From assembly GCF_019823105.1 (NCBI RefSeq), contig NZ_CP081958.1, positions 868,001 to 932,000 on the forward strand: DNA of 64,000 bases. Direction: 5' to 3'. How positions within the stretch are numbered: position 1 is the first letter of the stretch; each line of letters opens with the position of its first letter. This document shows positions 1 through 64,000 of the stretch, piece by piece. This stretch comes from Halobaculum magnesiiphilum. Its GTDB lineage: Archaea; Halobacteriota; Halobacteria; Halobacteriales; Haloferacaceae. The notes beneath the pieces are model-generated. The model saw nothing but the letters and a program-made list of their open reading frames with translations, had not been told where the DNA came from and did not search any database. Made by a program: the position numbers and the translations under genes.

Positions 1-371
1 CCGGCGTCGACGCCGACCTCACGCTGTTGCACGTCGCCGACGAGGACGAATACGACGAACAGCGCAAGCAGCTCGCGGAGGTCACCCGCGGCGACTCCAC
101 CTACAGCGTCGGGCAGGCGGTCGAGGGCGCGCGGGCGTACGCCGCCGACATCGGTCGCGAGGTGCTGGAGGACGTGGACATCGACTACGAGGCGGTGGGA
201 ACGGTCGGCGACCGCGCCGAGACCGTCCTCTCGGAGGCGCGCAAGCGCGGCTGCGACCACGTCTTCATCGCCGGACGAAAGCGCTCGCCGACCGGCAAGG
301 CGCTGTTCGGCGACGACACCCAGCGCATCATCCTCGACGCGGAGAAGCCGGTCACCGTCGTGACCGAGTAG
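1..371 (+). CDS. Universal stress protein (UspA family), 5'-truncated by the window edge
   Basis: The reading frame is open from base 3 (Gly-Val-Asp-Ala-Asp-Leu...), so this is the C-terminal part of a longer gene. The visible part has the UspA fold signals: a strand ending in LLHVADE, a long helix, and the C-terminal nucleotide-binding loop pattern in 'HVFIAGRKRSPTGKALFGDD' followed by a 'KPVTVV' strand. Usp proteins are cytoplasmic alpha/beta proteins, often ATP-binding, and are very abundant in haloarchaea; their exact role is usually unknown. The start lies outside the window, so its promoter and neighbours on that side cannot be seen. Confidence 0.85.
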   Translation, partial: GVDADLTLLHVADEDEYDEQRKQLAEVTRGDSTYSVGQAVEGARAYAADIGREVLEDVDIDYEAVGTVGDRAETVLSEARKRGCDHVFIAGRKRSPTGKALFGDDTQRIILDAEKPVTVVTE

Positions 372-474
372 TCGACGGCCGTCGCGGCGACGGATCCGGT
401 GACCGATCCGGCGACCATCCGGTCCGCTATGCGTCGGCCTCGCGGCCTGTCGATGCGATAATCGGCCCGGTGAC

Positions 475-483
475 TTTTTATAC
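475..483 (+). promoter_or_regulatory. TATA-like box before the coiled-coil gene
   Basis: A T-rich TTTTTATAC stretch lies about 25 bases before the ATG at 505 in otherwise GC-rich sequence. This spacing places transcription start at or very near the ATG, so a leaderless transcript is inferred. Confidence 0.55.
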
Positions 484-504
484 TGTACTCGGCTCGATGT
501 ATCC

Positions 505-2295
505 ATGAGCCAGGGGCCCGATGTCACGGACGCCGTCACCGTCGAGGAGGACGGCGTCACCGTCGAGAAGCGTTTCACCGCCGACGAGTTCCCCGTCCCC
601 GCGATCGAGTTCACCCTCCGCTCGGACCGCGAGGACGCCACGGAGTTCCGCATCGTCGACGAGATCCCCGAGGACTTCCCGATGGATCGGATCGGCTTCC
701 ATCCGGAGTACGAATCGGAGCACTGGACGGCGTATCAGGACCACCGGGTCGAGTACCGACGCCGGCTCGACCCCGGCGAGGAGGTGACGACCGTCTACGG
801 TATCCGCACCGACGACCCCGACGACGGCGCCCGCTTCCTCGGCGAGCCGGCGGTCACGGAGGTGTCCGAGGACGACGACCCCGTCGGCGACGTCGCCGAC
901 GTGATCGGCGACGACTCCTCGCAGGCGGTTCGCGACGTGCTCGCAGGGGGCGACGGCGCCGACGCCGCCGCCGATGAGACAGATGTCGACGACGCGTCCG
1001 ACGGGCTCGACCTCGCCGGCGCGGAGGCGGACCTGGGCGCCGAGGAGGCGACCGATCCCCTCGCTGAGGGGGCGGATGACCCGCTCGCTGAGGGGACCGA
1101 TGACCCGCTCGCTGAGGGGACCGATGACCCGCTCGCGGAGGACGCGAGCGACGACGACATCGCCCCGACGGACGAGCGGACGGACGAGGAGTCCGCCGAC
1201 GACTTCCTCGACGACCTCTCGGACGACGAGGGGACCGACGAAGAGTCGGATGTGGACGAAGTCGGGGCCGAGGTCGCCGACGCGGAGGCGGCGGACGCAG
1301 CCGACGACGAACCGGAGCCGGCCGACGACGAGCCCGATGCAGTGCTCGATCTGGACGGCGACGCCGACGACGCGGACGCCGTGAGCGACGACCTCGGAGC
1401 GCCCGAACCCGAGGACGAGGCCGCCGACGCCGACACCGAGACCGGCGGAGACGCGGGCGCTGCCGCAGCCGGGGGCGTCGCCGCCGGCGGGGTCGCGGCC
1501 GCGCTCGCCGAGGAGCTTCGCGCAGGGACCGTCTCCGAGGAGGACCGGGAGGTGCTCAAGGAGGAGCTCGAACTCGATCACTCCACGAGCGTCGACGCGC
1601 GCATCTCCCGGCTCCAGTCGAAAGTCGAGGACATGGCGGCGTACTCGAACGCGCTGGAGGAGTTCATCGACGAGAACGGCCTCGCCAGCGAGTGGATGGA
1701 CGGCCTGCAGGCCGACCTGGACGACCTGACCGCCGAGATCGCCGAGACGCGCGAGGAGGTCGCCGACGCGGCCGACGAGCGCGCATCGCTCCGCGAGGAG
1801 GTCGAGACGGCCACCGAGGACGCACGCGACGCGAGCGAGCGGGCCGCCGCCGTCGACGAGGAGGTCGACGACCTCCGTGGCGACGTGGGCGACCTCCGCG
1901 GCGACGTCGACGACCTCCGGACCGACGTGGACGACCTTGGCGAGGAGATCGCCGACAGCACCGACTCGCTGGAGGCGTCGATCGACGAGGTGCGCGCCGA
2001 CCTGGACGACCTCGCGGAGGAGGTCGCCGACGAGGACGAGGCCGTCGCGGAGGTTCGCGAGGAGGTCTCCTCGATCGGCGAGGAGGTGGAGTCGGTGTCG
2101 GCGCTCGTCGACGACGAGCTCTCGGAGATGCGCACGGAGCTGGAGGAGGTTCACGACGACCTCGAGGAGTTCGAGGAGTTCCGGACGCGGCTCTCGTCGG
2201 TCTTCGGCCCGGGCGGCGCGGCCGGCGGCGCCGGCCAGGGAGGCGAGGGCGCCGACGGCAACGAGGCCGACGGCGACGGCGACGACGCGGAGTAG
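505..2295 (+). CDS. Very acidic coiled-coil protein of unknown function
   Basis: 596 residues. Residues 1-110 form a compact domain rich in beta strands (starts MSQGPDVTDAV; contains FTADEFPVPAIEFTL). Residues about 130-330 are a disordered Asp/Glu/Ala linker with an octapeptide repeat. A short Gly/Ala-rich stretch at about 315-332 could be a weak hydrophobic segment. From about 335 to 560 comes a long heptad-patterned coiled coil (DDLRGDV, DDLRTDV units), ending in a Gly/Asp tail. I do not recognise a named family. Known haloarchaeal proteins with a 'RLQSKV..AYSNALEEFIDENG' section exist, but no function is implied. It stands alone on the strand behind its own TATA-like box. A structural, chromosome-associated or sensor role would be speculation. 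Confidence 0.85.
   Translation: MSQGPDVTDAVTVEEDGVTVEKRFTADEFPVPAIEFTLRSDREDATEFRIVDEIPEDFPMDRIGFHPEYESEHWTAYQDHRVEYRRRLDPGEEVTTVYGIRTDDPDDGARFLGEPAVTEVSEDDDPVGDVADVIGDDSSQAVRDVLAGGDGADAAADETDVDDASDGLDLAGAEADLGAEEATDPLAEGADDPLAEGTDDPLAEGTDDPLAEDASDDDIAPTDERTDEESADDFLDDLSDDEGTDEESDVDEVGAEVADAEAADAADDEPEPADDEPDAVLDLDGDADDADAVSDDLGAPEPEDEAADADTETGGDAGAAAAGGVAAGGVAAALAEELRAGTVSEEDREVLKEELELDHSTSVDARISRLQSKVEDMAAYSNALEEFIDENGLASEWMDGLQADLDDLTAEIAETREEVADAADERASLREEVETATEDARDASERAAAVDEEVDDLRGDVGDLRGDVDDLRTDVDDLGEEIADSTDSLEASIDEVRADLDDLAEEVADEDEAVAEVREEVSSIGEEVESVSALVDDELSEMRTELEEVHDDLEEFEEFRTRLSSVFGPGGAAGGAGQGGEGADGNEADGDGDDAE
1054..1140 (+). repeat. 24-bp in-frame tandem repeat (DDPLAEGT)
   Basis: About 3.5 copies of a 24-bp unit encode the octapeptide DDPLAEGT inside the acidic linker. 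The copies at 1075-1098 and 1099-1122 are identical at DNA level, which suggests recent slippage expansion. Confidence 0.9.
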
Positions 2296-2344
2296 GTCCG
2301 CCGGAAACGCGCCGCTTTTGCACCGGGGCCCCCACGTTCCGCCA

Positions 2345-3244
2345 ATGAGCAGACCCGTCTCCGTCGCCGTCCCCCGAAAGGGGCGGCCGCTGGAGGCCGC
2401 CCTCGAACGGTTCGCGGCCGTCGGCGGCGACGACGCGGCGGCGCTGGCAGACGACGTGTCCTCGACGCTCCGGTACGAGAAGGCGATCACCAAGGGCCGC
2501 GACCGCGACGAACGCGGCGTGTACGAGCGGCTCGCCGCCTACAGCGATCCGGAAGGGTCCGGTCCCGAGTACACGCTGATCCGTGACGACCGGGAGGGGA
2601 ACCCCCGCCGCGTCGTGTTCGACTCGGCGGTTATCGCGGTCGACGGACACGAGGTCCGGCTCGTCGGTCGCGAGGAACCGTTCCGCGCGCTGCGCACCCA
2701 CGAGTTCGCGCTGGGGTTCGACTCCGCCGACCTCGTGTTGGAGGAGGTCGTCGGCCTGGAGCCGGAGGGCGTCTCCGATCTCTCGGACGTGAACGCCCGG
2801 ATCGACCCGCGCGACACCGACGTTCGCGTCGCGACCGGGCTCGGAGACACCGTCTATCACACGCTGATGGCGACGCCCGAGACGCTCCCGGCCGGCGTCG
2901 ATCTCGACCGCTCGTTCGTCGTCGACTACGAGGGACCGCTGTGTATCTCCCCGCGGTACGAGCGCCTCGTCGAGGCGGTCCTCGGCACCGACGCCCTCGC
3001 CGGCGTCGAGTTCGTCTACCCCGAGCCCGGCCAGGAGGAGGAGGCGGCCATCGCCGACGCCGGCCTCGGCGTGTACCTCACCGTCACCGGCGGAACCGCC
3101 AGAGACCACGGGCTCGTGCTCGGCGAGGACCTGTTCCCCAGCGAGACCGTCCTGATGGAGAACGAGGCGGAGGCGACGCGGGCGACGCGATCGCTCGAGA
3201 TCGCGCTCGCCAGCGACATCGACACCGCGCTGGCCCCCGAGTGA
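2345..3244 (+). CDS. HisG-like protein (ATP phosphoribosyltransferase superfamily fold, function uncertain)
   Basis: 299 residues. The N-terminus (SVAVPRKGRPLEAALERF) matches the HisG opening strand and loop 'IAVPNKGRL', and the body alternates strands and helices like a two-lobed periplasmic-binding fold ('DVRVATGLGDTVYHTL', 'FVVDYEGPLCISPRYE', 'VYLTVTGGTARDHGLVL'). It lacks an obvious copy of the usual HisG phosphate-binding signature, and no other histidine gene is nearby, so true HisG activity is doubtful. It may be a paralogue that binds a small ligand. The ATG at 2345 is used because the upstream in-frame sequence is Arg-rich shadow of the coiled-coil gene. The gap to the previous gene is 49 bases, so cotranscription is possible. 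Confidence 0.7.
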   Translation: MSRPVSVAVPRKGRPLEAALERFAAVGGDDAAALADDVSSTLRYEKAITKGRDRDERGVYERLAAYSDPEGSGPEYTLIRDDREGNPRRVVFDSAVIAVDGHEVRLVGREEPFRALRTHEFALGFDSADLVLEEVVGLEPEGVSDLSDVNARIDPRDTDVRVATGLGDTVYHTLMATPETLPAGVDLDRSFVVDYEGPLCISPRYERLVEAVLGTDALAGVEFVYPEPGQEEEAAIADAGLGVYLTVTGGTARDHGLVLGEDLFPSETVLMENEAEATRATRSLEIALASDIDTALAPE

Positions 3245-3363
3245 GGGCGAGCGAGGCGGGCGAGCGCACGCCCGAAACGGAACACGTGCGGCGATCGCCC
3301 GTCGAGTCGACCTGTGACACTCCGAGGAGGCTCCGACGTGTGAGTCGGACACGATGGTCAACG

Positions 3364-3370
3364 TTATTTA
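3364..3370 (+). promoter_or_regulatory. TATA-like box before the histidine kinase
   Basis: TTATTTA about 27 bases before the ATG at 3394, fitting a leaderless transcript and supporting that start. Confidence 0.5.
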
Positions 3371-3393
3371 GGACGGCTAATATCTACGGCTCG

Positions 3394-4935
3394 ATGACAG
3401 CTCGTTCCCCGCACGTTCTGTACGTCGACCCGGACGCGGGACGCCGCGACCGGGTCGCGGCCGAACTGCGTCGGGAACTGCCTGACGTAACGGTGACGAC
3501 CGTCGGGTCCGCGGACGAGGCCGTCGACGCCGTGGCCGGCGCTCGGGGGCTCGACTGCGTCGCCAGCGCGTTCGACCTTCCGGACGGGGACGGCATCGGT
3601 CTGCTCGCCCGAGTTCGCGACGGACACAGCAAGCTTCCGTTCGTCCTGTTCGCCGACGCGGGGAGCGAGCGGGTCGCGAGCGACGCGGTCACGGCGGGCG
3701 TTTCCGAGTACGTCCGGTCCGATCGGCCCGACCCGTACCGGACGCTGGCTCGTCGCGTCCGCGAGGTCCTCGAAGGACACACGCCCGACGACCCCGCGGG
3801 GGTACAGGCGAACGACGGGCGACACCGGCTCCTCGTCGAGGGGACGGATCAGGCGATGGCGGTGCTCGAGGACGGTCGGTACCGGCTGGTCAACGACGCC
3901 TGCGTCGACCTCGTGGGGGCTCCCCGCGAACGGATCCTCGGGTCGAGCGACCACGACCTGTTTCCGGCCGAGACGGCGCGAACGCTGCGCGAACACAGCG
4001 ACGACGCGCTCGCCGCCGACGAGCGACGCGAACACCGCATCGAGGCGGAGGTGAACGGCGAGGCGACGGTGCTCGATATCGTCCACTTCCCGGACCCCGA
4101 CGCCGACGGCCGCCCGGTCGTCGGCCGGGTCGCGCGGGACGTGACCGACCGGGTCGACCGCGAACGACTGCTCCGCACGGAACGCGACCGACTCGAGGCC
4201 CTCTCGAGCGCGGTCGCTCACGACGCGCGAAACGCCATTCAGGTCATCCGCGGCCGGGCCCACCTCGCCGAGGAATCGCTCCCCGATGACGCCGACGAAT
4301 CGCGGGACCACCTGTCGGCGCTGGACGTCGGCGTCGACAGGCTGGGGGATCTCGTCGACTCGCTGGAGTCGCTTCGGGGACTGAACGACCCGGTTACCGA
4401 CCCGATACCGGTGTCGATCGCCGAGGCGGCGCGGGACGCGTGGGCGACGGTCGCCGCGCCGGAGGCGACGCTACAGGTCCGGGCCGACCCGATGCTGCTC
4501 GGCGACCCCGCACGGGTGCGAACGATGCTGGAGAACCTCTTCAGAAACAGCGTCGAACACGGCTCGTCGGCGACACGTTCCCCGGCCGAACCCGCCGCAG
4601 AGCGCGTCGACGGCGGAGACTCGTGTGGTGGCGGCGCCGACTCGACCCCGACGCCCCGCGACGATCGCGATGGCTCGTCGGTGACCGTGACGGTCGACGC
4701 GCTCGACGACACCCGCGGGTTCGTGGTGAGCGACGACGGGAGCGGGATCCCCGAGGACGAACGGGACCGCGTCCTGGAGTTCGGCTACTCGCCGACCGGC
4801 GGGACCGGGCTCGGGCTCGGGATCGTCTCGGGGATCGCGGACGCCCACGGCTGGCAGATCGACATCGCCGACGCCGACTCCGGGGGCGCACGCTTCGAGA
4901 TCCGCCAGGAGACGCTGGATTCGTTCGTCTCCTGA
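3394..4935 (+). CDS. Sensor histidine kinase: degenerate receiver - PAS - HisKA - HATPase
   Basis: 513 residues. Residues about 7-125 are a receiver-like domain, about 145-260 a PAS domain ('LEDGRYRLVNDACVDL'), about 265-330 a HisKA domain with the phospho-His in 'AVAHDARNAIQVI' (His276), then an HATPase with N-box 'ENLFRNSVEHGS' and G-boxes 'DDGSGIP' and 'GTGLGLGI'. There are no membrane segments, so it is a cytoplasmic sensor. The receiver appears inactive: the position of the phospho-acceptor Asp (four before the Pro of DLP) is Ala59, and the conserved Thr/Ser and Lys also look replaced ('LFADAG', 'YVRSDR'). An Asp-rich, Cys-containing linker interrupts the HATPase at about 410-430. No response regulator lies nearby, as is usual for haloarchaeal orphan kinases. 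Confidence 0.9.
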   Translation: MTARSPHVLYVDPDAGRRDRVAAELRRELPDVTVTTVGSADEAVDAVAGARGLDCVASAFDLPDGDGIGLLARVRDGHSKLPFVLFADAGSERVASDAVTAGVSEYVRSDRPDPYRTLARRVREVLEGHTPDDPAGVQANDGRHRLLVEGTDQAMAVLEDGRYRLVNDACVDLVGAPRERILGSSDHDLFPAETARTLREHSDDALAADERREHRIEAEVNGEATVLDIVHFPDPDADGRPVVGRVARDVTDRVDRERLLRTERDRLEALSSAVAHDARNAIQVIRGRAHLAEESLPDDADESRDHLSALDVGVDRLGDLVDSLESLRGLNDPVTDPIPVSIAEAARDAWATVAAPEATLQVRADPMLLGDPARVRTMLENLFRNSVEHGSSATRSPAEPAAERVDGGDSCGGGADSTPTPRDDRDGSSVTVTVDALDDTRGFVVSDDGSGIPEDERDRVLEFGYSPTGGTGLGLGIVSGIADAHGWQIDIADADSGGARFEIRQETLDSFVS

Positions 4936-4991
4936 GCCGATCGGAGGTTCCGACGGAGTTCCGTGTGAGGCGATCGCCGTCGCGGGGATTT

Positions 4992-5005
4992 TATATCGCG
5001 ATATA
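4992..5005. repeat. AT-rich perfect palindrome, copy 1 (TATATCGCGATATA)
   Basis: A perfect 14-bp palindrome, followed by TGATTCATC, 56 bases after the kinase stop. Closely related sites occur at 15642-15657 and 18249-18264. It could be a protein-binding site, a promoter element for the BtpA gene (about 100 bases upstream of its start), or an intergenic repeat. Confidence 0.75.
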
Positions 5006-5105
5006 TGATTCATCCGTCGCTCGCGGGGCAAGTTCGTTCCGTGGTGAGCGACCCCGCGTCCCGCCGATCGTCAGACTAAGGCCGGAACCGGTGGTAACTC
5101 GCGTC

Positions 5106-5915
5106 ATGTTCGACTCGCTGTTCGCGGACGGCCGACGGCCAGTGATCGGGATGGTCCACCTCCCGGCGCTCCCCGGGGCGCCGAAGTACGACGGCGACCG
5201 CGAGGCGATCGTCGAGGCCGCCGAGCGCGACGCGCGTCGGCTCGCGGCCGGCGGCGTCGACGCGATCATGGTCGAGAACTTCGGCGACGCGCCGTTCTAC
5301 CCGGACGACGTTCCCAAGCACGTCGTCGCGAGCATGACGCGGGCGACGCGGGCGGTCGTCGAGACCGCGGACGTGCCCGTCGGGGTGAACGTCCTCCGCA
5401 ACGACGCCGAGGCGGCGCTGTCGGTCGCCGCGGCCGCCGGCGGTGACTTCGTCCGGGTGAACGTTCACACGGGCGCGCGCGTAACGGATCAGGGTGTCAT
5501 CGACGGGACGGCTCACGAGACGATGCGCCTTCGTGAGCGTCTCGACGCTGACGTGGCGGTGTTGGCCGATCACGACGTGAAACACTCCGCGCCGATCGCC
5601 GCGGCGGGGTTCACGGCCGAGTCCGTCGCCGACGGCGTCGAGCGCGGGCTCGCGGACGCCGTCGTCGTCAGCGGCACCGGCACCGGCCACGAGACCGACC
5701 GCTCGGATCTGGAACACGCCGTCGAGCGGCGGGACGCGACCGACCTCGACACGCCGATCCTCGTCGGCAGCGGCGTCGCCGCCGACACCGTCGCGGAGAC
5801 GCTCGAGCTCGCCGACGGCGTCATCGTCGGCACCGCGCTCAAGGAGGACGGCGACGTGGGCAAGCCCGTCTCGGAGGCCCGCGTGCGGGAACTCGTCGAG
5901 GCCGCCCGTTCGTAG
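5106..5915 (+). CDS. BtpA/SgcQ family TIM-barrel protein
   Basis: 269 residues, close to the family length. The opening 'RPVIGMVHLPALPGAPKYDG' is the classic BtpA signature, followed by 'GVDAIMVENFGDAPF', 'GVNVLRNDAEAAL' and the C-terminal phosphate-binding-like loop 'ADGVIVGTALKEDG'. The family has a TIM-barrel fold. BtpA itself is linked to photosystem I stability in cyanobacteria, but non-photosynthetic archaea must use the fold for something else, probably sugar or nucleoside phosphate chemistry. It faces the PfkB kinase gene, and the two stops are only about 30 bases apart. ATG 5106 directly precedes the family signature, so this start is well supported. Confidence 0.88.
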   Translation: MFDSLFADGRRPVIGMVHLPALPGAPKYDGDREAIVEAAERDARRLAAGGVDAIMVENFGDAPFYPDDVPKHVVASMTRATRAVVETADVPVGVNVLRNDAEAALSVAAAAGGDFVRVNVHTGARVTDQGVIDGTAHETMRLRERLDADVAVLADHDVKHSAPIAAAGFTAESVADGVERGLADAVVVSGTGTGHETDRSDLEHAVERRDATDLDTPILVGSGVAADTVAETLELADGVIVGTALKEDGDVGKPVSEARVRELVEAARS

Positions 5916-5945
5916 AAAACCACCCGAGGGAGCTACCGATCGGAG

Positions 5946-7034
5946 CTATCGATCGCCGCGATCACCGCGACCGCCGCGACCGCCACGCTCGCCTCGCTCG
6001 GCGAGGAACGACTCGACCTCCGCGCGAGTCGCCAGCCCGCCGCGTGCCCCGTCCCCGGTAACGTTCAGCGCGGCGGCCGCCGCCGCGAATCGCCCCGCCT
6101 CGTGAACGTCGTCCCCGCCGAGCACCCAGCGAACGATCAGCGCCGCCGCGTACGCGTCGCCGGCGCCCGTCTCGTCGACGACCGGCACCTCGAACGCCGG
6201 GAGCTCGTGGAGCCCCTCCCCGTCGCCGAGGACGGCACCGTCCGGCCCGGCGGTGACGGCGACGCGACCGGCACCCCGCGAACGCAGCTCCGCTGCCGCC
6301 TCCCGCCCCGTGCACCCCAGATACGATTCGGCGGCGACCTCGCCGACGACGAACAGGTCGGCCGCCTCGACCCACCGGTCGATCGTCTCCTCGCGCGCGC
6401 CGCGCCCGGCCAACTCCGCGAGCGGTCCCGAGAGGTCGAAGACGAACGGCGGCGCCTCGGGTCGCCGGGCGACCTCGATCGCGTCGCGGTGGACCTGGTC
6501 GGGGTTATAGGCCGTGAGGAAGGCGGCGTCGGCGCCCGCGAGCGCGGCGCGATCCGCCTCCGAGAGCCGAAGGCGCTTCGCCGAGTCGCCGGCGGTCACG
6601 ATGCTCCGTTTCCCGTCGCCGTCACGGAGTATTACGCAATGCGTGCTCGTTCCCGACTTCCGCCGGACGCGGGCGTCGTCGATCGGGCTCGCGTCGAGGT
6701 CGGCGGCGACCCGGGCGCCGACGTCGTCGTCACCGAGCCGGGCGATCAGTCCGGTCGAGCGACCGAGGCGCGCGCTCGCGAGCGCGACGTTGGCGCCGAC
6801 GCCGCCGAACGCCTCGGCGACCGTGTCGGCGTAGGCGCCGCCGTCGGGTTCGGGGATGTTGGTGACGCGGTAGGTGCGGTCGACGGTCGCGGCGCCGACG
6901 GTGACGACCTCGGGTGCTGGCGGGTCGCCGACCAGCGTTCCATCGGGCTCGGCGTCCGCGGTCGCGCCGCCGTCGCCATCACCACCGCCTCCGCCGTCGC
7001 CCGTGTCGCCGCCCGCGGCGTCGCGGCCGGTCAT
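5946..7034 (-). CDS. PfkB-family carbohydrate/nucleoside kinase
   Basis: 362 residues. A Gly/Asp-rich disordered N-terminus (about 40 residues) precedes a ribokinase fold: 'VVTVGAATVDRTYRV', the Gly-Gly substrate motif 'AFGGVGANVALASARLG', and the C-terminal PfkB signature 'DETGAGDAYAAALI' with the catalytic Asp. The C-terminus ends in a short Arg/Gly/Asp repeat (RGGRGGRGDRGDR) not usual in the family. Substrate (sugar, nucleoside or other) cannot be read from sequence. It follows the metallophosphoesterase with a 1-base gap, so the two form an operon, and it converges on btpA. Association of BtpA with a PfkB kinase hints at a shared small pathway (inference). Confidence 0.9.
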   Translation of the reverse strand: MTGRDAAGGDTGDGGGGGDGDGGATADAEPDGTLVGDPPAPEVVTVGAATVDRTYRVTNIPEPDGGAYADTVAEAFGGVGANVALASARLGRSTGLIARLGDDDVGARVAADLDASPIDDARVRRKSGTSTHCVILRDGDGKRSIVTAGDSAKRLRLSEADRAALAGADAAFLTAYNPDQVHRDAIEVARRPEAPPFVFDLSGPLAELAGRGAREETIDRWVEAADLFVVGEVAAESYLGCTGREAAAELRSRGAGRVAVTAGPDGAVLGDGEGLHELPAFEVPVVDETGAGDAYAAALIVRWVLGGDDVHEAGRFAAAAAALNVTGDGARGGLATRAEVESFLAERGERGGRGGRGDRGDR

Positions 7035-7035
7035 C

Positions 7036-8001
7036 TCACTCCTCGACCAGCGGGAACTGTGCGAGCCGCGCGGCCGCCATCCCCGTCAGCCCGCGCGCGG
7101 TGACGGAGTCGGACGACCGCTCGCGGTGGCCGACGACCATCCCGTCGAAGTCGGCGACGGGGACGAACCGCACCTCGGTGCCCTCGGGGCCGATGTCGAG
7201 GAGGCAGTACCCCTGCGGGAACGAGCACGTCGTCGGCATCATCAGCTCGCGGATCGACCCCTGCGTCGCCGCCGACGGCATGTGGAGGTGCCCGGTGAGC
7301 AACAGCGGCACGTCGTGGCGTTCGAGCGTCTGGACGAACGGCTCGGGGTCGTCCATCTCCGGGGGGACGAACATGTCGGGCTCGGCCAGCTCCCGGTGCT
7401 CGTGGACCTGCTCGGACATCGCCGGGAGGTTGTGGTGCGCGAGCACGAGCGGCGTCTCCGCGTCCGCGAGCAGGGCGTCCAGCTCGTCGAGCTGCTCCTC
7501 GGGGACGGTCCCGGCGTGCGAGTCGTAGAGCCATTCCTCGGTTCCTGCGGTGTTGACGCCGATCACGTCGATCCCGCCGACGGCGGCGTGAAACGGAAAG
7601 CCCTGGCCGTCGGGAGTGTACCGCTCGGCGAAGTCGGCCATCGGGAGGTTCTCGTGGTCGTACCCCTCCTTGGGCACGTCGTGGTTGCCCGGGATCGAGT
7701 AGAAGGGCGCCTCGAGGTCCGCGGCGATCTCGTCGAACCGGTCGAAGTTCCACGGCTCGCCGTCCTTCGTGATGTCGCCGACGCACAGCGTCGCGTCCAC
7801 GTCGCGCTCGGCGATGTCGGCGACGGCGGCGGCGACGTGCGCCTCGGTGCGATCGAACAGCTTCGAGGTGCCCGACTCCTCCGTCGAGAGGTGCGGGTCG
7901 GCGATGACGGCGACGCGCGTCCGATCGTCGGTGCGTGGCCGGTCGAGCGCGGCCATCAACGAGCCCGCCGGGGACCCGGACCTGTCGAGCGGTGTGACCA
8001 T
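7036..8001 (-). CDS. Calcineurin-like metallophosphoesterase
   Basis: 321 residues with the ordered metal-binding motifs of the superfamily: 'VIADPHLS' (D-x-H), 'GDITKDGE' (GDxxxxG), 'GNHDVP' (GNHD), 'LAHHNLP' and 'TGHLHMP' (GHxH). It probably hydrolyses a phosphomono- or diester in the cytoplasm; the substrate is unknown. No signal peptide is evident. The ATG at 8001 lies about 27 bases after a weak TTTTGAG box on this strand (about 8026-8034). It is the first gene of the two-gene operon with the PfkB kinase, so a phosphorylation/dephosphorylation pair acting in one pathway is plausible. Confidence 0.9.
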   Translation of the reverse strand: MVTPLDRSGSPAGSLMAALDRPRTDDRTRVAVIADPHLSTEESGTSKLFDRTEAHVAAAVADIAERDVDATLCVGDITKDGEPWNFDRFDEIAADLEAPFYSIPGNHDVPKEGYDHENLPMADFAERYTPDGQGFPFHAAVGGIDVIGVNTAGTEEWLYDSHAGTVPEEQLDELDALLADAETPLVLAHHNLPAMSEQVHEHRELAEPDMFVPPEMDDPEPFVQTLERHDVPLLLTGHLHMPSAATQGSIRELMMPTTCSFPQGYCLLDIGPEGTEVRFVPVADFDGMVVGHRERSSDSVTARGLTGMAAARLAQFPLVEE

Positions 8002-8230
8002 ACGGTGGCCTCGGCCAGCCGTCTCAAAACGGTCCCGGTCCCGGTCGAACGTGTGCGGTCGGCAGACCGTTGACGGGGGATCGACCGCGTCCGACTGCCG
8101 GCCGGCGATATATCATGGACGATACGTGGAAATGCAGATGTGTGAACTAGAGAGCGATCCGGAGGCGTATATATACACATAGGACTGCAGATGGCAAGTT
8201 ATTTGCTGTCTGAACGGACGCATGTACCTG
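8002..8230. promoter_or_regulatory. Divergent promoter region between metallophosphoesterase and ABC operon
   Basis: Contains AT-rich patches unlike the surroundings: GATATATCAT near 8107, the 10-bp palindrome GTATATATAC at 8167-8176, and GTTATTT at 8197-8203, the likely TATA box of the ABC operon. The palindrome just upstream of that box is a candidate operator. Confidence 0.45.
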
Positions 8231-10384
8231 ATGTCCGAGGACACCACTCGGCGGCGCTTTCTCACGGCGGCAGGCTCGGGCGTGGCGGCGGCGCTCGCGG
8301 GCTGCTCCGGGAACCAGCCGGACGAACAGTCGACCGAGGCCGAAACCGACACGCCGGAATCGACGTCGACGGCGACCGCGACGCCGGAACCCGAACGGCA
8401 GTACACCGGCGGGACGCTCCAGTTGGCCTCCAACGGCCCCGTCCAGACGCTCGACCCGATAAACGCGAAGGGGTCGGGGGCGGGATACAACCAGTACAAC
8501 GGGACGCTCATGACGTTCGAGAACGGGGACCTGCCGCCGGTCGCCGGGCTCGCGACCGACTACGAGGTCTCCGAGGACGGCCGCACGTACACCTTCCAGC
8601 TCCGGGAGGGCGTGCGCTTCCACAACGGCGACGAGCTGACGGCGCAGGACTTCGTCTACTCGTGGGAGCGGCTCGCGGGCGCCGAGGAGACCCGCAACGC
8701 CGACGACATCGTCGGCGACACGTTCGCCATCGACCACGAGAAGCAAAGCGACATGGACGGCGTCTCGGCGTACATCCCCGGCACGCTGGCCGTCGAGGCG
8801 GTCGACGACTACACCTTCGAGTTCACGATGGCGACCGCGTTCACGGGAACGATGTCGCAGATCGCCAGCGGGACGTTCGCGCCGATCCCCGAGGGGTCGG
8901 TCGCGTACCCGAAGGACTACGAGGACCACGAGGGCGTGGACGGCCTCATGTGGGAGGGGGAGTACGAGTATAACGAGTACTTCTCGACCCAGGGCGACGG
9001 CCCGTACTTCGCTGGCGTCGGGCCGTTCCAGATCGACTCCTGGAGCAAGGGCGACGCGATCACCCTGTCGGCGTTCGAGGACTACTACGGCGAGGGGCCG
9101 TACATCGACGAGATCGTCTACACCGTCATCGGCAACCAGCAGACGCGCTTCTCCCGGTTCAAGAACGGGAACCTCGACGTGCTGCTCAACGGGATGCCGA
9201 CGGCGGCGTTCAACTCCGAGCGCCGGAGCATCGACCGCGACCGCGGCACCTACCGGACGGGCACGTACGAGCTCGACAACGGCGAGACCGTCAACTACGG
9301 CGAGGCGCCCGCGCTCGACACGGACTACCTCGTGTTCAACTGCGCTCGCACGCCCAAGCCGGTCCGGCAGGCCATCGCGTACCTGATCAACCAGGAGCGG
9401 ATCTCTCAGGACGTGTACAAGGGCCTGCAGCCCTCGGCGTACCACCTCACGCCGCCGGGCGCGTTCATGGCCCGCGAGGGCGAGAACCCCGGCGAGAACT
9501 ACAACAAGCACTACCAGGACGGGCACCGCAACCAGCTCGACCGCTACGCCGACGGCTATCCCTACGGGGTCGGCGAGGCGCGGATCGGCGAGGCCCAGCG
9601 CGTCATGGAGGAGGCCGGCTACGGCGAGAACGAGCGTGCGGAAGTCGAGTTCACGGTGTTCTCCGGCGACGGCTCCTGGGACTCGATCGCTCAGACACTG
9701 CGCGACAAGGCGACCGCCGCCTACATCGACATCAACATCGTGAAGGCCGACTTCGGGACGATCATCGGCCAGGCGCTCGACGGGTCGATGGACATGTTCT
9801 CGCTGGGCGACGGCATGGAGTGGCCCGAGTCGGACAATTTCCTCCGATTCATCCCGCCGTACGACAATCCCAGCGGAATGTTCACCCGGTGGACGTACCA
9901 GGTCGTCTGCTCGGAGGTCGACTTCGACGGCGACGGCGCCGAGACGGTCGGCGCGAACGTGTACGAGCAACTCGACGGCGACTTCCCCGAGGACCACGTC
10001 AAGGTGAACACCGACGGCAACCAGGTCCGCGTCGCCATCGAGAACGTCACCCCCAACGAGCTGGAGTCGGCGCTCGATGCGGCGGGGTACAGCCACGGCG
10101 GGGCCGAGTCGACCCAGGCGCCGTTCGACCCGCTCATGCCTCGCTCCGACCGCCAGTGGGACACGTACCTCGAAAACCGCGGGCCCAGCGACGAGGCGGT
10201 TCGCGCCCGCGACGAAGTGTACTACTTCCAGGAGGAGGTCAACTGGGCGGCCGTCCAGGAGCTCCCGCTCGTGCACTCGATCACCCAGCGGCTCTGGCAG
10301 GACCGGGTGAACGTCCGCATGGCCGGGACGATGGTGAATCAGACGTTCAACACGCTCACGCTCGAGGACCAGGACGGGAACTGA
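8231..10384 (+). CDS. ABC transporter solute-binding lipoprotein (DppA/OppA family), Tat-exported
   Basis: About 717 residues from the ATG at 8231 (an in-frame ATG at 8222 is also possible). The N-terminus has a twin-Arg motif (TRRRFL) and a lipobox ending LAGC at Cys25, so it is a Tat-exported, lipid-anchored protein outside the cell. A Thr/Glu-rich linker follows, then an SBP_bac_5 domain starting 'GGTLQLASNGPVQTLDPI' with the family signature around 'YEVSEDGRTYTFQLREGVRF'. It captures peptides or, as for several haloarchaeal homologues, oligosaccharides. It is the first gene of a five-gene uptake operon. At over 700 residues it is longer than the usual 500-550, partly through acidic insertions. 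Confidence 0.92.
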   Translation: MSEDTTRRRFLTAAGSGVAAALAGCSGNQPDEQSTEAETDTPESTSTATATPEPERQYTGGTLQLASNGPVQTLDPINAKGSGAGYNQYNGTLMTFENGDLPPVAGLATDYEVSEDGRTYTFQLREGVRFHNGDELTAQDFVYSWERLAGAEETRNADDIVGDTFAIDHEKQSDMDGVSAYIPGTLAVEAVDDYTFEFTMATAFTGTMSQIASGTFAPIPEGSVAYPKDYEDHEGVDGLMWEGEYEYNEYFSTQGDGPYFAGVGPFQIDSWSKGDAITLSAFEDYYGEGPYIDEIVYTVIGNQQTRFSRFKNGNLDVLLNGMPTAAFNSERRSIDRDRGTYRTGTYELDNGETVNYGEAPALDTDYLVFNCARTPKPVRQAIAYLINQERISQDVYKGLQPSAYHLTPPGAFMAREGENPGENYNKHYQDGHRNQLDRYADGYPYGVGEARIGEAQRVMEEAGYGENERAEVEFTVFSGDGSWDSIAQTLRDKATAAYIDINIVKADFGTIIGQALDGSMDMFSLGDGMEWPESDNFLRFIPPYDNPSGMFTRWTYQVVCSEVDFDGDGAETVGANVYEQLDGDFPEDHVKVNTDGNQVRVAIENVTPNELESALDAAGYSHGGAESTQAPFDPLMPRSDRQWDTYLENRGPSDEAVRARDEVYYFQEEVNWAAVQELPLVHSITQRLWQDRVNVRMAGTMVNQTFNTLTLEDQDGN

Positions 10385-10472
10385 CCCGACCGAGGGGCGG
10401 CCGCCTCACGTTTCAACAGTGTTTTTGTAATCCGATCGAACCAACCAACGACACCAGAGACTCCCGCTACAC

Positions 10473-11519
10473 ATGAACCGGCTGAAATACATCGTCAAAC
10501 GCGTTCTCATGTCCGTTCCCGTCCTGTGGTTGGGAACCAGCATGACCTGGTTCATCATCTACCAGGGCCCCGTGGATCCGGCTGCCAACCTCCTGAGCGG
10601 AAACGAGCGCCTCACGGAGGCGAAATACGAGGCGGCCCGGACGGAACTGGGCCTCGATCAACCGCCTTTACAGCACTACGTCGACTGGATGTGGAACCTG
10701 TTCACCCTCGATCTCGGACAGACCTGGCTCGTATACACCGGGTCGAACGTCGGCGCGCTGGTGCTGGATTTCCTCCCGCGCACCGTCTGGCTCGGCTTCT
10801 GGTCGGTGCTCATCGCCATCCTGATCGGCGTTCCCCTGGGCTTTTACGCCGGGATCCGGTCGAACACGGTCGCCGACTACATCGCCTCCGTCTCCGGGAT
10901 CGTCTGGCGTGCGATGCCGAACTTCTGGCTCGCGGTGATCCTCCTCGCGCTGCTGGTCGGCTCGGAGCCGCTGTTCGGCTTCGATTGGGACACCTTCCTG
11001 GTCGACCTTCCCTCCGGCGTGACCGGAAATCCCGGCCTGTCGTACATGGCCGGCGACCCCCTCGCGCTGTTCACACAGCCGGGGGAGACGCTCGCGGCGA
11101 TCAAGAAGATCCTCCCGGCCGCGCTCGTGTTGGGCTCGGCGTCGATGGGCAACGAGATGCGTATCGGCCGGACCGCGGTCCTCGAAACGAAGAACGAACA
11201 GTACGTCGACTTCGCGCGCGCCCGCGGCGTCTCCGGGCGTGCGATCGTCTGGAAGCACGTGTTCCGGAACGCGCTCGTCCCGCTGGTTCCCGTGATCACC
11301 ACGGAGGCGTTCCTCCTCATCGGCGGCAGTGTTCTCGTCGAGTCCGTGTTCGGGATCAACGGGATGGGGAAGCTGTTCTTCGACGCCGCGATCCAGGGCG
11401 ACCTCCCGCTGGTCGGGTCGCTCATGTTCGTGTTCATCGTGCTCATGCTCACGATCAACATCGCACAGGACATCCTCTACACCCTGATCGACCCCCGCGT
11501 CGGCTACGACGGGACCTGA
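10473..11519 (+). CDS. ABC transporter permease, DppB type
   Basis: 348 residues with about six membrane segments. It begins with the conserved N-terminal helix of DppB/OppB permeases ('LKYIVKRVLMSVPVLWLG') and carries the EAA loop for contact with the ATPases near 'DFARARGVSGRAIVWKHVFRNAL'. The end 'LIDPRVGYDG' is typical of the family. It lies 88 bases after the binding protein, with a T5 tract (TGTTTTTG at about 10420) in between that may attenuate transcription or serve as a second promoter, so the permease genes may be expressed at a lower level than the binding protein. Confidence 0.93.
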   Translation: MNRLKYIVKRVLMSVPVLWLGTSMTWFIIYQGPVDPAANLLSGNERLTEAKYEAARTELGLDQPPLQHYVDWMWNLFTLDLGQTWLVYTGSNVGALVLDFLPRTVWLGFWSVLIAILIGVPLGFYAGIRSNTVADYIASVSGIVWRAMPNFWLAVILLALLVGSEPLFGFDWDTFLVDLPSGVTGNPGLSYMAGDPLALFTQPGETLAAIKKILPAALVLGSASMGNEMRIGRTAVLETKNEQYVDFARARGVSGRAIVWKHVFRNALVPLVPVITTEAFLLIGGSVLVESVFGINGMGKLFFDAAIQGDLPLVGSLMFVFIVLMLTINIAQDILYTLIDPRVGYDGT

Positions 11520-11523
11520 CTCC

Positions 11524-12978
11524 ATGGCTACACAATTCAACACGTACACCGAAGGCGAGGCCGCACCGCTTCGAGACAGAGTCATGGCGAACCCCCGCCC
11601 GGCTGCGGTGTGGGTCGGCGTCGCCGCCGTGTTGTTCGGGCTGCAGGGGGGCGCGGTCGTGCAGTTCCTCGTGGCGCTGATCGTGGACGCCGCGTCGGCG
11701 CTCCCTGGCGTCGCCGTTCCCGCCGCCGTGAGCGCGCTCGAACGGGTTGCCGACGCCGTCCCGACGCTGCTATCGCGAGAGACGATCCCGAACCGAGGGT
11801 ACTACGACGGCAGCGGCTACGTCGGCACGTTCCTCGGCCTGTCGCCGGATCTCGCGTGGCTCCTCCGGGTCACGCTCATCTACGCGTACTCGTTCGCGGC
11901 GCTGGCGTGGGTGTGGATCGGCTACGAGCGGTACCGCACCCACTACCGGATCGCCGACTGGACGCCCCGCGACGACGTGATCGACCGGTTCCGCGGCCAC
12001 AAGTGGGGCCTGTTCGGCGTCGTCGTCGTCGCGATGTTCTTCGTGATGGTCCTGTTCGCGCCGGCGCTCTCCCCGACGACGACGGCGGCGAACCTCGAAG
12101 ACCCCTACGGACACGAGGTCACCTACTGGGCCGACGGCGAAACCCAGACCGTGACCGTCGGCCAGGCGAACCTGGGGTCGCAGTCGCAGGGAACCCCCCA
12201 GGAGAACGTCGGCCCGATGCAGTACGACGACTACGGACGGATCCACCCGTTCGGGACCCTCCCCAGCGGGAAGGACTTGTTTACCTTCATCGCCCACGGG
12301 TCTCGGATCTCGCTGATCATCGGACTGGTGTCCGTGGGCCTCTCGGTGTCGATCGCGGTCGTCCTCGCGCTGATGACGGCGTACTACAAGGGGAAGATCG
12401 ACCTCGGCGCGGTGCTGGTCTCCGACGCGGTGATGGGGATGCCGCAGTTGCTCCTGCTCATCATGCTGTCGGTGATCCTCTCGGGGACGTGGATCGGGAA
12501 GATCTACTCGGGGGCGTTCGTGCTCGCGTTGATCTTCGCGGGCACGGGCTGGCCGGCGATGTGGCGCTCGTTCCGCGGTCCGGCGTTGCAGGTGTCGAAC
12601 CGCGAGTGGGTCGACGCCGCGAAGTCGTTCGGACAGACCCCCGGGACGATCATGCGAAAGCACATGCTCCCGTACATCACCGGCTACGTGCTCGTGTACG
12701 GCTCGATGACGCTTGGCGGGGCGATCATCGCCATCGCCGGCCTCTCGTTCCTCGGGCTGGGCGTCAACCCGCCCACGCCCGAGTGGGGACGGGCGGTCAA
12801 CGCCGGTCAGGACTACGTGACGACCGCCTCCTGGCACATCTCGCTCATCCCCGGCATCCTGATCACACTCGTCGTGACCGGGTTCAACGCCCTCGGTGAC
12901 GGCGTTCGCGACGCGATCGATCCGGAGTCCGACGCGGAGGATCAGGGCGGCGCCAGCGGCCGCGGGGGTGGTGCCTGA
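11524..12978 (+). CDS. ABC transporter permease, DppC type, with extended N-terminus
   Basis: 484 residues against about 300 for a standard DppC. The extra roughly 150 N-terminal residues contain two or three additional hydrophobic segments ('AAVWVGVAAVLFGLQGGAVV', 'LLRVTLIYAYSFAALAWVWI'). The conserved core starts at about residue 150 ('RFRGHKWGLFGVVVVAMFF') and has an external loop ('EVTYWADGETQTVTV') and the EAA loop ('NREWVDAAKSFGQTPGTIM'). It ends 'FNALGDGVRDAIDP', the usual DppC ending. The start is 4 bases after dppB and the stop overlaps the next start by one base, so translation is coupled. Confidence 0.93.
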   Translation: MATQFNTYTEGEAAPLRDRVMANPRPAAVWVGVAAVLFGLQGGAVVQFLVALIVDAASALPGVAVPAAVSALERVADAVPTLLSRETIPNRGYYDGSGYVGTFLGLSPDLAWLLRVTLIYAYSFAALAWVWIGYERYRTHYRIADWTPRDDVIDRFRGHKWGLFGVVVVAMFFVMVLFAPALSPTTTAANLEDPYGHEVTYWADGETQTVTVGQANLGSQSQGTPQENVGPMQYDDYGRIHPFGTLPSGKDLFTFIAHGSRISLIIGLVSVGLSVSIAVVLALMTAYYKGKIDLGAVLVSDAVMGMPQLLLLIMLSVILSGTWIGKIYSGAFVLALIFAGTGWPAMWRSFRGPALQVSNREWVDAAKSFGQTPGTIMRKHMLPYITGYVLVYGSMTLGGAIIAIAGLSFLGLGVNPPTPEWGRAVNAGQDYVTTASWHISLIPGILITLVVTGFNALGDGVRDAIDPESDAEDQGGASGRGGGA

Positions 12979-14090
12979 TGCGACCGAACCCGGTCGACGG
13001 CGCCGACGAGCCTCCGACCGGCGACGGCCTCAGAACGGACGGCGGCGACGCGCTCCTCGAGGTGGAGGGGCTGACGACCGTCTTCCACACCGACAAGGAG
13101 ACGATCCGCGCGGTCGACGACGTCTCCTTCGCCGTCGAGGAGGGCGAGACGCTCGGGATCGTCGGCGAGTCCGGGTCGGGGAAGTCCGTGACGGCCCGCT
13201 CGATCCTCGGGCTGATCGACTCGCCCGGAACCATCGAGTCCGGCTCGATCCGCTTCCGGGGGAACGAACTGACCGGCGGGAACTGGGACACCCACCGCGG
13301 CGACGTCTCGATCGTGTTCCAGGACCCGAGCAACTCGCTCAACCCGGTGTACACCGTCGGGAACCAGATCCGCGAGACGCTGCGGATCCACCAGGGGCTC
13401 ACCGGCGCGGCCGCCCGCGAGGAGGCCGTCCGGCTGCTGGAGTCGGTAGGGATCCCCGACGCCCGCCGGCGGGTCACGGAGTACCCGCATCAGTTCTCCG
13501 GCGGGATGAAACAGCGGGCGGTCATCGCCGTCGCGCTGGCGTGCGACCCGGACCTGCTCGTCTGTGACGAGCCGACGACGGCCCTCGACGTGACCATTCA
13601 GGCGCAGATACTGGAACTGCTCGACGAACTGCAAGAGGAGGAGGATCTCGCGATCGTGTTCATCACCCACGACATGGGCGTCATCGAGGAGACCGCCGAC
13701 CGCGTGAACGTCATGTACGCCGGCGAGATGGTGGAGTCCGCGCCGGTCGAGGAGCTGTTCGACTCCCCGCAGCACCCGTACACGCGGGGGCTCCTGGCGT
13801 CGATCCCCGGGCGGACGGTCAGCGGCGACCGCCTGCCGACGATCGGCGGGGAGGTGCCCACGCCGACGACGGAGCCGACCGACTGCCGCTTTGCCGACCG
13901 CTGTCCGGAGGCGTTCGACGCGTGCGAACGCGTCCACCCGGAGCCGGTCCGGGTCGGCCCCGACCACACCGCCGCGTGTCTGCTCCACGAGGAGGCGTAC
14001 GACCACGACCCGGACGCGGGCGCCCCCGGAGCCGAACGCGGTGTCGACGGCGCCGACGACGCCGTCGCCGACGGGGGTGATCGCGAATGA
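12978..14090 (+). CDS. ABC transporter ATPase, DppD/OppD type
   Basis: 370 residues. Walker A '[10 protein letters not shown]' at about 72, Q-loop '[11 protein letters not shown]', ABC signature '[12 protein letters not shown]' and Walker B '[12 protein letters not shown]' are intact. The C-terminal oligopeptide-transporter extension with Cys motif ('[14 protein letters not shown]...AACLL') is present and may hold an Fe-S cluster or metal, as seen in some DppD homologues. Start codon overlaps the dppC stop (ATG within TGATG) and its own stop overlaps the next ATG (ATGA). It forms the ATPase pair with the following gene and energises uptake at the membrane's cytoplasmic face. Confidence 0.94.
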
Positions 14091-15583
14091 GCCGCGGCGA
14101 CTCGTCGGCGAGTTCGGACGCGGACCGGGCGAGCGCGTCGGCCGCCGAGGGAGCGACAGAACCGGCGGCGGCAGCCGGAAGCGCCGACCCTACCGACGCT
14201 GACGCCGGCGGCCCCGACACAGCCGACCCGGACGCCGGGGGCGAGACGCTCGTCGAGGTCCGGAACCTGAAGAAGTACTACGACGACGACGGGTTCCTCG
14301 GCGACGACCCGGTCAAGGCCGTCGACGGCGTCTCCTTCGACATCCGCCGCGGCGAGACGCTCGGGCTCGTCGGCGAGTCCGGCTGCGGGAAGACGACGCT
14401 CGGCCGGACGATCCTCGGCCTCGAGGACGCGACCGACGGCGAGGTCGTCTCGGACGGGCGCAACGTGGCACGCCTCTCGGGGAAGCAGCTCCGCGAGTGG
14501 CAGCGGGACGCACAGATGGTGTTTCAGGACCCCGAGGCGAGCCTGAACGACCGGATGACGGTCGGCGAGATCGTCCGGGAACCGCTGGACGCCCACGACT
14601 GGGGGACCCCCGACGAGCGGAAACGACGCGTGTTCGAGCTGCTCGATCTCGTCGGGCTCAACGAGGAGCACTATTACCGCTACCCCCACCAGTTCTCGGG
14701 CGGGCAGCGCCAGCGCGTCGGGATCGCCCGGTCGCTCGCGCTCGAACCCGAGTTCATCGTGCTCGACGAGCCGGTGTCCGCCCTCGACGTGAGCGTCCAG
14801 GCGCGGGTGATCAACCTCCTGGAGGACCTTCAGGAGGACCTCGGACTGACGTACCTGTTCATCGCGCACGACCTCTCGGTCGTCCGCCACATCGCCGACC
14901 GCGTCGCCGTGATGTACCTCGGCGACATCGTCGAGCTGGGCGACACCGAGGCGGTGTACACCGACCCGGCGCACCCGTACACCCGGTCGCTGCTGTCGGC
15001 GATCCCCGGCAGCCACACGGGCACCGACCGCCGGCGCGTGACGCTGCGCGGGACGCCCCCGTCGCCGCGGGACCCCCCGCAGGGGTGTCGCTTCGCCACC
15101 CGCTGCCCGGCGAAGGTCCGTCCCGAGGAGTTCGACGACCTCTCGGGGACCGCCTGGGAGCGCCTCGACGCGCTCCACACGGTGTTCCGCGAGCGCGCGA
15201 ACAGCGAGACGGGAGTGACGGAACTGCTGAAGCAGCGCCTCGGGCTCGCGGCGGCCGCCGACGACATCGACGAGGTGGTCGCCGACCTGTTCGGCTGGCA
15301 TCCCGACGACGGCGCCGTCCCCGAGGACGTGGGCCCGGACGAGCCGCTCCTGTCGGGCGACGCCCGCGCGGCCGTCGAGGACGCCGTCGACGCCGCCCGC
15401 CGGGGCGACGACGCGGCGGCGGCGACGCTGCTCACGGAGACGTTCGGCTCCGTCTGTGACGAGCAGCGCCCCGAACGGCACGTCGTCGACGACGACGGCC
15501 GCGTCAGCGCGTGCGTCCGCCACGACGCGGAGTACGAGTCGCCCGGTCCCGTCATGGCGCGTCGGTACGGCGACGACGACTGA
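14087..15583 (+). CDS. ABC transporter ATPase, DppF/OppF type, with C-terminal insertion
   Basis: 498 residues, well above the usual 320-340. A disordered Ala/Ser/Asp-rich N-terminus (about 50 residues) precedes Walker A '[11 protein letters not shown]', '[13 protein letters not shown]', signature '[12 protein letters not shown]' and Walker B '[12 protein letters not shown]'. The C-terminal Cys motif is split: 'GCRFATRCP' is followed by about 115 extra residues, helical and acidic, before the second half 'VCDEQRPE...SACVRHD'. The insertion is not part of the standard family and could be a regulatory or protein-binding module. The ATG overlaps the previous stop by 4 bases. It is the last gene of the operon. 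Confidence 0.93.
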
Positions 15584-15591
15584 ACCCCCGG

Positions 15592-15596
15592 TTTTT
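15592..15596 (+). terminator. T-tract terminator of the ABC operon
   Basis: A TTTTT run 9 bases after the last stop codon in very GC-rich DNA, matching the oligo-T signal of archaeal intrinsic termination. Confidence 0.5.
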
Positions 15597-15641
15597 CGCG
15601 ACCCGTTGGCTCGGAAATTCGATCGCCGGACCCCCGCCATT

Positions 15642-15657
15642 GTATATCGCGATATAC
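15642..15657. repeat. AT-rich perfect palindrome, copy 2 (GTATATCGCGATATAC)
   Basis: A perfect 16-bp palindrome, followed by GATTTATC, 59 bases after the ABC operon. It shares its core and downstream tail with the sites at 4992 and 18249 and lies at the left side of the decayed/recombinase segment. Confidence 0.75.
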
Positions 15658-15714
15658 GATTTATCAGTCGGAGACGAACCGACTTCTGACGGAGTAGAAC
15701 CGACAGAAACAGTC

Positions 15715-15978
15715 GGCCAGCCCGCCGAGAGCGGGAGATCGAGGCGTCGCGAGGCGTCGTCGGCCCCGAAGCGACACGGCGGGAGGTCACGACGGTCGTC
15801 CGCGAGGAGACCGACGAGCTCGTGTTGTGTCGCCCTGACACCCGGATCCGACGATCGATGGCGAGGAGACGGGCGACGCCGTCGCCGTCGACACCCCGCT
15901 GAAGGCCGCCGGTGGCAACGGTACCGCTTTCCCGAGAAGGAGCGTGATGAAATCAGAACGGCGAGGTGATTCACGCGA
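15715..15978 (+). pseudogene. Possible decayed gene fragment
   Basis: Three plus-strand frames in turn give protein-like, haloarchaeal-looking segments: 'VTTVVREETDELVLCRPD' (about 15787-15840), then 'DGEETGDAVAVDTPLKAA' (about 15857-15910), then 'RWQRYRFPEKERDEIRTAR' ending at a TGA near 15970. The natural order and composition suggest one former coding sequence broken by at least two frameshifts. I do not recognise the family. The alternative is chance reading of GC-rich DNA. Confidence 0.35.
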
Positions 15979-16582
15979 GATTCCGAGTGCATCCGAGTAC
16001 TGTACTACGGTACCCTCGGCAGAAGGCAACATCTAGCCGGAACGGGCCGAGACCCGGTACCCCTCAACGAGAGACAGATACATGTCCGATCTGACCTGCA
16101 AGGCCGGGAACCCGCCCTGGAAGGCGACTGCTCCGGGCCATCGCTGTGTACCTGCTGCGGCCGCCCAATAGCCTCATCAGGGAGTACCGCTGACGTTCGG
16201 TCGGATGGATATCGCGGCACTCCGATCGGCCAGCGCCCCGAGACCCGTTCGCCCGCCCGCTCGGTCGGCCGCGACCAAGGAGCGTGTGAACCATCGGTCG
16301 TCATTTAGCGATCTGAGCCACCCGGTTCGGACCCATCATGCACCGCAACTACGCTACCCCACTAGCGCCGACATCGAACGTGATGGGGCGGGAATAGAAT
16401 CAGACAGAATTCTGCATCAAATTGTGCTGCTCCCCGAAATCAAGTAGATGCAGTTAAACAGGCGTTTCAGGGACTAGAGAGCAGATTTATTCCGGATAGG
16501 AGATTTGAAGCAATACATAGAATTAGTGCATTAGGACAGTAGATTGCATCAGATTGATGGTGATCGCCCCGATGAAGTGGGT
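15979..16582. other. Intergenic stretch without a supportable gene
   Basis: About 600 bases of mixed composition, becoming distinctly AT-rich from about 16380 to 16560, just before the DUF5805-type gene. Short open frames exist on both strands but none has haloarchaeal codon use, a start signal or recognisable protein character. It looks like decayed or recombinogenic DNA upstream of the recombinase pair. Confidence 0.5.
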
Positions 16583-17044
16583 ATGAGCGACGCGGACGCC
16601 GACACCGAACGGGTCGCCGTGACCGCCCGGGTGCCGGCCTACCAGAAGGAGGCGTGGGTCGCCGACGCCGAGCGCCTCGACATGTCCCAGTCGGAGTTCC
16701 TCCGGACCATGGTCCAGGCCGGCCGGCGCGACCTCGGGATCGCCGACGAGTTCGGTCCGCCGGCCGGAACCGACCCGCGATCGGTTCCGGATCACGAAGA
16801 TCAGGCAACATCGGCCGGGAACGAGGAAGGAGCTTCTCCCCCCTCACACCCCAGGGGTGACGGCCTCGAAGACGACCTCCTCGGCGCCCTCTCGGACGCC
16901 GGAGTCATGTCGTTCGACGAACTCGTCGAGGCGGTCACCGGCGACATCGAGGAGCGCGTCGACGAGACGATGGGCGAACTCCAGTCGCGCGGGCTGGTTC
17001 GCTACAGCGGCCGCGACGGCGGGTACGTCCCGGTGGAGCGATGA
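16583..17044 (+). CDS. DUF5805-type small DNA-binding protein upstream of the recombinase
   Basis: 153 residues. The N-terminal half (about residues 8-50: 'ERVAVTARVPAYQKEAWVAD', 'MSQSEFLRTMVQAGRRDL') has the strand-helix-helix pattern of a ribbon-helix-helix protein. A disordered linker follows, and residues about 95-150 form a winged-helix-like domain ('DDLLGALSDAGVMSFDELVE', 'LQSRGLVRYSGRDGGYVPV'). Haloarchaeal proteins of this kind (DUF5805) commonly precede a tyrosine recombinase. Its stop overlaps the recombinase ATG by 4 bases (ATGA). It is probably an accessory or regulatory factor for the recombinase (inference). ATG 16583 is preferred over upstream in-frame codons because the family alignment starts there. 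Confidence 0.8.
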   Translation: MSDADADTERVAVTARVPAYQKEAWVADAERLDMSQSEFLRTMVQAGRRDLGIADEFGPPAGTDPRSVPDHEDQATSAGNEEGASPPSHPRGDGLEDDLLGALSDAGVMSFDELVEAVTGDIEERVDETMGELQSRGLVRYSGRDGGYVPVER

Positions 17045-18108
17045 GCGCCGCCGGCGGAACCGACGGCGGCGACGCGGACGACGATCCGATCGGCTACTTC
17101 CTCGAGGACATGGAGCTCCACGGGAAGAGTCGGCGGACGCGTGCGGAGTACGGCCGCGTTCTCAGGCGATTCGAGGGGTTTCTCGCGGACCCGACGCGCG
17201 GCCCCGGCGGCGGCGCAAGCGAACCGGAGGCGGCCTCACACCGCGACTGCATGGCGTTCGTCCACGAACTGCGCCGCGATCCGGACCTGACGGACTCGAC
17301 GACGGCGACGTACGCCGCGTACCTCCACCGGTTTTTCGCGTACATGACGCAGGTCGGCGCGTTCGACGCGAACCCGATGGCGCTGGTGATGGAGGAACTC
17401 GACGAGCGGATCGACACCGACCCGACCCGACGGGAGATCTCCGTCCCCGGGATGCGGCGCTTCGTCGGCGACATCACACACCCGCTGGAGCGCGCGCTCG
17501 TCGTCACGCTGTTGAAGACGGGGATGCGCGTCGGCGAGCTGTGCAACCTGGACCTGCGCGACGTGTCCCTCTCACACGAGCTCGACGGCTACGATATCGG
17601 CGGTCGCGCACAGGTCGACGGGCGACCGAACTCCCTGTTCGTCGCCAGCGAGCCGTCCGTGGGCGAGGTGTACAACGGCGAGGAGCGGACCGCCTCGAAC
17701 AAACGCAAGCGCGGCACGGTCGTCCCCGTCGACGACGAGCTCGCGGAAGCCCTCGTCCGGTGGCTCGCGGTCCGTCCGGACCCGGTGTCGCCGGCGGAGC
17801 CGCTGTTCGTCGGCACCGGCAGCGGGTGGGGCGAGCGCCTCACGCCCGAGCAGGTCGGCCGCGTCGTGCGATCGCACGCGACCGACGCCGGGTGGTACGA
17901 GACCGGCGCCGGGGCCACCGAGAACGTCACGCCGCACTACTTCCGGCACTTCTTCACCACACACCTCCGGGACCGGATCGGCGACCGCGGCGTCGTGAAG
18001 TACCTCCGCGGCGACGTGGCAGACGACATCATCGACACCTACACCCACAACTGGGGCGACAACGTCCGAGAGACGTACGAGCGCCACATCTACTCGCTGT
18101 TCGAGTAG
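17041..18108 (+). CDS. Tyrosine recombinase/integrase (XerC/D-like)
   Basis: 355 residues. An N-terminal SAM-like core-binding domain ('PIGYFLEDMELHGKSRRTRA', residues about 18-125) is followed by the catalytic domain: first Arg in 'LLKTGMRVGELCNL' (about 160-172), a basic 'SNKRKRGTVVPV' hairpin with the candidate Lys, 'HYFRHFFTTHLRDR' holding the His-x-x-Arg pair, and the nucleophile Tyr probably in 'NVRETYERHIY' ten residues from the end. All catalytic positions appear intact, so it should be active. It is translationally coupled to the gene before it. Whether it is a chromosomal Xer-like enzyme or an element integrase is not decided by sequence; no tRNA gene is adjacent. Confidence 0.9.
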   Translation: MSAAGGTDGGDADDDPIGYFLEDMELHGKSRRTRAEYGRVLRRFEGFLADPTRGPGGGASEPEAASHRDCMAFVHELRRDPDLTDSTTATYAAYLHRFFAYMTQVGAFDANPMALVMEELDERIDTDPTRREISVPGMRRFVGDITHPLERALVVTLLKTGMRVGELCNLDLRDVSLSHELDGYDIGGRAQVDGRPNSLFVASEPSVGEVYNGEERTASNKRKRGTVVPVDDELAEALVRWLAVRPDPVSPAEPLFVGTGSGWGERLTPEQVGRVVRSHATDAGWYETGAGATENVTPHYFRHFFTTHLRDRIGDRGVVKYLRGDVADDIIDTYTHNWGDNVRETYERHIYSLFE

Positions 18109-18422
18109 CCGAACGGCACGCTCGGACCGTCCTCGCGGCCGAAGAGTCCTGCTTCTCTCCGCTGGTCTCGGAGGAGAGAGCGGTACCCTGTTAGAACTAT
18201 ACACTCGTGTACCGTGGAGACCGCGGTTCGAGACAGTCTGATAAACTGTATTTCGATATATAGAATTCATCCCCCGATCCCGGACCCGCGGTCGTGGGTC
18301 GGCCGGGGATACGAACCCTGAGGCGGGCGCTCGCGAGTGTTGCGGCCGGAACTGTCCGATGACGACATCCGGCGAAGAGGGAGGTGTCCGCTTCACGAAC
18401 TGGCCCCCCGGGCACGTCGCGT
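18109..18422. other. Intergenic region after the recombinase
   Basis: 314 bases with no supportable gene. It holds an inverted CTCTCC/GGAGAG element at about 18154-18179, an AT-rich patch from about 18195 to 18270 including palindrome copy 3, and GC-rich sequence after that. Confidence 0.5.
18249..18264. repeat. AT-rich palindrome-like site, copy 3 (diverged)
   Basis: GTATTTCGATATATAG followed by AATTCATC. It resembles the palindromes at 4992 and 15642 and keeps their downstream CATC tail, but the symmetry is imperfect. It lies on the right side of the recombinase pair. Confidence 0.55.
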
Positions 18423-18833
18423 TCAGCCGGCGGCCACGTCCGCGACGGCCGCCACGAGGACGGTGAAGAACGTCGCGACCAGCACTGCCTTCGTCGTCTC
18501 GACGGCCGAGCGCTCGCCCTCGAGCGGGAGCCCGTACAGAAGGACGATCAGCAGGGAGACGCCGACCGCGATGGCGACCGTCGAGAGGAACCGCAGGGGG
18601 AGCCCGGCCACGGTTCGCTCGGCCGAGGGGTCGCGGCGCTCGACGGCGGTGTAGAGGGCGAGGTAGGTGAGCGCAAGCGCGATCGCGACCGCGGCGACCG
18701 CTCGCCGGAGGCTCATCCCCGCGGCGATCTCCCAGACGTCGCCGGGGATCAACAGCCCACCCGCGATCAGCAACGCGCCGGTCAGCTGTTGGAACAGGTC
18801 GGCCCGATCGAAGCGTTCCGGACGGTTCGCCAC
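18423..18833 (-). CDS. DUF2391 family integral membrane protein
   Basis: About 136 residues from a GTG at 18833 (a GTG at 18878 would add 15 residues). The pattern 'DLFQQLTGALLIAGGLLIPGDV' - 'RRAVAAVAIALALTYLALYT' - 'LPLRFLSTVAIAVGVSLLIV' - 'TKAVLVATFFTVLVAAVADV' gives four membrane helices and matches the DUF2391 family. Function unknown. A CCTACTTGC patch about 27 bases before 18833 could be a weak TATA box and favours the shorter start. It stands alone and converges on the recombinase. Confidence 0.8.
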   Translation of the reverse strand: MANRPERFDRADLFQQLTGALLIAGGLLIPGDVWEIAAGMSLRRAVAAVAIALALTYLALYTAVERRDPSAERTVAGLPLRFLSTVAIAVGVSLLIVLLYGLPLEGERSAVETTKAVLVATFFTVLVAAVADVAAG

Positions 18834-19198
18834 ACAGTCGGGTACACGGCCGTGCGCAAGTAGGCACCGGGGGGACACCGCGAGCGCGACCGCTCGGACT
18901 CGAGGGTCACCGAGCGGTTCGCTCCCCGATCAGCGACGGGTCGTCGTTGGCGGGCGAGTTCACGCGCGGGAGGCCGGATAGTACCGCATGTCGTCGCAGG
19001 GAACGGGCGCCTGCAGAGCCGGCGTTTCGATTGTGTCGGCGAGCCAGTCCCCGCGGCCGCGTGCGTCGCCAGCGCGGAACGGGAGTCCGACGGGGCGCAA
19101 CAGAACCCTTTAGCCTCGGTGCGCCCCCACATCGACCGACACGACGGCCGCGGAATCGGGGCGACGGCTCGTCCCGCCGCCCGCGGTCGCGCACAACC
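18834..19198. other. Divergent intergenic region
   Basis: About 365 bases between the DUF2391 gene and the nuclease gene. Plus-strand codons upstream of 19199 give an Arg/Pro-rich, non-halophilic product and are taken as non-coding. A CCCTTTAGCC patch at about 19106-19115 may be the promoter of the nuclease gene. Confidence 0.45.
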
Positions 19199-19981
19199 AT
19201 GCGCATCAGAAACAGCTTCATTCCGGTCGAGGGGGTCGGCGCGACGACCGAGCGCCGCATGTGGGAGAACGACATCCGCGAGTGGGGGGAGTTCCGGCAG
19301 GACCGTGCGCCGGGCGTGGGTGCGACGACCGCCTCGCGCATCGAGTCGTTCATCGACGAGGCGAGCGAGCGCCTCGACGACCGCGACGCGCCGTTCTTCG
19401 ACCGGGCGTTCCCCTCGGGCGAGCGCTGGCGGCTGTACGAGGACTTCCGCGACGGCGCGTGCTTCTTCGACATCGAGACGACCGGCCTCTCTCACGAGCG
19501 CGATCGCGTCACGACCGTCTCGTTCCACCGCGACGGCGAGACGACGACGCTCGTGCAGGGGCGGGACCTGTCGGCGGAGTCGCTGCGCGAGCAGTTCCGC
19601 GAGGCCGACCTCCTGGTGACGTTCAACGGGACGCGCTTCGACGTGCCGTTCCTCGAGACCACCTTCGGAATGGAGATAGACACGCCCCATCTCGATCTCA
19701 TGTACCCGTGCCGGACGCTCGGGCTGACGGGGGGCCTGAAGCCGATCGAGAACGAGCTCGAGATCGACCGCGACGGCCCGGACATCACCGGCCGCGACGC
19801 GGTTCGGCTGTGGCACGAGTACGAGCGCGGCGACGAACGGGCGCTGGAGCGGCTGGTCTCGTACAACCGCGACGACACGGTGAACCTCCGGACGCTCGCC
19901 GACGAGGTGGCCGGCCGGCTCCACCGCGAGACGGTCCCCGACGGCGACGACCCGATCGGAACGACGTTGGGCGGGCGGTAA
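19199..19981 (+). CDS. RNase H-fold 3'-5' exonuclease-like protein (YprB type)
   Basis: 260 residues. A short helical N-terminus ('FIPVEGVGATTERRMWENDI') precedes a DnaQ-like core: Exo I 'CFFDIETTGLSHERDRVTTV' with the catalytic Asp/Glu, Exo II 'LLVTFNGTRFDVPFLE', and the final 'VSYNRDDTVNLRTLAD' with Asp residues. This is the ribonuclease H superfamily domain of YprB-like proteins, likely cutting DNA or RNA ends with metal ions. The helix-hairpin-like N-terminus ('GVGATTERRMW', 'PGVGATTASRIESF') may help bind DNA. Substrate and partners are unknown. The ATG is chosen because upstream sequence loses haloarchaeal character. Confidence 0.88.
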   Translation: MRIRNSFIPVEGVGATTERRMWENDIREWGEFRQDRAPGVGATTASRIESFIDEASERLDDRDAPFFDRAFPSGERWRLYEDFRDGACFFDIETTGLSHERDRVTTVSFHRDGETTTLVQGRDLSAESLREQFREADLLVTFNGTRFDVPFLETTFGMEIDTPHLDLMYPCRTLGLTGGLKPIENELEIDRDGPDITGRDAVRLWHEYERGDERALERLVSYNRDDTVNLRTLADEVAGRLHRETVPDGDDPIGTTLGGR

Positions 19982-20035
19982 ACTCTCCTCGGCGATACCG
20001 ACCGACGAGTTCGGTCGCAGTGCTCGCGTCCCGTC

Positions 20036-20230
20036 TCAGACGATGTCGCCGATGCGGCGCGGCTCGCCGGACAGCGAGGGGCTCTCCTCGACGATCTTCA
20101 GTACCTCGTGGTCGGTCACGTCCATGTACGACTTGCGGGTCGCCTCCTCGATCAGGTCCTTCTCCAAGCGGAACTCGGTCCCCTGATGGACGACGTCGAC
20201 GCCGGTCTCGTCGAACGAGAGCGTGGTCAT
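20036..20230 (-). CDS. Small haloarchaeal protein, DUF5800 type
   Basis: 64 residues, acidic, starting 'MTTLSFDETGVDVVHQGTEF' and ending 'PRRIGDIV', which I recognise as the short DUF5800 family of haloarchaea. It has no membrane segment or metal motif. Function unknown. A TAGTTAAG patch about 25 bases upstream of the ATG on this strand is a possible TATA box. It sits 58 bases beyond the stop of the CaCA exchanger gene on the same strand and may be partly cotranscribed with it. Confidence 0.8.
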   Translation of the reverse strand: MTTLSFDETGVDVVHQGTEFRLEKDLIEEATRKSYMDVTDHEVLKIVEESPSLSGEPRRIGDIV

Positions 20231-20288
20231 GGTCGGTGATAGCCTACGGGGGTAGTTAAGCGGACGGCTCGGGGCGGCGCTCCCCTCA

Positions 20289-21377
20289 TCAGACGATCCG
20301 GAGCAGGCTGAGGGTCCACCGGAGAGCTTCCGAGAGAGCGAGCACGATCCCCTCCGGGCGAGTGAGCCGCCGGCCGGACCACAGCGCGGCGACGACTGCG
20401 ACGGTCACCACGACCAGCCACCCCACGCTCACCAGCGCCTCGGGGGCGACCGAAAGCGGCGTCAACAGGGCCGCGAGCCCGAGCACGCCGAGGACGTTGA
20501 ACACGCTCGACCCGACGACGTTGCCGACGGAGACGCCGAGGCTTCCCTGGCGCACCGCCACGAGCGACACGGCGAACTCCGGGGTCGACGTGCCGGCGGC
20601 GACGACGGTGCCGCCGATCACCCACTCGGAGACGCCGGCCGTCCGCGCCAGCCGGACCGCCGAATCGACGAGGAGATCCCCGCCGGCGACGACGACGGCG
20701 ACGCCGACGACCACCAGAAGCAGGTCCCGGGCGGGCCCGTCCGCGACCCGTCGCGCCGGCGTGGAGAGGTCGACGGGGTCGGTTCCGGAGGGTCGCCCGA
20801 CGATGCCGCCGTCAGTCGGTGCGTCGCCGCCGGCCGACGCGTCGGCGACGCTCCGGGCGTCGCCGTCTGCCAGTGCTTCGTCTTCGGTCCGCGCGTCCGC
20901 GTCGGCCCGTCCGTCGCCGATGCCCGCGCGCAGCGAGACGGCGATGTAGCCGACCAGCAGCGCGAGGAGCGCGCCGCCCTCCGCGGGCGTTATCCGGAGG
21001 TCCGACACCGCGAGCGCCCCCGCCAGCGTCGCGGCCACCAGCGCGACCCCCTCGCGCCGGACGATCCGGGGCTCGACCGCGAACGGGCCGACGACCGCGA
21101 CGGCGCCGAGGACGACCGCGAGGTTGTAGAGGTTCGAGCCGATCACGTTGCCGACGGCGAGGTCGCCGGCGCCGTCGACGGCGGCGCCGACGGTGACGAC
21201 GATCTCCGGGCTGGAGGTGCCCACGGCGACGACCGTGAGCCCGATCACCAGCTCCGAGAGGCCGACCCGGCGCGCGAGCCGGACCGACGAGCCGACGAGC
21301 AGACGGGCGCCGGCCCACAGCGCCGCGACGCCGACGGCGAGGAGGAGCCCGTCGGCGACCGGCGGGGGAACGACCAT
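20289..21377 (-). CDS. Calcium/sodium exchanger family membrane protein (CaCA, YrbG-like)
   Basis: 362 residues, about ten membrane helices in two inverted halves. Both alpha-repeats are intact: 'VVAVGTSSPEIVVTVGAA' with 'GNVIGSNLYNLAVVLGA', and 'VVAAGTSTPEFAVSLVAV' with 'GNVVGSSVFNVLGVLG'; the Glu and Asn/Ser residues bind cations in known members. A long acidic, disordered cytoplasmic loop (about residues 155-215) separates the halves. It probably exchanges Na+ for Ca2+ or another cation at the cell membrane. The ATG at 21377 starts just before the first helix; upstream codons are the shadow of the divergent ychF region. Confidence 0.92.
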   Translation of the reverse strand: MVVPPPVADGLLLAVGVAALWAGARLLVGSSVRLARRVGLSELVIGLTVVAVGTSSPEIVVTVGAAVDGAGDLAVGNVIGSNLYNLAVVLGAVAVVGPFAVEPRIVRREGVALVAATLAGALAVSDLRITPAEGGALLALLVGYIAVSLRAGIGDGRADADARTEDEALADGDARSVADASAGGDAPTDGGIVGRPSGTDPVDLSTPARRVADGPARDLLLVVVGVAVVVAGGDLLVDSAVRLARTAGVSEWVIGGTVVAAGTSTPEFAVSLVAVRQGSLGVSVGNVVGSSVFNVLGVLGLAALLTPLSVAPEALVSVGWLVVVTVAVVAALWSGRRLTRPEGIVLALSEALRWTLSLLRIV

Positions 21378-21485
21378 GGAGCGACGGTCGTCGTCCGCCG
21401 CCGTAACTCCCGGGGCCGTCCGCGTGCGAACCGCCGGGTCGTGCGGACCGAAAGCGCCTTTCGGAGGCGCGGTCGATGCTGCCCC

Positions 21486-22667
21486 ATGATATCCATCGCG
21501 CTCGCGGGCAAGCCCAACGCGGGCAAGTCCACCTTCTACACGGCCGCAACGATGGCCGAGGTGGACGTGGGCAACTACCCGTTCACCACGATCGACCCGA
21601 ACCGGGGCGTCACCCACGTCCGCACCGACTGCCCGTGTCTCGACCGGGAGGAGCGTTGCGGCGATGAGGACTGCCACGACGGCAAGCGGTACGTCCCCGT
21701 CGAGCTGCTCGACGTGGCGGGGCTCGTGCCGGGGGCCCACGAGGGGAAGGGACTGGGCAACCAGTTCCTCGACGCGCTCACCGACGCCGACGTGATCCTC
21801 CAGGTCGTCGACGCCGCCGGCGCGACGAACGCGGAGGGCGAACCCGTCGAGGTCGGCGAGTACGACCCCGTCGAGGAGGTCGACTTCATCGAGGCCGAGA
21901 TGGACGCCTGGCTCGCGGGTATCCTCGACCGCAACTGGGAGTCCGTCGAGCGCAAGTCGCGCTCGCCCGACTTCGATCTCGAGGAGGCGCTCACCGACCT
22001 GCTGACCGGCTTCGGCGCGACCGAGCGCGACGTGACGATCGTGTTGCGGGGGCTGGAGTACCCCGACGACCCGATCCAGTGGACCGACGAGGACCGCGAG
22101 GCGCTGGCGGCGGCGGTCCGCGCCCGCACGAAGCCGATCGTCCTGGTGGCGAACAAGGCCGACATCGCGCCCCCCGAGAACATCGAGCGCCTGCGCGAGA
22201 CCGACAAGCCCGTGGTCCCCGCGACCGCCGACGGCGAACTCGCGCTCCGCCGTGCTGCGGAGGCCGGCGTCATCGAGTACGACCCCGGCGACGAGGACTT
22301 CGAGGTCGTCGGCGACCTCAGCGACCAGCAGGAGGAGGGGCTCGAACGGATCCGCGAGGTGATGGCCGAGTTCGGCGGCACCGGCGTGCAGGGGGCGCTG
22401 AACGAGGCGGTGTACGGCCTGCTCGATCTGATCACCGCCTTCCCGGTGCAAAACGAGAGCAAATGGACCGACGCGAAGGGGAACGTCCTCCCGGACGCGT
22501 TCTTGCTCCCGAGCGGCAGCGGTCCCAAGGATCTCGCGTACACTGTCCACACCGACATCGGCGACGGCTACCTCCACGCGGTCGACGCCCGCGCGGACCG
22601 CCGGATCGGCGAGGACACCGAGCTCGAGGAGGGCGACGTGATCAAGATCGTCTCGACGGCGTCGTAG
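21486..22667 (+). CDS. ychF: YchF/OLA1-type GTPase (Obg family, redox-regulated ATPase)
   Basis: 393 residues. G1 'LAGKPNAGKSTF', the switch region 'NYPFTTIDPNRGVTHV', G3 'LLDVAGLVPGAHEGKGLGNQ' and a C-terminal TGS domain ('LPSGSGPKDLAYTVHTDIGD') identify the archaeal YchF-like Obg GTPase. A Cys-rich stretch ('CPCLDREERCGDEDC') sits in the G domain, as in the archaeal/eukaryal forms. NKAD serves as G4. The family associates with ribosomes. It starts 108 bases from the divergent exchanger gene. Confidence 0.93.
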   Translation: MISIALAGKPNAGKSTFYTAATMAEVDVGNYPFTTIDPNRGVTHVRTDCPCLDREERCGDEDCHDGKRYVPVELLDVAGLVPGAHEGKGLGNQFLDALTDADVILQVVDAAGATNAEGEPVEVGEYDPVEEVDFIEAEMDAWLAGILDRNWESVERKSRSPDFDLEEALTDLLTGFGATERDVTIVLRGLEYPDDPIQWTDEDREALAAAVRARTKPIVLVANKADIAPPENIERLRETDKPVVPATADGELALRRAAEAGVIEYDPGDEDFEVVGDLSDQQEEGLERIREVMAEFGGTGVQGALNEAVYGLLDLITAFPVQNESKWTDAKGNVLPDAFLLPSGSGPKDLAYTVHTDIGDGYLHAVDARADRRIGEDTELEEGDVIKIVSTAS

Positions 22668-22708
22668 TCGCCGGCGACATCGTAGTCGAGGCCGCCGGCG
22701 TCGTCCGG

Positions 22709-23881
22709 CTACGGGTCCGCGTTCAGCGCCTCAGCGAGCCGGTCGACCTCCGCCTCGGTGTTGAACGCGTGGACGGACGCCCGCACCGCCTCCGGGTCGG
22801 GGAGATCGCGGATCACGATCCCCTCCCCGTGGAGGCGTTCGACGGTCGCCTCGGGGTCGGCCACGTCGACGGTGACGAGCCCGGATTCCGGGTCCTCGGG
22901 CGACAGCAGGCGGTGGTCGTCGACCCGGTCGGTCAGCCGGCCCGCGAGATCGAGCACGCGGTCGCGGACGGCGTCGAGCCCGACGGACTCCAACGTCTCG
23001 ACGGCCTCGCGGAGCCCGACGTGCGGCCCAGGCGACGCGGTGCCGCGCTCGAAGCGCGCGCCGCCCGGGTTCAGGTCGTACGCGTCGGCGCCGGCGTCGT
23101 CGACGCTCCGGTAGCTGACCTGCGCCGGGTGCAGGTCGCCCGCGGCGGCCGGGTCGACGTACAACAGCCCGGCGCCCCACGGCCCGAGACACCACTTGTG
23201 GCCCGAGCAGGCGACCGCGTCGGCGCCCCACTCGGGCACCGACAGCGGGCGCTGGCCCGGCGACTGCACCGCGTCGACGAGGGAGAACGCGCCCGCGTCG
23301 GCGGCGATCTCACACAGCTCCCGGACCGGGAGCCGGGTGCCGTAGTTCCACGACAGCGACGAGAAGCAGGCGAGGTCCGCGTCGGCGACGGCGTCGGCGA
23401 ACGCGTCCGTGTCGATCCGACCGTCCTCGGTGTCGACGACGCGAACCTCGACGCCGCGGCGGCGTTCGAGCCGCTCGAACGGGAGCGTCCCGGCGGGGTG
23501 CTCCAGGTCGGTTCGGACGACCACGTCGCCGGGCTCCCAGTCGAGGGCGGCGGCGACGGCGCTGACGCCGTCGGCGGTGCTCTCGGTGAGGCCGATCGCG
23601 TCGGCGGGCGCATCGAGGAACGCGGCGAGTCGCTCCCGCAGGCGCTCGTACTCGTCGAACGCGACCTCGTAGGGATCGGCGTCGGCGAGCACGTCGACCT
23701 TGTGGTACCGCTCCCAGGCGGCCGCGGCATCGAGCACCCGCCCCGGCGAGGGGCCTGTCGCGCCCGTGTTGAAGTAGGCGACGCGGTCGCAGGCGGGGAT
23801 CGACTCGCGCAGCGCCTCCGGTGACCCGGGGCGCTCGCCGTGCTCGGCGTCGAGGTCCGGGTCGAACCCGGCCCCTGACAT
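22709..23881 (-). CDS. Class V aminotransferase (cysteine desulfurase-like fold)
   Basis: 390 residues, a PLP enzyme. The N-terminal 'VAYFNTGATGPSPGRVLDA' aligns with the class V substrate loop, 'SLVDAVQSPGQRPL' contains the PLP-binding Asp and Gln, and 'VACSGHKWCLGPWGAGLLY' holds the Schiff-base Lys. The reaction could be desulfuration, transamination or epimerisation; the catalytic Cys loop of true NifS/IscS is not evident, so selenocysteine-lyase-like or isopenicillin-epimerase-like naming would be uncertain. Its ATG is 2 bases after the stop of the class I aminotransferase, so the two are cotranscribed. Confidence 0.9.
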   Translation of the reverse strand: MSGAGFDPDLDAEHGERPGSPEALRESIPACDRVAYFNTGATGPSPGRVLDAAAAWERYHKVDVLADADPYEVAFDEYERLRERLAAFLDAPADAIGLTESTADGVSAVAAALDWEPGDVVVRTDLEHPAGTLPFERLERRRGVEVRVVDTEDGRIDTDAFADAVADADLACFSSLSWNYGTRLPVRELCEIAADAGAFSLVDAVQSPGQRPLSVPEWGADAVACSGHKWCLGPWGAGLLYVDPAAAGDLHPAQVSYRSVDDAGADAYDLNPGGARFERGTASPGPHVGLREAVETLESVGLDAVRDRVLDLAGRLTDRVDDHRLLSPEDPESGLVTVDVADPEATVERLHGEGIVIRDLPDPEAVRASVHAFNTEAEVDRLAEALNADP

Positions 23882-23883
23882 CG

Positions 23884-25002
23884 TCACCGTACCGCCTCGG
23901 CGGCCTCGGCCATGATCGCAAGCGCCGCCTCCAGGTCGTCCTCGCCGGTGGCGTAGGAGATGCGCGCGTGGCCGGCGCCGTGCTCGCCGAACGCCTCGCC
24001 GGGGACGACGACGACGCCGCGCTCGATGCACTCGTCGACGAAGCCCTCGGGCACGCGCGGCATCGCGTAGAAGGCGCCCTGCGGCGTCGGGCAGTCGAGC
24101 CCGGCGTCGGCGAGACCCTCGACGACCAGGTCGCGGCGGCGCTCGTAGGCCGCGTGCATCTCGTCGACGACGCTCTGCGGTCCCGAGAGGGCGGCCTCGG
24201 CGGCGTACTGTGCGGGGGCGGACGCACACGCCTGTACGTACTGGTGGACCCGGAGCATGCGCTCGATCCGGTCGCTGGCGCCCGTGACCCAGCCGAGGCG
24301 CCAGCCGGTCATCGAGTACGCCTTCGAGGCGGCGTTGACGACGACGACGTTGTCGCGCTCGTATTCGATCGGCGAGTGATGGTCGCCGTCGAAGACGAAG
24401 TGCTCGTACACCTCGTCGGAGATGCACAACACGTCGTGCTCGCGGGCGATGCGCGCGAACTCCCGCACGTCCTCCTCGGAGGAGACGGTCCCGGTCGGGT
24501 TGCCGGGGGAGTTGACGACGAACGCGGCCGTGTCGTCGGTGATCGCGCCCTCGATCGCCGCCGGATCGATCGTCAGGTCCTCGCGCAACGGGACGGGGAC
24601 GGGTTCGCCGCCCGCGAGCTTCGTCAGGGCGTCGTAGGCGACGAACCCCGGGTCGGGGATCAGGACCTCCTGTCCATGATCCACGTGCGCCTCCATCGCG
24701 AGGTGCAGCGCCTCGCTGCCGCCGGCGGTCGCGATCACGTCGCCGGGGTCGACCTCGACCCCCTGGTCACGGGCGTGCTTGTCGGCGATCGCCTCCCGGA
24801 GTTCGAGGGTCCCCTTGTTGCCGGTGTAGCCGTCGGTGTCGCCGGCCTCGATGGCGTCGATCGCCGCGCGCTTGGCGTGCTCGGGGGTCGGGAAGTCCGG
24901 CTGGCCGAGCCCGAGGTTGATCGCGTCGGCGCCGGCGGCCTCGAACACCTCGCGGATGCCGCTGATGGAGATGCGCTCCACGCGGTCGGAGAACGTCGTC
25001 AT
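23884..25002 (-). CDS. Class I/II aminotransferase (aspartate-aminotransferase-like)
   Basis: 372 residues with the class I fold: 'AINLGLGQPDFPTPEHAK', 'ATAGGSEALHLAMEAHVD', 'VNSPGNPTGTVSSEED', 'ISDEVYEHFVFDG' (PLP-binding Asp/Tyr) and 'NAASKAYSMTGWRLGW' with the Schiff-base Lys; the C-terminal substrate Arg is in 'HARISYATGEDDLE'. Aspartate or aromatic amino acids are the likely substrates. It lies in the same direction as the PAC2 gene upstream (60-base gap) and the class V aminotransferase downstream (2-base gap), a three-gene operon. Confidence 0.92.
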   Translation of the reverse strand: MTTFSDRVERISISGIREVFEAAGADAINLGLGQPDFPTPEHAKRAAIDAIEAGDTDGYTGNKGTLELREAIADKHARDQGVEVDPGDVIATAGGSEALHLAMEAHVDHGQEVLIPDPGFVAYDALTKLAGGEPVPVPLREDLTIDPAAIEGAITDDTAAFVVNSPGNPTGTVSSEEDVREFARIAREHDVLCISDEVYEHFVFDGDHHSPIEYERDNVVVVNAASKAYSMTGWRLGWVTGASDRIERMLRVHQYVQACASAPAQYAAEAALSGPQSVVDEMHAAYERRRDLVVEGLADAGLDCPTPQGAFYAMPRVPEGFVDECIERGVVVVPGEAFGEHGAGHARISYATGEDDLEAALAIMAEAAEAVR

Positions 25003-25062
25003 GAGGGAACCGGCGGCGCCGGCGGTGTTAGGCGTTTCCCTCGGACGATCCCGGCGGGGCGA

Positions 25063-25809
25063 CTACTGGTACATCCGGAGCTGCTGGGCCTGCGAGACGT
25101 TCTCCTCGCCCCCCTCCATCTGCGCCGCCAACTGCTCTTTGGCGCGGCGGATCCGCTCGGCGTGCGTCTCCAGGCTCTCCCCGTCGGCGTCAACCCCTGT
25201 GAGGGGCTCGACGACCGACTCGAGCACGACCCGCGCGGCGCGGGGGTCCGGGAACTGTGGGTCGGCGTCGACGACCAGCCCGACCGCCGGGAGGTCGGTC
25301 TCCATCGCGTGCGCCAGCAGCGCGCCGGTCGGTCCGGAGACGAGCCCGGCGGCCTCGGGGACGGGCACGTCGAGCCCGTCGAGGACGCCGTCAGCGCCGC
25401 CGACGGCGATCCCGCGCAGCGTCGGCGATCCGCCGGCCTCTCCGTCCCTGTCGGCGCGAAGCCCCGCGATGTACAGCGGCGTCACGGATTCCTCGCGAAA
25501 CCACCCCTCGATGCAGCCGGCGAACTCCTCGGCGGCGTCCGGGGAGACGGGCACGTCCGACTGGAGGATCAACAGGTCGGAGTCCGGATCGGCGTACAGG
25601 CGCACGGGCGTCGTGACCGCGCGGTCGCCGGCGGCGTAGGCGGCCGCCGCGGGCAGGCCGTCGCAGTGGACGGTCGCGTACAGCTCCGTGTCGAGCGTCT
25701 CGACGAGGTGGTCGGCGACGATCTTTCCGACCAGCCCGACGCCGGGGAACCCCTCCACGAGCACCGGGTCGTCGAACTCGCGCTCGGAGACCACGTCGAT
25801 GTGTCCCAT
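25063..25809 (-). CDS. PAC2 family protein (proteasome assembly chaperone-like)
   Basis: 248 residues. 'PVLVEGFPGVGLVGKIVADH' near the start is the diagnostic PAC2 motif, followed by strands 'DLLILQSDVPV' and 'TPLYIAGLRAD', and a helical C-terminus rich in Glu/Lys and Gln ('RIRRAKEQLAAQMEG'). Archaeal PAC2 proteins are proposed proteasome assembly factors; the beta subunit is encoded in the same window at 43.5 kb but not beside it. A TTTATGA box lies about 26 bases before the ATG, so this is likely the first, leaderless gene of the operon with the two aminotransferases. Confidence 0.88.
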   Translation of the reverse strand: MGHIDVVSEREFDDPVLVEGFPGVGLVGKIVADHLVETLDTELYATVHCDGLPAAAAYAAGDRAVTTPVRLYADPDSDLLILQSDVPVSPDAAEEFAGCIEGWFREESVTPLYIAGLRADRDGEAGGSPTLRGIAVGGADGVLDGLDVPVPEAAGLVSGPTGALLAHAMETDLPAVGLVVDADPQFPDPRAARVVLESVVEPLTGVDADGESLETHAERIRRAKEQLAAQMEGGEENVSQAQQLRMYQ

Positions 25810-25830
25810 ACGCGTACTCGACCGCTCTCG

Positions 25831-25838
25831 GTCATAAA
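25831..25838 (-). promoter_or_regulatory. TATA-like box of the PAC2 operon
   Basis: TTTATGAC on the minus strand, about 26 bases upstream of the ATG at 25809, in the 84-base divergent spacer shared with the methyltransferase gene. Confidence 0.55.
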
Positions 25839-25893
25839 CCTAGGTCGCGCCGGCGTCCGAAAGGGACAACCGCGGCGACGCGAACCCGTGCGT

Positions 25894-26865
25894 ATGAACG
25901 ATGACGGCGGCGTGCTCGACAGATACGCCCCACTCGTCGACGACGAGGCGGCGTTCCGGGCCGCCTGCGACCGGCCGCTCCCGTCGGTCGTGCGCGTCAA
26001 CACGCTCGCGACCGACGCCGACCGCGTCGCCCGCGCGTTCGACGAGGAGGGAACCGACTACGAGCGCGTCGACTGGCACGACGGCCTGTTCCGGATGGCC
26101 GACCGCTCGCCGGGGACGACGTGGCCGTACGCCCACGGCTGGGTCCACGGGCAGGAGGAGGTGTCGTGTCTCCCCGCCATCGCGCTCGACCCCGATCCCG
26201 GGACGCGTGTGTGGGACACCTGCGCCGCGCCGGGGAGCAAGACCACCCACCTCGCGGCGCTGATGGACGACGCCGGGATACTCGTCGGCAACGACACCAG
26301 CCTCGGGCGCCTCTCGGCGCTGCGGCACAACGCAGAGCGGCTGGGCGTGACGAACCTCGTCGTCGATCAGCAGGACGCCCGCAACTACTCGCTCAACGGC
26401 TTCGGCTTCGACGAGTTCGACGCGACGCTCGTCGACGCACCCTGTTCGTGTGAGGGGACGATCCGCAAGAACCCGGACGCGTTCGACACCTGGACGCTCG
26501 ATCACGTCCACGAGGTCGCGGGCATCCAGAAGGGGGTCCTCCGACGGGCGGTGCAGGCGACCCGGCCCGGCGGCACGGTCGTCTACTCGACGTGCACGTT
26601 CGCGCCCGAGGAGAACGAGGCAGTGCTGGATCACGTGCTCCGCGACGAGGACTGCCGAGTAGTCGAGTGGGACTGCCCGCTGGAGTCGGTTTCGGGGGTC
26701 ACGGAGTGGAAGGGCGAGGAGTACGACCGGCAGGTGACGCGGGCAACGCGCGTGTACCCCCACCACAACGACACGGGCGGGTTCTTCCTCGCGAAGTTGC
26801 GTGTCGGCGGGGGCGGTGAGCGGGAGGGAGCGGAGGCCGACACTGGGTCGGAGGTGGGAGCATGA
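25894..26865 (+). CDS. RsmB/RsmF (NOP2/Sun) family RNA cytosine-C5 methyltransferase
   Basis: 323 residues. The SAM-binding motif 'DTCAAPGSKTTHLAALMDD', 'VDAPCSCEGTIRKNPD' with the releasing Cys, and 'VVYSTCTFAPEENEAVL' with the nucleophile Cys of the TC motif identify an m5C methyltransferase of the NOP2/Sun group, acting on rRNA or tRNA. The N-terminal RNA-binding part is short, and the C-terminal PUA-like domain of bacterial RsmF is missing here; a matching protein is encoded by the next gene, which starts inside the stop of this one (4-base overlap). The last 20 residues are an acidic Gly/Glu tail. Confidence 0.92.
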   Translation: MNDDGGVLDRYAPLVDDEAAFRAACDRPLPSVVRVNTLATDADRVARAFDEEGTDYERVDWHDGLFRMADRSPGTTWPYAHGWVHGQEEVSCLPAIALDPDPGTRVWDTCAAPGSKTTHLAALMDDAGILVGNDTSLGRLSALRHNAERLGVTNLVVDQQDARNYSLNGFGFDEFDATLVDAPCSCEGTIRKNPDAFDTWTLDHVHEVAGIQKGVLRRAVQATRPGGTVVYSTCTFAPEENEAVLDHVLRDEDCRVVEWDCPLESVSGVTEWKGEEYDRQVTRATRVYPHHNDTGGFFLAKLRVGGGGEREGAEADTGSEVGA

Positions 26866-27404
26866 CGGACGAGTCCGACGGCGACGGCGCCCCCGGCAAC
26901 GACGGGAGCCAGTTCGATCGCCTCCCCGCGACCGCCGACGAGCGCGAGGTGGAGGGACGAGCGACCCGCGCGGAGGTACTCGACTGGTGGGAGGAACGCT
27001 TCGGGATCGAGCCGGAGACGTTCGCGGGTCACACTTTCTGGGAGAAGGGGAAGGGGAAGATCTGGGTCTTCGCGGACGACCTCCCCAGCCCGCAGGAGTG
27101 CGAGGGCGTCGGAATGACGGTGCTTCGCACGCGCCAGGAGCACTGGAAGCCGACGACGACGGCCGTCAGGAAGTGGGGCCACCTCGCGACGAGGAACGTC
27201 ATCGAACTGTCGCCGGGGCAGGCGACGGCGTTCGCCGCGGGCCACGACCAGGACCTCCCCGAGTGGGACGGCGACTGGGGGTACCTGATCGCGACCCACG
27301 AGCTCGCGGGCGGGCAGGTACCCATCGGCGTGGGACTGTACCTGTACGACGAGCTCCGATCGGTCGTGCCGAAGGGGTATCAGGAGGAGTTGCCGGAGCT
27401 CTAG
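26862..27404 (+). CDS. PUA-like protein, probable partner of the rRNA methyltransferase
   Basis: 180 residues. After a disordered acidic N-terminus (about 35 residues) the sequence resembles the C-terminal region of bacterial RsmF: a helix and 'WVFADDL', 'GMTVLRTRQEHWKPTTTAVRK', then 'GGQVPIGVGLYLYDELRSVV' and 'PKGYQEEL', matching the PUA-like 'PLGWGK...PKGLR' ending. This would bind RNA. The family is listed for haloarchaea as a separate protein of unknown function. The 4-base overlap with the methyltransferase gene means coupled translation, so the two probably act as one enzyme (inference). Confidence 0.75.
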   Translation: MTDESDGDGAPGNDGSQFDRLPATADEREVEGRATRAEVLDWWEERFGIEPETFAGHTFWEKGKGKIWVFADDLPSPQECEGVGMTVLRTRQEHWKPTTTAVRKWGHLATRNVIELSPGQATAFAAGHDQDLPEWDGDWGYLIATHELAGGQVPIGVGLYLYDELRSVVPKGYQEELPEL

Positions 27405-27452
27405 ACGGCGGTCACTCCGGGTCGTCCTCCTTCTCGAGGACCGTCTCTTCGC

Positions 27453-28979
27453 TCAGTCGTCTCCCTTCTCGCGCACCGTCCCCCCGCCCAGCCCCTCCCA
27501 CTCGACGCGGTAGCCGAGCGCAGACAGCGACGCGCTCGCGTCGGTGAGCCCGGCGTCGTCGAGGACGATCTCCGCCTCCGACAGGGACATCCCGGCCTCG
27601 ATCTCCTCGCCCACGCGGTCCAGCACCGCGGGTCGCACGAGCGTGCCGCCGAGCCGGCGGTGCTCCGGGAACGCAACGTCCTCCAGCGCGTCGACCGGAA
27701 CACCGTGCTCGGCGGCCACGTCCGCGACGGCGACCACGTCGCCCTCGGGGGCCAGCTCGTCGGGGAGGCCGGCGGTCACCTCGTCGGCGAGGTCGGCCTC
27801 GTACTCCCGGAGCACGTCGACCACGTCCTTCACGCGGACGGTCCCCGAGTAGGTGACGACGCGGTGGTCGCGGGCGGCGATCTCCTCGCCCACGCCGAGG
27901 CTCTCGTCGACGGCGACGACGAGCTCCACGTCCTCCACGTCGGCCAGCTGGGCGAGCTTCTTCTCGACGTACTCGGGCGTCCAGAAGCCCATCACCTCGA
28001 AGAACACGCGGAAGTCGGCGTGGCGGTACTCGAACGCGAAGTCGGGGATCATCACGCTCGCGCCGACGCGGAGCGGCTCGGGCTCCCTGGTGAGGTCCCA
28101 GTCGAGGTCCAGCGCCCGGAACCGGGCGGCGAAGTCCGCCTCGACCCCGGAGTCGAACGCCGGCTCCGCGAGCGGCTCGACGCCCGGGACGGACACGTCC
28201 TCGTCGTCGAGTTCCAGCAGGTACTCGCGCCCGCGGTCGTCGATGTCGGCCGAAAGCGTCCACTCGTCGGCGGTCGCGGCAACAGTGCGCAGGAGCCGGG
28301 CGAAGGCGGTGCCGTAGCGTCGCGTCCGGCGAAAGAGGGCGTCGGGGCCGGTGATCACCACTTCGCGGTCGGTCGGCCCGTCGCCGTCGCGGACGCGGAT
28401 CTCGTACAGGAGGCCCAGGCGCTTGGCTGCCGAGACGAGCGCCTTCGGGTCGCTCGACCGGACGCGAACCTCAGTCGCGTCGAACAGCGCCGTCTGGGCG
28501 AGCGAGAGGTCGTACTGGACGAGCAGCTCCTCGGGACCCCAGCGCGGGTCGAAGTCGGCGAGCACCCGGTTCGCGTCGCGGTCGGCGTACAGCGACGCCT
28601 CGATCTCGTCGGGGTCGACGCCGAGACGGTCGCCAGCGCGATCCAGCGCCGTCGCCCGGTCGTCGGCGTCGGCGACCCCGACCGCCTCCGCGGCCTCGAA
28701 GGCGACCCGGCGCGCGCGCCGGGGCGGGAGCGGGGCGCGCGTCTCGAAGACCGCCTCGCGGTCGAGGAGGGCGGCGAACCCGCGCACGAGCTTGTAGTCG
28801 TCGGCCTCCCGTTCGAGCGCCTCCAGCGACTCGTCGAGGTCGCTCCGGCGCTCGCCGACGTGTCCCTGGTAGACGCCGAACACGCGCGCGGCGAGGCGAC
28901 GGGCGTCGGAGTCGCCGGCGACGAACTGCGGCCGATAGCCGCCGCGGCGGCTGACCCGCAGGAGGTCCTTCGTGATCAC
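27453..28979 (-). CDS. Bax1-like nuclease (DUF790), partner of XPB
   Basis: 508 residues from a GTG at 28979 (starts V-ITKDLLRVSRRGGYRPQF, the usual DUF790 opening). The N-terminal two thirds are helical; the C-terminal part has a PD-(D/E)xK-like nuclease core in 'VMIPDFAFEYRHADFRVFFE' followed by 'VMGFWTPEYVEKKLAQL', with Asp, Glu and Lys in the expected order. Bax1 is known to bind archaeal XPB helicase and cut damaged DNA beside it. XPB is encoded about 600 bases away on the same strand, upstream, with a small gene of opposite direction between them, so the usual tight bax1-xpb linkage is broken here. Confidence 0.88.
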   Translation of the reverse strand: MITKDLLRVSRRGGYRPQFVAGDSDARRLAARVFGVYQGHVGERRSDLDESLEALEREADDYKLVRGFAALLDREAVFETRAPLPPRRARRVAFEAAEAVGVADADDRATALDRAGDRLGVDPDEIEASLYADRDANRVLADFDPRWGPEELLVQYDLSLAQTALFDATEVRVRSSDPKALVSAAKRLGLLYEIRVRDGDGPTDREVVITGPDALFRRTRRYGTAFARLLRTVAATADEWTLSADIDDRGREYLLELDDEDVSVPGVEPLAEPAFDSGVEADFAARFRALDLDWDLTREPEPLRVGASVMIPDFAFEYRHADFRVFFEVMGFWTPEYVEKKLAQLADVEDVELVVAVDESLGVGEEIAARDHRVVTYSGTVRVKDVVDVLREYEADLADEVTAGLPDELAPEGDVVAVADVAAEHGVPVDALEDVAFPEHRRLGGTLVRPAVLDRVGEEIEAGMSLSEAEIVLDDAGLTDASASLSALGYRVEWEGLGGGTVREKGDD

Positions 28980-29070
28980 GGTCGTCGCCGAGTGTACCGG
29001 CCCGGCCGATAAAGCGGCGGCGGTGTCGTTCCCCCGTCCGCACTCCGGGACGCCGCGATGGACAAGGTTC

Positions 29071-29511
29071 ATGCCGGATCCGCGAAACCGGGTCGACGTG
29101 AACCGCCGGCGCCTGCTCGCGACGGGCGCACGCCTCGCCGCCGCCAGCGGCGTCGCCGCGCTCGCCGGCTGCACGGCCGCTGGGGACCCGTCCGGCCCGC
29201 TGACGCCGCCCCGCTCGCCGGAGGCGACGGCGGGGCCCGGCGAGGGACTCGTCATCACCGACTTCACCGACGTGGAGGGCGACGACGGCGACCTCCTCGT
29301 CCGTGTCACCGTCGAGAACCGCGGCGGCGAGGAGCGAACCGGCACCATTGTCGCGACCGTGACCGCCACCGTGGACGGCGAGGAGCGGGAGGAAACCGTC
29401 TCTCGGGACGTGACCCTCGCTCCCGGCGAGCGAACCGAGGCGACGCTCGAAACCTCGCTGTCGTTCGAATCGTTCAGCGGGAGCGGGTCGATGCGCGTCG
29501 AGATCGTCTGA
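29071..29511 (+). CDS. Small Tat lipoprotein with CARDB-like domain
   Basis: 146 residues. N-terminal twin-Arg (NRRRLLATG) and lipobox LAGC at about 32-35 predict Tat export and lipid anchoring. After a Pro/Gly linker comes one beta-sandwich domain ('GLVITDFTDVEGDDGDLLVR', 'VENRGGEERTGTIVATVTAT', 'VTLAPGERTEATLETSLSF'), typical of the CARDB/FxLYD-like domains of haloarchaeal surface proteins. Its role is unknown. It lies on the plus strand between bax1 and xpb, both on the minus strand, so it faces XPB and diverges from Bax1. The ATG gives a standard Tat signal length. Confidence 0.85.
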   Translation: MPDPRNRVDVNRRRLLATGARLAAASGVAALAGCTAAGDPSGPLTPPRSPEATAGPGEGLVITDFTDVEGDDGDLLVRVTVENRGGEERTGTIVATVTATVDGEEREETVSRDVTLAPGERTEATLETSLSFESFSGSGSMRVEIV

Positions 29512-29556
29512 GTCCAGTGTTCGCGCGTGTCGCCACCGACGCAGCCGTGTGTGTCG

Positions 29557-30945
29557 CTACCGACGCCGCTGCGCGACCCGTTCCTCGGCCGTCTCGTTCG
29601 TCACGAGTTCGTACAGCGTCGCCGTCTTCGCGCCGTCGGCCCCGGGGCGAAGGATCCGGCCGAGCCGCTGGGTGAACTCCCGCTCCGAACCGCTGCCCGA
29701 GAGGATGACGCCGACGCTGGCCTCGGGCACGTCGACGCCCTCGTCGAGCACGTTCGCCGCGACGACCCGCGAGTAGGTGCCCTCGCGGAACCGCGAGAGC
29801 GTCTCCCGGCGCTCCTCGGTCCCGGTCTCGGCGGTGATCGCGGGGATCAGGAACCGCTCGGAGATGCGGTAGACGAGCGCGGTGTGGGCGGTGAAGACGA
29901 TGACGCGCTCGCCGCGGTGGCGGTCGAGGATGCGGCCGAGCCGGTCGAGCTTCGCGTCGGCGTTCATCATCACCTCGCGGGCGCGCTGCTTGGCGAGCAG
30001 CGCTTCGCGGGCGCGCGGATCGTTCCCCGAACGCTTCACGAGCTCCTGGTAGTCCGAGCCGGAGGTGAACCGGATACCCGCGTCGCGGACGTAGTCGACG
30101 AAGGTCCCCTGCGCCTCCTCGTAGCGCTCGCGCTCCGCCCCCGACAGCTCCACCTCGATCCGGCGGACCTCGTAGTCGGCGAGGTGGTCGCCGGCGAGGT
30201 CGTCGGGGTCGAGATCGTACACGACCGGGCCGACCAACTCGGCGACCGCCTCGTGGGCGCCGTCGGGGCGCTCGAACGTCGCCGTCAGGCCCAGACGCGC
30301 GGGCGCGGCGAACAGCCGCGCGATGTCCCGGTACCCCTCGCCGCCGAGGTGGTGGACCTCGTCGAGGACGAGCAGGCCGAAGCGGTCGCCCAGTTCGTCG
30401 GCGCGGAGGTACGCCGAGTCGTACGTGGCGACAGTGAGCGCCTCGACGGTCTGCTCGCCGCCGCCGAGGCGGCCGACGGGCACGTCGAACGTCGCGGAGA
30501 GTTCGCGGTGCCACTGCTCCAGCAGGTCGACGGTCGGGACGACGACGAGCGCCGGCGTCCCCGCGGCCGCGATCGCCGCCAGCGCGATCACCGTCTTCCC
30601 GCTCCCGGTCGGGAGTTCGAGCACCCCCCGGCGGTCGTTCGCCTCCCAGGCCTCGAGCGCGTCGCGCTGGTATTCGCGGAGGGTGTAGCCGGAGTCGAGC
30701 GGCGGGAGCGGCGGGAGATCGAGCACGCGGTCGTCCACGTCGCGGCCGCGGTCGCGGAGGGCGTCGCGGATCTCGCGGTAGCGGTGGGCGGGCGCGCGGC
30801 GGGCGTCCGAACGCGCGTCCGTCTCGACGCCCGGGAGGCCGTCGGGGTCGACGCCGGCGGCGGCCGCGCCGGCGACCCGGACAGTCCCGTCCTCGTAGGT
30901 GAGCGTGACCGACGACACGGCCGGGGATGGGTCTCCGGGGCGCAT
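29557..30945 (-). CDS. XPB-type DNA repair helicase (superfamily 2)
   Basis: 462 residues. An N-terminal damage-recognition-like domain (residues about 1-85) precedes 'LREYQRDALEAWE', Walker A 'LPTGSGKTVIALAA', motif II 'LLVLDEVHHLGG' (DEVH), motif III 'LGLTATFERPDG', then helicase domain 2 with 'VIVFTAHTALVYRIS', 'VVAANVLDEGVDVP' and motif VI 'FTQRLGRILRPG'. This matches archaeal XPB, an ATP-driven DNA translocase for repair or transcription-coupled unwinding. The thumb region lies at about 255-325. It is the known partner of Bax1, encoded downstream on the same strand. Confidence 0.92.
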   Translation of the reverse strand: MRPGDPSPAVSSVTLTYEDGTVRVAGAAAAGVDPDGLPGVETDARSDARRAPAHRYREIRDALRDRGRDVDDRVLDLPPLPPLDSGYTLREYQRDALEAWEANDRRGVLELPTGSGKTVIALAAIAAAGTPALVVVPTVDLLEQWHRELSATFDVPVGRLGGGEQTVEALTVATYDSAYLRADELGDRFGLLVLDEVHHLGGEGYRDIARLFAAPARLGLTATFERPDGAHEAVAELVGPVVYDLDPDDLAGDHLADYEVRRIEVELSGAERERYEEAQGTFVDYVRDAGIRFTSGSDYQELVKRSGNDPRAREALLAKQRAREVMMNADAKLDRLGRILDRHRGERVIVFTAHTALVYRISERFLIPAITAETGTEERRETLSRFREGTYSRVVAANVLDEGVDVPEASVGVILSGSGSEREFTQRLGRILRPGADGAKTATLYELVTNETAEERVAQRRR

Positions 30946-31017
30946 AAGTCCGCCGTCGGGGGTCGACCGTGCGAACGGTAACCACCCTGTACCCGTTCGG
31001 AAGCCGTTCGGCAGGTC

Positions 31018-31078
31018 CGTTTATCTTCGACCGTTCGATATCCCCGTTCGGGCAGCGCCCCGAGCGGACGGGGCGCTC
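31018..31078 (+). promoter_or_regulatory. Promoter and leader hairpin of the winged-helix gene
   Basis: A CGTTTATC box at about 31018-31025 predicts transcription start near 31050, so the mRNA would have a leader of about 45 bases. That leader contains a perfect inverted repeat AGCGCCCCG / CGGGGCGCT (31055-31063 and 31070-31078, 6-base loop) only 16 bases before the ATG. It could hinder ribosome access or mark the transcript end of the region upstream. Confidence 0.4.
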
Positions 31079-31094
31079 CGCCCGGTATCGAACC

Positions 31095-31862
31095 ATGACC
31101 CGAACACCGCGGCCACGCGCGACGTTCGTGCTCGTGCTCGTCGCCGTCGGCGTCGCGATCGCGGGGCCGGCGAGCGCGCTCCCCGCGACCTACCTGTCGG
31201 GAGCCGCGCCCGCCCCCGCCGCCGGCGGCTCGAACGACGCCGGGAGGACGATCGACGCCGGACGGACGATCGACGGTTCCGTCGACTCCTCCGGCGACGC
31301 GGTCACGACGGACGTGCGGACGATCGCGACGCGAACCACGGCGGCGGTAGCCGACTCGCCGCACGTGCTGATCCCCGTCGCGGGGTACAGCCGGTTCGGG
31401 GGCGACGGCTCGGACGCGCTCGACCACGAGACGCGCCGCCGGATGCACGACACGGTCGCCGACTCGCCCGGCATCCACCTCGCCGGGATCGCCGACGCCG
31501 TCGGCGAGCCGGTGTCGACCGTCCGGTACCACGGCCGAGTCCTCGAACGCGAGGGACTGGTCGAGACGGAGAAGATCCGCGGGAAGAAGCGACTGTTCCC
31601 CGCGCTGTCCGGGGAACGGAGCCGGACGCTGGAGGCCGCGCTCGCCGACGGTGCGAGTCGGACCGTGCTGTACTCCGTGTGGCGCAACGAGCCGACCACC
31701 GTGAGCGAGCTTGCGGAACGGCTCGACCGCGCGCCGAGCACGGTCTGTCACCACCTGTGCCGGCTGGCGGAGGACGAACTCGTCACCCGCGACCGGGACG
31801 GGGAACGGGTCGTCACGACGCTGACGGACGCGGTCCGTACCGCCCTGAAGGGGAGTCACTGA
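31095..31862 (+). CDS. Membrane-associated or exported winged-helix protein
   Basis: 255 residues. The first 30 residues are a hydrophobic segment ('FVLVLVAVGVAIAGPASALP') that reads as a signal peptide or single anchor, followed by a Gly/Asp linker. Residues about 110-250 contain two tandem winged helix-turn-helix units: 'MHDTVADSPGIHLAGIADAV' with 'VSTVRYHGRVLEREGLVE', and 'VWRNEPTTVSELAERLDRAP' with 'TVCHHLCRLAEDELVTRD'. DNA-binding domains behind an N-terminal helix suggest a membrane-anchored transcription regulator, a known haloarchaeal pattern. It is followed 55 bases later by another regulatory gene. Confidence 0.8.
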   Translation: MTRTPRPRATFVLVLVAVGVAIAGPASALPATYLSGAAPAPAAGGSNDAGRTIDAGRTIDGSVDSSGDAVTTDVRTIATRTTAAVADSPHVLIPVAGYSRFGGDGSDALDHETRRRMHDTVADSPGIHLAGIADAVGEPVSTVRYHGRVLEREGLVETEKIRGKKRLFPALSGERSRTLEAALADGASRTVLYSVWRNEPTTVSELAERLDRAPSTVCHHLCRLAEDELVTRDRDGERVVTTLTDAVRTALKGSH

Positions 31863-31888
31863 CCCTTTCGACGGGTCCGTCAGAACCA

Positions 31889-31896
31889 CTTTTTTA
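31889..31896 (+). promoter_or_regulatory. TATA-like box before the GTG-started regulator
   Basis: CTTTTTTAT-type run about 25 bases before the GTG at 31918; supports a leaderless GTG start. The T run may also terminate the preceding transcript. Confidence 0.5.
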
Positions 31897-31917
31897 TCGG
31901 ACGTTCTCGGTCGAAGC

Positions 31918-32331
31918 GTGACGACAGCACGCGGAGAGACGACCGACGACGTGTTCGCGTTGATCGAAGACCGACGGAGGCGGACGGTCCTCCGGTATCT
32001 CCGGAACCGGACTGGAACCGGCGATATCACGGTCGGACGGCTCGCCGCCGCCGTCGCGTCGGTGGAGGCCGTCGAGGGGGAGCGAGGGGGCACGGAGGCC
32101 ACCGACCGCGAGGGCTCCGTCGACCCCGCTGTCGTCGATCAGGTGTCGGTCACGCTGAGGCACGTCCACCTTCCGAAACTGGCCGATCGCGGCGTGATCG
32201 ATTACGATCCCGACGCAGGGACGGTCCGGTTCGAGGGGTTCGAACCCGGGACGCTCGAGTCGCTCAAGCGGATCGAGCGCGTGGCCGGGGAACTCGCCGC
32301 CCCCGGCGACTCGACACGCGCCTCCGGATGA
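31918..32331 (+). CDS. Small winged-helix protein, DUF7344 type
   Basis: 137 residues from a GTG start. 'DDVFALIEDRRRRTVLRYL' followed by 'VGRLAAAVASVEA' and 'VTLRHVHLPKLADRGVIDYD' is the common haloarchaeal single winged-helix pattern (DUF7344), often found near signalling genes. It presumably binds DNA and responds to a partner. Its stop overlaps the ATG of the HalOD1 gene by 4 bases, which is direct evidence of coupled translation and suggests a functional pair. Confidence 0.8.
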   Translation: MTTARGETTDDVFALIEDRRRRTVLRYLRNRTGTGDITVGRLAAAVASVEAVEGERGGTEATDREGSVDPAVVDQVSVTLRHVHLPKLADRGVIDYDPDAGTVRFEGFEPGTLESLKRIERVAGELAAPGDSTRASG

Positions 32332-32666
32332 CAGACGAGGATCGCGACGCGGATCGACCGGGCCAGTCCGGCCTGACGGTCGGCGACGGCGACACCGTCC
32401 TTCGGTACGACCCGGAGACGGCCACCTATCGGGGCACGTTCGACCCGGACGCGACGCCCCCCAGCCTGCTCGTCCCGTTGATCGTCTCCGCGCTTCGCGA
32501 GGCTCCCCCGGAGACGCTTCCGGCCCTCCACTACTCGGTCGACCCCTCGGCGCTCGACAGGATCTGCGTCCCGGAGACCGGAGCGGAGGCGCGGTTCACC
32601 TACGCCGGGTACCGGTTCTCGCTCGACGGCACCGGGATAGTGTGCGTCGCCGACGCGGACGAGTGA
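32328..32666 (+). CDS. HalOD1 output-domain protein
   Basis: 112 residues. After a disordered acidic start, 'PPSLLVPLIVSALREAPPET' and 'LPALHYSVDPSALDRICVPE' followed by 'ARFTYAGYRFSLDGTGIVCV' match the HalOD1 domain, predicted to be an output module of haloarchaeal signalling systems. As a stand-alone protein it would bind an unknown partner or ligand. It overlaps the small winged-helix gene by 4 bases, so the two are probably regulated and used together. Confidence 0.85.
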   Translation: MTDEDRDADRPGQSGLTVGDGDTVLRYDPETATYRGTFDPDATPPSLLVPLIVSALREAPPETLPALHYSVDPSALDRICVPETGAEARFTYAGYRFSLDGTGIVCVADADE

Positions 32667-32769
32667 CCGACGCGACGGACCGTCAGCCCGTCCGGTTCGC
32701 GAGGACCGCGTTGACCGTCGCCCCGCCTCGCCCGCAAGCCACACAAGGCGGACCGCCGAAGCGACGCGT

Positions 32770-33006
32770 ATGAGCGACGAGAACGGCGGCGACGGCGCGG
32801 GTGACGGCGAGGGAGACAGCATCGGAGCGGGGATGCACGAAGCCGTCGCGGCGTTCCTGGCGGGCGCCGACGACGTGTACGAGGAGTACGACCAGGGGTA
32901 CATGGACGCCGACGCGGCGCTGTCGATACTGTCGAGCCGGATCGACGACCTCCGAGACGCGGCCGAATCCGCCGCGGACGCCGGCGGCGATGGCGGCGAC
33001 GAGTAG
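32770..33006 (+). CDS. Small acidic helical protein, unknown
   Basis: 78 residues, acidic throughout, with Gly/Asp-rich ends and a helical core 'MHEAVAAFLAGADDVYEEYD' to 'LSSRIDDLRDAAESAAD'. No family recognised and no metal or membrane motif. Codon use matches true genes. It stands 103 bases after the HalOD1 gene and 105 bases before grpE. Confidence 0.65.
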   Translation: MSDENGGDGAGDGEGDSIGAGMHEAVAAFLAGADDVYEEYDQGYMDADAALSILSSRIDDLRDAAESAADAGGDGGDE

Positions 33007-33111
33007 GACGGCACCGACGACGAGCAGGGCGACGCGGAGGACGGTCCGTCGTCGGGGACGGCCACGCCCGGATCCGCAATCCGTATTTCCGCGCGACCGC
33101 TTCGATGGGGT

Positions 33112-33741
33112 ATGAGCGAGGAGGCCGACGCCGGACACGACGACCCGGAGGACGCGACAGACGCCGCAGGCGACACGGCGGCCGCCGACGCGCGCCAGGA
33201 GTCGACCGAGCGCGACGGCGACGACGTGACCGAGACCGCGCTGGCCGACGAGGTCGCCCGGTACGACGACGCGCTGGCGGCGGAGGTCGCCGCCCTCGAA
33301 CGCGAGGCCGTCGAGTCCACAGAGCGCGTGGAGGAACTGGAGTCGAGCCTGCGTCGGACGAAGGCGGACTTCCAGAACTACAAGAAGCGGGCGAAGAAGC
33401 GCCAGGAGCAGGAGAAGGCGCGCGCGACCGAGTCGCTCGTGAGCCGCCTCACCGAGGTTCGGGACAACCTCGTGCGCGCGCTCGACCAAGAGGAGGACGT
33501 TGACATCCGCCCCGGCGTCGAGTCCACGCTGGAGACGTTCGACCGGATCCTCGCCGAGGAGAACGTCGAGGTGATCGACCCCGAGTCGGGACAGGAGGTG
33601 GACCCCGAGCGCCACGAGGTGATGATGCGGGTCGACTCCGAGCAGCCGGAGGGTACCATCGCCGACGTGTACAAGCAGGGGTACGAGATGGCCGACAAGG
33701 TGATCGAAGCGGCCCAGGTGACGGTTAGCGACGGCGAGTAG
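33112..33741 (+). CDS. grpE: GrpE nucleotide exchange factor
   Basis: 209 residues. A long acidic, disordered N-terminus is followed by the dimerising coiled coil ('RTKADFQNYKKRAKKRQEQE', 'LVSRLTEVRDNLVRALDQEE') and the C-terminal beta domain with the conserved 'MMRVDSEQPEGTIADVYKQG' and 'GYEMADKVIEAAQVTV'. GrpE releases ADP from DnaK. A CGTATTTCC box about 27 bases upstream of the ATG supports a leaderless transcript. dnaK follows after one unrelated gene, and dnaJ lies further on. Confidence 0.95.
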   Translation: MSEEADAGHDDPEDATDAAGDTAAADARQESTERDGDDVTETALADEVARYDDALAAEVAALEREAVESTERVEELESSLRRTKADFQNYKKRAKKRQEQEKARATESLVSRLTEVRDNLVRALDQEEDVDIRPGVESTLETFDRILAEENVEVIDPESGQEVDPERHEVMMRVDSEQPEGTIADVYKQGYEMADKVIEAAQVTVSDGE

Positions 33742-33777
33742 GCGTACCGTTTTGTCGCCGCCGCGAGATGCGGTCGT

Positions 33778-34479
33778 GTGAACGTCACCGTCCACGGTCC
33801 CGCCGACGGCGACCCCCTGTGGTTCGTGATGGGGTGGGGAAACACGCCCGCACAGCCCGCGGTCGGCTGGCTGCTCGACACCCTCGCCGAGGCCGGGTTC
33901 CGCACCCGCGCCGTCGAGATCCCGACGAACGTCAGTCGCTTCGAGCGCGAGTACCTCGACCCGCTCGCCGCCGCCGTCGACGACGGACCGGGCGCGGACC
34001 GCGTGCTCTCACACAGTACCGGCGGACTGATCGCCGCCCACGCCATCGACGCCGGCGTGCTGCCCGAGCGCGCCGTCCACCTCAGCCCGTGGTGGGGGCT
34101 GCATCCGAGTCAACGGATCCCGTTCCGCGTGCTCGGAGTCCTCCCGACGGACAGGGAACTCACATCGGTGGAGCCGGACCGCGAGACGCTCGGCGGGCTC
34201 GCGGAGCCGAGCGAACGCGGGTCCAACGGGCTGTCGCCGTCGTTCGTGCGGGAGGTCCGCCGCGCGCAGTCGTCGCTGCCGGCCGCGGGCGACGAGGAGG
34301 TCGCGTTCTGTACGCTGACCGACGGCCTCGTCGGGGTCGACGCCATCGGCGAGCGACTGCCGGCCGACAGGATCCGGCTGTACGACGGCGGCCACGAGTG
34401 CTTCGCGTCGGCGGGACGGGAATCGATCGTCGCGGACGCGGTCGCTGTGCTGCGCGACGGGCCGGGGGCACTGGAGTAA
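33778..34479 (+). CDS. Alpha/beta hydrolase-fold protein
   Basis: 233 residues from a GTG start, with CGTTTTGTC about 27 bases upstream. The topology (strand 'LWFVMGWGNTPAQ', nucleophile-elbow-like 'VLSHSTGGLIAAHAID' with Ser, later 'DGLVGVDAIGERLPADRIRL' and 'YDGGHECFAS' with His) matches an alpha/beta hydrolase with Ser, an Asp and the His of GGHE as triad. Substrate unknown; a thioesterase or esterase is possible. It separates grpE from dnaK and may be a later insertion into that cluster. Confidence 0.8.
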   Translation: MNVTVHGPADGDPLWFVMGWGNTPAQPAVGWLLDTLAEAGFRTRAVEIPTNVSRFEREYLDPLAAAVDDGPGADRVLSHSTGGLIAAHAIDAGVLPERAVHLSPWWGLHPSQRIPFRVLGVLPTDRELTSVEPDRETLGGLAEPSERGSNGLSPSFVREVRRAQSSLPAAGDEEVAFCTLTDGLVGVDAIGERLPADRIRLYDGGHECFASAGRESIVADAVAVLRDGPGALE

Positions 34480-34618
34480 CCGGGTCGAGCGACCGGGGGG
34501 ATCCGGTCTGGATTCGCGGTTCGTGATAAGCGTTGCCACTCGGTCGAATCCGTCGGCGGGGTAATCGCAATACTGCGGCGGTGTAGAGGGAGACCGCGGT
34601 ACGCTCTGTCTAGTAACG

Positions 34619-34624
34619 TTTAAC
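34619..34624 (+). promoter_or_regulatory. Putative TATA box of dnaK
   Basis: TTTAAC about 28 bases before the dnaK ATG at 34652. No heat-shock-specific palindrome is evident next to it. Confidence 0.45.
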
Positions 34625-34651
34625 GGACTCGCGGCGCTATTCGGGGCCAAG

Positions 34652-36571
34652 ATGGCGACCAACAAGATCCTCGGGATCGACCTCGGGACCACGAACTCGG
34701 CGTTCGCGGTGATGGAGGGGGACGACCCAGAGATCATCGTGAACGGCGAGGGCGACCGAACGACGCCGTCCGTCGTCGCGTTCACCGACGACGGCGAGCG
34801 GCTCGTCGGCAAGCCCGCGAAGAACCAGGCCGTCCAGAACCCCGACCGCACGATCCAGTCGATCAAGCGGCACATGGGCGATGAGGACTACTCCGTCGAG
34901 ATCGACGGGGAGGACTACACGCCCCAAGAGATCTCGGCGATGATCCTCCAGAAGATCAAGCGCGACGCCGAGGAGTACCTCGGCGACGACGTGGAGAAGG
35001 CGGTCATCACGGTCCCGGCGTACTTCAACGACAAGCAGCGCCAGGCGACGAAGGACGCCGGCGAGATCGCCGGCTTCGACGTCGAGCGCATCGTCAACGA
35101 GCCGACCGCGGCGTCGATGGCGTACGGCCTCGACGACGAGTCCGACCAGACGGTGATGGTGTACGACCTCGGGGGCGGCACCTTCGACGTGTCCGTGCTC
35201 GACCTGGGCGGCGGCGTCTACGAGGTCGTCGCCACGAACGGGGACAACGACCTCGGCGGCGACGACTGGGACGAGGCGATCATCGACCACCTCGCCGACG
35301 AGTTCGAGAACGAGCACGGCATCGACCTGCGCGAGGACCGGCAGGCGCTCCAGCGCCTGAAGGACGCCGCCGAGGAGGCGAAGATCGAGCTCTCCTCGCG
35401 CAAGCAGGCCAGCGTCAACCTCCCGTTCATCACGGCGACCGACTCCGGCCCGGTCCACCTGGAGACGGAGATCACCCGCGCGACGTTCGAGAGCATCACC
35501 GCCGACCTCATCGAGCGCACCGTCGAGCCGACCGAGCAGGCGCTCGCGGACGCCGGCTACGACGCCGCCGACATCGACGAGGTGATCCTCGTCGGCGGCT
35601 CCACCCGGATGCCGCAGGTGCAGGACAAGGTCGAGGAGATCCTCGGCACCGAGCCGAAGAAGAACGTCAACCCCGACGAGGCGGTCGCGCTGGGCGCAGC
35701 CATCCAAGGCGGCGTGCTCTCGGGCGACGTGGACGACCTCGTCCTGCTCGACGTGACGCCGCTGTCGCTCGGGATCGAGGTGAAGGGCGGCCTCTTCGAG
35801 CGCCTCATCGAGAAGAACACGACCATCCCGACCGAGGAGTCGAAGATCTTCACCACCGCCGCCGACAACCAGACCTCGGTGCAGGTGCGCGTCTTCCAGG
35901 GCGAGCGCGAGATCGCCGAGGAGAACGAGCTGCTCGGCGAGTTCCAGCTCACCGGCATCCCGCCGGCCCCCGCGGGCACCCCGCAGATCGAGGTGTCGTT
36001 CAACATCGACGAGAACGGCATCGTGAACGTCGAGGCCGAGGACCAGGGCTCGGGCAACGCCGAGTCGATCACCATCGAGGGCGGCGTCGGCCTCTCCGAC
36101 GAGGAGATCGAGCAGATGCAGGAGGAGGCCGAACAGCACGCCGAGGAGGACGAGGAGCGTCGCCGCCGCATCGAGGCCCGCAACGAGGCCGAGAGCGCGG
36201 TTCAGCGCGCCGAGACGCTCCTCGAGGAGAACGAGGAGGAGATCGACGACGACCTCGAGTCCGACATCCGCGAGGAGATCGAGGCGCTGGAGGACGTGCT
36301 CGCCGACGAGGACGCCGAGACCGAGGAGATCGAGGACGCCACCGAGTCGCTCTCGGAGGCGCTCCAGGAGATCGGCAAGCAGATGTACCAGCAGCAGGCC
36401 CAGGCCGGCCCCGGCGGCGCGGGCGGTCCCGAAGGTGCCGCGGGCGCCGGTCCGGGCGGCATGGGCGGCATGGGCGGTCAGGGCCCCGGCGCGGGCGCGG
36501 CCGCCGACGGCGACGACGAGGACTACGTCGACGCCGACTTCGAGGACGTAGACGAGAACGACGACGAGTAG
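34652..36571 (+). CDS. dnaK: Hsp70 chaperone DnaK
   Basis: 639 residues. The ATPase domain opens with '[18 protein letters not shown]' and contains '[19 protein letters not shown]' and '[16 protein letters not shown]'; the linker '[20 protein letters not shown]' leads to the peptide-binding domain and helical lid, then a Gly/Ala/Met-rich tail ending in Asp/Glu. It folds proteins with GrpE and DnaJ. Length and motifs are normal. Strand-biased acidic tail codons (GAC GAG) make the last 15 bases and the stop part of a perfect hairpin. dnaJ is 2.5 kb downstream, with a hairpin chain and two unrelated genes between. Confidence 0.97.
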
Positions 36572-36585
36572 TCGTCGTTCTCGTC
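36551..36585 (+). terminator. Perfect 15-bp hairpin overlapping the dnaK stop codon
   Basis: GACGAGAACGACGAC (36551-36565), loop GAGTA, and its exact complement (36571-36585). The loop holds the first two bases of the TAG stop, so the 5' arm is coding. Probable mRNA 3'-end stabiliser or terminator. Confidence 0.6.
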
Positions 36586-36589
36586 TGCT

Positions 36590-36803
36590 CACGAGAGCAA
36601 CGCTCTCGTGAACGTCGAGGACGAGGACGAGTCGTAGACTCGTCCCGTCCGAGACTCGAAGGACGAGCGAAGCGAGTCCTTCGTAGTTTCAGAAACCGAG
36701 TGGAACGAGGTTTCTGAAGTGGACGACGAGGAGGACGCGTAAGCGTCTGACAAGTCGTCCACTCGGAAGACGAGCGAAGCGAGTCCTTCGTAGTTTCAGA
36801 AAC
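36590..36803. repeat. Chain of short hairpins with a 35-bp direct repeat
   Basis: After the dnaK stop hairpin come perfect inverted repeats at 36590-36610 (9-bp arms), 36625-36645 (9-bp), 36657-36683 (8-bp arms, loop GAGCGAAGCGA), 36688-36718 (10-bp arms, loop GAGTGGAACGA) and 36721-36760 (7-bp outer and 5-bp inner arms). A 35-bp stretch beginning GACGAGCGAAGCGAGTCC is repeated exactly at 36662-36696 and 36769-36803. It looks like a tandem array of extragenic hairpin units, not coding. Confidence 0.8.
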
Positions 36804-37183
36804 GGAGCGAAGCGAGGGTTATGAAGAGGACGAGAACAGCGACGAGTACCCCTCCGAGTCGGTAGCCGCCCCGTTTTCCGACGGACTCCACCTTCGAGCC
36901 CGGAAGCGACGGCTCCACCCGTGCGGTGGCGCGCGCCGGCCGACCGCCGTGTCGGCCGGAAGCGTGCGAGGTTCACGCGAGCGAAGCGAGTGTGAGCGCA
37001 TCAGAGCGAGCTCTGATGTAGGGGCGAGCGAGGGAGCGATAGCGACCGAGCGAGTCGGCTGGGGAGGGAGAGGCCGACGGACGGGCGGATAGGACCGAGA
37101 GGGGGTGTTGAAATCTTATTACTTCGAGACGATATGTGGTGAAACAGCCAGTAAGTAGGGTTGCTTATATCCCGCCGTCGCCG
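36804..37183. other. Rest of the dnaK-reductase intergenic region
   Basis: No supportable gene. More inverted repeats occur: CCGGCCGAC/GTCGGCCGG (36936-36959) and CATCAGAGC/GCTCTGATG (36999-37018), with purine-rich GAGCGA-type strings around 37020-37090. From about 37100 the DNA turns AT-rich (ATCTTATTACTTCG), which may terminate the opposing reductase transcript. Confidence 0.55.
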
Positions 37184-38236
37184 TCACTCGTCTGTCCGCT
37201 CCACGCCGTTGACATCGAATGCGACATCAGGGCCGAACGCACTGGCAGGCGTCTGGAAGCCGACGGGAGCCTCGCCGTCGCGGACGCGGGCGGCCAGGTG
37301 GGGCGCGCTGTGGCTGGTGAACAGATACGACTCCGGCGTCACTAGCCGCGAAACGACCGATTCCTCACCGTTCGTCGCCCGTCCCCAGACGTACATCGAC
37401 TCCTCGCGGCGAGCGGCCTCGCTCGGCCCGTCGACGAACCGATCGACGAGACCGTGCAGTACGGACTGCACAGGGTTGCTCCCGAACAGCCACCCCAGCC
37501 GGTTCGACAGACGCACGAACCGGATCGTCGCCTCCGGTTGGGCGGCGTAGACGATCACGTTCGGGATGCCGGTCGTGTGGTATGCCGTAGAGACATCGCC
37601 CCACTGGATGGTCGCGGCGGCCGTCGGACCGTCACCGAAGTCGATGGTCCGGAGATCGTGTGCGACCGGCACATCCACCAGCTCGCCGTCCCGGCGGACC
37701 GTCCCGCTGTCACCGAGCGATTCGATGGCGGTGTGGGCGGTGCCGGGCGAGAGTTCGTCGAGGCCCTGGAAGCCGAGTTCGAGATGGGTCGCGTCGGGGA
37801 GCCGCTCGGCCAAGTGGGCGGCGAGGCTGTCGGTCGGCACCACGTCGAAGCCGACCCCCGGTAGGAGCGTCACGCCGGCGGCCTCCGCCTCGGTATCGCG
37901 TGCGGCGATGGCCTCGAACACCTCGATTTCGCCCGTGATGTCGAGGTAGTGGGTGCCCGTCTGGATGCAGGCGTCGACCAGCGGGTCGCTGGTCCGGGCG
38001 AACGGTCCGGCGCAGTTGAGGACGACCGCCACGTCAGCGAGCGCGTCCGCAGCCACACTGTGGTCGTCTACTGCGAAAACGCGGTGGTCGAGACCGTGGG
38101 CGGCCGCCAGCGACTCGACCTTCCCGGCGGATCGGCCGGCGACGATGGGGTCGAGACCGTCCGCGACGGCCTGTTCCGTCACGAGCCGTCCGGTGTAGCC
38201 GTACGCGCCGTAGACGAGGATGCGGTCGCTACGCAT
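37184..38236 (-). CDS. Saccharopine dehydrogenase-like NAD(P)-binding protein (enoyl reductase-like)
   Basis: 350 residues. A Rossmann fold begins 'RILVYGAYGYTGRLVTEQAV' (GxxGxxG-type), followed by 'ADVAVVLNCAGPFARTSDPL' and 'CIQTGTHYLDITGEIEVFEA', then 'LLPGVGFDVVPTDSLAAHLA', the pattern of saccharopine-dehydrogenase-like and trans-acting enoyl reductase proteins rather than lysine metabolism enzymes. It probably reduces or oxidises a small organic substrate with NAD(P)H. It diverges from an HxlR regulator with a 226-base spacer that holds a clear inverted repeat, so it is likely the regulated target. The pair breaks the dnaK-dnaJ neighbourhood. Confidence 0.85.
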   Translation of the reverse strand: MRSDRILVYGAYGYTGRLVTEQAVADGLDPIVAGRSAGKVESLAAAHGLDHRVFAVDDHSVAADALADVAVVLNCAGPFARTSDPLVDACIQTGTHYLDITGEIEVFEAIAARDTEAEAAGVTLLPGVGFDVVPTDSLAAHLAERLPDATHLELGFQGLDELSPGTAHTAIESLGDSGTVRRDGELVDVPVAHDLRTIDFGDGPTAAATIQWGDVSTAYHTTGIPNVIVYAAQPEATIRFVRLSNRLGWLFGSNPVQSVLHGLVDRFVDGPSEAARREESMYVWGRATNGEESVVSRLVTPESYLFTSHSAPHLAARVRDGEAPVGFQTPASAFGPDVAFDVNGVERTDE

Positions 38237-38340
38237 CTGACGCCCCCGTAATGGAGGTTGGCGGTAGTTCCGTGTCGATACCGCCGGAGGCGCTCATAAC
38301 GAGCGCAGTCTCGTGAATCGTCGGTTTCATCGCAGCCCTA

Positions 38341-38379
38341 ACTCTATACTCTGGAGTTATAAGCTGTTGAGTATAGAGT
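38341..38379. promoter_or_regulatory. Inverted repeat, likely HxlR operator
   Basis: ACTCTATACTC (38341-38351) and its exact complement GAGTATAGAGT (38369-38379), arms 11 bp, in the spacer between the divergent reductase and HxlR genes. A further related GAGTAACTAC follows. The AT-rich arms also overlap possible TATA elements, fitting repression of either promoter. Confidence 0.65.
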
Positions 38380-38462
38380 ATTGGAGTAACTACGGTCTCC
38401 CGGAGTAAATCCCATCAGTCCACTAAGAAAAGTGTTATTGCTCCAGAGAGTAGAGCGATTCC

Positions 38463-38840
38463 ATGGTAGAGTCCACCGATGTCGAGGGGCTGTCGCGCCC
38501 AGACGATGACTGCGCGCGCCTGGAGGACCTCCAGGCGGAGAGCGGCGTCCGGGACGTACTCTCACTGTTCGGCAAGAAGTACACGCTCGCCATCATGTAC
38601 GAGTTCGCGTTCAGCGAAGGAGGCCTCCGGTTCAAGGATCTGGAGGCGCGGCTGGACATCTCCTCGACCACGCTGTCGAATCGGCTGGCTGAACTTACGG
38701 AGGCTGAGTACGTCGAGCGTCACTCCTACGACGAGGTGCCGCCGCGGGTGGAGTACGTCGCCACGGAGAAGACACACGCGCTGACGTCCATCTTCGAGGA
38801 CCTCTACGACTGGGCCAATGCCTACGCACCCGAGAGCTGA
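38463..38840 (+). CDS. HxlR family transcription regulator
   Basis: 125 residues. 'CARLEDLQAESGVRDVLSLF' leads into the winged helix 'KKYTLAIMYEFAFSEGGLRF' - 'KDLEARLDISSTTLSNRLAE' - 'LTEAEYVERHSYDEVPPRVE' - 'YVATEKTHALTSIFEDLYDW', the HxlR pattern with its conserved PPRVEY wing. Many HxlR proteins sense redox state or reactive electrophiles; one Cys lies at residue 18. It binds DNA as a dimer, and the 11-bp inverted repeat 84 bases upstream of its ATG is the natural candidate site. It is divergent from the reductase gene. Confidence 0.9.
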   Translation: MVESTDVEGLSRPDDDCARLEDLQAESGVRDVLSLFGKKYTLAIMYEFAFSEGGLRFKDLEARLDISSTTLSNRLAELTEAEYVERHSYDEVPPRVEYVATEKTHALTSIFEDLYDWANAYAPES

Positions 38841-39070
38841 CGCCTCGGCAGGAACGAGCAGTATGGTGAATCGCGCTCAATTAAATCGATCACAGATCGG
38901 GGATTTCGACAGAGCAGGCTGGAAGGAGAAATTATTTCCTATAAATTCCGGCGCGACAGTCCTCGCTACTCGGTAAACATCCGAACGGGATCGGTCGAAC
39001 ACGGCCCCGATCAGTCCCTCCGCGAGCCACGCGATTGAAATAGCACGAGCGACCAACCAACGAACAACCA

Positions 39071-40246
39071 ATGAGCGAGGACTTCTACGACGTGCTCGGG
39101 GTCTCGCGGGACGCCTCCGAGGAGGAGATCAAGCAGGCGTACCGCCAGAAGGCCACCGAGTACCATCCCGACGTCAGCGACGAGCCCGACGCCGAGGAGA
39201 AGTTCAAGAAGGTCAAGAAGGCCAAGGAGGTCCTCACGGACGAGGAGAAGCGGCAGGCGTACGACCGAATGGGCCACGACCAGTTCGAGCAGGCCGAGAA
39301 GCGCGGCGGCTTCGACGGCGGCCCGGGCGGCGCCGGCGGGGGCATGGGTGGCGGCCCCTTCGGCGGCGGCGGAATGGGTGGCGGGATGGGCGGCGGCGGC
39401 ATGGGCGGCCTCGGCGACATCTTCGAGGAGTTCTTCGGCGGCGGGGGCGGCGGCCGCGGCGGCCCGCGGCCGGGCAAGGACCTCCGAACGAACCTGGACA
39501 TCACACTGCAGGAGGCCCACGACGGCATCACGAAGCAGTTCTCCGTCGCGCGCCCGACGCGCTGTGAGGAGTGTGGCGGCTCGGGTCACCCGGAGGACGC
39601 GGACGTGCGGACGTGTCCGCAGTGTGACGGCCGCGGGCAGGTGACCCAGGTGCAGCAGACGCCGCTCGGGCGCGTCCAGCAGCGGGGCGCGTGTCCCAAC
39701 TGCGAGGGCGAGGGCGAGCTGTACTCCGAGGACTGCGCCGTCTGTGACGGCTCGGGGATCACCCGCGAGGAGACCACCCTCACGGTGGACGTGCCCGCGG
39801 GCATTCAGGACGGCCAGACGCTCCGGATGGACGGCGAGGGCGCCCCCGGGGAGCCCGGCGCCCGCGATGGCGACCTGCTCATCGAGGTGCGCGTCGAGGG
39901 CGACGACCGCTTCGAGCGCGACGGCGCCGACCTCCACCTCACCGAGCCCGTCTCGTTCCCGCAGGCCGTCTTCGGCGACACGATCCAGCTGGAGACGCTC
40001 GACGGCAGCGTCGAGTTCGAGGTGCCCGCCGGCACCCAGAGCGGCGAGACGTTCCGTCTGAAGGGCAAGGGGATGCCCCGCCTGCGTCGGCGCGGCAACG
40101 GTGACCTCTACGTCCAGGTGCAGGTCGTCACGCCCGACGACCTCACGAGCGAGCAGCGCGAGGCGCTCAAGGAGTTCGCGGAGGCCGGCGGCGAGGAGAT
40201 CGACGTGAGCGAGGGCTTCTTCGAGAAGATCAAGAACTCGCTGTAG
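39071..40246 (+). CDS. dnaJ: DnaJ co-chaperone (Hsp40, type I)
   Basis: 391 residues. J domain with 'YHPDVSDEPDAEEKFKKVKK' (HPD), Gly/Phe-like region here Gly/Met-rich (about residues 78-130), four CxxCxGxG zinc units ('CEECGGSG', 'CPQCDGRG', 'CPNCEGEG', 'CAVCDGSG') and the two C-terminal beta domains ('LKGKGMPRLRRRGNGDLYVQ'). Canonical length and all zinc Cys present. It stimulates DnaK ATPase and hands over unfolded proteins. A GATTGAAATAG patch about 30 bases before the ATG may be its own promoter, needed because the reductase/HxlR pair separates it from dnaK. Confidence 0.96.
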   Translation: MSEDFYDVLGVSRDASEEEIKQAYRQKATEYHPDVSDEPDAEEKFKKVKKAKEVLTDEEKRQAYDRMGHDQFEQAEKRGGFDGGPGGAGGGMGGGPFGGGGMGGGMGGGGMGGLGDIFEEFFGGGGGGRGGPRPGKDLRTNLDITLQEAHDGITKQFSVARPTRCEECGGSGHPEDADVRTCPQCDGRGQVTQVQQTPLGRVQQRGACPNCEGEGELYSEDCAVCDGSGITREETTLTVDVPAGIQDGQTLRMDGEGAPGEPGARDGDLLIEVRVEGDDRFERDGADLHLTEPVSFPQAVFGDTIQLETLDGSVEFEVPAGTQSGETFRLKGKGMPRLRRRGNGDLYVQVQVVTPDDLTSEQREALKEFAEAGGEEIDVSEGFFEKIKNSL

Positions 40247-40500
40247 CGGTCGCGGCTCCGGGCCGCGGGTTGATTCCGGGCTCAGGGGCTCCGTTGGTCT
40301 CCACTTATTCGAGCCATCTACCGCTGAAACAGCCGTTGGCTACGCGCTGCGTATCGGTTACGAAACTCGGACGGATTCAGCGGTATGGAGAGAGGCGTCG
40401 TGTTTCGGTGAGTGGAGTGCTGTCGCCCCCGTGCCTGCACGCCGGTTGGTCGCCGACTGGTTTTATGCAACACTCCCGTCGAGGTTTACAGAAGACACGT

Positions 40501-41685
40501 ATGAGTACGAGTGATTCGTCGGCGTCGTTCGACCCGGACCCGACCGACGTGAGTGAGCAGGGCAAAGCCGCCTCAACAGTGGAGCTCTTCTTCGATCTCG
40601 TGTTCGTGTTCGCGTTCACCCAGGTCACGGGATTTCTCGTCGCGCATCTCACGTGGGCGGGCCTCGCGCGCGGCGCGGCGATCCTCGCGGCAGTCTGGTG
40701 GGCGTGGGTCTGTTACACGTGGCTGACGGGTGCTGCAGCAGCCGAAGAGAACGTCGTCGAGCGGCTGCTCCTCTTCACCGCGATGGCCGCGATGGTCGTC
40801 GTGGCACTCTCGATTCCCGGTGCATTCGGTGAGACGGCCCTCGTGTACGGCGTCGCATACTTCGTCGTTCGCGTCCTCCACGTCCTCTTGTACGTCCGGA
40901 CCGCGCCAGCCGAAACACGTGCGGCGGTGGTGCGGGTTGCGCCCGGCTTCCTCGGCGGGCCGGCGTTGCTCGTGGCGGCCAGTTTCGTGACTGGCCCGCT
41001 GGCGAGCGGCCTCTGGATCGCTGCCCTCGCAATCGATTACGGTATCGTGTTCGTCCGCGGTGTCGAAGGGTTCACGGTCGATGTCGGGCACTTTGTCGAA
41101 CGGTACCAGCTCATCATGATCATCGCGCTCGGTGAGTCTATCGTGGCAATCGGTGTCGCCGTCGGGGTGGACGCCCTGACCAGCGGGCCGATGGTGGTGC
41201 TTGCCGTGCTCCTCGGCTTCGTGCTCGCCGTCTCGCTGTGGTGGCTGTACTTCGATTATATCATCCTCGCCGCCGGGCAGAAACTCGCAGACGTGAGCGA
41301 CCACGCACAGACACGCCTGGCGCGCGATTCGTACAGCGTCCTACATCTCCCGATCGTCGGGAGCATCATTTTCGTCGCCCTCGGGATCGAACAGACGCTC
41401 GCACACGTCGGCGAACCACTCGGACTCGTCGCTGCCGTTGGACTGTGCGGGGGGTGTGCGCTCTACTTGCTCGGTCATAACGCGTGGCGGTACCACGACC
41501 ACGGGACGGTGAGCGTCGCCCGGCTGCTAGTGGCGGGCCTCGCCTTCGCACTCATCTTTGTCTCGGGACAGGTCACTGCGATCGCCGTGCTCGCTGCGCT
41601 CACGGTGCTCTTCGTCGGCCTCGCCGCGTATGAGACAGTATTTTCCGACGACCGGAACGCGATCCGTGGCCGCCACCTGTCGTAG
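40501..41685 (+). CDS. LtrA (low-temperature requirement A) family membrane protein
   Basis: 394 residues with about ten to eleven membrane helices. The opening 'STVELFFDLVFVFAFTQVTG' is the LtrA signature, and 'GHFVERYQLIMIIALGESIV' with 'WWLYFDYIILAAGQKLADVS' are further family blocks with conserved charged residues in membrane helices. The biochemical role is unknown. Its codons use T and A at third positions more than the neighbours, and the 254-base upstream spacer is similarly less GC-rich, so acquisition by transfer is possible. ATG 40501 is preferred because family similarity begins just after it. Confidence 0.88.
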   Translation: MSTSDSSASFDPDPTDVSEQGKAASTVELFFDLVFVFAFTQVTGFLVAHLTWAGLARGAAILAAVWWAWVCYTWLTGAAAAEENVVERLLLFTAMAAMVVVALSIPGAFGETALVYGVAYFVVRVLHVLLYVRTAPAETRAAVVRVAPGFLGGPALLVAASFVTGPLASGLWIAALAIDYGIVFVRGVEGFTVDVGHFVERYQLIMIIALGESIVAIGVAVGVDALTSGPMVVLAVLLGFVLAVSLWWLYFDYIILAAGQKLADVSDHAQTRLARDSYSVLHLPIVGSIIFVALGIEQTLAHVGEPLGLVAAVGLCGGCALYLLGHNAWRYHDHGTVSVARLLVAGLAFALIFVSGQVTAIAVLAALTVLFVGLAAYETVFSDDRNAIRGRHLS

Positions 41686-41817
41686 GGCGACCAACCATCG
41701 GATTCGCGGAACGCTGTAACGGCACATCCCTGAAATTGTCTTGCTGAATAGATCCTCTGTCTCTACCGAACTACTGCACTGGTCCCGGTAGTGATGGCGG
41801 AACCCAACAAAGCCGCT

Positions 41818-42357
41818 TCAGGACAACTGCGCCGCCAGGTCCGCCTCGGTGATGATCCCGACGGCGTCGCCGCCGTCGGTGACGACGACCGCCTTGTAGT
41901 GCTCCAGCAGGTTCCGGATCTCGTCGACGGTCGCGTCCGGGCTCACCGGCGGGAACGACTCCGACATCACCTCGCTGACCGGGAGATCCGCGGCGTCCTC
42001 GCCGGCCTGGTTCACGTCCGAGAAGGAGATCGACCCGACGGGCGTCCCGTTCTGGATCACCGGGAGCTGGGAGTACGCCTCCTCCTCCATCAGGTCGACG
42101 GCCTCGCGGACGGAGTGGTCGGGCGCGACGCTGATCACCGACTCGTGCATGATGTCGCGGGCGCGGACGACCCCGCCCTCGACCTCGTCGAGCGCCTCGA
42201 CGATGCGCCGGAGCGTCGACAGGCGAGGGTCCACGTCCCCGCCCTCGATGCGGGCGATCAGCGGCTGCGACACGTCCGCTCGCTCGGCGAGCGCGCTCTG
42301 GGTCAGATCGAGCGACGTCCGCCGCTCGCGCAGGTCCTGCGGCGTGGGGAGTTCCAT
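41818..42357 (-). CDS. HTH-CBS transcription regulator
   Basis: 179 residues. An N-terminal Xre-type helix-turn-helix ('DLRERRTSLDLTQSALAERA', 'QPLIARIEGGDVDPRLSTLR') is followed by two CBS domains ('DIMHESVISVAPDHSVREAV', 'VSEVMSESFPPVSPDATVDE'). The CBS pair likely binds an adenine nucleotide or SAM and controls DNA binding. This HTH plus CBS layout is a known archaeal regulator type; autoregulation is usual but unproved here. A TTTTTAATAA box about 25 bases before the ATG at 42357 gives a leaderless start and rules out the longer upstream reading. Confidence 0.9.
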   Translation of the reverse strand: MELPTPQDLRERRTSLDLTQSALAERADVSQPLIARIEGGDVDPRLSTLRRIVEALDEVEGGVVRARDIMHESVISVAPDHSVREAVDLMEEEAYSQLPVIQNGTPVGSISFSDVNQAGEDAADLPVSEVMSESFPPVSPDATVDEIRNLLEHYKAVVVTDGGDAVGIITEADLAAQLS

Positions 42358-42378
42358 ACCCGCATAATTACCCGAGGT

Positions 42379-42390
42379 TATTAAAAAGCG
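42379..42390 (-). promoter_or_regulatory. TATA box of the HTH-CBS gene
   Basis: GCTTTTTAATAA on the minus strand, centred about 27 bases upstream of the ATG. It is the clearest AT-rich promoter patch in this part of the window. Confidence 0.65.
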
Positions 42391-42427
42391 TTCGGTCGCC
42401 GCGGACCGCACCGCGGACGGTCGAGAC

Positions 42428-42790
42428 CTACTCGTCCTCGTCGTCGGCTTCCGTCTCGATCACGTCGAGCACGTCGAGGGGGACGTCGCGCAGGGCGCCG
42501 CCGATCTCGCTTTTGGCGATGCGGGTGGCGTGCTCCTCGCTGTCGGCGTTGAACACCTCGATCTCCAGCATCAGTCCGACGAGCGCGGTCGAGGCGGCGA
42601 TGAACGCCGAGTCGAACGGCTCCCCGCAGGCGGGACACGGCGTCGCGCCGACCTCCACGTCGACGAACTCCTTGTTCGCCTCGTTGAGACGCCGGCCCGC
42701 CTCGCTGACCGCCACGCCGATCGCGTCGTCGATCGCCTCCACGTCCCGCACCAACCAGGCCGCCTCTAACGCGACGAGATAGTTGCTCAC
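42428..42790 (-). CDS. DUF555 / UPF0212 family protein
   Basis: 120 residues from a GTG at 42790 (SNYLVALEAAWLVRDVEAID). One zinc-like knuckle 'CPACGEPFDSAFIAASTALV' sits mid-protein, with a C-terminal acidic tail. The family is conserved in archaea but has no known function; only one CPxC pair is present, so a metal would need a dimer or other ligands. It is transcribed towards the HTH-CBS gene, with a 70-base gap containing that gene's own promoter. Confidence 0.88.
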   Translation of the reverse strand: MSNYLVALEAAWLVRDVEAIDDAIGVAVSEAGRRLNEANKEFVDVEVGATPCPACGEPFDSAFIAASTALVGLMLEIEVFNADSEEHATRIAKSEIGGALRDVPLDVLDVIETEADDEDE

Positions 42791-43155
42791 AGCACACCTC
42801 CCCGGCCTGCGGACAATAACCCGTTGGTTCCGTTCGCGCGTGTCGTCGTCGACCGACGCTGTCTCATTGTACCCTGTCGGTAGCCACCAGATCCGGTTCA
42901 AAGTTGGCACTCGCGCGCGCTCAGCGCGCTCGCGGGCGGCGCGATGGGAACGCGCACCGAACCCGCTGGTTCGCCATAAGTTATGACGAACCCGCGCGTC
43001 AATCCGTCGAAAGGTCCGACTCTCAGCGGCAGGAACCGGACGGCGATCCTCGATCCCGCGACAAACGGGCGAATCGCAAGACTGCGTTGTGATCGTCGGT
43101 ATCAGGCGAGCCGACACGTTTATCAGTGGGCACGGCTCCACGAGGTGATACCGGT
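42791..43155. other. Divergent intergenic region between DUF555 and a small membrane protein gene
   Basis: 365 bases without a supportable gene. It has a hairpin-prone GCGCGCTCAGCGCGC stretch at about 42914-42930, the long palindrome at 42968-42992, a CGTTTATC box at about 43118-43125 and the Shine-Dalgarno-like GAGGTGAT at about 43143-43150 before the ATG at 43156. Confidence 0.5.
42968..42992. promoter_or_regulatory. 25-bp near-perfect palindrome, likely protein-binding site
   Basis: GGTTCG-C-CATAA-G-TTATG-A-CGAACC: perfect symmetry around base 42980 except at positions 42974 and 42986. Its odd length with a single central base and mixed AT/GC arms suggests a dimer operator more than a terminator. 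Confidence 0.55.
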
Positions 43156-43365
43156 ATGACCCACGCCGTCCGAGCCGCCCGCCGCGCTGGCGTTCACGCG
43201 ATCCACCACCTGACCGTGCTCGCGGGGATCTGTGCGTTCCCGCTGGTCCTGCTCACTCGCAAGGCCGGGGTGCGCCTCCCCATGGGAGCCGCAGTCTCCC
43301 GCATTCGCGAGACCTACGAGGCCGTCGTCGACGCGACCGGCGAGTCGACGAACGGGGGCGAGTAA
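43156..43365 (+). CDS. Small protein with one hydrophobic helix, unknown
   Basis: 69 residues: a basic, His/Arg-containing N-terminus ('THAVRAARRAGVHAIHHLTV'), a hydrophobic segment 'LAGICAFPLVLLTRK' and a polar C-terminus. No family recognised. It is one of few genes here with a good Shine-Dalgarno sequence (GAGGTGAT, 6 bases before ATG 43156) plus a TATA-like box about 33 bases upstream, which supports both its reality and its start. Confidence 0.6.
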   Translation: MTHAVRAARRAGVHAIHHLTVLAGICAFPLVLLTRKAGVRLPMGAAVSRIRETYEAVVDATGESTNGGE

Positions 43366-43520
43366 CGGGCGCGGCTCCGACGGCCGTCTCCGACGGCCGA
43401 CGACGACGGATTCTCGGATTCTCTCGTCTCCGAGCGGCGGTGCTATCACCACCCGCGATGGCGACGAGGCCCGGGGACCGAGCGATGGCGTCGCCGCCGA
43501 TCGGGTTCCTCAAAGGGTGC

Positions 43521-43527
43521 ATTTATC
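43521..43527 (+). promoter_or_regulatory. TATA-like box of the proteasome beta gene
   Basis: ATTTATC about 29 bases before the ATG at 43553; fits a leaderless mRNA. Confidence 0.5.
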
Positions 43528-43552
43528 AGCGGCGCTGCCCAACCACGCGTCA

Positions 43553-44278
43553 ATGCGACCATCTAGTGACCTCGCGGACCTCGACGCCATCGGCGGCGAC
43601 GAAACCGTGTTCGGACCGGAACTCGGGGAGTTCCCCAACGCCGACGAGCGTCGCGCCCAGGCGACCGGCGAAGGCGAGATGAAGACCGGGACGACGACCG
43701 TCGGCCTGCGGACCGAAGAGGGCGTCGTGCTCGCGACCGACATGCGCGCCTCGCTGGGCCGGATGGTCTCCTCGAAGGACGTCCAGAAGGTCGAACAGAT
43801 CCACCCGACGGGCGCGCTCACCATCGCTGGGTCGGTCTCGGCGGCGCAGAACCTCATCCAGACGCTGAAGGCCGAGACGAACCTCTATGAGACCCGCCGC
43901 GGCAAGGACATGAGCATGCAGGCGCTGTCGACGCTCACCGGGAACCTCCTCCGCTCGGGGGCGTTCTTCATCGTCCAGCCGATCCTCGGCGGCGTCGACG
44001 ACGAGGGTACACACATCTACTCCATCGACGCGGCCGGCGGCATGACCGAGGAGGAGTACACCGTCACCGGCTCCGGCTCGCAGTTCGCGCTGGGCGTGCT
44101 CGAACAGGAGTACGACGAGGGCATGTCCATCGAGGAGGCGAAGCGCGTCGCCGCCCGCGCGATCAAGTCGGCCGTCGAGCGCGACACCGCCTCCGGCAAC
44201 GGGATCAACATGTGCGTCGTGACCGACGAGGGCGTCGACGTCACGAAGCACAAGGACATCGACGAGCTCACGGCCTGA
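43553..44278 (+). CDS. psmB: Proteasome beta subunit
   Basis: 241 residues as a precursor. The propeptide ends at Gly46 in 'EMKTG', exposing the catalytic Thr47 of 'TTTVGLRTEEGVVLATDMRA'. The catalytic Asp (VLATD) and Lys ('GRMVSSKDVQKVEQI') are present, and 'SIDAAGGMTEEEYTVTGSGS' is the conserved beta-subunit block. It assembles into the 20S core with alpha subunits encoded elsewhere. The 46-residue propeptide is typical for haloarchaea. Confidence 0.95.
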   Translation: MRPSSDLADLDAIGGDETVFGPELGEFPNADERRAQATGEGEMKTGTTTVGLRTEEGVVLATDMRASLGRMVSSKDVQKVEQIHPTGALTIAGSVSAAQNLIQTLKAETNLYETRRGKDMSMQALSTLTGNLLRSGAFFIVQPILGGVDDEGTHIYSIDAAGGMTEEEYTVTGSGSQFALGVLEQEYDEGMSIEEAKRVAARAIKSAVERDTASGNGINMCVVTDEGVDVTKHKDIDELTA

Positions 44279-44375
44279 CTGCGCGGTTCGTTCTCACGGT
44301 TCCGACGCCCGGTTCTTCGGTCCCGGATCCGCGGGACACCGACGTTTTTGCACCCGGACGGCGAACGCGACGCCG

Positions 44376-44792
44376 ATGGCCCCCGGCGAGCGGATCACGT
44401 CGATCGACGAGGTACCCGAGCGCGGCTCGCACCTGTTCACCGTCAGCGACCCCCACGGCACCGATCGGGAGGTGATCCTGGTCCGCTGTCGCGAGGACCC
44501 CGGCGTCCGCGCGTGGGTGAACGTCTGTCCCCACGAGTACCAGCGCCTCGACCGCGGCCGGGGCGCGGCGATGCGCGACGGGGAAGTGATCTGTCCGAAA
44601 CACGGCTCCATGTTCGATACCTGCTCGGGCGACTGCGACAACGGCGAGGCCGCGGGAACGTCGCTGACGGCCGTCGAGATCGCCGTCGACGACGGCGCGG
44701 TGTACCTCGCGGACGAGGACTACACCTACCGCCACGAGGGGGCGCGCGACGACGACGACGGGCCGAGTTCCACCTCACACATCGGCTTTTGA
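44376..44792 (+). CDS. Rieske [2Fe-2S] protein, soluble ferredoxin-like
   Basis: 138 residues. Cluster ligands are in 'VNVCPHEYQRLDRGRG' (C-x-H) and 'ICPKHGSMFDTCSGDC' (C-x-x-H). No signal peptide or membrane anchor, so it is a cytoplasmic Rieske-type electron carrier or assimilatory-type accessory subunit, not a bc1 subunit. The C-terminus is acidic and disordered. GTTTTTGC about 28 bases upstream of the ATG supports a leaderless start. No oxygenase partner is adjacent. Confidence 0.9.
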   Translation: MAPGERITSIDEVPERGSHLFTVSDPHGTDREVILVRCREDPGVRAWVNVCPHEYQRLDRGRGAAMRDGEVICPKHGSMFDTCSGDCDNGEAAGTSLTAVEIAVDDGAVYLADEDYTYRHEGARDDDDGPSSTSHIGF

Positions 44793-44846
44793 CGCGGCTG
44801 TTGCCCGAGGCCGGCACGGAGTCGCGACGGCTCGCCGTCGGCGGCG

Positions 44847-46442
44847 TTATTGGTCGAACCAGTCCGCGAACGTGCCGTCGAACAGCGTCTCGCGCTGTCG
44901 CTCCACGTACGCCCGCTGCATCGCGGGGATCGCGTCGCCGAGGTCGGCGCCGTCGTCGAGTCGGTCGCGGACCCGGCTGCGCTTCCACGCGGCAGGCGTG
45001 ACGCCGGTCCCGGCACGCCAGCGCAGCGGTTCGAGGTACGACTTCGCCTCCGTCTCGGAGAGGCCGACGTCCTCCAGTCCGGCCTCGGCGTGCGACAGCA
45101 GGTCGTCGAAGATCGCGTCGGCGTCGGTCGTCTCGACGCCGTCGGTCGTGACCCACGAGAGGTCGGCGCCGATGCCGTCGTGGACGGCCGCATAGAAGTT
45201 GTCGCGGGCCGTCTCCCAGTCGAGGTCGTACACGGGGTGGCGCCGACGCGGCAGGCTCTCCATCAGGCCCGCGAACGCCGCGAGGAAGGCGATCGAGTCG
45301 CCGACGGTCGGCTGTGCGGGGATCGGGCGGAACTCGATGCGCGCGTTCGCCGCCGAGCGGGTCGCGCCCTCGAACACCGGACGCACCCACCGCCAGTAGG
45401 TGCCGTGTTTGCGGCGCAGCGTCGCGAACGCGTCGTCGAAGCGGTTGCCCTCCCCGACGGGCATCGGAACGATCGTCGGGTCGGCGGCGACGCGGTCGAC
45501 CGCCTCCTCGACGGAGTCGAGGTCCTCGGGGAACGTCACCTTCTCGGCGCCCTCCTCGTTGAGGACGGACTCGAAGACGGCGACCCGGTTCTCGTGCCAG
45601 CCGTCGGCGAGGACGTCCTCGGCGGTCGCGTCGGCGGCGTACAGGTCCGCCGGGAAGAACGGGGCGTTGACGCCGAGCGCGAGCAGCGGCCCGGCGACCC
45701 GGAGTGCGAGGGTGTGATAGCGGGGGATGTCCTCCGCGCTCGCGACCTGGTAGTGCGGTTGGATCGACGTGATGAGGCTCTCGGGCATCACCGTGTCCGC
45801 CGTCAGGTCCACGTGAGGGGCGTCGATCGAGAACGACTCCGCCCCGGGGCCGTTCGCCATCGCGTGATAGCGCACGGCGTCGCTCATGTTGGTCGCGATG
45901 CGAACGCCGTCGTCCTCGACGGAGTCGGCGAGGTACTCGCGGGCGGTCTCGCCGACCGGCGGGACGGTCCACATCGCGTCCGAGACGAGGCGCATCCCCT
46001 CGGCGCCGGTCGTCTCCTCGGCCGCCTCGAGGCGGGCGCGGACCTCCGCCGACTGCGCGCGCACGCCGGCGGCGTTGAGCGGCTGCGGGCTCGTCGTCAT
46101 CTCGGCGTTGTGCAGCCCCAGCTCCTTCTCGAAGCCGATGAGCTCCAACAGGCGGCGCGGAACCCTGCTGAGACGGGGCGCGTTCACGTCGGCCGCGATC
46201 GCTTCGTCCGCGTGGGCGTCGCCGGCGGCGTCGCCGTCGCTCCCCTCCCGCCAGCGACCTTCCGAAACCGCGTAGAACTCGTACTCCAGCCCGATGATCG
46301 ACTGGTGGTTGTCGAAGGTCCCGTCGCGAAGCTCCGCCTTCACCGTCTCCGCGTCCGCCTCCGCCCGTCGTCGGAACTCCTCGGGGTCGGTATCCAACAC
46401 GCTCCGGACCCTGGCTGCGAGATCCCCGTCGGCGTCGGTCAT
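44847..46442 (-). CDS. GCS2-like glutamate-cysteine ligase family protein
   Basis: 531 residues. 'QSIIGLEYEFYAVSEGRWRE' (GxExEF) and 'LGLHNAEMTTSPQPLNAAGV' match the ATP/metal-binding opening of the glutamate-cysteine ligase 2 superfamily; 'SIQPHYQVASAEDIPRYHTL' and 'ANARIEFRPIPAQPTVGDSI' supply the substrate-side His and Arg residues. It likely joins an amino acid to a carboxylate with ATP. Haloarchaea use gamma-glutamylcysteine as a thiol, but this protein is longer than the enzyme known for that, so the exact product is unsure. An in-frame TTG 30 bases upstream is less likely than ATG 46442. Confidence 0.75.
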   Translation of the reverse strand: MTDADGDLAARVRSVLDTDPEEFRRRAEADAETVKAELRDGTFDNHQSIIGLEYEFYAVSEGRWREGSDGDAAGDAHADEAIAADVNAPRLSRVPRRLLELIGFEKELGLHNAEMTTSPQPLNAAGVRAQSAEVRARLEAAEETTGAEGMRLVSDAMWTVPPVGETAREYLADSVEDDGVRIATNMSDAVRYHAMANGPGAESFSIDAPHVDLTADTVMPESLITSIQPHYQVASAEDIPRYHTLALRVAGPLLALGVNAPFFPADLYAADATAEDVLADGWHENRVAVFESVLNEEGAEKVTFPEDLDSVEEAVDRVAADPTIVPMPVGEGNRFDDAFATLRRKHGTYWRWVRPVFEGATRSAANARIEFRPIPAQPTVGDSIAFLAAFAGLMESLPRRRHPVYDLDWETARDNFYAAVHDGIGADLSWVTTDGVETTDADAIFDDLLSHAEAGLEDVGLSETEAKSYLEPLRWRAGTGVTPAAWKRSRVRDRLDDGADLGDAIPAMQRAYVERQRETLFDGTFADWFDQ

Positions 46443-46516
46443 GGTCCCCGATGCACTCGCGGCGTCCTTCAACCCGTCGAGGGAGCCCGTTCGTTGCTAT
46501 CGTAATCGAGAACCAA

Positions 46517-46525
46517 GATTTATAA
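46517..46525 (+). promoter_or_regulatory. TATA box before the DUF6884 gene
   Basis: ATTTATAAA, a near-ideal archaeal TATA box, about 27 bases before the ATG at 46548. Confidence 0.7.
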
Positions 46526-46547
46526 ATGAACCCCCGGATCGTCGCGT

Positions 46548-47057
46548 ATGGAGACGTTGGGGCTCGTGCAGGCCGGCGCCTGTCCGTTCCGGGGGCGGGG
46601 GACCGCAGTCGATCGCTACGCGACGGCCTTCTTCACCAAGAAGGCCGAGCTCGCCGAGCTCGTCTGCGACGAGTGGGTCGTCCTCTCGGAGCGCCACGGC
46701 GTGATCGACCCCGACGAGGAGGTCGAGGGCGTCGACCGGGAGTTCACCGAGCTGGAGCCGGCCGCGCAGGCGCGGTGGTCGATGGAGGTGGTGAGCGATG
46801 TCGCCTCCCACGTCCGCAAACACGAGTACGAGCGCGTGATCGTGTTCGCCGACCGGCCGATGCGCGACGCGCTGAAGGAACGCGGCGGGCTGCTCAGCCG
46901 GATCGCCGCCGCCGGCGCGGAGACGGTCGAGCCGCTGGCCGGGATCGGCGGCCGAGAGCGACAGGAACTTTGGCTCGACGAGCAGCTCTCGATCCGACGG
47001 GACGCCGCCGATCCGACCGCGGCGGATCTCGAATCGACGCCCGGCGAGCTGTCCTGA
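46548..47057 (+). CDS. DUF6884-type protein
   Basis: 169 residues. 'TLGLVQAGACPFRGRGTAVD' at the start, 'EWVVLSERHGVIDPDEEVEG' in the middle and 'ERVIVFADRPMRDALKERGG' towards the end follow the DUF6884 layout (conserved 'LSxxHGll.P...v..Yd'), related to predicted nucleotide-processing proteins with a TGT-like or base-modification neighbourhood in phages. The function is not known. A strong TATA box directly fixes the start as leaderless. Confidence 0.75.
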   Translation: METLGLVQAGACPFRGRGTAVDRYATAFFTKKAELAELVCDEWVVLSERHGVIDPDEEVEGVDREFTELEPAAQARWSMEVVSDVASHVRKHEYERVIVFADRPMRDALKERGGLLSRIAAAGAETVEPLAGIGGRERQELWLDEQLSIRRDAADPTAADLESTPGELS

Positions 47058-47181
47058 GGGAACGTCGCGGGGCGATCCTCGGGGGCGAGGTTGCCCGCTC
47101 CCGAACCAGCTCCTGCATCCCCTCCCGCACCCGCGAGCGCGAGTCGTCGGAGTTATTCTCGCCGCCCGACTTCGGGCCGGC

Positions 47182-49062
47182 ATGGACTTCGCAACGTTCG
47201 CCGAGCGCGCCGAGTCGATGGCCGCCGAGCCCGGCGACCTCGCGACCGTCGCGCTCGTCGCCGAGACGCTGGCGGCCGCCGAGGGCGACGCGGCGTCCGG
47301 GAGCGACGACCTCCCGGTCGTCGCGCGGTTCCTCCGCGGGGCCGTGTTCCCCGGCTGGGACGGCCGGACGCTCTCGGTCGGCCCGGCGCTGTGTCACGCG
47401 GCGCTGGCGCGCGCCGCTGGCGCGAACGTCACCGCCGACGACATCGAGGCGCGCCTCGCCGAAACCGGCGAGATCGGCGCCGTCGCCGCCGACCTCGAAC
47501 TGGGCGGCCAGACCGGCCTCGCCGCCTTCGCCGGCGGCGACGGTGCCGGCGCTGGCGACGACGCCGACGGCGCGGGGAACGGGAACGGGAACGGTCTGAC
47601 CGTCCGCGAGGTGTACGACGAGCTGGTCGCCGTCGCGGAGGCGACCGGCGACGGCAGCGAGTCGTTCCGCGAGGACACGCTGTTCGGCCTGTTCACGCGC
47701 GCGAGCCCGGTCGAGGCGAAGATCCTCGCGCGACTCGTCCTCGGGGAGATGCGGATCGGCGTCGGCTCGGGCACGCTCCGGGACGCCACCGCCGAGGCGT
47801 TCCTCGGCGCGTCGGTGACGACGCCGACGGAGGAGCGCGACGAGGACGACCGCACCGAGGAGCTGGTCGCGCTCGTCGAGCGCGCGCTGCAGGTGACGAA
47901 CGACCACGGGCGCGTCGCCCGGATCGCCCGCGACGAGGGCGAGGCCGGGCTGCGGGAGGTGTCGCTGTCGGTCGGGCGACCGGTCCGCTCGATGCTCGCG
48001 CAGTCGGGCACCGTCGCCGACGCGCTGGAGTCGTGGGAGGAGGCGGTCGTCGAGACGAAGTACGACGGCGCACGCGTGCAGATCCATTACGAGGAGGGGG
48101 CCGATCGGTCCGCGGACGCCGGCGCCGCGGCCGGCGATGCCGACGGGACCGACCGGTCTGCACCCTCCGAGGACGACCCCGTCTCGATCTACTCGCGCAA
48201 CATGGAGGACGTGACCGCCGCCCTCCCGGAGCTTGTCGAACACGTCCGCGAACACGCGACGGCCCCGGCGATCCTCGACGGTGAGGCCGTCGCCGTCGAC
48301 GACGGCGGCGAGCCGCTGCCGTTTCAGGAGATCCTCCGTCGCTTCCGGCGCAAGCACGACGTGGACCGGATGCGCGAGGAGGTGCGCGTCGAGCTCCGCG
48401 CGTTCGACTGCCTGCACGCCGGCGGCGACGACCTGCTCGACGCCCCGCTCGTCGAGCGCCACGACCGGCTTCACGAGGTGCTCGACGAGGGCGTCTCCGA
48501 GCTGCTGGTCTCCGACGACGCCGACGAGATCGAGGCGTTCGAGACCGAGGCGCTGGCGGCGGGCCACGAGGGCGTGATGCTCAAGCGCCCGGAGTCGACG
48601 TACGACCCCGGGAACCGCGGGAAGGAGTGGCTCAAGCGCAAACCCGACGTGGAGACGCTGGATCTCGTCGTCACCGGCGCCGAGTGGGGCGAGGGGCGCC
48701 GGGCGGAGCTGTTCGGCACCTTCGAGGTGAGCGTCTGTACGGAGGGAGCCGACGACGACACAAACGACGGGGAGGGAGCGTACGCCACCGTCGGGAAGGT
48801 CGCGACCGGCATCACCGACGAGGAGCTGGCCGACCTCACCGACCTGCTGGAGCCGTACGTGCGCTCGGAGGCCGGCCAGCGCGTCACGTTCGCGCCCGAG
48901 GCCGTGTTCGAGGTCGGCTACGAGGAGATCCAGCGCTCGCCGACCTACGACTCGGGGTACGCCCTCCGGTTCCCTCGGTTCGTCGCGGTTCGCGAGGACA
49001 AGGCGCCCGCGGACGCCGACTCGCTCGCGCGCCTGCGCCGGCTCGCGGACGGCGCCGAGTGA
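47182..49062 (+). CDS. lig: ATP-dependent DNA ligase (archaeal type)
   Basis: 626 residues. An N-terminal DNA-binding domain ('FATFAERAESMAAEPGDLAT' onwards to about 270) precedes the adenylation domain with the active Lys in 'VVETKYDGARVQIHYEEG', motif III 'AFDCLHAGGDDLLDAPL', motif IV 'AGHEGVMLKRPESTYDPG' and motif V 'WLKRKPDVETLDLVVTGAEW', and an OB fold at the end. It seals nicks in replication and repair. Two disordered Gly/Asp/Ala inserts (about residues 115-137 and 305-330) are haloarchaeal additions. GTTATTC about 27 bases upstream suggests a leaderless start. Confidence 0.95.
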   Translation: MDFATFAERAESMAAEPGDLATVALVAETLAAAEGDAASGSDDLPVVARFLRGAVFPGWDGRTLSVGPALCHAALARAAGANVTADDIEARLAETGEIGAVAADLELGGQTGLAAFAGGDGAGAGDDADGAGNGNGNGLTVREVYDELVAVAEATGDGSESFREDTLFGLFTRASPVEAKILARLVLGEMRIGVGSGTLRDATAEAFLGASVTTPTEERDEDDRTEELVALVERALQVTNDHGRVARIARDEGEAGLREVSLSVGRPVRSMLAQSGTVADALESWEEAVVETKYDGARVQIHYEEGADRSADAGAAAGDADGTDRSAPSEDDPVSIYSRNMEDVTAALPELVEHVREHATAPAILDGEAVAVDDGGEPLPFQEILRRFRRKHDVDRMREEVRVELRAFDCLHAGGDDLLDAPLVERHDRLHEVLDEGVSELLVSDDADEIEAFETEALAAGHEGVMLKRPESTYDPGNRGKEWLKRKPDVETLDLVVTGAEWGEGRRAELFGTFEVSVCTEGADDDTNDGEGAYATVGKVATGITDEELADLTDLLEPYVRSEAGQRVTFAPEAVFEVGYEEIQRSPTYDSGYALRFPRFVAVREDKAPADADSLARLRRLADGAE

Positions 49063-49097
49063 CAAGACACTACTCGGGGGCGGTCGTGCGCCCGGAC

Positions 49098-49301
49098 ATG
49101 GACACACGCCGTCTCCTCCGCGAGTACCCGCTGCAGGCGTTGCTCGCCGTCGCCACGCTCGCGGCGCTTTTCGCCACGCTCGTCGTCGCCGCCGGCGACG
49201 CCGCCTCGACGACGACGCTGCGCCTCGGCGCGCTCACGTTCGTCCTGTTCGTGTTCACGCTCGGCTTCTCGGCGGGCCCGCTCGGGGAACGGTACCTATA
49301 G
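49098..49301 (+). CDS. Small two-helix membrane protein, unknown
   Basis: 67 residues: 'YPLQALLAVATLAALFATLV' and 'LRLGALTFVLFVFTLGFSAG' are two membrane helices with a short polar turn. No family recognised. It starts 35 bases after the ligase stop and may be cotranscribed with it. Confidence 0.6.
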   Translation: MDTRRLLREYPLQALLAVATLAALFATLVVAAGDAASTTTLRLGALTFVLFVFTLGFSAGPLGERYL

Positions 49302-49326
49302 GCGTCCCCCGCCCCGACCGCCGTCC

Positions 49327-50103
49327 ATGACCGTCAGACACGACGACCTGCGGGTCACGTGGTACGGCTACGCCACCGCGCGCGTCGAGAGCGAGGACGG
49401 CACGGTCGCGTACACCGACCCCGGACGCTACGGCGTGCTCTCGGGGGAGTGGACGCCCCCCGGCGGCGGCAACCCGAAGGAGGCCGCGCACCCGCGCGCG
49501 ACCGACCACCGACCGATGGACGCGGACCTCGTGCTCGTCACTCACGACCACCACTACGACTCCGAGGGGATCGAGCGCGTCGCCGCCGACGACGCCACCG
49601 TCGTCGTGTACGAGGGCGTCGACGCCGCGAACATCGACCGCGACGTGAAGCCCGTCGACGACCTCCCGTTCGAGGTCGTCCGGATCGGCGAGGAGGATCA
49701 CGTCGCCGTCGACGGCGTCGGCGACGTGTGGTCGGTGCCGGCGTACAACGAGCCCGACGGCCCGCACGCCGACGCCGACGGCTCCGTCACGCACCCCCGC
49801 GGCCTCGGCGTCGGCTATCGGTTCACCGTCGGCGCGAACGGCACCTCCGTGTTCTGGCCCGGCGACTCCGACGCGCTCGACGCCTTCGCCGAGATAGACG
49901 CCTCGCTGTTTCTCGCGAACATCTCCGGGTCCGTCTGCATGAGCGCCCCCGAGGCGGCCGACCTCGCCGGGCGGATGGACCCCGATCTCGTCGTCCCGAT
50001 CCACTACAACACGCAGGCGTTCCTCGAGGCCGACTCCGCGACGTTCGCGAGCGAGGTGGCGAAGCGATCGATCCCCGTCGCGCTCGACGAGTCGGCGGAG
50101 TAA
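49327..50103 (+). CDS. Metallo-beta-lactamase fold hydrolase (UlaG-like)
   Basis: 258 residues. 'LRVTWYGYATARVESEDGTV' is the opening of the UlaG-like subgroup, and 'LVLVTHDHHYDSEGIERVAA' is the metal-binding HxHxxD motif. 'VFWPGDSDALDAFAEIDASL' carries the bridging Asp and 'DLVVPIHYNTQAFLEADSAT' the final His. It probably cleaves an ester, phosphoester or lactone with two metal ions in the cytoplasm. A CCTATAGG box about 28 bases before the ATG gives a leaderless start. Confidence 0.9.
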   Translation: MTVRHDDLRVTWYGYATARVESEDGTVAYTDPGRYGVLSGEWTPPGGGNPKEAAHPRATDHRPMDADLVLVTHDHHYDSEGIERVAADDATVVVYEGVDAANIDRDVKPVDDLPFEVVRIGEEDHVAVDGVGDVWSVPAYNEPDGPHADADGSVTHPRGLGVGYRFTVGANGTSVFWPGDSDALDAFAEIDASLFLANISGSVCMSAPEAADLAGRMDPDLVVPIHYNTQAFLEADSATFASEVAKRSIPVALDESAE

Positions 50104-50244
50104 CGGATCGCGGATCGGGTCGGGTCGAATCGAGTCGGCTCGGGGGCGTGAGCCCGCAGCACCGGGCGACGACGCCGCGGTGAAGCCACCTCGCATCGAC
50201 ACTGCACGCAAGCTACTTCCCCTCCGGCGAGTGACATTCCGGCG

Positions 50245-51228
50245 ATGCCCTCCCGATCGACTGCGGCCGGCGGGTCCCACACCTGCGAGGCCTGCGGAAC
50301 CCGGATCGACCCCGAGGACCGGTTCTGTTCGGGCTGTGGCCGCCCCGTGGGTTCGACCGATCGCGACGGCCCCGAGCGAGGCTCGGGCCGTGGGCACGGG
50401 TCGCCCAGCGCGGAGGACCGCGCGTGGCTCCGCCGCCGCGTCGCCGACCTGCACGCCGAGGGGTGGGAGACGCTCTCCGACGACGGCGAGCGCGTCGTCC
50501 TCCGCAAGCGCGGCGTGGGCCGGGTGCCGATCCACCTGCTCCTGTTCCTCCTCACCGGCGGCTTCGGGAACGTCCTGTACGCGTTCTACAAGTACACCTC
50601 GGGAGCCCCCCGCCGGGAGGTGTACGCCGACGGCACCGAGCGCCTGCGCGGCGGCGACCGAGGGTCGGGGATGGACCTCCCGACCGTCGCCGGCGTCGGG
50701 CTCGGCCTCGTCGCGGCGTTCGCGGCGGCGGTGTGGGTCGGGGCCGGCCTGATCGCGAACGTCTCGGCGGTCGCGCTCGCGGTCGGCGCGCTGGTGTTCC
50801 TCCTGATCGCGCTCGCGACGGCGACGCTCCCGCGCGTCGCCCGCGACGGCGTGAGGTCGGTCCGGACCTTCGGCACGGAACGCGCCGTCGACCGCGAGCG
50901 CGTTCGCAACCCCCCGGAACCCTGTTCGGCCTGCGGTCGACGGGTGTTCCGCGGGGAACACCGCCGCTACGCCGAACGGTTCTACCTCGCTGGGCTGCCG
51001 CTGTGGACCGAGGAGTCGGGGGAGAACGTCTACTGTTCGGCGTGCGCCGACGAGGCGAACGGGCCGTTCGATGACGACGACGACATCGACGCCGAATTGG
51101 ACCGCCTGCGGAGCACGACCGAGCGCGGGCGGCCGGCCACTGATCGGCGGACGGCCGACCGCGACGACGACCGGGACGGAGACACCGACGACGACCGCGA
51201 TCGGGAACTCGACTCGAACGCCAGTTAG
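50245..51228 (+). CDS. Membrane protein with two zinc ribbons
   Basis: 327 residues. An N-terminal zinc ribbon ('HTCEACGTRIDPEDRFCSGC') is followed by a soluble region, a hydrophobic stretch 'PIHLLLFLLTGGFGNVLYAF' and two helices ('VAGVGLGLVAAFAAAVWVGA', 'VALAVGALVFLLIALATATL'), then a second ribbon ('PCSACGRRVFRGEHRRYAER' ... 'YCSACADE') and an Asp/Arg-rich tail. Topology places both ribbons on the same side. Function unknown. Its stop codon lies almost exactly at the inferred left end of the IS element, so the C-terminus may have been altered by the insertion. Confidence 0.8.
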   Translation: MPSRSTAAGGSHTCEACGTRIDPEDRFCSGCGRPVGSTDRDGPERGSGRGHGSPSAEDRAWLRRRVADLHAEGWETLSDDGERVVLRKRGVGRVPIHLLLFLLTGGFGNVLYAFYKYTSGAPRREVYADGTERLRGGDRGSGMDLPTVAGVGLGLVAAFAAAVWVGAGLIANVSAVALAVGALVFLLIALATATLPRVARDGVRSVRTFGTERAVDRERVRNPPEPCSACGRRVFRGEHRRYAERFYLAGLPLWTEESGENVYCSACADEANGPFDDDDDIDAELDRLRSTTERGRPATDRRTADRDDDRDGDTDDDRDRELDSNAS

Positions 51229-51307
51229 CTGAAAGTAGGCGCTAAGCCCCCTTCCTCAGCGAGCGCCGACTGAAGGGAAGGTGCGAGCAGGGAGGGGATA
51301 CAGCGTT

Positions 51308-51355
51308 CACAAGAGCTGCGCTCTTGTGCGCGGACGAGACGCTTCGCGTCTCGTC
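51308..51355. repeat. Two adjacent hairpins in the left part of the IS
   Basis: CACAAGAGC/GCTCTTGTG (51308-51316, 51320-51328) and GACGAGACGC/GCGTCTCGTC (51333-51342, 51346-51355), each with a 3-base loop. They resemble the hairpins after dnaK in arm length and loop size. Confidence 0.7.
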
Positions 51356-51449
51356 AACGCCGCACAGTTTTCAAACACGTTCGTCGCTCAGCCCACAGGC
51401 CCACGCCACCGAAGCCATTATGCGTATAACGTGCATACCGTGCATTACG

Positions 51450-51569
51450 GTGAAACGGAAGACAATCACCATCCGGGAGGACCAAGACGAGTGGATTGAG
51501 GACCAACACCTCAACCTCTCGTCGTTCGTCCGTGAGCAGTTGGACGAGTTAATCGAGGAACGAGAGTAA
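51450..51569 (+). CDS. Ribbon-helix-helix-like small protein of the IS element
   Basis: 39 residues from a GTG at 51450: 'KRKTITIREDQDEWIEDQHL' then 'NLSSFVREQLDELIEERE', the strand-helix-helix pattern of CopG/Arc proteins that commonly precede tnpB in haloarchaeal IS1341 elements. An in-frame ATG at 51420 would add a 10-residue, Cys-containing extension, but that DNA (GCGTATAACG at about 51422-51431) looks like the TATA box for the GTG start. It lies 3 bases before tnpB and may regulate the element. Confidence 0.75.
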   Translation: MKRKTITIREDQDEWIEDQHLNLSSFVREQLDELIEERE

Positions 51570-51572
51570 CAG

Positions 51573-52814
51573 ATGTACTACGCCTACAAGTACCGTCTCA
51601 AGCCGTCCGACGCCCACCGTGAGGAGTTGGACCGCCACCGAGACATTTGTAGGCAACTCTACAACCACACGCTCTATCGCCTCAACGAGTACCAAGACGA
51701 ACACGGCGAACTGCCGTCCATGACCGCGCTTCGGTCGGAGCTACCCGACCTCAAGAAGTGGTGGGACGGCCTCTCCGACGTGTACTCGAAGGTTCTCCAA
51801 ACCGTCGTGGAACGCCTGTTCGACAACCTCAAAGGACTCTCGGCGCTCAAGAAGAACGGCTACGGCGTCGGTCAACTCAAGTGGAAGCCGCCACGCGAGT
51901 TCCGCAGTTTCACGTACAGTCAGTCTGGCTTCAAGCTCGACAAGAAGGGCGGTCAGACTGTGCTGTCACTCTCGAAACTCGCGGACATACCGATTCGGCT
52001 TCACCGCGCTATCCCCGACGACGCGAAGCTCAAACAGGTCACGGTCAAAAAGGAACCGACGGGCGAGTGGTTCGCCACCTTCGGCGTCCAAATGGACCGT
52101 GAACCGCCCGAACCGCCTGAGAACCCCGAGAAGTGCGTTGGTATCGACGTAGGGATTCTCAAGTACGCACACGACACCGACGGCACGGCGGTCGGGTCGC
52201 TCGACCTCTCCGACGAGCGCGAACGGTTGGAGCGAGAGCAACGGAAGCTCTCGCGGAAGCAACACGGTTCTGCGACCTACGAGAAGCAACGGCGTCAAGT
52301 CGCGGAGTTTCACGCCGACCTCCGACGGAAGCGCCGCGACTTTCTGCATAAACTCTCGAACTACTACGCTCGGGAGTACGACTTCGTGGCGGTCGAAGAC
52401 CTGAACGTGAAGGGGATGGTGGAGTCGCCGTCGAACAGCCCCAACACGACGTCTGCCGCGTGGCGGACGTTCCTCTCGTTGCTCGAATACAAGTGCGAGC
52501 GCGAAGGGACGCACTTCGTGGCGGTCAACCCGAGAGGGACGACCAAGGAGTGCGCGTCGTGCGGCGTTTCGACCGACAAGCCGTTGTGGGTCCGTGAACA
52601 CTCCTGTCCCGCCTGCGGGTTTGAGGCGGACAGGGACGCGAACGCGGCGTGGAACATTCGTTCTCGCGGCCTCGAAGACGTAGGAGTGGGACACTCCGAA
52701 TCAACGCCTGTGGAGACTGCGCTCCCTGTGGATACACCTGTATCTGCAAAGCGCGTCGTGGAAGCAGGAAGCCCTACCCTCAAGGAGCAAACGGCGTCAG
52801 CCGTGAGCGAGTAG
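51573..52814 (+). CDS. tnpB: TnpB, RNA-guided nuclease of an IS1341-type element
   Basis: 413 residues. The RuvC residues are present in order: Asp in 'KCVGIDVGILKYAHDTDG', Glu in 'FVAVEDLNVKGMVE' and Asp in 'EADRDANAAWNIRSRG'. The zinc finger 'CASCGVSTDKPLWV...CPACG' sits before the last motif, and the N-terminal helix-turn-helix region ('YKYRLKPSDAHREELDRHRD') is complete. TnpB proteins are known to be guided by RNA made from the right end of the element and to cut DNA at the donor site. All motifs look intact, so it may be active. Confidence 0.92.
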   Translation: MYYAYKYRLKPSDAHREELDRHRDICRQLYNHTLYRLNEYQDEHGELPSMTALRSELPDLKKWWDGLSDVYSKVLQTVVERLFDNLKGLSALKKNGYGVGQLKWKPPREFRSFTYSQSGFKLDKKGGQTVLSLSKLADIPIRLHRAIPDDAKLKQVTVKKEPTGEWFATFGVQMDREPPEPPENPEKCVGIDVGILKYAHDTDGTAVGSLDLSDERERLEREQRKLSRKQHGSATYEKQRRQVAEFHADLRRKRRDFLHKLSNYYAREYDFVAVEDLNVKGMVESPSNSPNTTSAAWRTFLSLLEYKCEREGTHFVAVNPRGTTKECASCGVSTDKPLWVREHSCPACGFEADRDANAAWNIRSRGLEDVGVGHSESTPVETALPVDTPVSAKRVVEAGSPTLKEQTASAVSE

Positions 52815-52829
52815 GCTAGGGTAGTTCAC
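52760..52829 (+). ncRNA. Putative right-end omega RNA scaffold
   Basis: Overlaps the end of tnpB. The stem CTACCCT (52774-52780) pairs with AGGGTAG (52818-52824), enclosing a small hairpin ACGGC-GTCA-GCCGT (52791-52804), then TTCAC at the element end. This is the layout expected of a guide RNA scaffold, with the guide read from the flanking top6A DNA. Confidence 0.5.
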
Positions 52830-53941
52830 AGGACGCCCATCTCCCCGAGGCGATCGGGGAGGTACGTGTCGGTCACGAAGTCGAGGCCCTGGGCCGCCAG
52901 CGCCTGCTGTTCGGCCTTCTTTCCGATGTCGAGTTGTAGCTCGATCTGTTCCTCCCAGAAGTCGGTCTGGAAGCGCGGGTCCTCCAGCTCCGATTCGAGG
53001 GCGTTCACGTCCGAGTCCGCCAGCGGGTCCGTCGGCAGGTCGTAGTCGACGATGTCCTGCGGGCGGATGCCGACGTACTCGGCCTCCGGCGTCGCGAGGT
53101 ACTCCGAGAGGTGCGCGGACTTGATCGAGCCGTAGGCGACCGACCCGAAGATCCGGTACGACCACGGGTCGCCGTCAGTGAAGACCACGACCGGGAGGTC
53201 GAGTTCGTCGTGCAGGCGCTTGGTGATCCGCCGGGTCGCGCGCGCCGGCTGGCCCTTCAGGTGGACGACGAGGCAGTTGTAGTCGGTGTCGAACCCGTTC
53301 TCGATGAGCCGGTCGCGCATGCCGCCGGTCTCCACCGCCAGCACGAAGTCGATGTCGTGGTCGAGGAACTCGATCGTGTCGGGGTTGTTGGGGATCTGGT
53401 AGCCGCCCTCCCCAACGTCCTCCTGGCAGTGGATGTCGCGCTCGCCGCGGCGGGTCTGCTCGCGAAGCTCCAGCGGACCCATCAGGGTCGCCCCGGACTC
53501 CTCCGGGCGCATGTGGAAGTCCTCGCGGGTGACGCCAGAGACGATCTCCAGGTCCTCGACCAGTTGGTTCGACTCGTCCTGGTCGTTGAACCCCGCGTCC
53601 TCGGAGTCCCACGACTCCGAGAGGTAGTACAGCTCACGCAGGGTGGACGAGCGGTCCTCGTCGAGCTGCTGGGCGAGGAACTCGACGGTGTAGGCCGCCT
53701 TCAGGAGCTTTCGCGCGCCGCGCACGGAGTTGGCCGAGCGGGTGGACGTACGGTCGCCGTACACCCACACGCCGCTTTCGTCGTCGAAGACGATGTTGCT
53801 CTTCGTCCGCGTCGGCAGGCTCATCTGCGGGATGTCGCCGCGCTCGAACTGATCGTAGATGTCGGCCGCCAGATCGATCAGCTGCTCGCGGGCCTCGGCC
53901 TCGTTCAGCTTGGTGTCGGATTCGGGTGTGTCTGCGCTCAT
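52826..53941 (-). CDS. top6A: DNA topoisomerase VI subunit A
   Basis: 371 residues. The WHD/5Y-CAP region holds the catalytic Tyr in '[17 protein letters not shown]', and the Toprim domain supplies '[18 protein letters not shown]' (Glu) and '[20 protein letters not shown]' (DxD). It forms the A2B2 enzyme that passes duplexes through double-strand breaks, related to Spo11. Its gene starts 1 base after the stop of top6B (order top6B, top6A on the minus strand). The stop codon TGA (bases 52826-52828) lies inside the right end of the adjacent IS element, so the last codons may have been replaced by the insertion. Confidence 0.95.
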
Positions 53942-53942
53942 A

Positions 53943-56348
53943 TCAGGCGTTCACGGTCAGCTTCTCGGTCTCGATGCCGTCGACGTTCACGTCGAACTCG
54001 GCGTCGCCGGCGACGGTGTACTCCAGGGTCGCCTCCTCCCCGCCGGGGACGCTCGGGTTCCACTTCACGAACCACTCGCCGTCGAGGTCGACCACGGTGG
54101 CCTCATCCGGCACGTCCGTCGGTTCCGCGGAGACGATGTCGGTCACGTCGGGCTCTTCCGTTCGGTCGGAGTGGTTCTCGACGATCAGGCGCACGGTGTC
54201 GCCGTCGCGCTCGCGATCGACGCCGACGTTGTTCATGATGCGCGCCATCGCGCCCTCGATGTTCGGGTGATCGCGCCCGGTCACCTCCGCGACCTTCTCG
54301 GCCATCTCCGGGAGGATCCGGCCGAGGACGTCCTGTTTCTCGCGGCGCTTCTGCATCGAGCGGCGCTTGTTCAGGTAGCTCTTCAGTTCGCGGGCGGCCT
54401 CCCGGACCGCGAGCTCGATCTCGTCCTCGATGGCCGGGATGTTCGCGAGCGCGTCCTTCGACTCGCTCGTGAACGGCACGTTCGTCGAGGCGACGTGGAT
54501 CATGATCACCGCGGGGCCGTTCGGCATGCCGGAGCCGCCGGGCTGGTCCAGCCCGTAGTTGCGCCAGCCGATCCCCTTCACCACGTCGGTCGTCGCACAG
54601 GCGCCCCGCTGGTAGACGAGCGGGACGCGGTTGGCGAACCGGAGCAGGTCGACCTGGCCGCCCTCCTCCAGCTCGCCGCCGTAGGCGATGCCGGCCTCGA
54701 CGATGAACGGGTCGCCGCCGTGGACCTCGGCGTCGCGCGTCGCGGCGGCGTAGAAGTCCGCGTCGAACTCCTTGCGCAGGCCGGCCTCGACGAGTTCCGA
54801 GGTGATGGGCGCGAGACAGTCCGTCGGCGGCGCGAGGATGTCCGTCTCGCGCATCGCCTCCAGCAGCTCGCTGGCGGTGTCGCGGTCGGCGGCCGCCTCG
54901 CGCACCTTCGGCACCTCGTCGGGCACGGTGACCATCCGCGACCACAGCGCCTCGACGACGTTCTCGCGGGCGGTGTCGCCGAACGTCGCGTCGTCGAACT
55001 CCTCGGTGTCGTCGGCCGCCTCGTCGACGAGCGTCCGCAGTTGCGCGTGGGTCGTTCGCGTCCGCTCGTCGCCGGCGGCGAACCGACGGGCGAGCCGCTC
55101 GGCCATGCCGGCGACGACCGCGTCGTCCTTCCGGGTCGAGGTGGCGTCGTCGACGAGGCCGTACAGGTCGCCGGTGAGCTCGTCCTCGTCGGTCTCCTCG
55201 TCGTAGGCGGTCATCGCCGCCCACGCGGCCTCGACGGCGTTGTCGCGGACGGTCCCGCCGAAGCGCGTGCCGTACTCGTCCTCGGCGGCCTCGGCGACGT
55301 TGTCGACGATCCCGACGAGCTCGTGATGGCTCGTGCGCTCGCGCTCGGCGAGCGTGCTCGCGACCTCGCCCGCGAAGAAGTCGGTCGCCTCGGCGCCCTT
55401 GTTCGACACCGCCTCGGCGACGGCGTCGGCGACGGCGGCCTCGTCGGCGCTCCAGCCGAGTTCCCGGCCGAAGTGCCGGTCGCGGAAGTTGTCGATCACC
55501 TTGTCGGCGGTCTTCTTGCCGACGCGGGTGAACTCCTCCTGGAGGAACCCCGAGACGGAGTAGCTCTCGGTCGCCTCCAGCATCTTGATCAGCGTCCCGA
55601 GTTCGACCCCGTGCGGGTGCGGGCGGATCTCCTTCGTCTCGTCGGGAAGCTGGTCGGTGCCGCGCTCGGACTTCATCGGCTCGTCGAGCCCCGGTTCGCG
55701 CAGTTCGAGGCGCGCGTGGGGGTTCACGACGGCGGTGTGTTTGATGTAGTCGTGGAGCTGCTGGCGCGCGCGCATGTTCGCCTCCATCTCTATCTCGATG
55801 CGCGTGCCGTGCGAGCGGTCCCAGGAGGTGGTGCGCTCGGCTTTGATCTCCGGCTCGTTGGTGTCCGTGTCGATGATCAGCTCGAAGTACTGCGCGTCGG
55901 CCTGTCCCTTCGGACGGGAGGTGATCTTCGCGGGCTTGCCGGAGGTGAGCTGGGAGTAGAGGACGGCCGCGGAGATGCCGATCCCCTGCTGGCCGCGCGA
56001 CTGCTCGCGGGCGTGAAAGCGGCTCCCGTACAGGAGCTTCCCGAACACCTTCGGGAGCTGTTCCTTGGTGATCCCGGGGCCGTTGTCCTCGACGATCAGC
56101 CGGTAGTAGTCTCCTACTTCCCTGATCTCGACGTAGATGTCGGGACGAATCCCCGCCTCCTCGCAGGCGTCGAGCGCGTTGTCGACGGCCTCCTTGACGG
56201 CGGTGACCAGCCCGCGGGCGCCCGAGTCGAACCCGAGCATGTGCTTGTTCTTCTCGAAGAACTCGGCGATGGAGATCTCCCGCTGGCCCTCGGCCAGCTC
56301 GTCGGCGATCCCCTGGTCCTCGCCGAGTTGCGACTGGAACGACGTCAT
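53943..56348 (-). CDS. top6B: DNA topoisomerase VI subunit B, with a large H2TH-region insertion
   Basis: 801 residues against about 530-550 in other archaea. The GHKL ATPase is normal: '[20 protein letters not shown]', '[20 protein letters not shown]' and '[20 protein letters not shown]'. After '[20 protein letters not shown]' about 230 extra residues interrupt the H2TH region, ending at '[20 protein letters not shown]', where the normal transducer domain resumes. The extra part contains a duplicated module (see findings). The C-terminal domain ends in a beta sandwich. A GGTTATAACC box (56375-56384) about 30 bases upstream fixes the start. Confidence 0.95.
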
Positions 56349-58633
<2,285 letters not shown>

Positions 58634-58634
<1 letters not shown>

Positions 58635-58735
58635 TGCAGGTGACGGAAATGACGCGACACGAGCACACGACGACGCGATCGACGGGAGCGACGCGATCCG
58701 ACCACACGAACACGACGACGGAGGAGTGTCGATGA
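58634..58735 (+). CDS. Putative 33-residue ORF bridging gyrB and gyrA
   Basis: The ATG shares one base with the gyrB stop (TGATG), and its own stop TGA overlaps the gyrA ATG (ATGA). It fills the 97-base gap exactly. The product ([20 protein letters not shown]...) is Thr/Arg/His-rich and not acidic, unlike normal proteins of this organism, which argues that it may act only as a leader that couples translation or may be chance. The gyrA Shine-Dalgarno GGAGGAG lies inside it. Confidence 0.35.
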
Positions 58736-61248
58736 GTTCCGAGCCGCCAGTCGACCCCGAGGACGTCCGCGCGGCCCAGGTCGACCGCGTCCGCATCGAA
58801 GAGGAGATGGAGCAGTCGTACATCGACTACGCGATGTCGGTCATCGCGGGTCGCGCGCTGCCCGACGTGCGGGACGGCCTCAAGCCGGTCCACCGGCGCA
58901 TCCTCTATGCGATGCACGAGATGGGCGTCACCTCCAACACCAGCCACCGGAAGTCCTCGTCCGTGGTCGGCGAGACGATGGGTGATTACCACCCCCACGG
59001 CGACCAGGCCATCTACGACACGCTCGTCAACATGGCCCAGGAGTTCTCGATGCGCTACCCGCTGGTCGACGGCCAGGGGAACTTCGGGTCGATGGACGGC
59101 GACCCCGCCGCGGCGCCGCGGTACACGGAGGCCCGCATGGCCGACATCGCCGAGGAGCTGCTCGCGGACATCGAGAAGGACACCGTCGACTTCTCCGCGA
59201 ACTACGACGACCGCCTGACCGAGCCGGACGTGCTCCCGGCGGCGTACCCCAATCTGCTGGTCAACGGCTCGACCGGCATCGCGGTCGGGATGTCGACGAA
59301 GGTGCCGCCGCACAACCTCGGGGAGGTGATCGACGCGACGATCGAGCTGATCGACGACCCCGACGCGACGGTCGCGGACCTGATGGAGCACGTGAAGGGG
59401 CCGGACTTCCCGACGGGCGCGAACATCGTCGGCCGCAACTCCGTGCGCGAGGCGTACACCACGGGTCGCGGCCGCGTTCGCGTCCGTGCGGAGATGGAAA
59501 TCGAGGAGTACGACAACGACCGCGAGCGCATCGTCGTCACCGAGCTTCCCTACCAGGAGAACAAGGCGCGCATCGTCGAGCGGATCGCCGAGGACGTGAA
59601 CGAGGGGATCATCGAGGGCATCGCCGACCTGCGCGACGAGTCCGACCGCGAGGGCGTGCGCGTCGTCATCGAACTGAAGCGCGGCGCGAACGTCGAGGTG
59701 GTGAAAAACCAGCTGCTGGAGCACCATCTGGAGTCCACGTTCGGCGTGATCAACCTCGCGCTGGTCGACGGCCAGCCGAAGGTGCTCACCCTGAAGGAGA
59801 CGCTGGAGCACTACATCGACCACCGCAAGGAGGTCGTCACCCGGCGCTCGCAGTTCGACCTCGACGAGGCGGAGGACCGCGCACACATCCTCGAAGGACG
59901 GCTGAAGGCGCTGGAGAACGTCGAGGACGTGGTCGAGACGATCCGCGAGAGCGAGGACCGCGACGCCGCGAGGACCGCGCTGCGGAACACCTTCGAGTTC
60001 AGCGAGGAGCAGGCCGAACACATCGTCCGGATGCAGCTCGGCTCGCTGACCTCGATGGAGGCCGCCGAGATCGAGGAGGAGTACGAGGACGTGCAGGCGC
60101 GCATCGAGCGCCTGAACGAGATCCTCGACTCCGAGCAGGAGCTGCTCGACGTGATCAAGACGGAGCTTCGCGAGATCAAAGAGAAGTACGACGACGACCG
60201 CCGGACCGGGTTCGTCGAGGACACCGGCACCGTCACCCACGAGGACCTCATCCCGGAGGAGGAGTCGGTTGTCGTGCTCTCGGAGGACGACTACATCAAG
60301 CGGATGCCCGCGGCCGACTTCCGCGCGCAAAATCGCGGCGGCAAGGGGATCATCGGCGCCGACCTGAAGGAGGGCGACCGGGTCTCCTCGGTGTTCCTCG
60401 CGTCGACGCACGACTACCTGCTGTGTTTCACCGACAAGGGCCGCGTCTACCAGCTGAAGACCTACCAGGTCCCCGAGATGGGCCGCACCGCCCGCGGGAA
60501 GTCGGCGGTGAACGTGCTCGACCTGGACGGCGACGAGGAGTTGACGGCCGTCGTCAACTGCGCCGACCTCACGGGCGAGGAGTACCTCACGATGGTCACC
60601 GAGGGCGGCTACGTGAAGCGGACCGCCGGCGACGAGTTCGACAACATCTTCTCGACGGGCATCCGCGCGATCACGCTGGAGGACGGCGACGCGCTCGTCG
60701 ACGTGGAGGTGACCGACGGCGGGCGGAACCTCGTGATCGGCACCCGCGACGGGATGGCGATCCGGTTCGACGAGAGCGAGGTGCGCGCGATGGGCCGCAC
60801 CGCCCGCGGCGTCCGCGGGATCAAGCTCACCGGCGACGACCGCGTCGCCGGCGTCGCCGCCATCGACGAGGACGAACACGACTGGGTGCTCACCGTGACC
60901 GAGAACGGCTACGGCAAGCGCACCGACCTCGACGAGTACCGAACCCAGAGCCGCAACGGGAAGGGGCTCATCGACATCAAGACGAACGAGCGCAACGGGC
61001 GGGTGTGCGCCGTCGAGGCGGTCACCTTCGGCGACCACCTGTTCGCGATGAGCGCCGACGGGCAGATCATGCGCACCCGCGTCGAGGACATCTCGACGAT
61101 CGGCCGCAACACGATGGGCGTCACCGTGATGGACCTGGACGAGGGCGACGCGGTCGCCGCCATCGACGTACTTCCGGCCGAGCGGGTCTCGGCAGAGCGA
61201 AGCGCGGAGGAGTCGGCGGCCGAGGGGTCGGCCGACGACGCCGAGTAG
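58732..61248 (+). CDS. gyrA: DNA gyrase subunit A
   Basis: 838 residues. '[20 protein letters not shown]' and '[20 protein letters not shown]' open the winged-helix domain; the catalytic Tyr is in '[20 protein letters not shown]', and 'GLVHGDQ'-type block reads '[20 protein letters not shown]'. The C-terminal pinwheel contains six repeats including the GyrA-box '[20 protein letters not shown]', so it can wrap DNA and supercoil negatively, unlike topo IV. The ATG at 58732 has a good Shine-Dalgarno (GGAGGAG); a GTG six bases earlier is less likely. It closes the cluster with an oligo-T terminator. Confidence 0.97.
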
Positions 61249-61262
61249 CCGGCGCGGTCGCG

Positions 61263-61267
61263 TTTTT
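61263..61267 (+). terminator. Oligo-T terminator after gyrA
   Basis: TTTTT 15 bases after the gyrA stop, flanked by GC-rich DNA, before the convergent arginase gene. Confidence 0.5.
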
Positions 61268-61309
61268 CTCCACGGACGTTGGGCTACCTCACCGCCGAAG
61301 GAGCTTCTC

Positions 61310-62212
61310 TCAGAGGATCCGCTTGCCGAACGCGCTGGCGACGAGTTCGGTCGCGAGTTCGGCCGTCTCGTTCGACTCGTCGAGGACGGGGTTCACCTCG
61401 ACGACCTCCATCGAGCGGACGCCGTCGGTCTCGGCGACGAGCTCCATCGCGTGGTGTGCCTCGCGGTAGGTGACGCCGCCGCGGACGGGGGTGCCGACGC
61501 CCGGCGCGATGGTCGGGTCAAGCCAGTCCATGTCGAGGCTGACGTGGACGCCGTCGACGCCGTCGCCGGCGACCGTGAGGGCGGCCCCGACCACGTCGGT
61601 GATCCCGCGCTCGTCGATGTCCGACATCGTGTAGGCGGTCATCTCCGAGTCGCGGATCGCCTCGCGCTCGCTGTCGTCGAGCGCGCGGAGGCCGACGTAC
61701 GCGACGTTCTCCTCGGACAGCCCGGGGGCGTTCGCCCACTCGACACCCTCCCAGTCGCCGTGGCCCAGTACCGCCGCCAGCGGCATCCCGTGGACGTTGC
61801 CCGAGGGGGAGGTCGACGGCGTGTTGTAGTCGCCGTGGGCGTCGAACCAGACTGCGCCGATCTCGGCGTCGCGCGCGCTGCCCGACAGGGAGCCGATCGC
61901 GACCGAGTGGTCGCCGCCGAGGACGAGCGGCGTCTCGCCGGCGGCGACGCTGTCGGCGACGCGGTCGGCGAGCGCGGTCGTGACCTCCTCGATCTCCTGG
62001 AGGAACTTCGCGGTGCCCGTGCTCGGCGTCCGGGCGTCCGGGTTTCGCTCCTCCGCTCGGGGAACCGTGAGGTCGCCGGCGTCCGCGGCGTCGACGCCGG
62101 CGGACGAAAGCGCGTCCGAGAGACCTGCGTATCGGATGGCTGACGGACCCATGTCGACGCCCCGGCGGTCCTGGCCGTAGTCTGTCGGCGCGCCGATGAT
62201 GCGAACGGTCAT
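61310..62212 (-). CDS. rocF: Arginase (ureohydrolase family)
   Basis: 300 residues. Manganese ligands are in 'VLGGDHSVAIGSL' (His), 'VWFDAHGDYNTPSTSPSGNV' (Asp, His, Asp) and 'LDMDWLDPTIAPGVGTPVRG' (Asp, Asp). The opening 'VRIIGAPTDYGQDRRGVDMG' and the 'NTPSTSPSGNVHGMP' loop fit arginase (arginine to ornithine and urea) more than agmatinase. The ending 'AELATELVASAFGKRIL' is typical. It stands alone and converges on gyrA. A GTTTGAAG patch about 30 bases upstream of the ATG could be its promoter. Confidence 0.9.
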   Translation of the reverse strand: MTVRIIGAPTDYGQDRRGVDMGPSAIRYAGLSDALSSAGVDAADAGDLTVPRAEERNPDARTPSTGTAKFLQEIEEVTTALADRVADSVAAGETPLVLGGDHSVAIGSLSGSARDAEIGAVWFDAHGDYNTPSTSPSGNVHGMPLAAVLGHGDWEGVEWANAPGLSEENVAYVGLRALDDSEREAIRDSEMTAYTMSDIDERGITDVVGAALTVAGDGVDGVHVSLDMDWLDPTIAPGVGTPVRGGVTYREAHHAMELVAETDGVRSMEVVEVNPVLDESNETAELATELVASAFGKRIL

Positions 62213-62293
62213 GCTAGCACGGGCGCCCGCGGGGGGCTTCAAACGGCTGGTTCCGCACGGAGGAGCCGAGTCACCGGGATCGACCCCGAGCGA

Positions 62294-62791
62294 TCACTCC
62301 TCGTCGGCGTCCGCATCCGATCCGTCCCCGTCGTCGCCGTCGGCATCGGTATCGTCGGAATCGTCGGCGTCGTTACCATCGGCGTCGTCGCCGTCGTCGG
62401 CGGAGCCGTACGTGCCGGACGGCGAGTCGAGCGGGAGGACGATCAGCGACTGCTCGTCGTCGTCCGCCCACGACGGGTCGAACTGCGTGGTCACCTCGGG
62501 AACCAGGTCGTAGCGTTCGAGGAACGCCTTCGGCGCGATCGTGCCGCCGGAGTCGGTGACCGAGACGGTGTATGCGGCCTCGTCGGCGTCCTTGTCGGCG
62601 ACGGGTTCGATCCCCACGCGGTTCTCGTCCTCGTCGTAGTACATCACCGCCCCCTCGCTGTCGCCGAAGTACTCCTCGAGGGCCGGCCGGTTCACGCCGA
62701 TGCTCGCCGACTTCCGCAGCGAGATCATCGGCTCCGTCCCCGCCGGTCGCCCTCGTCCCGCGCCCGATTCGTCGAATTTCTCGAATCCCAT
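62294..62791 (-). CDS. Conserved acidic haloarchaeal protein, unknown
   Basis: 165 residues. The N-terminal two thirds ('FEKFDESGAGRGRPAGTEPM', 'LRKSASIGVNRPALEEYFGD', 'YYDEDENRVGIEPVADKDAD') look like a compact beta domain conserved in haloarchaea; I do not recognise a named family, though its strand pattern recalls AbrB-like swapped-hairpin proteins (weak). The final 45 residues are an Asp-rich disordered tail. No membrane or metal motif is seen. Confidence 0.75.
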   Translation of the reverse strand: MGFEKFDESGAGRGRPAGTEPMISLRKSASIGVNRPALEEYFGDSEGAVMYYDEDENRVGIEPVADKDADEAAYTVSVTDSGGTIAPKAFLERYDLVPEVTTQFDPSWADDDEQSLIVLPLDSPSGTYGSADDGDDADGNDADDSDDTDADGDDGDGSDADADEE

Positions 62792-62918
62792 AGCCACTTC
62801 TTCACAACTGACTCTGTTAGCTTTTGTTGTTACAATTGTGTACGGCGCTCCGGCGATGCCGCGACGACACCGGACGGTGGAATACGGGCCGGCGGCAGGT
62901 CGAACGCGACGCCGGCGG

Positions 62919-63038
62919 TTAGCTCGCCCGCCGAACCGACTCGCCGCAGGTCTTGCAGAAATCCTCCTGCCACGGGACCGTCCGAACGACCGACTGGTGA
63001 CCGCAGGACGGACACTCTCGGAGGGCCAACTCCGGCAT
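62919..63038 (-). CDS. 39-residue zinc-ribbon micro-protein
   Basis: From ATG 63038: starts MPELALRECPSCGHQSVVRT and continues 'VPWQEDFCKTCGESVRRAS'. Two CxxCG knuckles (CPSCG and CKTCG) are spaced 20 residues apart, giving a complete four-Cys zinc site. It resembles the zinc-finger micro-proteins known from Haloferax, which affect growth, biofilm and stress phenotypes. It lies 127 bases upstream of the acidic protein gene on the same strand. The metal motif and clean stop support it, although it is very short. Confidence 0.65.
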   Translation of the reverse strand: MPELALRECPSCGHQSVVRTVPWQEDFCKTCGESVRRAS

Positions 63039-63121
63039 GCGAGGGCGTCCACGCGCTCGGTACTTGGTTAGTTGGAGGGTATCACACCGGAGCCGACGTG
63101 GGTGAGCCGTCGGCGGAGGGA

Positions 63122-64000
63122 TCAGGCGTTCTGGATGATGCCGATGAAGAAGCTCCCGAACACCGCTTGAACCCCCACGACGATCGCGGTGAACGCCAAC
63201 AGGCTGGCGCCGACGGACGGGATCGCCTCATACCCGGTGGCGATCCACTGCAATACCATCCCCGCGGCGAGTCCGGCGCCGACGGTGAACACGACCAACC
63301 CGGCGAACACGCCGGTCTCCAGCGTGAACCGCCCGGTCACGAACTCGGTGATCGCGTCCTTCGGGCGGCGGATCGGGTCGCTCGCCAGCGTCGCGTAGAT
63401 CCCGAAGCTCGCGACCTGGACGCCGGTGATCACGAACAGGCTCCCCGCCATGAGGGTCCGGACCCCGAACGAGCCGCCGCCGGGTTCCAGCCCGGACACG
63501 GCGAGCGCCATCAGCGCCGCGCCGGCGACGGTCAACAGCAGCCCCGGCGCGGAGAACAGGTAGCCGGGCGCGTTCTCGAGCATGAACCGGACGTGTCGCC
63601 ACCCGTCGCGGAAGCTCTCGAGGGTCGCCTCGCCCTCGCGCTCGTGGTAGGTGATGGGCTCTTCTGCGATCTCGAGATCGCGGGCGCCCGCCTCCATGAT
63701 CATCTCGCTCGCGAACTCCATTCCATCCGTCTCACAGTCCATCCGGTCCCACGCCTCCCGGGAGAACACGCGCATCCCCGAGTGGGCGTCCGAGACGCCG
63801 GCCTTGTAGAACGCGTTCAGGAACCGCGTCAGCAACGGGTTCCCGACGTACTGGTGGAGCGACGGCATGGCACCCGGCATGATCTCCCCGTCCAGGCGCG
63901 ACCCCATCGCCATGTCGGCCTCGCCGGTCTCGACCAGGTCGTACAGCTTCGGGAGCTCCTCGAAGTCGTACGTCGTGTCCGCGTCGCCGATGGCGATGTA
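63122..64000 (-). CDS. Glycosyltransferase family 2 membrane protein (dolichol-phosphate sugar type), 5'-truncated
   Basis: The frame is open to the window edge; 292 residues are visible. The DxD-type motif is 'YIAIGDADTTYDFEELPKLY', then 'DMAMGSRLDGEIMPGAMPSL', 'GVSDAHSGMRVFSREAWDRM' and 'DGMEFASEMIMEAGARDLEI' complete a GT-A fold of the polyprenyl-phosphate glycosyltransferase group. Four membrane helices follow ('APGLLLTVAGAALMALAVSG' onward). It probably moves a sugar from a nucleotide to a dolichol-phosphate carrier for N-glycosylation or glycolipid synthesis (inference). The N-terminus lies beyond the window. Confidence 0.9.
   Translation of the reverse strand, partial: YIAIGDADTTYDFEELPKLYDLVETGEADMAMGSRLDGEIMPGAMPSLHQYVGNPLLTRFLNAFYKAGVSDAHSGMRVFSREAWDRMDCETDGMEFASEMIMEAGARDLEIAEEPITYHEREGEATLESFRDGWRHVRFMLENAPGYLFSAPGLLLTVAGAALMALAVSGLEPGGGSFGVRTLMAGSLFVITGVQVASFGIYATLASDPIRRPKDAITEFVTGRFTLETGVFAGLVVFTVGAGLAAGMVLQWIATGYEAIPSVGASLLAFTAIVVGVQAVFGSFFIGIIQNA

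Follow-up and report, generated by a model that had tools for sequence, protein, structure and literature searches.

A core haloarchaeal tyrosine recombinase gene lies between inverted dif-like sites, on which it probably acts

Introduction

Why does a tyrosine recombinase gene, coupled to a gene of the DUF5805 type, lie between related AT-rich palindromes in a haloarchaeal genome? The question was raised by a stretch of 64,000 nucleotides from Halobaculum magnesiiphilum (hereafter the window; genome G000, contig C1, positions 868001-932000), for which an original prediction made from the letters of the DNA proposed a small mobile or invertible cassette with the palindromes as crossover sites of the recombinase. 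The textbook dif is a single site, and two inverted sites beside the recombinase gene depart from it. Invertible segments driven by tyrosine recombinases are known to have inverted sites, the recombinase gene inside and both orientations among genomes, and elements integrated by a tyrosine recombinase end in direct repeats.

According to the available part of a review on replication in Haloferax volcanii, dif sites are treated only as a possibility, the role of the XerC/D-like proteins is left open, and four xerC-like genes, which may or may not include the gene described here, have been deleted with viability kept. The main text of the 2010 XerA paper (PMC2958812), as far as it was available, contains no word starting with 'Halo'. 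Among the open-access published papers that our literature search listed, none was found by title and abstract to deal with this locus. Here we present the locus as what is probably a core haloarchaeal site-specific recombination locus, in which an Xer-like recombinase acts on its own flanking dif-like sites.

Results

Pfam bore out the coupled pair (Table 1), the larger gene carrying Phage_integrase (PF00589) and SAM-like N-terminal domains. R163, K221, H299, R302 and Y334 are invariant in an alignment of 10 recombinase sequences, and these are presumably the catalytic residues of the R, K, HxxR, Y motif of tyrosine recombinases. Against the NCBIfam family recomb_XerA_Arch the protein scores 104.4 bits, below the curated cut-off of 220, and we therefore call it XerA-like and not XerA. 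The archaeal XerA-type structures 4a8e and 5hxy were the top matches in a sequence search of the PDB; by predicted fold they ranked second and third after a phage integrase, the model having low confidence in the catalytic part (pLDDT 62 overall and below 50 around the catalytic end). The DUF5805 model reached pLDDT 68; its fold search of the PDB gave no match at E ≤ 0.001, and the matches to NikA/Arc and to winged helices all had E >0.6. As the models go, the protein may perhaps be a ribbon-helix-helix and winged-helix DNA-binding partner or helper of the recombinase.

The recombinase is a core chromosomal gene of the haloarchaeal order. It was found in 57 of 60 genomes, the window's own counted and many families represented, and in all 47 of these genomes with at least 90% completeness. 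Within the family, 150 of 151 genomes have it at E ≤ 1e-100 (with one internal stop in two of these), in one strong copy each except for two in G007 and none in G123. In a sample of the phylum, 40 of 196 genomes gave a match at E ≤ 1e-60, all 40 from the same order; 156 gave none, 20 of which are among the genomes listed. The neighbouring dppF and exonuclease-like genes are the same in most of the genus genomes compared. Named relatives, Halobaculum gomorrense among them, match the window genome at 83-88% protein identity. Between the window genome (G000) and its close relative G007 we looked for a breakpoint at the palindrome and did not find one; identity drops inside the recombinase gene and not at the site.

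Table 1. Features around the recombinase in the window (positions in the window)
Feature	Position	Strand	Remarks
Outer upstream dif-like site, palindrome 4991-5006	4986..5013	-	Score 38.3; orientation as 15637-15664
btpA	5106..5915	+	Pfam BtpA, E 2.4e-84; cassette cargo in 7 other genomes
pfkB-family kinase	5946..7034	-	Pfam PfkB; adjoins btpA here, in G004 and G017
Peptide ABC transporter operon, between outer and inner upstream sites	8222..15583	+	Pfam
Inner upstream dif-like site, 28 bp core, palindrome 15642-15657	15637..15664	-	Score 39.0; 0 mismatches to genome pattern; strong arm toward recombinase
Variable cargo stretch, without a recurring gene in the window genome	15671..16582		Elsewhere btpA, SRAP-like, MBL-fold-like, RIO2-like or other genes
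DUF5805 protein, 153 aa	16583..17044	+	Pfam PF19121, E 1.1e-25
Tyrosine recombinase, 355 aa, XerA-like, core gene of the order	17041..18108	+	4-base overlap with DUF5805 gene
Downstream dif-like site, 28 bp core, palindrome-like 18248-18263	18241..18268	+	Score 44.5; inverted relative to 15637-15664

The palindromes were present where they had been predicted, the third copy included, with 16 of the 16 bases of GTATATCGCGATATAC at 15642, 14 at 4991 and 12 at 18248. They belong to a longer asymmetric site, ATAAAYYRTATRTCGCTATAYNRAAT, and this changes how the locus is to be read. The original prediction had given the two sites around the pair the same orientation by comparing the tails GATTTATC and AATTCATC, but the strong arm TAAAYY points inward at both ends. 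The sites at 15642 and 4991 are on the minus strand and the one at 18248 is on the plus strand, so that the same-orientation claim was mistaken. The consensus fits an 11-6-11 layout, the two 11 bp arms and 6 bp spacer given for archaeal dif in the available part of PMC8371274. Its own arms are identical at 4 of 11 positions only, and the likeness to dif therefore rests on layout and context. At up to 3 mismatches the site pattern has 9 to 16 matches per genome in 8 genomes of the genus, against 0 or 1 for the backward pattern, and with 2 mismatches allowed the backward pattern had no match in any of 60 genomes; the palindromes are above chance.

The inverted bracket is conserved. The downstream motif stands shortly past the recombinase stop codon in most loci, in a single orientation, and a weight matrix was trained on 47 such downstream sites only, with no upstream site in the training. 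Across 94 loci this matrix gave 108 minus-strand matches and 1 plus-strand match upstream (0.4-6.5 kb before the recombinase gene), 96 plus and 0 minus downstream (up to 2.5 kb after the gene) and 9 more outside these ranges; the reversed-sequence control had 5 matches above the cut in 1.6 Mb. Both sites of the bracket are present at 89 of the 94 loci. Of the first 54 loci, taken from the 57 recombinase-positive genomes with G021, G023 and G047 left out, 49 have both, one of the two being absent in G042, G043, G048, G051 and G058. All of the 40 later loci have both; these were outside the motif building and were chosen from the family set for long contigs and multi-species genera, some sharing a genus with the first set.

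When the loci were oriented by the recombinase and the genes outside the two sites were compared pairwise, 578 genome pairs were parallel, 540 had their flanks swapped and reversed, 68 were neither and 133 were unresolved (in the first set of pairs 209 parallel, 85 swapped and reversed and 3 neither). Of the 89 two-site loci, 75 have a classed comparison and 68 form a main group, in which the genomes fall into two orientation states (48 versus 20) with 4 of 1111 comparisons inconsistent. On the recombinase tree the smallest number of orientation changes is 6, and well-supported branches force 4 of these. One of the six hinges on G141, a genome that also takes part in 3 of the 4 inconsistencies. 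Direct alignments of G016 with G031, G034 with G031 and G064 with G015 have both flanks reversed around a parallel cassette. Flank homology comes close to the sites on one side: it stops 47 to 176 bp short of them in G016, G034 and G031, and between G011 and G017 it reaches into the site. At the opposite end homology begins only 1.2 to 4.7 kb away (G016, G034, G031, G064 and G015), and the breakpoint is therefore tight on one side only.

Within genera no pair was classed as inverted: g1 had 55 parallel pairs, g49 had 45, g13 had 145 with 3 other and 13 unresolved, and g24 had 4 with 2 other and 2 unresolved. This speaks against a fast switch and indicates that flips are rare or rarely fixed. 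Modules of similar sites served as controls; for the metG-ybaK module, compared in 24 genomes, 177 pairs were parallel, none was inverted and 6 were of another kind, and the nifU-like and RIO2-like modules gave 0 inverted. Together these comparisons support a cassette that would be invertible on an evolutionary time scale, its orientation differing between genera only.

Sites of the same kind occur far from the recombinase. In 29 fully listed genomes (19 in a first count and 10 added, one overlapping palindrome row of G124 being left out), sites at up to 2 mismatches were present on 33 of 49 secondary contigs, one or a few on each, and 16 carry none at that threshold. The 49 comprise 34 from the count and 15 counted by hand, and some may not be whole replicons; G011, G092, G103 and G104, taken as drafts or single contigs, add none, and contigs of about 1 Mb or more in G134 and G120 were counted as chromosome. 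In the position that follows CGC, T and G stand in a ratio of 38:7 on secondary contigs (T-type against G-type sites) versus 47:130 on chromosomes with the recombinase locus set aside (Fisher p 1.3e-12), the chromosome count omitting five rows with neither base. On contig C2 of the window genome, a single case, a small gene stands 0.4 kb from a site; the gene with which it is paired, 0.8 kb from the site, is ParA-like by our reading of its Walker motif.

Chromosomal sites that neighbour each other within 4 kb in the same 29 genomes face inward in 42 of 48 cases (minus then plus 42, plus then minus 4, both plus 2, both minus 0), and this orientation is independent of the direction in which the genes between are transcribed. 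Inward-facing chromosomal pairs are found around metG-ybaK, around a NifU-like operon and around genes for a RIO2-like kinase and an M24-type peptidase (names read from sequence), the pairs at core genes being of the G type; flipping was tested for in the metG, NifU-like and RIO2-like units and none was seen. The 5' site is 40-50 bp ahead of the start codon in the RIO2-like units and in several of the nifU-like ones. At the 3' end the site lies across the stop or beyond it, by up to about 60 bp (RIO2-like) or by 70-205 bp (nifU-like). The RIO2-like unit stands at unrelated loci in one genus with homology confined to the bracket, which could reflect transfer of a module or plain conservation of a transcription unit. 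In G157 and G148 (3.4 kb compared) the unit is absent at the G126 locus, with homology stopping 76 bp before the site and no single site there. The site pattern also has exact matches on 4 viral contigs of IMG/VR; the ORFs near these, judged by eye, gave no lead.

Discussion

The conserved mirror-image bracket and the repeated flips of the block between genera suggest that an enzyme cuts and rejoins the DNA at these sites, and we infer that it is the adjacent recombinase that binds and cuts them. The proposal that the palindromes are crossover sites of this recombinase thus appears to be the most likely one. In the mechanism that we propose, an Xer-like tyrosine recombinase and its DUF5805 partner would lie between two inverted copies of their own dif-like target, and recombination between the copies would flip the stretch of cargo, DUF5805 gene and recombinase gene. 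Sites of this kind on many secondary replicons, one of them near a ParA-like gene, suggest multimer resolution as the main job: the enzyme would resolve multimers of chromosomes and plasmids, with the T-type sites serving this purpose on secondary replicons, and inversion would be a rare by-product or a slow switch. Of the small mobile or invertible cassette, the invertible half holds on the evolutionary time scale. The mobile half does not, the recombinase being a core gene with mostly constant neighbours in the genus. Palindromes at many loci lacking a recombinase, together with a pair in the same syntenic place in all relatives, had been named as evidence against the original prediction. 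Half of this was found: related sites do occur at loci without a recombinase, and the pair is largely syntenic, yet in different genera it stands in both orientations against the same flanks.

The sites might instead be operators or regulatory elements of another kind, bound by DUF5805 or some other DNA-binding protein at either end of a transcription unit, and the flips ordinary rearrangement. The pairs around single core-gene transcription units, with their 5' site so close to the start codon, speak for this, as does the absence of flips from the metG, nifU-like and RIO2-like pairs. Operators are nevertheless an unlikely account of the whole pattern: the recombinase cassette flips repeatedly and the unit-sized controls do not, operators would hardly be expected past 3' ends or on secondary replicons, and the inward orientation is not tied to the direction of transcription.

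A recombinase inside an inverted bracket, found in both orientations among genera, also recalls a dedicated switch in which phase variation would invert cargo and recombinase within populations. We regard such a switch as quite improbable, since no congeneric pair was classed as inverted, a result that gives fast phase variation no support, and since the cargo varies between lineages or is decayed, so that there is no obvious gene to switch. It is very improbable that the locus is a mobile or integrated element, either a mobile cassette or an element using Xer for integration. Its variable cargo, an ABC operon that is present or absent between the outer and inner sites within the genus and the second recombinase inside the G007 cassette would fit such an element, but the recombinase is a core gene and the ends are inverted and not direct repeats; a mobile element with direct ends was rejected on these two grounds.

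Recombination by the Xer-like enzyme at its own sites, as proposed above, can be set against known systems. With archaeal XerA/dif of Pyrococcus abyssi, Thermoplasma and Sulfolobus the locus shares a chromosomal tyrosine recombinase and AT-rich imperfect inverted sites with a short CG-rich centre, and in Sulfolobales the predicted dif is close to xerA (PMC2958812, in the part available). It differs in its two inverted sites around the gene, in the DUF5805 partner and in a score under the family cut-off. A single site per replicon is not what was found here, with two inverted sites at the gene and more related sites on the chromosomes. The tyrosine recombinase invertible segments have the bracket, the internal recombinase and the two orientations in common with the haloarchaeal cassette, which unlike them is without congeneric inversion and without an obvious switched gene. 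In the plasmid dif (pdif) modules of Acinetobacter, as described in the portion of that literature available, genes are bracketed by inversely oriented Xer-type sites. Such brackets are common to both systems, whereas here they are chromosomal, archaeal and around core genes, and the recombinase gene itself is inside one of them.

From this likeness a wider and more tentative reading can be drawn, in which one core recombinase would serve a genome-wide network of sites: T-type sites would resolve replicons, the enzyme's own cassette would flip, and inward pairs would make core genes (methionyl-tRNA synthetase, the RIO2-like kinase, the NifU-like operon) exchangeable modules, an archaeal chromosomal counterpart of the Acinetobacter dif modules. 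Taken as a whole we find this rather doubtful. It would offer a possible route for shuffling core genes in haloarchaeal genomes. The locus is of interest in that the recombinase is both a core gene and inside what appears to be its own invertible bracket, and it joins a concrete gene to a concrete site with testable predictions in genetically tractable haloarchaea.

The cargo and the left end of the cassette carry traces of its history. Between the upstream site and DUF5805 the cargo differs by lineage, being btpA, SRAP-like, MBL-fold-like with a long acidic protein, or beta-lactamase-like (names read from sequence except for btpA, which is from Pfam). In the window no ORF of the recurring cargo families was found at 15.7-16.6 kb, shadow frames of DUF5805 aside, and the description of this part as decayed DNA therefore fits. 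The outer site (4991) is about 90 bp ahead of btpA and about 10.6 kb from the inner site (15642). Because it precedes a gene that is cassette cargo in seven other genomes, in 5 of which btpA starts within about 130 bp of the upstream site, 4991 is probably the older left end of the cassette. The peptide ABC transporter operon and the second site (15642) would then have come in later, between 4991 and the cassette. In G004 btpA is near the recombinase without the operon, and within 20 kb around the recombinase of G004 or G008 the operon had no match. Cargo can include a second recombinase, as in G007. In the cassette of G045 two sites face inward around a RIO2-like gene, whose product is 50% identical to that of G126; the right-hand site is about 0.5 kb behind the gene.

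Recombinase genes and bracketed units in related genomes

The flanks of the recombinase locus in G007, a close relative, are about 95% identical to those in the window; the first recombinase of G007 shares only 74% identity as protein with that of the window, and in the last 190 bp of its gene the DNA identity climbs to 87-100%. The G007 cassette also holds a second recombinase, 51% identical, which lies about 2.2 to 1.2 kb upstream of the recombinase (locus L067).

Among species of one genus, a unit consisting of a RIO2-like kinase gene (named from its sequence) and its bracket was found at unrelated loci (L199, L201, L211 and L213), and at these four the homology ends at the bracket. In another haloarchaeal genome, G045, the recombinase cassette itself encloses a RIO2-like gene, flanked by an inward-facing pair of sites; this stretch spans positions -2.3 kb to -0.8 kb relative to the recombinase (L111).

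An inward-facing pair of related sites was likewise observed around metG and ybaK in all ten of the genus genomes examined. In other genera, the surroundings of metG were without such a site in 12 of the 14 genomes, and the remaining two had a single site only near the gene.

Position of the metG-ybaK bracket in the genome of the window
Feature	Fetched locus	Contig C1 (G000)
metG-ybaK bracket	L114:9185-12255	24184-27254

A second metG-like gene, with 64% identity and one internal stop, is located on a secondary contig of the same genome (C2:62094-63773). On a secondary contig (L116:9115-10795), a small gene, the partner of a ParA-like gene (likewise a sequence-based name), adjoins a T-type site, the variant with T after CGC.
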